The position numbers and the translations under genes are program-made. A stretch of 11,843 nt of DNA from a bacterium (GTDB lineage: Bacteria > B130-G9): contig JAGHCW010000080.1 in the NCBI GenBank assembly GCA_021160245.1, positions 1 to 11,843 of the forward strand. The letters are read 5' to 3'. Below, one piece after another: positions 1 to 11,843 of the stretch. Every line of letters starts with the position of its first letter. Within the stretch, counting starts at the first letter, position 1. The notes below the pieces were generated by a model, which worked only from the letters and a program-made list of their open reading frames with translations, had not been told where the DNA came from and searched no databases.

Positions 1-1645
1 ATACTAGCCCGGCGGGGTTACAGTCGAATCTTCCACATAGTGAAGCCGTGAACTTCGGTAGTACTGTTTCAGAGCCAAGCACCGACGCGACTAGCCTCTG
101 CGCCGCATTCTCGCTAATGTAGCCCAACTCGATTGTCTCCGCCCATGGGCTCTCCCGCAAGCCGGAGAGAACTGCGATAGAACGGTCTTTGCGCGAGCTT
201 TCACCAGTGCCGACTGTCCTCCTCAACTCCTTAGGGTCAGGCGCTGTCAAGACGAGAAAAAGGCCCCCTTTGACGCGATTGGTCTTCTCAATTCGCTCCT
301 CGAGCTTTCTAACAAGAGAAATAAATAAAGAAACCGCCGGCCCCAACATCTTATGCGCATCGTCAATGACAATCACCCAGAACCTCTCTCTGAGCTCATA
401 CCAAAGCGCTTGAAGCGCCTTCTCGAAGCCCGGCCCTGTAGATGCAGACCTCTCAAGCCGGCGGGACTCGCGCTTGCGGTCTGGTAGGTTCTTATATAGC
501 CTCGATGTATCTGTCTTCAAGGCTTTATACGCTGCGGAAAGGTGTCCCGTTCGCCGATCAGGAGCTTTAGAAGCAATGGCCCGTAGCAGCTCGAATAGCA
601 GGCAGTAAGGATTAAGCGTCTTGTCTGAGCACCAAACTCTCACGGCCAGCAGGTCCTTCTCTTTGCATATAGCGAGGAACTGCTCCGAAACCGTGGACCT
701 GCCAAGCCCCCTGGCCCCAATCACAGTAGCAATGCCAATCCCTTTCTTCATCGCCTGTCCCATCAGCCGGTCCAGCTTATTCATTTTGTCCTCTCGACCC
801 ACGAATTCAGGACATAGGTCGAAATGTGGCCTGCCGGTCGCTCTCTCCGCCTTCACATCGCCCAGAATCGGGCGCAGATGCTCTTTCAACTCGACGCAAG
901 ATTGGAATCGCTCCATGCTTGATGGGCTTGTCGCCTTGATGATAACGTCGCCAAGAACGGGATCTAACGTCTTGTCTTGAGCTTGGAGCCAGATCTTAGC
1001 GGCGTCCCGATCAGAGGATGAGATCGCTCGAAGCGCAGCTTTGTTGATCTTGATGCCCAAGATGAACTCGACGCAAAGAAGCCCAAAGGCAAAGAAGTCG
1101 GTTCGCACGTCCCAGATGCCAGTGGCCCTACCCTCTGGCCCCCTGAACATCGCTGATGGCCTGTTTTTCTTGTTTCCCGAGTAGCTGTGTCCCCAGAAAC
1201 CAGCGTCCAGCATGTGCAGCCAATTTGCGCTTGCGTCATACAGAACGTTAGAAGGCTTGAGGTTGCCGTGGAAGATAGATAATGAATGCAATTCGGAAAG
1301 ACAAGAGATCAGAAGACCTAGAAGGGCCTTAGCATCGTACTTGCTCGCAATGCCTGCTACAAGCGGCTCTCCGGGTACATATTTCCTGCTGTAGCAAAGC
1401 CAGTCGCCGTCGCGCTCAAGCGGCCCTACGCTGGGCATAAACGGCAGATCAGTCCGCGACATCTGCTCGTGCGACCGCAGGAACGCAAGCCTCAATGGCG
1501 GACCGCAAGACATCAGGTCCAAAGCCCTTAACGCAATCTCCTCCCCGGTGCTCTCGTCAACGGCGAGGAACGTCGAGTAACCATCCCAATCGCTGAGCTT
1601 CTTCTTGATTGAGGCGCCAGTTAGGCGCAAGGGGGTATCTGTCAT
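1..1645 (-). CDS. Pseudokinase-like Ser/Thr kinase domain fused to AAA/STAND ATPase, partial (C-terminus beyond left edge)
   Basis: An uninterrupted reading frame starts at ATG 1645 and stays open to base 1, giving 548 codons. Residues about 10-260 read as a protein kinase fold: a beta3 segment EIALRAL (R40 where Lys is usual), the catalytic loop HGNLKPSN (126-133), a DFG-like DAG (147-149), an APE-like FRGPE, and the helix-F motif TDFFAFG. The glycine-rich loop is not recognisable, and N128 replaces the catalytic Asp. From about residue 285 an AAA/STAND ATPase domain follows, with a Walker A-like loop GARGLGRST (310-318, R316 in place of Lys) and a good Walker B, VIVIDDAH (D428, D429). Fusions of this type are known as large bacterial signalling proteins, often with TPR, GAF or output domains after the ATPase; any such part lies outside the window. 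No transmembrane segment is visible. The start is tentative: a GAGAGAG purine run abuts the ATG with no spacer. The fusion is clear; the lack of phosphotransfer is inferred. Confidence 0.85.
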   Translation of the reverse strand, partial: MTDTPLRLTGASIKKKLSDWDGYSTFLAVDESTGEEIALRALDLMSCGPPLRLAFLRSHEQMSRTDLPFMPSVGPLERDGDWLCYSRKYVPGEPLVAGIASKYDAKALLGLLISCLSELHSLSIFHGNLKPSNVLYDASANWLHMLDAGFWGHSYSGNKKNRPSAMFRGPEGRATGIWDVRTDFFAFGLLCVEFILGIKINKAALRAISSSDRDAAKIWLQAQDKTLDPVLGDVIIKATSPSSMERFQSCVELKEHLRPILGDVKAERATGRPHFDLCPEFVGREDKMNKLDRLMGQAMKKGIGIATVIGARGLGRSTVSEQFLAICKEKDLLAVRVWCSDKTLNPYCLLFELLRAIASKAPDRRTGHLSAAYKALKTDTSRLYKNLPDRKRESRRLERSASTGPGFEKALQALWYELRERFWVIVIDDAHKMLGPAVSLFISLVRKLEERIEKTNRVKGGLFLVLTAPDPKELRRTVGTGESSRKDRSIAVLSGLRESPWAETIELGYISENAAQRLVASVLGSETVLPKFTASLCGRFDCNPAGLV

Positions 1646-1704
1646 CTCTCTCAAGCCCAAGTTTCTGTAATACGGCTGGCCACGGAATACACCCAATAAC
1701 AGGA

Positions 1705-1734
1705 TCTATACAGTCACACAGCTAGACCTATCAA
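1705..1734 (-). promoter_or_regulatory. Candidate sigma70-type promoter for the kinase-ATPase gene
   Basis: On the minus strand TTGATA (1734-1729) is followed by 18 bases and TATAGA (1710-1705). This would start a transcript near base 1698, leaving an untranslated leader of about 50 bases before the ATG at 1645. The surrounding region is AT-rich compared with the genes. It is judged by eye only. Confidence 0.4.
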
Positions 1735-1836
1735 CATTAGGCGTGTAATTCATAATTGTACAGTAACCTATTTATGCTCATAATCCAAGCTCAAATACAC
1801 ACAGGATAGCTCAATTGATGTCTCCGTTTACTTTTC

Positions 1837-1858
1837 TGAGATTCCAGCATGAATCTCA
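1837..1858. repeat. Perfect inverted repeat, 8-bp arms with 6-base spacer
   Basis: The arms are TGAGATTC (1837-1844) and GAATCTCA (1851-1858) around the spacer CAGCAT. No T-run follows on either strand, so it does not look like an intrinsic terminator. It lies about 50 bases upstream of the -35 box of the tRNA-His promoter and about 100 bases upstream of the kinase promoter. That position would suit an operator for a dimeric regulator, but this is an inference. Confidence 0.45.
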
Positions 1859-1907
1859 TCTCAACGACCGCGCCGTCAATTAGAGCCATCTTCTCGAAAG
1901 GCAGAGG

Positions 1908-1936
1908 TTGACGGAGGAATCTCACCACACTATATT
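1908..1936 (+). promoter_or_regulatory. Sigma70-type promoter for the tRNA-His/hisS/lyase unit
   Basis: TTGACG (1908-1913) and TATATT (1931-1936) are separated by exactly 17 bases, close to the sigma70 consensus and spacing. Transcription would begin near 1943, about 70 bases before the tRNA. The leader contains a short GC stem (CGGGG 1960-1964 with CCCCG 1971-1975). There is no other promoter of similar quality between this point and the lyase gene. Confidence 0.6.
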
Positions 1937-2011
1937 CATTTGCTGTTTGCTTCGGCTCGCGGGGCGGATTCCCCGGTGTGGCTGCCACATTCCGAGCGGA
2001 AGGACCCAAGT

Positions 2012-2086
2012 GCTGGCGTAGCTCAGAATGGCTAGAGCACCTGACTGTGGATCAGGAGGTCTCGGGTTCAAGTCCCGACGCCAGTA
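2012..2086 (+). tRNA. tRNA-His (anticodon GTG) lacking encoded G-1, with G1-U72 and A73
   Basis: A full cloverleaf can be drawn. Acceptor GCTGGCG (2012-2018) pairs with CGCCAGT (2079-2085), giving a G1-U72 wobble. T8 and A9 follow, then a D-arm with GCTC/GAGC and GG in the loop. The anticodon arm is CCTGA-CTGTGGA-TCAGG with anticodon GTG at 2047-2049. The variable loop is AGGTC and the T-arm is TCGGG-TTCAAGT-CCCGA. Numbering is anchored by T8 and the T-loop, so base -1 is T (2011) and base 73 is A (2086). CCA is not encoded (CAT follows). Nearly all bacterial tRNA-His genes encode G-1 opposite C73. The U72/A73 form without G-1 is the one described for a group of Alphaproteobacteria including Caulobacter. 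The gene lies 60 bp before hisS on the same strand and probably shares its transcript. Confidence 0.95.
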
Positions 2087-2108
2087 CATTTTGCACTAAT
2101 CTACGGCT

Positions 2109-2128
2109 CAGCAGACCGAACTCTGCTG
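2109..2128 (+). other. Stem-loop in the tRNA-His to hisS spacer
   Basis: CAGCAGA (2109-2115) and TCTGCTG (2122-2128) form a perfect 7-bp stem with a 6-base loop. It sits between the tRNA 3' end and the hisS ribosome binding site (AGGG at 2135-2138), leaving the latter free. No T-run follows, so it is not a standard terminator. If tRNA and hisS are co-transcribed, it would lie at the 5' end of the hisS message after tRNA maturation and could protect that end or be a processing site. The role is inferred. Confidence 0.45.
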
Positions 2129-2145
2129 CAAACTAGGGACTGGAG

Positions 2146-3612
2146 ATGTCAGGAAACAAAATCCGAAGGCCAAGACCTAGACTGGCGCGAGGCTTTAGAG
2201 ACGTCTCAGGCGAGGACCTGACCGCTCGATGGTCGATGATCAGCATCGTTCGCCGTGTCTATGAGCGATATGGCTTCATTCCGCTGGAGACTCCAACCGT
2301 CGAGTTTGCTGACATGCTCGGAAAATTCATTCAGGAGACAGGCCTGCCGACAGAGGGGATATTCTCTTTCAAGGCAGACCAGCCCGACTGGCTTGCCCTA
2401 AGATACGATCTAACCGCGCCTCTTTCACGTTACGTCGCAATGCACCGTGACCTCCCAAAGCCCTTCCGGCGGTATCAAGTCGGCTCGGTATTCAGAGTCG
2501 AAAAGCCCGGGCCAGGACGCTTCCGAGAGTTCACACAGTTCGACATTGACACAGTCGGCAGCGCGAGCATGGCCGCCGACGCTGAGATATGCTGCGTTCT
2601 CTGCGACGCCTTTGATGCGCTTGGACTTGAGGGCAGATACGTCGTTCGAGTTGGAAACAGGCGCGTCCTAAATGGAGTGCTCGAGGCTGCGGGCGTAGAT
2701 ACGAAGGACGGCGGAGGCCTAGTAGCCACGCGCGTCATGCGCTGCATCGACAAACTCGAGAGACTTGGTCTGTCCGGAATCGAGCAGCTCTTAAGCCAGG
2801 GCCGTATGGATGGCTCAGGCGATTTCACGGAAGGGGCCGCACTATCAGACGAGCAGGCTCGCGTTGTCATTGATTACCTCAAGTCCCAGCGAGAGACCCG
2901 CATGGCCTGCTGTGATGCCCAGGAGGCGATAGTCTCCGGCTCAGAGGAGGGGCGTCGGGGCGTGAATGAGTTGAGAGAGATTGACGAATTCCTAACCGCA
3001 GCGGGTTACGATGAGACGAAAATCATTTTCGACCCGACCATTGTCCGGGGCCTTACTTACTATACCGGCCCCGTCTATGAGGCCTCGCTAAGGGATGAGA
3101 GCGGCAAGTTTACAAGTAGCATTGCGGGTGGTGGCCGCTATGATGACCTCATCGAGCGCTTCACCGGCCAGAAAGTCCCCGCGACCGGCGCCTCGATTGG
3201 CGTCGATCGACTCCTCGAGGTGTTGAAGGGGGCCGACAGGGAGCCGGAGCGGGTATCTGCCCGTGTTCTTGTAACCCAGATGGATAAGACCTATGCGAAG
3301 GATTACGTGGCAATAACGGCAGAGCTTCGACGCGCGGGAATCCCCTCGGAATTGTATCTCGGCAAGGGCAATATCGGCAAGCAGTTCAAGTATGCTGACG
3401 ACAGAGGCATCCCCGTCGCCATTATTGCGGGGGAGGACGAGTTCGCGGAGGGTCTAGTTTCCGTTAAGAACCTAGCGCTTGGCAAAGTCGTCTCGCAGGA
3501 GGTCAAGGAACGCTCTGAATGGCTCAAGCGAGAGGAGACACAGGTCACCGTGGCTCGTGAGGAGATGCTCATGAAAGTCAGAGAGATTCTGAAAGCGCAA
3601 CATAATGAGTAA
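2146..3612 (+). CDS. hisS: Histidyl-tRNA synthetase, divergent alphaproteobacterial-type
   Basis: Cytoplasmic class II synthetase that joins histidine to tRNA-His using ATP. It has 488 residues, somewhat longer than the usual 420-450. Motif 2 reads FRRYQVGSVFRVEKPGPG (107-124) followed by RFREFTQFD. The histidine-specific motif is RGLTYYTGPVYE (301-312), and motif 3 contains GGGRYDDL and PATGASIGVDRL. The C-terminal anticodon-binding domain includes KYADDRGIP. Ordinary bacterial HisRS has RHERPQ-GRYRQF in motif 2 and RGLDYY in the histidine motif. The EKPGPGRFREF and DTVGS-ADAE signatures seen here match the divergent enzyme that, in Caulobacter, recognises the anticodon, A73 and U72 rather than G-1. 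That agrees with the tRNA 60 bp upstream. ATG 2146 is preceded by AGGG at 2135-2138, 7 bases away. The stop is 30 bases before the lyase start, with a small 5-bp stem (3616-3631) in between. Confidence 0.95.
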   Translation: MSGNKIRRPRPRLARGFRDVSGEDLTARWSMISIVRRVYERYGFIPLETPTVEFADMLGKFIQETGLPTEGIFSFKADQPDWLALRYDLTAPLSRYVAMHRDLPKPFRRYQVGSVFRVEKPGPGRFREFTQFDIDTVGSASMAADAEICCVLCDAFDALGLEGRYVVRVGNRRVLNGVLEAAGVDTKDGGGLVATRVMRCIDKLERLGLSGIEQLLSQGRMDGSGDFTEGAALSDEQARVVIDYLKSQRETRMACCDAQEAIVSGSEEGRRGVNELREIDEFLTAAGYDETKIIFDPTIVRGLTYYTGPVYEASLRDESGKFTSSIAGGGRYDDLIERFTGQKVPATGASIGVDRLLEVLKGADREPERVSARVLVTQMDKTYAKDYVAITAELRRAGIPSELYLGKGNIGKQFKYADDRGIPVAIIAGEDEFAEGLVSVKNLALGKVVSQEVKERSEWLKREETQVTVAREEMLMKVREILKAQHNE

Positions 3613-3642
3613 GGATGCGAGCCGCGTCGCACACCGAATGCT

Positions 3643-5586
3643 ATGACGGAAAGAGATTCGCGCAGCGACCATTCATCCTTCAGCCCATCCGTGCTTCGTG
3701 TCATGGGGAAACCCGTCGCGAACCCAGTCGTCATCGACCACAGTCCAGACTGCCTCACGCTGGAGAAACTCGTTGCGGTAGCGCGTGGGGATGACGAGGG
3801 CCGAGTGGCCAGCGTCCGTGTCTCCCAGACCAGCCTTGAGCGTGTCGCAAGGAGCGCCCGCAAGATAGAGGAGGCGATTCTCACCGCCCAGGAGAACTTC
3901 GCCGCAGCTTCGCCCGAGAGCAAGCACCTCTTCCTCATCTATGGCGTCAACACGGGCTTCGGGATAAATAGGGACAAACCGGTCGAGACGTTCGCCGATT
4001 GCTGTAAACTGTCCGAGAACATACTTTTCAGTCATGCGACTGCCGTCGGGCCCCCGCTCCCGTCTGAGGTCGTTCGTGCCACAATGCTCCTCAGGCTGCG
4101 AACGTTCGCCCAGGGGCGTTCTGGCGTCAGGCCGGATCTGCTCAATCTCCTTGTCGAGCTGCTTAACAAACGGGTCCACCCGTGGGTCCCATCGCAAGGT
4201 AGTGTCGGGTCATCCGGCGATCTCTGCTCGCTATCCCACCTCTCCCTCGTCCTCATCGGAGAGGGCCAGGCGTGGGTGGAAACGGATTATCCCGGGCCCG
4301 ATTGCACCGTAAGCAACAGTGATGTTGATGCTAGACGCCAACCGATGCCCGGCGCTGAGGCGCTTGCGGCCGTCGGCTTGAAGCCTCTGACAGGGCCGCT
4401 CGCGCCCAATGGCTTTGAGAGCGACGACGCGCCTCGTCTCGCCCCCAAAGAGGGAATTGCGCTGACAAACGGCGCCTCAGTCGCAGCCGCGCTCTCCGCA
4501 TTGTCCATTCACGACGGGGAGGTCCTGCTCAGCTCCGCCAATCTGGCCGGGGCCATGACACTTCAGGCAATTGGTGGGATAACTCGCGCATTTGAGCCGA
4601 TTGTTCACGAGGCGCGTCGCCACACGGGTCAGATGAAGTGCGCCCGCGAGATAATGTCTTTTGTGGAGAATCCAGACCCGGGTGGGTTGGATAACCGGGC
4701 ATCAGTTCTTTTCCAGACGCAGGATGACTACTCCGTGCGGGCTATGCCCCAGGTGCATGGGCCTGCGCTTTCCGCAATCGCCCACGCTCGGGAGACGATT
4801 GAGGCGGAGATTAACGCCGTTACAGACAACCCCCTCATCTTTTGTGAGGAAGGCGACGAGTCGTATCAGCCGAATGATACCCGTGTGGGTCGCCCCGTAA
4901 GCCTATTCCCGATATATTCCGCCGCAAATTTCCACGGAGAACCTGTTGGGCTTGTCTCCGATTATCTCAAACTCGCGCTTTCCGAACTCGCCTCGATCTC
5001 GGAACGGAGAATCCAGCTGCTACTTGATGGCAAGAGAAATCGTGGCCTGCCGGCAAATCTCTCGGGCGGACGAGGAGGCCTGGACAGCGGATTCATGATT
5101 CTCCAATACACCGCGGCGAGCCTCGTTTCCGAGAACAAAGTCCTCTGTCACCCCTCTAGTTGTGATTCCATTCCGACCTCATCTGACGCGGAGGACCACG
5201 TGGCCATGGCCACAACGGCGGCCAGACATCTCGCGCAGGTTGTCAAGAACGTCTCGAACGTCCTTGCGATTGAGTTTATCTGTGCTAGCCAGGCGCTGGC
5301 CTTCCGGACGGAGCAACGGGAGCTTCTGTTGGCGCTTCTGGGTGGTTCCGGAAGCTGGCCTATTCCGAACGGGCGTAAGGAAGGCGAACCTCCCCCTTCC
5401 GTGAGCCCTCCGTGTAAGGTCTGCATGGATCAGGTCTTTTCGGTATGCCCATTCGTAACCGCTGATGCTGGATTCCGGAGTGCGCTCCCTCATCAGAGGA
5501 TTCAAGCGGTTCGAGACCTCCTATCCAGCGGGACTCTGCTACTCTTAGCCCGCAACGTCCTTTCGCCCAGCGGCAATCTCAAGTAA
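3643..5586 (+). CDS. Histidine ammonia-lyase family protein (HAL/PAL/TAL, MIO-dependent) with Ser-Ser-Gly cofactor motif
   Basis: Family members remove ammonia from histidine (giving urocanate) or from an aromatic amino acid, using an MIO cofactor made by cyclisation of an internal tripeptide, normally Ala-Ser-Gly. Here the loop is GSVGSSGDL and the tripeptide is S190-S191-G192. Residues matching the Pseudomonas histidase active site are all present: Y100 (YGVNTGFG), H131, N276 (TNG), Q360, Y363 and R366 (QDDYSVR), F430 (NFHGEP) and E517 (AEDHVAM). The His and Glu favour histidine as substrate. The protein has 647 residues against about 510 for HutH. Extra length lies in an N-terminal extension of about 25 residues, insertions near 211-234 and 248-264, and a long C-terminal tail with C591, C594 and C602. 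No hutU, hutI or hutG is adjacent, so a classical Hut pathway is not supported; an aminomutase or another ammonia-lyase is possible. No clear Shine-Dalgarno sequence precedes ATG 3643; a later start at ATG 3703 cannot be excluded. Confidence 0.88.
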   Translation: MTERDSRSDHSSFSPSVLRVMGKPVANPVVIDHSPDCLTLEKLVAVARGDDEGRVASVRVSQTSLERVARSARKIEEAILTAQENFAAASPESKHLFLIYGVNTGFGINRDKPVETFADCCKLSENILFSHATAVGPPLPSEVVRATMLLRLRTFAQGRSGVRPDLLNLLVELLNKRVHPWVPSQGSVGSSGDLCSLSHLSLVLIGEGQAWVETDYPGPDCTVSNSDVDARRQPMPGAEALAAVGLKPLTGPLAPNGFESDDAPRLAPKEGIALTNGASVAAALSALSIHDGEVLLSSANLAGAMTLQAIGGITRAFEPIVHEARRHTGQMKCAREIMSFVENPDPGGLDNRASVLFQTQDDYSVRAMPQVHGPALSAIAHARETIEAEINAVTDNPLIFCEEGDESYQPNDTRVGRPVSLFPIYSAANFHGEPVGLVSDYLKLALSELASISERRIQLLLDGKRNRGLPANLSGGRGGLDSGFMILQYTAASLVSENKVLCHPSSCDSIPTSSDAEDHVAMATTAARHLAQVVKNVSNVLAIEFICASQALAFRTEQRELLLALLGGSGSWPIPNGRKEGEPPPSVSPPCKVCMDQVFSVCPFVTADAGFRSALPHQRIQAVRDLLSSGTLLLLARNVLSPSGNLK

Positions 5587-5588
5587 GT

Positions 5589-5612
5589 CCGACCTTACCC
5601 CACACGGGTCGG
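5589..5612. terminator. Possible hairpin between convergent genes
   Basis: CCGACC (5589-5594) and GGTCGG (5607-5612) can form a 6-bp stem with a 12-base loop. It lies in the 69-base gap between the convergent ends of the lyase and protease genes. No T-run follows on either strand, so termination is only suggested by position. Confidence 0.25.
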
Positions 5613-5655
5613 CGCTCACCTACTCGACAATCCGTATCACCCCAAATCTGAGACC

Positions 5656-8600
5656 CTATGGTCCGACCCGAAGCTGAGGCCAGGGCGTGCTTCTTAGCCC
5701 GTTGGCATCTGAGGCGATAATTTGCAGCAGATACTGACCAGACGGGATGTGAGGGGAGAGCTCGAATGTCGTCGAGTAAAGGCCATCGCCGGCGGCGCCA
5801 TCGCCAAGCAACCCCTCGTCGTTGAGATATATCCCTAATGGCAGGCCGTCATAAAGCAGCTCGACGCTATCTATAAAATTGCCGGCGCCAGACGCTACCG
5901 GCTGGGCTACCACAGAGAGTGCGTCGCCGGGCGAGACCTGCTGCGTCCCCATAAAGCCGGCGGCGAGGATTTGTGGAGGCGCTGCTGCTTCATCCAGCGT
6001 AACAAACCAGTAAGTGCTGTCGAGGAGGCAGTTGGCGGCGAAGTCGCAAGCGCGAATCTCAATGTCGTATCGGGTGTTCGGCTCAAAGCCTCCCTCGGGG
6101 GTGTAAGACACGGCGACCCGATTGACAGCATTGTCCGGCGCCATCTCCGGGCTTATCTTCTCGCCATTCAGCGAAATCTCGATTGTGTTTATGTTCACGC
6201 CACTGCCGTTGTCCTGGAGAACGAAAGACATCGTCCCATTTGGGGCTAAATACCCGCCCGTCTCTGGAGAGGCATCGACCCACACGGGTGCCGTTGTGTC
6301 CGTTATATAAGCCGAGAGCCAGTAGGCGCAGTTCTCTATCAAAGCGGTTCTTTGGCCGTCATCATCAGGCAAATAGCCGACGGCCATTGTAAAGTATGCA
6401 ACCTGTCCGCCGTCGGATTGAATGTCGTTGTCATCATACAAGAGTACCCCTGGTCCGTTGTAGGTGGCCCAATCGTAAAGCGATGTCGCGTCGGCCAATG
6501 CAGCACAGACGTCCCTGGTCTCAATGCGATCTCCGGTGAAGTCAAGCCGGTCCGGCAGGACGTTCGGGATGGTCGCCACGAAGGAATCTGGATGTCTCAG
6601 CGCGAGACTTGAGCCATAATCTGCTGTCCAGTCGTCGATATGAAGGACATTCTGCCTCAAATCGGACAACAGGGTGGGGTGGTCAAAGCAGGCGCTATAG
6701 GCAATATCCCCCGACTCGATGATCAAGCGTCCGCCAGATAAGACATAATCGACCAGCGACTCGTGGTAGGTCGGAACTGGCTCGGATGTCTCGCCCAGGC
6801 AGTAAACCAGGATGTCGAAAGGTTCCGGGGGGGTCGCGGCGTCGGGATCGAACATGGTCGTCACATATCCAAGAGACTCCAAAGCCTGCTGAAAGATGCC
6901 AGCACTCTCCGGGCCACCGTCGTCAACGATAAGCACAGACCCGAGTGGCGGCACGATTGTGAAGGAATAATGACCATCTGCTGGCAGATATGTTGTGTTC
7001 GGCACTAGGGCGAGGTCCGACGCCTGCAGCCTATAGGAGATAATATCGCCTGGCATAAGTCCAAGCCCGGGGATCGCCCCAACAAATCCATCGGCGCCGT
7101 CGGAATCGAGATAAACCTCGCTCTCGGGCGCCTCGCCGAAAGAATAGTAAACAACTACGCTCTCCTCATCAACGCCCAGGTTGTCGCTGACGAGGCACGT
7201 TATCTCAAGACCGTCCGGTCGTAACGGTTGATCTCTGAGTGGGTCATGGGTAATGGTCGGACCGAGTGTATCAACGCGGACCCAGAAACTGTGAGCCTCT
7301 GCGGGTGCGCCCAAGGGGTCGGTCACTGTTACCCCAGCTACGCTGCCGGCGGAGATATAGTAAGAGACCATGATGCCATAAGGCTGGCCGGGCACGCTCG
7401 CACGATATTCGTCCGTTGCCCCACCCGGCAGAAGCTGCACCGGCGTGAAATCATCGTCAGCCCGAGAGAACGCACCCGTGCTATAATAGAGCAGCAGTTC
7501 ATCCGCAACAAGAGGAACCTCGGAGCGGACGAAGCAGCTCACCTCAATGGGCTCGTTCTCCGCCTCAGTGTCCTGCAAGGGCCTATGCTCGATCTGCGGG
7601 GCCATTGAGCCGGGATTGTGATAAGACCTAATGAACTCGTCCCAAAGGCCGTCCGCAGTGAAGGTCAGAAAGCCTGAATCGCCGTTATAGCGCTCGTCAT
7701 AGCCAGATTCCATCGAGGCAAAATAGACCGACAGGCCGTGGCAAAAGGGGTAGCCCGAGCCGCTCCGATGATGATATGCGAGCAAATCGTGCTGGGCCAC
7801 GGCCGCGTATGCGGCGGATGATATCGCCTCAGATATATTCTGGCTGGCCAGCGAGTTCATAAAGTCGCAGAAATCGACGTAATAGTAATAGCCGTCCATT
7901 TTATAGCTCGACAAGTAAGCATTGTACACCTTGCTCTTGTTCTGCAGCATCGACGCCATCAGAAGTTCGAGCAGGTTGTCCACCGCAAGGCTGAACCCCG
8001 CGTCGAACTTGCTCGTGTCAACCGCGGTCATTGTCGTCTCGGGTGTGTCACTCGGATGGGGTAGGCCGTCAGAATACGAGCTGTGATAATAATTCACGAT
8101 GTGCGCCCCTAGCTGCCTCGCGTCAAGGTTAGAACCGGGAGTTATCTCGCTTACAAAGGAGTAATCGAAGCCGTCCCCGGGCACCGATTCCTCTGATGCT
8201 ACAAACACATCGCAGTAATCCTTGACCTGATAGGCAACCTCGACCATGCCCATGAGGCAGGCGTCCATAGAGATCAGATTGAAGGTCTTGCCAGTGCTCT
8301 GGCTCACGCTTGCGAGCGCGGACCGAAGCTGCAAGACGTCCATTGAATTCTGGCCATCGTAGCAGATGTCCTTCATCAAACGGCCTTCCTGAAGCGCCCT
8401 GAGCCAGCCATCACCGTGGTTCCAAAGCACAAGCCCGAGCCGCTCCGCCGGGTAGTTATTGACCGCCCATTGCGAAAAATGAACCAGCGTGTCGGGGTCG
8501 GCCAGGTTCAGCTCGGAGAGGCCGACCCAGCCCGCATAGACGTCCCCCAACGCCACCTCTTCGGAAACAATATCCTCGTTGAACATGCCATCCGCGTCGT

Positions 8601-8868
8601 AGCGTGCATCAAACACCCTCGTATCGTTGTTTCGGTATTGATCCATCAAGACCAAAACGTTCGCATCCACACCTTCCATCGCGGCCTCAAGCTCGTTCAG
8701 ATCAACTAGCGCCTCGCTGGAAAGATCATTGTCGCCGCTGATATAAAGAACCAACGTCCAGGCCTTGTTTCCGAACGCGACTTGTGGAGCAACTGCTATG
8801 GCGGCGGAGTATCCAACAACGAAATAGACGATGAGCAACGCCATTATGCGGTATCTGTTGAACGTCAA
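5656..8868 (-). CDS. Exported clostripain-family (C11) cysteine protease with Ig-like and amidotransferase-like domains
   Basis: Secreted Arg-type cysteine peptidase of family C11. I take TTG 8868 as the start (1070 residues) because AGGAG (8880-8876) lies 7 bases upstream. ATG 8883 and TTG 8895 lie in the same frame but have no such signal. A hydrophobic signal segment follows (residues about 9-33). The peptidase domain spans about 35-420, with TLVLYISGDNDL, the catalytic His in LWNHGDGW (H151) and the catalytic Cys in MDACLMGM (C204). Two similar beta-sandwich repeats follow (about 424-530 and 531-640, sharing HxPLxD and YYSxG). Next is a Rossmann-like domain beginning VLIVDDGG (641-856), resembling glutamine-amidotransferase-like modules, then a Big-type domain starting TTAPVWVDASP (857-960). 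A final domain has a calcium-loop-like GDGAAGDG segment. No sorting signal or C-terminal membrane anchor is seen. The phosphodiesterase lies 152 bp upstream on the same strand. The target protein is unknown. Confidence 0.87.
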   Translation of the reverse strand: MTFNRYRIMALLIVYFVVGYSAAIAVAPQVAFGNKAWTLVLYISGDNDLSSEALVDLNELEAAMEGVDANVLVLMDQYRNNDTRVFDARYDADGMFNEDIVSEEVALGDVYAGWVGLSELNLADPDTLVHFSQWAVNNYPAERLGLVLWNHGDGWLRALQEGRLMKDICYDGQNSMDVLQLRSALASVSQSTGKTFNLISMDACLMGMVEVAYQVKDYCDVFVASEESVPGDGFDYSFVSEITPGSNLDARQLGAHIVNYYHSSYSDGLPHPSDTPETTMTAVDTSKFDAGFSLAVDNLLELLMASMLQNKSKVYNAYLSSYKMDGYYYYVDFCDFMNSLASQNISEAISSAAYAAVAQHDLLAYHHRSGSGYPFCHGLSVYFASMESGYDERYNGDSGFLTFTADGLWDEFIRSYHNPGSMAPQIEHRPLQDTEAENEPIEVSCFVRSEVPLVADELLLYYSTGAFSRADDDFTPVQLLPGGATDEYRASVPGQPYGIMVSYYISAGSVAGVTVTDPLGAPAEAHSFWVRVDTLGPTITHDPLRDQPLRPDGLEITCLVSDNLGVDEESVVVYYSFGEAPESEVYLDSDGADGFVGAIPGLGLMPGDIISYRLQASDLALVPNTTYLPADGHYSFTIVPPLGSVLIVDDGGPESAGIFQQALESLGYVTTMFDPDAATPPEPFDILVYCLGETSEPVPTYHESLVDYVLSGGRLIIESGDIAYSACFDHPTLLSDLRQNVLHIDDWTADYGSSLALRHPDSFVATIPNVLPDRLDFTGDRIETRDVCAALADATSLYDWATYNGPGVLLYDDNDIQSDGGQVAYFTMAVGYLPDDDGQRTALIENCAYWLSAYITDTTAPVWVDASPETGGYLAPNGTMSFVLQDNGSGVNINTIEISLNGEKISPEMAPDNAVNRVAVSYTPEGGFEPNTRYDIEIRACDFAANCLLDSTYWFVTLDEAAAPPQILAAGFMGTQQVSPGDALSVVAQPVASGAGNFIDSVELLYDGLPLGIYLNDEGLLGDGAAGDGLYSTTFELSPHIPSGQYLLQIIASDANGLRSTPWPQLRVGP

Positions 8869-8923
8869 GGTCTCTCTCCTCATATCAAATCGCAAAGTCG
8901 GTCGGAATATCTTACTTCAATAT

Positions 8924-8960
8924 AATATAGCCCATATTCTCCACAATCCAAAACTGTCAA
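8924..8960 (-). promoter_or_regulatory. Candidate promoter for the clostripain-family gene
   Basis: On the minus strand TTGGAT (8951-8946) and TATATT (8929-8924) are 16 bases apart. A perfect TTGACA (8960-8955) overlaps the region but has only a weak -10 partner at normal spacing. The segment is clearly AT-rich compared with the flanking genes. The protease gene may therefore be transcribed separately from the phosphodiesterase. It is judged by eye. Confidence 0.4.
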
Positions 8961-9020
8961 TTCACCAATGCGATTCAAGCCGGCTGAATCATGAGGAAAA
9001 GACTGCTTCGTCCAAGACCA

Positions 9021-11174
9021 TCACGTCAGCGCGAGCGAGGCGCCGTCCATATCAGCGAAATCCGGGCCAACTTGAAGGAGCGAAAGCGCCGTCGGGGCGA
9101 TGTCCATGATACTCGGTCTCTTTGACCCTATCGCTTTGTTTGAGAGCAGTACTCCCTGACAGATCGAGCTGTCCAGCGAGCAATGATCGCCCGACCACCT
9201 CCGATCGTTCGGCAAAAATAGTCCGCTAGATATGCCACCCAAAGTGCTTTGCCAAGAGACCCGATAGCCACTCGCCATTCCAACTTGCAGATCAGGCGCC
9301 TCATCAAAAGCCGGCCCCCAATATGACCCATCCCTGTCATAGACCGCTCGGACCGCAACCTCGCCCGTGTCTGCATCCCGCAGGCCCGAGAGCCGCTGGA
9401 TTATCTCATTCTTCACGGCACGGTACTCAGGTCCGGGCTTCACAACGCCTCGACCCTCGCGGCCCGCGAGGTTGATATATATCTGGCCGAGTCCAAGCGA
9501 GTATGCTCGTGTCCTCTCCCAGTCAACGTTGGGCCAGAAATCCCCATGCCCAAACAAGTTCTCCAAATTGAATTGCTCGCTGCCAGTTGACGCAAGTCGC
9601 ATGAAGCCGTTTCTGACTAGCCATGTGTTCAGATTGAGTCCACGCCTGAACGGGTGGAATCCATGGTCGGAGAGAACGAGCAATGTGGTGTCGGAATCAA
9701 GTATCTTAAGCACTTTGCCGATGACGTTGTCCATTCGCCTGTATGCGTCCAATATCGGCTCACCAAGGCGTTTTGCGAGTATCGGGTCGAAGAGCGAGTG
9801 ACGCTTATCCAACAGTCGCCAGAAGAGATGTTGCACGCGGTCAGTTCCAGAGAAGAGCTCGAAAAACAGGTTGAACCGCATGTCCTTGAGCGCATGAAGC
9901 AGCATCTTCTCTCGAAACTCAAACGTCAGAACCACGTCCTGCAAGAACGCCTCGTCCGTCAGGTTACCTTCGTTGTATGCCATCGTGTCAATCGCCCAGC
10001 CCTGTGTCTTGTACAGACCAATCTTCTCCGCCAGCTGCCTCGCGAAGCTCCGTGGGGAAGAGATCGGCAAGACCGGGTCACGCGGGTCGATATTTATGGG
10101 GCTCATGTAAACTCGAACATCCGGCAGGAGCGACTCGAGATAAAAACGGGCGATGCCGCTCGCGGAGACTATCGGTGTAACGTCGAATTCGACCTCCACA
10201 AATTTGGACCATTGGCCTGGCGCAAGCCGCAAAGATCGTCCACAGACCTCGATTGACAGAGCTTCTGTGCCGATTCGTCTAAACTTAACGGGGGTCGAGA
10301 GGATTGGTCTTTCACGCTCTAGCTTCGCTATTTTCATTTGCAGCTCGGCCCGCTCTTGCCTCAGCGCATCCAAACGTTTTGGACGTTGGTCGCCCTCTAA
10401 TAGCCGTTCCTCGATCTCAGCGAGCTCTTTCCTAGCATCGCCTTTACGCTCCGAGAGCACGGGGTCCCACGGCCCCTGAATCTCAGCGCGAGCGATGCCG
10501 TCCTGAAAGCGCAAATTGACCAGCTTGCCCCCCATCTCAGTATTCTCGACATCATCCTCGCCAACCGCGTTTGAGAAGTAGTGATATGTCCCCTGGGTAC
10601 CCCTGAGATCGGGAACTCCCAGCCCAGAGAGGATGTAACCGCCCTCGAGCCGCTCTGGCTCAAAGCTCACGGGCGCCTCTAAAACGACGGAGCGAATCCC
10701 CTGTTCGTCCGCAAGCTTCCAGAACGACTTGCCTCGTCTGCGACATATCGCCCTCGGAGCGGAAACCGGCACCGTCCCCCATAGAAACTTCGGCCTTACC
10801 GGACGAGCGATTGCTATCTCAGGGAAATAGGTCTTGGGATCGCGCCTCAAGAAATCGTATATACCTGTCCGTCCGGGATTGCCCCCGATAGCGAACGATG
10901 CCCATGCGACGGGCGATTCTGGAGGATTCGTCGTCTCGAGCCGCCTGTATCCGCCGAGTCGCATTAGACGTTGGATGTTTGGCAGCAGTCCCTTCTCTAC
11001 CCAGGGCTCTAGAAGACCCGGGGAGACACCGTCAAAGCCGAGAATCACGACTTTTTGCCGAAGGTCCCGCATCCTGCGCGACCCACAGCCCAATGGCCCG
11101 ATGATCGAGCCAAGAGCCGCTGCGCCGCCCGCGCAGCCGGCGAGGCGCATAAATTCCCTTCTTGTCAGCTTCAT
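9021..11174 (-). CDS. Tat-exported type I phosphodiesterase / nucleotide pyrophosphatase family protein (alkaline phosphatase superfamily)
   Basis: Metal-dependent phosphohydrolase with 717 residues. The N-terminus TRREFMRLAG is a twin-arginine signal (R5, R6, F8) followed by an Ala/Gly-rich hydrophobic stretch ending at C30. PLGC is a poor lipobox, so lipid attachment is uncertain. Superfamily motifs come in the normal order: metal Asp D48 in ILGFDGV; the nucleophile region PVAWASF, where S93 is the likely nucleophile instead of the commoner Thr, followed by NPGRTGIYDF; D445 and H449 in GTDRVQH; D503 and H504 in SDHGFHPF; and H664 in SGDHCSLD. These suffice for two metal sites. A charged heptad-like segment (about 246-290) predicts a coiled coil inserted within a largely beta insertion domain (about 170-380). 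The substrate cannot be read from sequence; relatives cleave nucleotide, phospholipid or other phosphodiesters. No clear Shine-Dalgarno sequence precedes ATG 11174. The next gene on this strand is the clostripain-family protease, also exported. Confidence 0.88.
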   Translation of the reverse strand: MKLTRREFMRLAGCAGGAAALGSIIGPLGCGSRRMRDLRQKVVILGFDGVSPGLLEPWVEKGLLPNIQRLMRLGGYRRLETTNPPESPVAWASFAIGGNPGRTGIYDFLRRDPKTYFPEIAIARPVRPKFLWGTVPVSAPRAICRRRGKSFWKLADEQGIRSVVLEAPVSFEPERLEGGYILSGLGVPDLRGTQGTYHYFSNAVGEDDVENTEMGGKLVNLRFQDGIARAEIQGPWDPVLSERKGDARKELAEIEERLLEGDQRPKRLDALRQERAELQMKIAKLERERPILSTPVKFRRIGTEALSIEVCGRSLRLAPGQWSKFVEVEFDVTPIVSASGIARFYLESLLPDVRVYMSPINIDPRDPVLPISSPRSFARQLAEKIGLYKTQGWAIDTMAYNEGNLTDEAFLQDVVLTFEFREKMLLHALKDMRFNLFFELFSGTDRVQHLFWRLLDKRHSLFDPILAKRLGEPILDAYRRMDNVIGKVLKILDSDTTLLVLSDHGFHPFRRGLNLNTWLVRNGFMRLASTGSEQFNLENLFGHGDFWPNVDWERTRAYSLGLGQIYINLAGREGRGVVKPGPEYRAVKNEIIQRLSGLRDADTGEVAVRAVYDRDGSYWGPAFDEAPDLQVGMASGYRVSWQSTLGGISSGLFLPNDRRWSGDHCSLDSSICQGVLLSNKAIGSKRPSIMDIAPTALSLLQVGPDFADMDGASLALT

Positions 11175-11578
11175 CTAGCTCGCTCATTCACAAAGGTGTA
11201 GGACGGGCCTTCCAGCCTGTCCCTGTGGATTCACTACCGTCCAATTCGCATTGACTATATCGCCCAATATCCGATCAGGTTGCCAGGAGAGTCAACATAT
11301 CACGGGCCAGCAACTACTGTAAACGCCGACAAAAGCGGGCCGGACCGAAGGGCGACACCATTGATGATTCGGGCGTTGAGCTAGATAGGCAGTGGTAACT
11401 TGCTGATGTTATTTGAGCCCGAGAATCAGATAAGAATCTTGAAGTCCGGGCACGAATGTTCTTCACTTTGGACACTCAAGTTAGTATCTTAAAATAGATA
11501 AGGATGCAATACAAGGATCGCTGAGCGGAATCGCTTGCGAACACGTCCAGACGAGGCGCTGTAATTGTGAGGTAACCG
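11175..11578. other. Intergenic region between phosphodiesterase and DNA methyltransferase
   Basis: About 400 bases lie between divergently oriented genes. No reading frame here is convincing. The region contains a REP-like palindrome (11201-11222). A weak candidate promoter for the methyltransferase is TAAAAT (11490-11495) with a poor -35 (TTGGAC, 11468-11473). I see nothing else that can be named. Confidence 0.5.
11201..11222. repeat. REP-like imperfect palindrome
   Basis: GGACGGGC (11201-11208) pairs with GCCTGTCC (11215-11222) over 8 positions, including one G-T wobble, around the loop CTTCCA. It stands just upstream of the phosphodiesterase start. Short palindromes of this kind are often dispersed in intergenic regions as REP elements, but only one copy is visible here. 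Confidence 0.4.
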
Positions 11579-11843
11579 ATGGTCCAGCTGCAATTCAAGG
11601 GCAAGGCGTTTGTTCAGAATCAGCATTTGATGGTGAAGTATCACGAGCTGATTCCGGTTAAGGAGAAGAGCCTCAATGACAAGGTTAGCCTCAACGATAA
11701 CCTGATAATACATGGCGACAACCTCAAAGCGCTAAAAGCGTTGCTGCCGCTTTACGCCGGCAAGGTCAAGTGCATCTATATCGATCCGCCTTACAACACC
11801 GGCAACGAGAAATGGGCCTACAACGACAACGTCAACTCCCCGA
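11579..11843 (+). CDS. Site-specific DNA adenine methyltransferase, probably type III Mod subunit, N-terminal part
   Basis: The frame opens at ATG 11579, with GAGGT (11569-11573) 5 bases upstream as ribosome binding site, and runs off the right edge after 88 codons. Features are HGDNLKALKALLP (about 49-61) followed by VKCIYIDPPYNTGNE, with the catalytic motif IV at D69-P70-P71-Y72. This order, and the HGDNLxAL lead-in, is typical of beta-class N6-adenine methyltransferases of type III systems, which transfer a methyl group from S-adenosylmethionine to adenine. The target-recognition region, the S-adenosylmethionine FGG-type motif and any restriction (Res) partner are outside the window. An orphan methyltransferase is possible. 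Confidence 0.85.
   Translation, partial: MVQLQFKGKAFVQNQHLMVKYHELIPVKEKSLNDKVSLNDNLIIHGDNLKALKALLPLYAGKVKCIYIDPPYNTGNEKWAYNDNVNSP

Follow-up and report, generated by a model that had tools for sequence, protein, structure and literature searches.

Few features of tRNAs are as universal as the guanosine at position -1 (G-1) of tRNA-His, and in ordinary histidyl-tRNA synthetases (HisRS) the glutamine of motif 2 reads C73. The Alphaproteobacteria of the RRCH clade, Caulobacter crescentus and relatives, have a tRNA-His with U72, A73 and no templated G-1, and a glycine in motif 2 of HisRS is the mark of this G-1-less clade (PMC3937112; PMC9976931). The Caulobacter HisRS charges its tRNA by way of the anticodon, A73 and U72 (PMC9976931), the Caulobacter tRNA-His lacks G-1, and the pairs of E. 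coli and Caulobacter are orthogonal (PMC3875453). Operons of tRNA-Trp(A73) and TrpRS-A in candidate phyla bacteria combine a divergent tRNA identity with its synthetase, and lateral transfer was proposed for them (PMC5370408).

The locus studied here lies in a stretch of 11,843 nucleotides, termed the window, from an uncultured bacterium (contig JAGHCW010000080.1). It shares with the RRCH system the missing templated G-1, U72, A73, glycine in place of glutamine and the HisRS clade, but the host belongs to another phylum, the tRNA gene lies directly 5' of hisS, a lyase gene lies 3' of it, and the enzyme falls outside the alphaproteobacterial clade. With the ordinary bacterial pair (templated G-1:C73) it has the reaction, the class II fold and a single tRNA-His gene in common, whereas the tRNA end (positions -1, 72 and 73) and motif 2 differ, and an ordinary tRNA-His adjoined hisS in 0 of 39 genomes. 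The tRNA-Trp(A73)-TrpRS-A operons of uncultured bacteria resemble it in joining a divergent tRNA identity and its synthetase in one (here probable) operon, but serve another amino acid and coexist with an ordinary pair, whereas the window pair stands alone (PMC5370408). We consider the cluster, with a probability of about 0.8, to be a histidine-identity system of the G-1-less kind, within a wider HisRS clade that spans several phyla and often has the tRNA gene linked to that of the synthetase.

Organization of the locus

The only tRNA-His(GTG) detected in the window by ARAGORN was reported at 2012-2087 on the forward strand, one base beyond A73, which is base 2086. Its acceptor stem was read from the sequence as GCTGGCG/CGCCAGT, and CCA is not encoded in the gene. 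U72 and A73 stand in place of C72 and C73, and a T replaces the templated G at -1, as it does in two relatives, G001 and G002. The hisS gene begins 59 nt past A73 on the same strand and is complete from its ATG to its TAA. The product passed the TIGR00442 hisS model (364 bits, cut-off 287) and contains a catalytic as well as an anticodon-binding domain. Its motif-2 loop reads EKPGPGRFREF, with a glycine in the motif IIb loop where ordinary enzymes have glutamine; PQxGR is the motif in most other eukaryote-like HisRS. The features given for the tRNA end and the synthetase by a first-pass annotation of this DNA (T at -1, G1-U72, A73 and an EKPGPGRFREF-type HisRS some 60 bp downstream) were thus all confirmed (Table 1).

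Table 1. Features of the window
Feature	Position	Strand	Basis
Promoter-like TTGACG-17 nt-TATATT, upstream of tRNA-His	1908..1936	+	10/12 consensus matches; predicted function
Possible hairpin GGCTCG...CGAGC(C)	~1953-2005		
T at -1 of tRNA-His; ordinary tRNA-His encodes G there	2011	+	sequence
tRNA-His(GTG); G1:U72, A73, G37, A38	2012..2086	+	ARAGORN and sequence reading
hisS, histidyl-tRNA synthetase, G-1-less (KPGPGRFREF) type, 488 aa	2146..3612	+	profile, domains, tree
Aromatic amino acid lyase, histidine ammonia-lyase-like (PF00221), 647 aa, MIO Ser-Ser-Gly	3643..5586	+	profile, domains
Clostripain-family (C11) peptidase, 1079 aa	5656-8895	-	
TAT-signal type I phosphodiesterase family protein	9021-11174	-	

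The same annotation had proposed to look for a second tRNA-His, a second HisRS and a Thg1-like gene, and none was found in the window genome, which is 3.43 Mb in size and 95% complete. The window copy is the sole tRNA-His among 51 tRNA matches, and a second one serving the genome was rejected. A single gene of the HisRS/HisZ family was present, and no match to Thg1 (PF04446) was obtained; a later addition of G-1 by this enzyme was likewise rejected. As a separate observation, a tRNA-like gene with the anticodon TTA, which would read UAA, was noted at L078 56-130 (G000:C103, near 34135-34209). Its acceptor stem resembles that of the genome's tRNA-Gln(TTG), the anticodon stem contains a T-T mismatch, and position 37 is C; it may be an ochre suppressor or the remnant of a tRNA-Gln. 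The stop codon of hisS is the one that this gene would read.

The promoter-like site has counterparts upstream of tRNA-His in G001 and G002, so that TTGACG-17-TATNNT precedes the tRNA in all three. In these two other genera of the family the 17-nt spacing, TTGACGGA and TATNNT are kept, and the flanks diverge. Since the site is conserved and no terminator-like site was found between tRNA-His and hisS in the window, both genes are likely to be co-transcribed. In the leader that joins the promoter-like site to the tRNA, a possible hairpin resembles those 5' of the tRNA in L033 and L034, and the three genera appear alike by eye.

The lyase gene, missed by the first-pass annotation, starts 30 nt past hisS and is the sole PF00221 gene of the window genome. 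Like HutH, its product belongs to the Lyase_aromatic family and has the MIO region. The Tyr, His, Asn, Tyr, Arg, Phe and Glu positions of the P. putida active site are kept, but the MIO tripeptide is Ser-Ser-Gly instead of Ala-Ser-Gly. Unlike HutH, it comprises 647 aa, scores below the cut-offs of both NCBIfam hutH models (473.4 bits against 524 and 452.9 against 539) and is encoded beside hisS, with no hut operon in the window. The hisS-linked lyases of the window, L085, L092, L083, L192, L196 and L084 have Ser-Ser-Gly in some cases and Ala-Ser-Gly in others.

Host lineage and distribution of the linked genes

The genome collection contained three relatives of the same family (G001, G002 and G003, of which G002 was deposited as Candidatus Coatesbacteria) and no other genome closer than the domain level. 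In the rpoB tree the family formed its own long branch, separate from the alphaproteobacterial clade. The host lies outside the Alphaproteobacteria, in line with the first impression that the rest of the window did not look so. In G001 and G002, which represent other genera, tRNA-His again lies directly upstream of HisRS and has T-1, G1:U72 and A73; the HisRS identity of the two further family genomes with the same locus was 70-72%. The contig of G003 stops inside HisRS, with HisRS and the lyase at its end, and no tRNA-His was recovered from it. Linkage of tRNA-His and HisRS was present in 3/3 family genomes in which the locus is visible. The arrangement is more than chance, as it is kept in two relatives of other genera and in unrelated lineages. 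An ordinary alphaproteobacterium, or an alphaproteobacterial contig placed in the wrong bin, could be considered given the roughly 50% identity of the HisRS to alphaproteobacterial enzymes. We rejected this explanation, whose probability is minute, on the separate rpoB branch, the family relatives (two share the locus and the third has HisRS and lyase), the position of the window HisRS outside the alphaproteobacterial clade and a GC content of the contig that matches the bin.

A scan of the genome collection, in which many genomes are metagenome bins, revealed the same HisRS type in Alphaproteobacteria and in metagenome-assembled genomes of Planctomycetota, Neomarinimicrobiota (Fidelibacterota in the taxonomy used) and Bipolaricaulota; together with a matching tRNA-His it also occurred in unnamed families. 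In a domain-wide sample, HisRS of at least 50% identity were present in 10/386 genomes, four from the window family and six others. A tRNA-His gene was located within 1.5 kb of HisRS in 9/13 genomes with the divergent type versus 0/39 other genomes (Fisher p 2e-7). Genomes of the same family are not independent, and a count by family is fairer: 6/9 divergent versus 0/~36 other families, p about 1e-5. More linked loci are L085, L087 and L110, and L092 with a distance of 2 kb. Linkage was missing in G010, G109, G019, G321 and most Planctomycetota seen, and none was found among the alphaproteobacterial loci of the genome-collection scan.

Besides the window family, the lineages in which the lyase adjoins HisRS are Neomarinimicrobiota, Bipolaricaulota, G010, G332 and G371, together with a single Planctomycetota genome. 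The genes for tRNA-His, HisRS and lyase are contiguous in five of all these lineages (the window family, Neomarinimicrobiota, Bipolaricaulota, G332 and G371). This neighbourhood could have arisen by chance, the lyase standing outside the system: many loci of the clade and every alphaproteobacterial locus seen are without it, and the genomes G401, G109 and G295 lack PF00221 genes altogether. Yet linkage recurs in several phyla, most of the genomes concerned have no PF00221 gene besides the linked one, and a lyase was found beside an ordinary-type HisRS at just 2/39 other HisRS loci (G037 and G092), so that a chance neighbour appears somewhat unlikely. As for its role, our guess is that the lyase links histidine breakdown with the charging of tRNA-His.

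The tRNA varies together with the synthetase. Among the genomes with divergent HisRS, A73 was present in every tRNA-His read save that of the Bipolaricaulota genome G050 (G73), and U72 in all except G053 and G019, both with C1:G72; U72 and A73 are therefore not absolute. The ends of alphaproteobacterial tRNA-His, retrieved with a pattern partly open at positions 71-73, were GTA (n=10) or GCC (n=46) and never mixed (0). A38 occurred in 27/28 divergent tRNA-His versus 4/46 ordinary alphaproteobacterial ones, with G109 and Labrys as further exceptions. Most divergent tRNA-His have A38 and no C70, unlike the ordinary alphaproteobacterial tRNAs, and A38 may be part of the recognition of the anticodon loop.

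Several variants were observed besides. Divergent tRNA-His genes with U72, A73 and a templated G at -1 were seen in G046 (L169, Planctomycetota) and G321 (L216). Judged by their sequences, they could have a G-1:A73 end like that of eukaryotes, and their mature 5' end may differ from that of the other divergent tRNAs. The Bipolaricaulota loci L165/L092 have the order HisRS, lyase, tRNA-His, with G73 and an encoded CCA in the tRNA. The basal relatives L037/L305 (G019), L198/L216 (G321) and L196 (G371) have A73 tRNAs, one of them with C1:G72, and their motif 2 reads KPEPGR or KPDKGR; they may be intermediate between ordinary and G-1-less types.

Descent of the synthetase and of its tRNA

A HisRS tree was computed with IQ-TREE (LG+C20) from 52 rows, which did not include eukaryotic HisRS or the Caulobacter enzyme. 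The 31 divergent HisRS formed one clade (support 100/99) that includes the window enzyme, which bears out its early assignment to the divergent G-1-less rather than the ordinary G-1-dependent type. The alphaproteobacterial enzymes, joined by that of G265, formed a subclade (100/97) nested within the divergent clade, with G332, G109 and a Planctomycetaceae bin as sisters and the window HisRS outside. The nesting was unchanged once long branches were removed. AU tests, for which the groups follow taxonomy and which were picked after the tree was seen, rejected a single clade of the non-alphaproteobacterial divergent HisRS (p=0.0005) as well as a single clade of the Planctomycetota HisRS (p 0.0003). 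Given the nesting, the alphaproteobacterial HisRS appears to have arisen inside a broader family of bacterial enzymes, and lateral transfer from that family is the simplest route. The first-pass annotation had implied a transfer in the other direction, from Alphaproteobacteria to the window lineage, and this is not supported by the tree, which runs the opposite way: the enzymes of the Alphaproteobacteria fall among those of other bacteria.

The strongest single piece of evidence for tRNA-His and HisRS moving together comes from G265. Its host is non-alphaproteobacterial by rpoB and groups with G031, G109, G332 and G037 (100/99), while its HisRS stands beside that of Hyphomicrobium (100/99) and its tRNA-His groups with the alphaproteobacterial G-1-less tRNAs in all three tRNA trees. 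Both genes lie side by side in tail-to-tail orientation near one end of a 180 kb contig, which suggests that a pair of alphaproteobacterial type was transferred as a unit. The GC content of this contig is 0.67-0.69 versus 0.61 in the rpoB region, and mis-binning of the contig retains a residual probability. G265 was the only genome in which the tRNA followed HisRS against the host tree. The proposal of the first-pass annotation that close linkage would allow the whole system to travel together finds support in this one genome, and is not borne out as a transfer for the window lineage itself.

Alternatively, HisRS may have spread on its own, with the host's tRNA-His adapting to it by loss of G-1 and gain of U72 and A73, in which case linkage would reflect gene order and not transfer. 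That HisRS was gained by lateral transfer and changed the rules for its tRNA is an earlier view, restated in PMC3937112. When whole tRNAs were compared, the alphaproteobacterial G-1-less tRNA-His sided with the non-alphaproteobacterial divergent tRNAs, favouring shared descent. When the acceptor stem was left out, they grouped with the ordinary alphaproteobacterial tRNAs, so that the tRNA bodies favour a native alphaproteobacterial tRNA-His adapted in place. Against an adaptation in place stand the strong tie of linkage to the divergent HisRS clade, the alphaproteobacterial-like linked tRNA in the foreign host G265 and the difference of most divergent tRNAs from ordinary alphaproteobacterial ones at positions 38 and 70. 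On balance we regard the separate spread of HisRS as a serious possibility, though not the probable course. Matches on plasmids were mostly to large alphaproteobacterial replicons, and a mobile unit was not evident among them. Of two matches on viral contigs, one is a HisRS nearest to Rhodobacterales enzymes, without an adjoining tRNA, and is probably host DNA.

The reading of the window as part of a multi-phylum G-1-less system can be extended further. An old cluster of tRNA-His, HisRS and lyase, present in several phyla, would then be the ancestral G-1-less system and move as a unit, the Alphaproteobacteria would have acquired it and later separated its genes, and the lyase would match histidine breakdown to charging. 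This extended scenario is tentative, and we think it rather unlikely to be correct in full.

Processing, charging and significance

According to the proposed mechanism, a single transcript would carry tRNA-His in its 5' leader, followed by HisRS and the histidine ammonia-lyase. RNase P would cut directly past T-1, and the mature tRNA-His would start at G1 without a G-1. HisRS would charge this tRNA by recognizing its anticodon and A73, and probably also the G1:U72 end; the mature 5' end and the charging are inferred by analogy with Caulobacter. The predicted cleavage site is based on the T that directly precedes G1 in all but two divergent tRNA-His read and directly precedes the templated G-1 in the ordinary alphaproteobacterial tRNA-His read.

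The mature tRNA might instead retain U-1, paired with A73 in an acceptor stem of eight pairs; position -1 would then be U rather than G. The very common T at -1 among divergent tRNAs, which could pair with A73, would fit such a structure. But the T ahead of the templated G-1 in ordinary alphaproteobacterial tRNA-His marks the base before the cut, T is found at -1 in 20/50 tRNAs of the window genome, and the tRNA of Caulobacter, with the same system, has no G-1 (PMC3875453). A retained U-1 is accordingly improbable, and a tRNA-His starting at G1 is the expected product.

A literature search that left out most subscription papers found no report of the system in other phyla or of the linked trio, which is weak evidence of novelty. 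The linked pairs of divergent HisRS and tRNA-His are candidate orthogonal pairs for work on the genetic code, in which the window pair would be expected to be orthogonal to G-1-dependent ones. A so far unexplored connection of histidine breakdown with charging is suggested by the lyase linked to the pair. With a matching pair in several phyla and the Alphaproteobacteria nested among them, the disputed origin of the G-1-less system, for which a eukaryotic source is one proposal, becomes directly testable. The loss of G-1 in Alphaproteobacteria, seen as a one-off event, seems to belong to an older and wider bacterial system.
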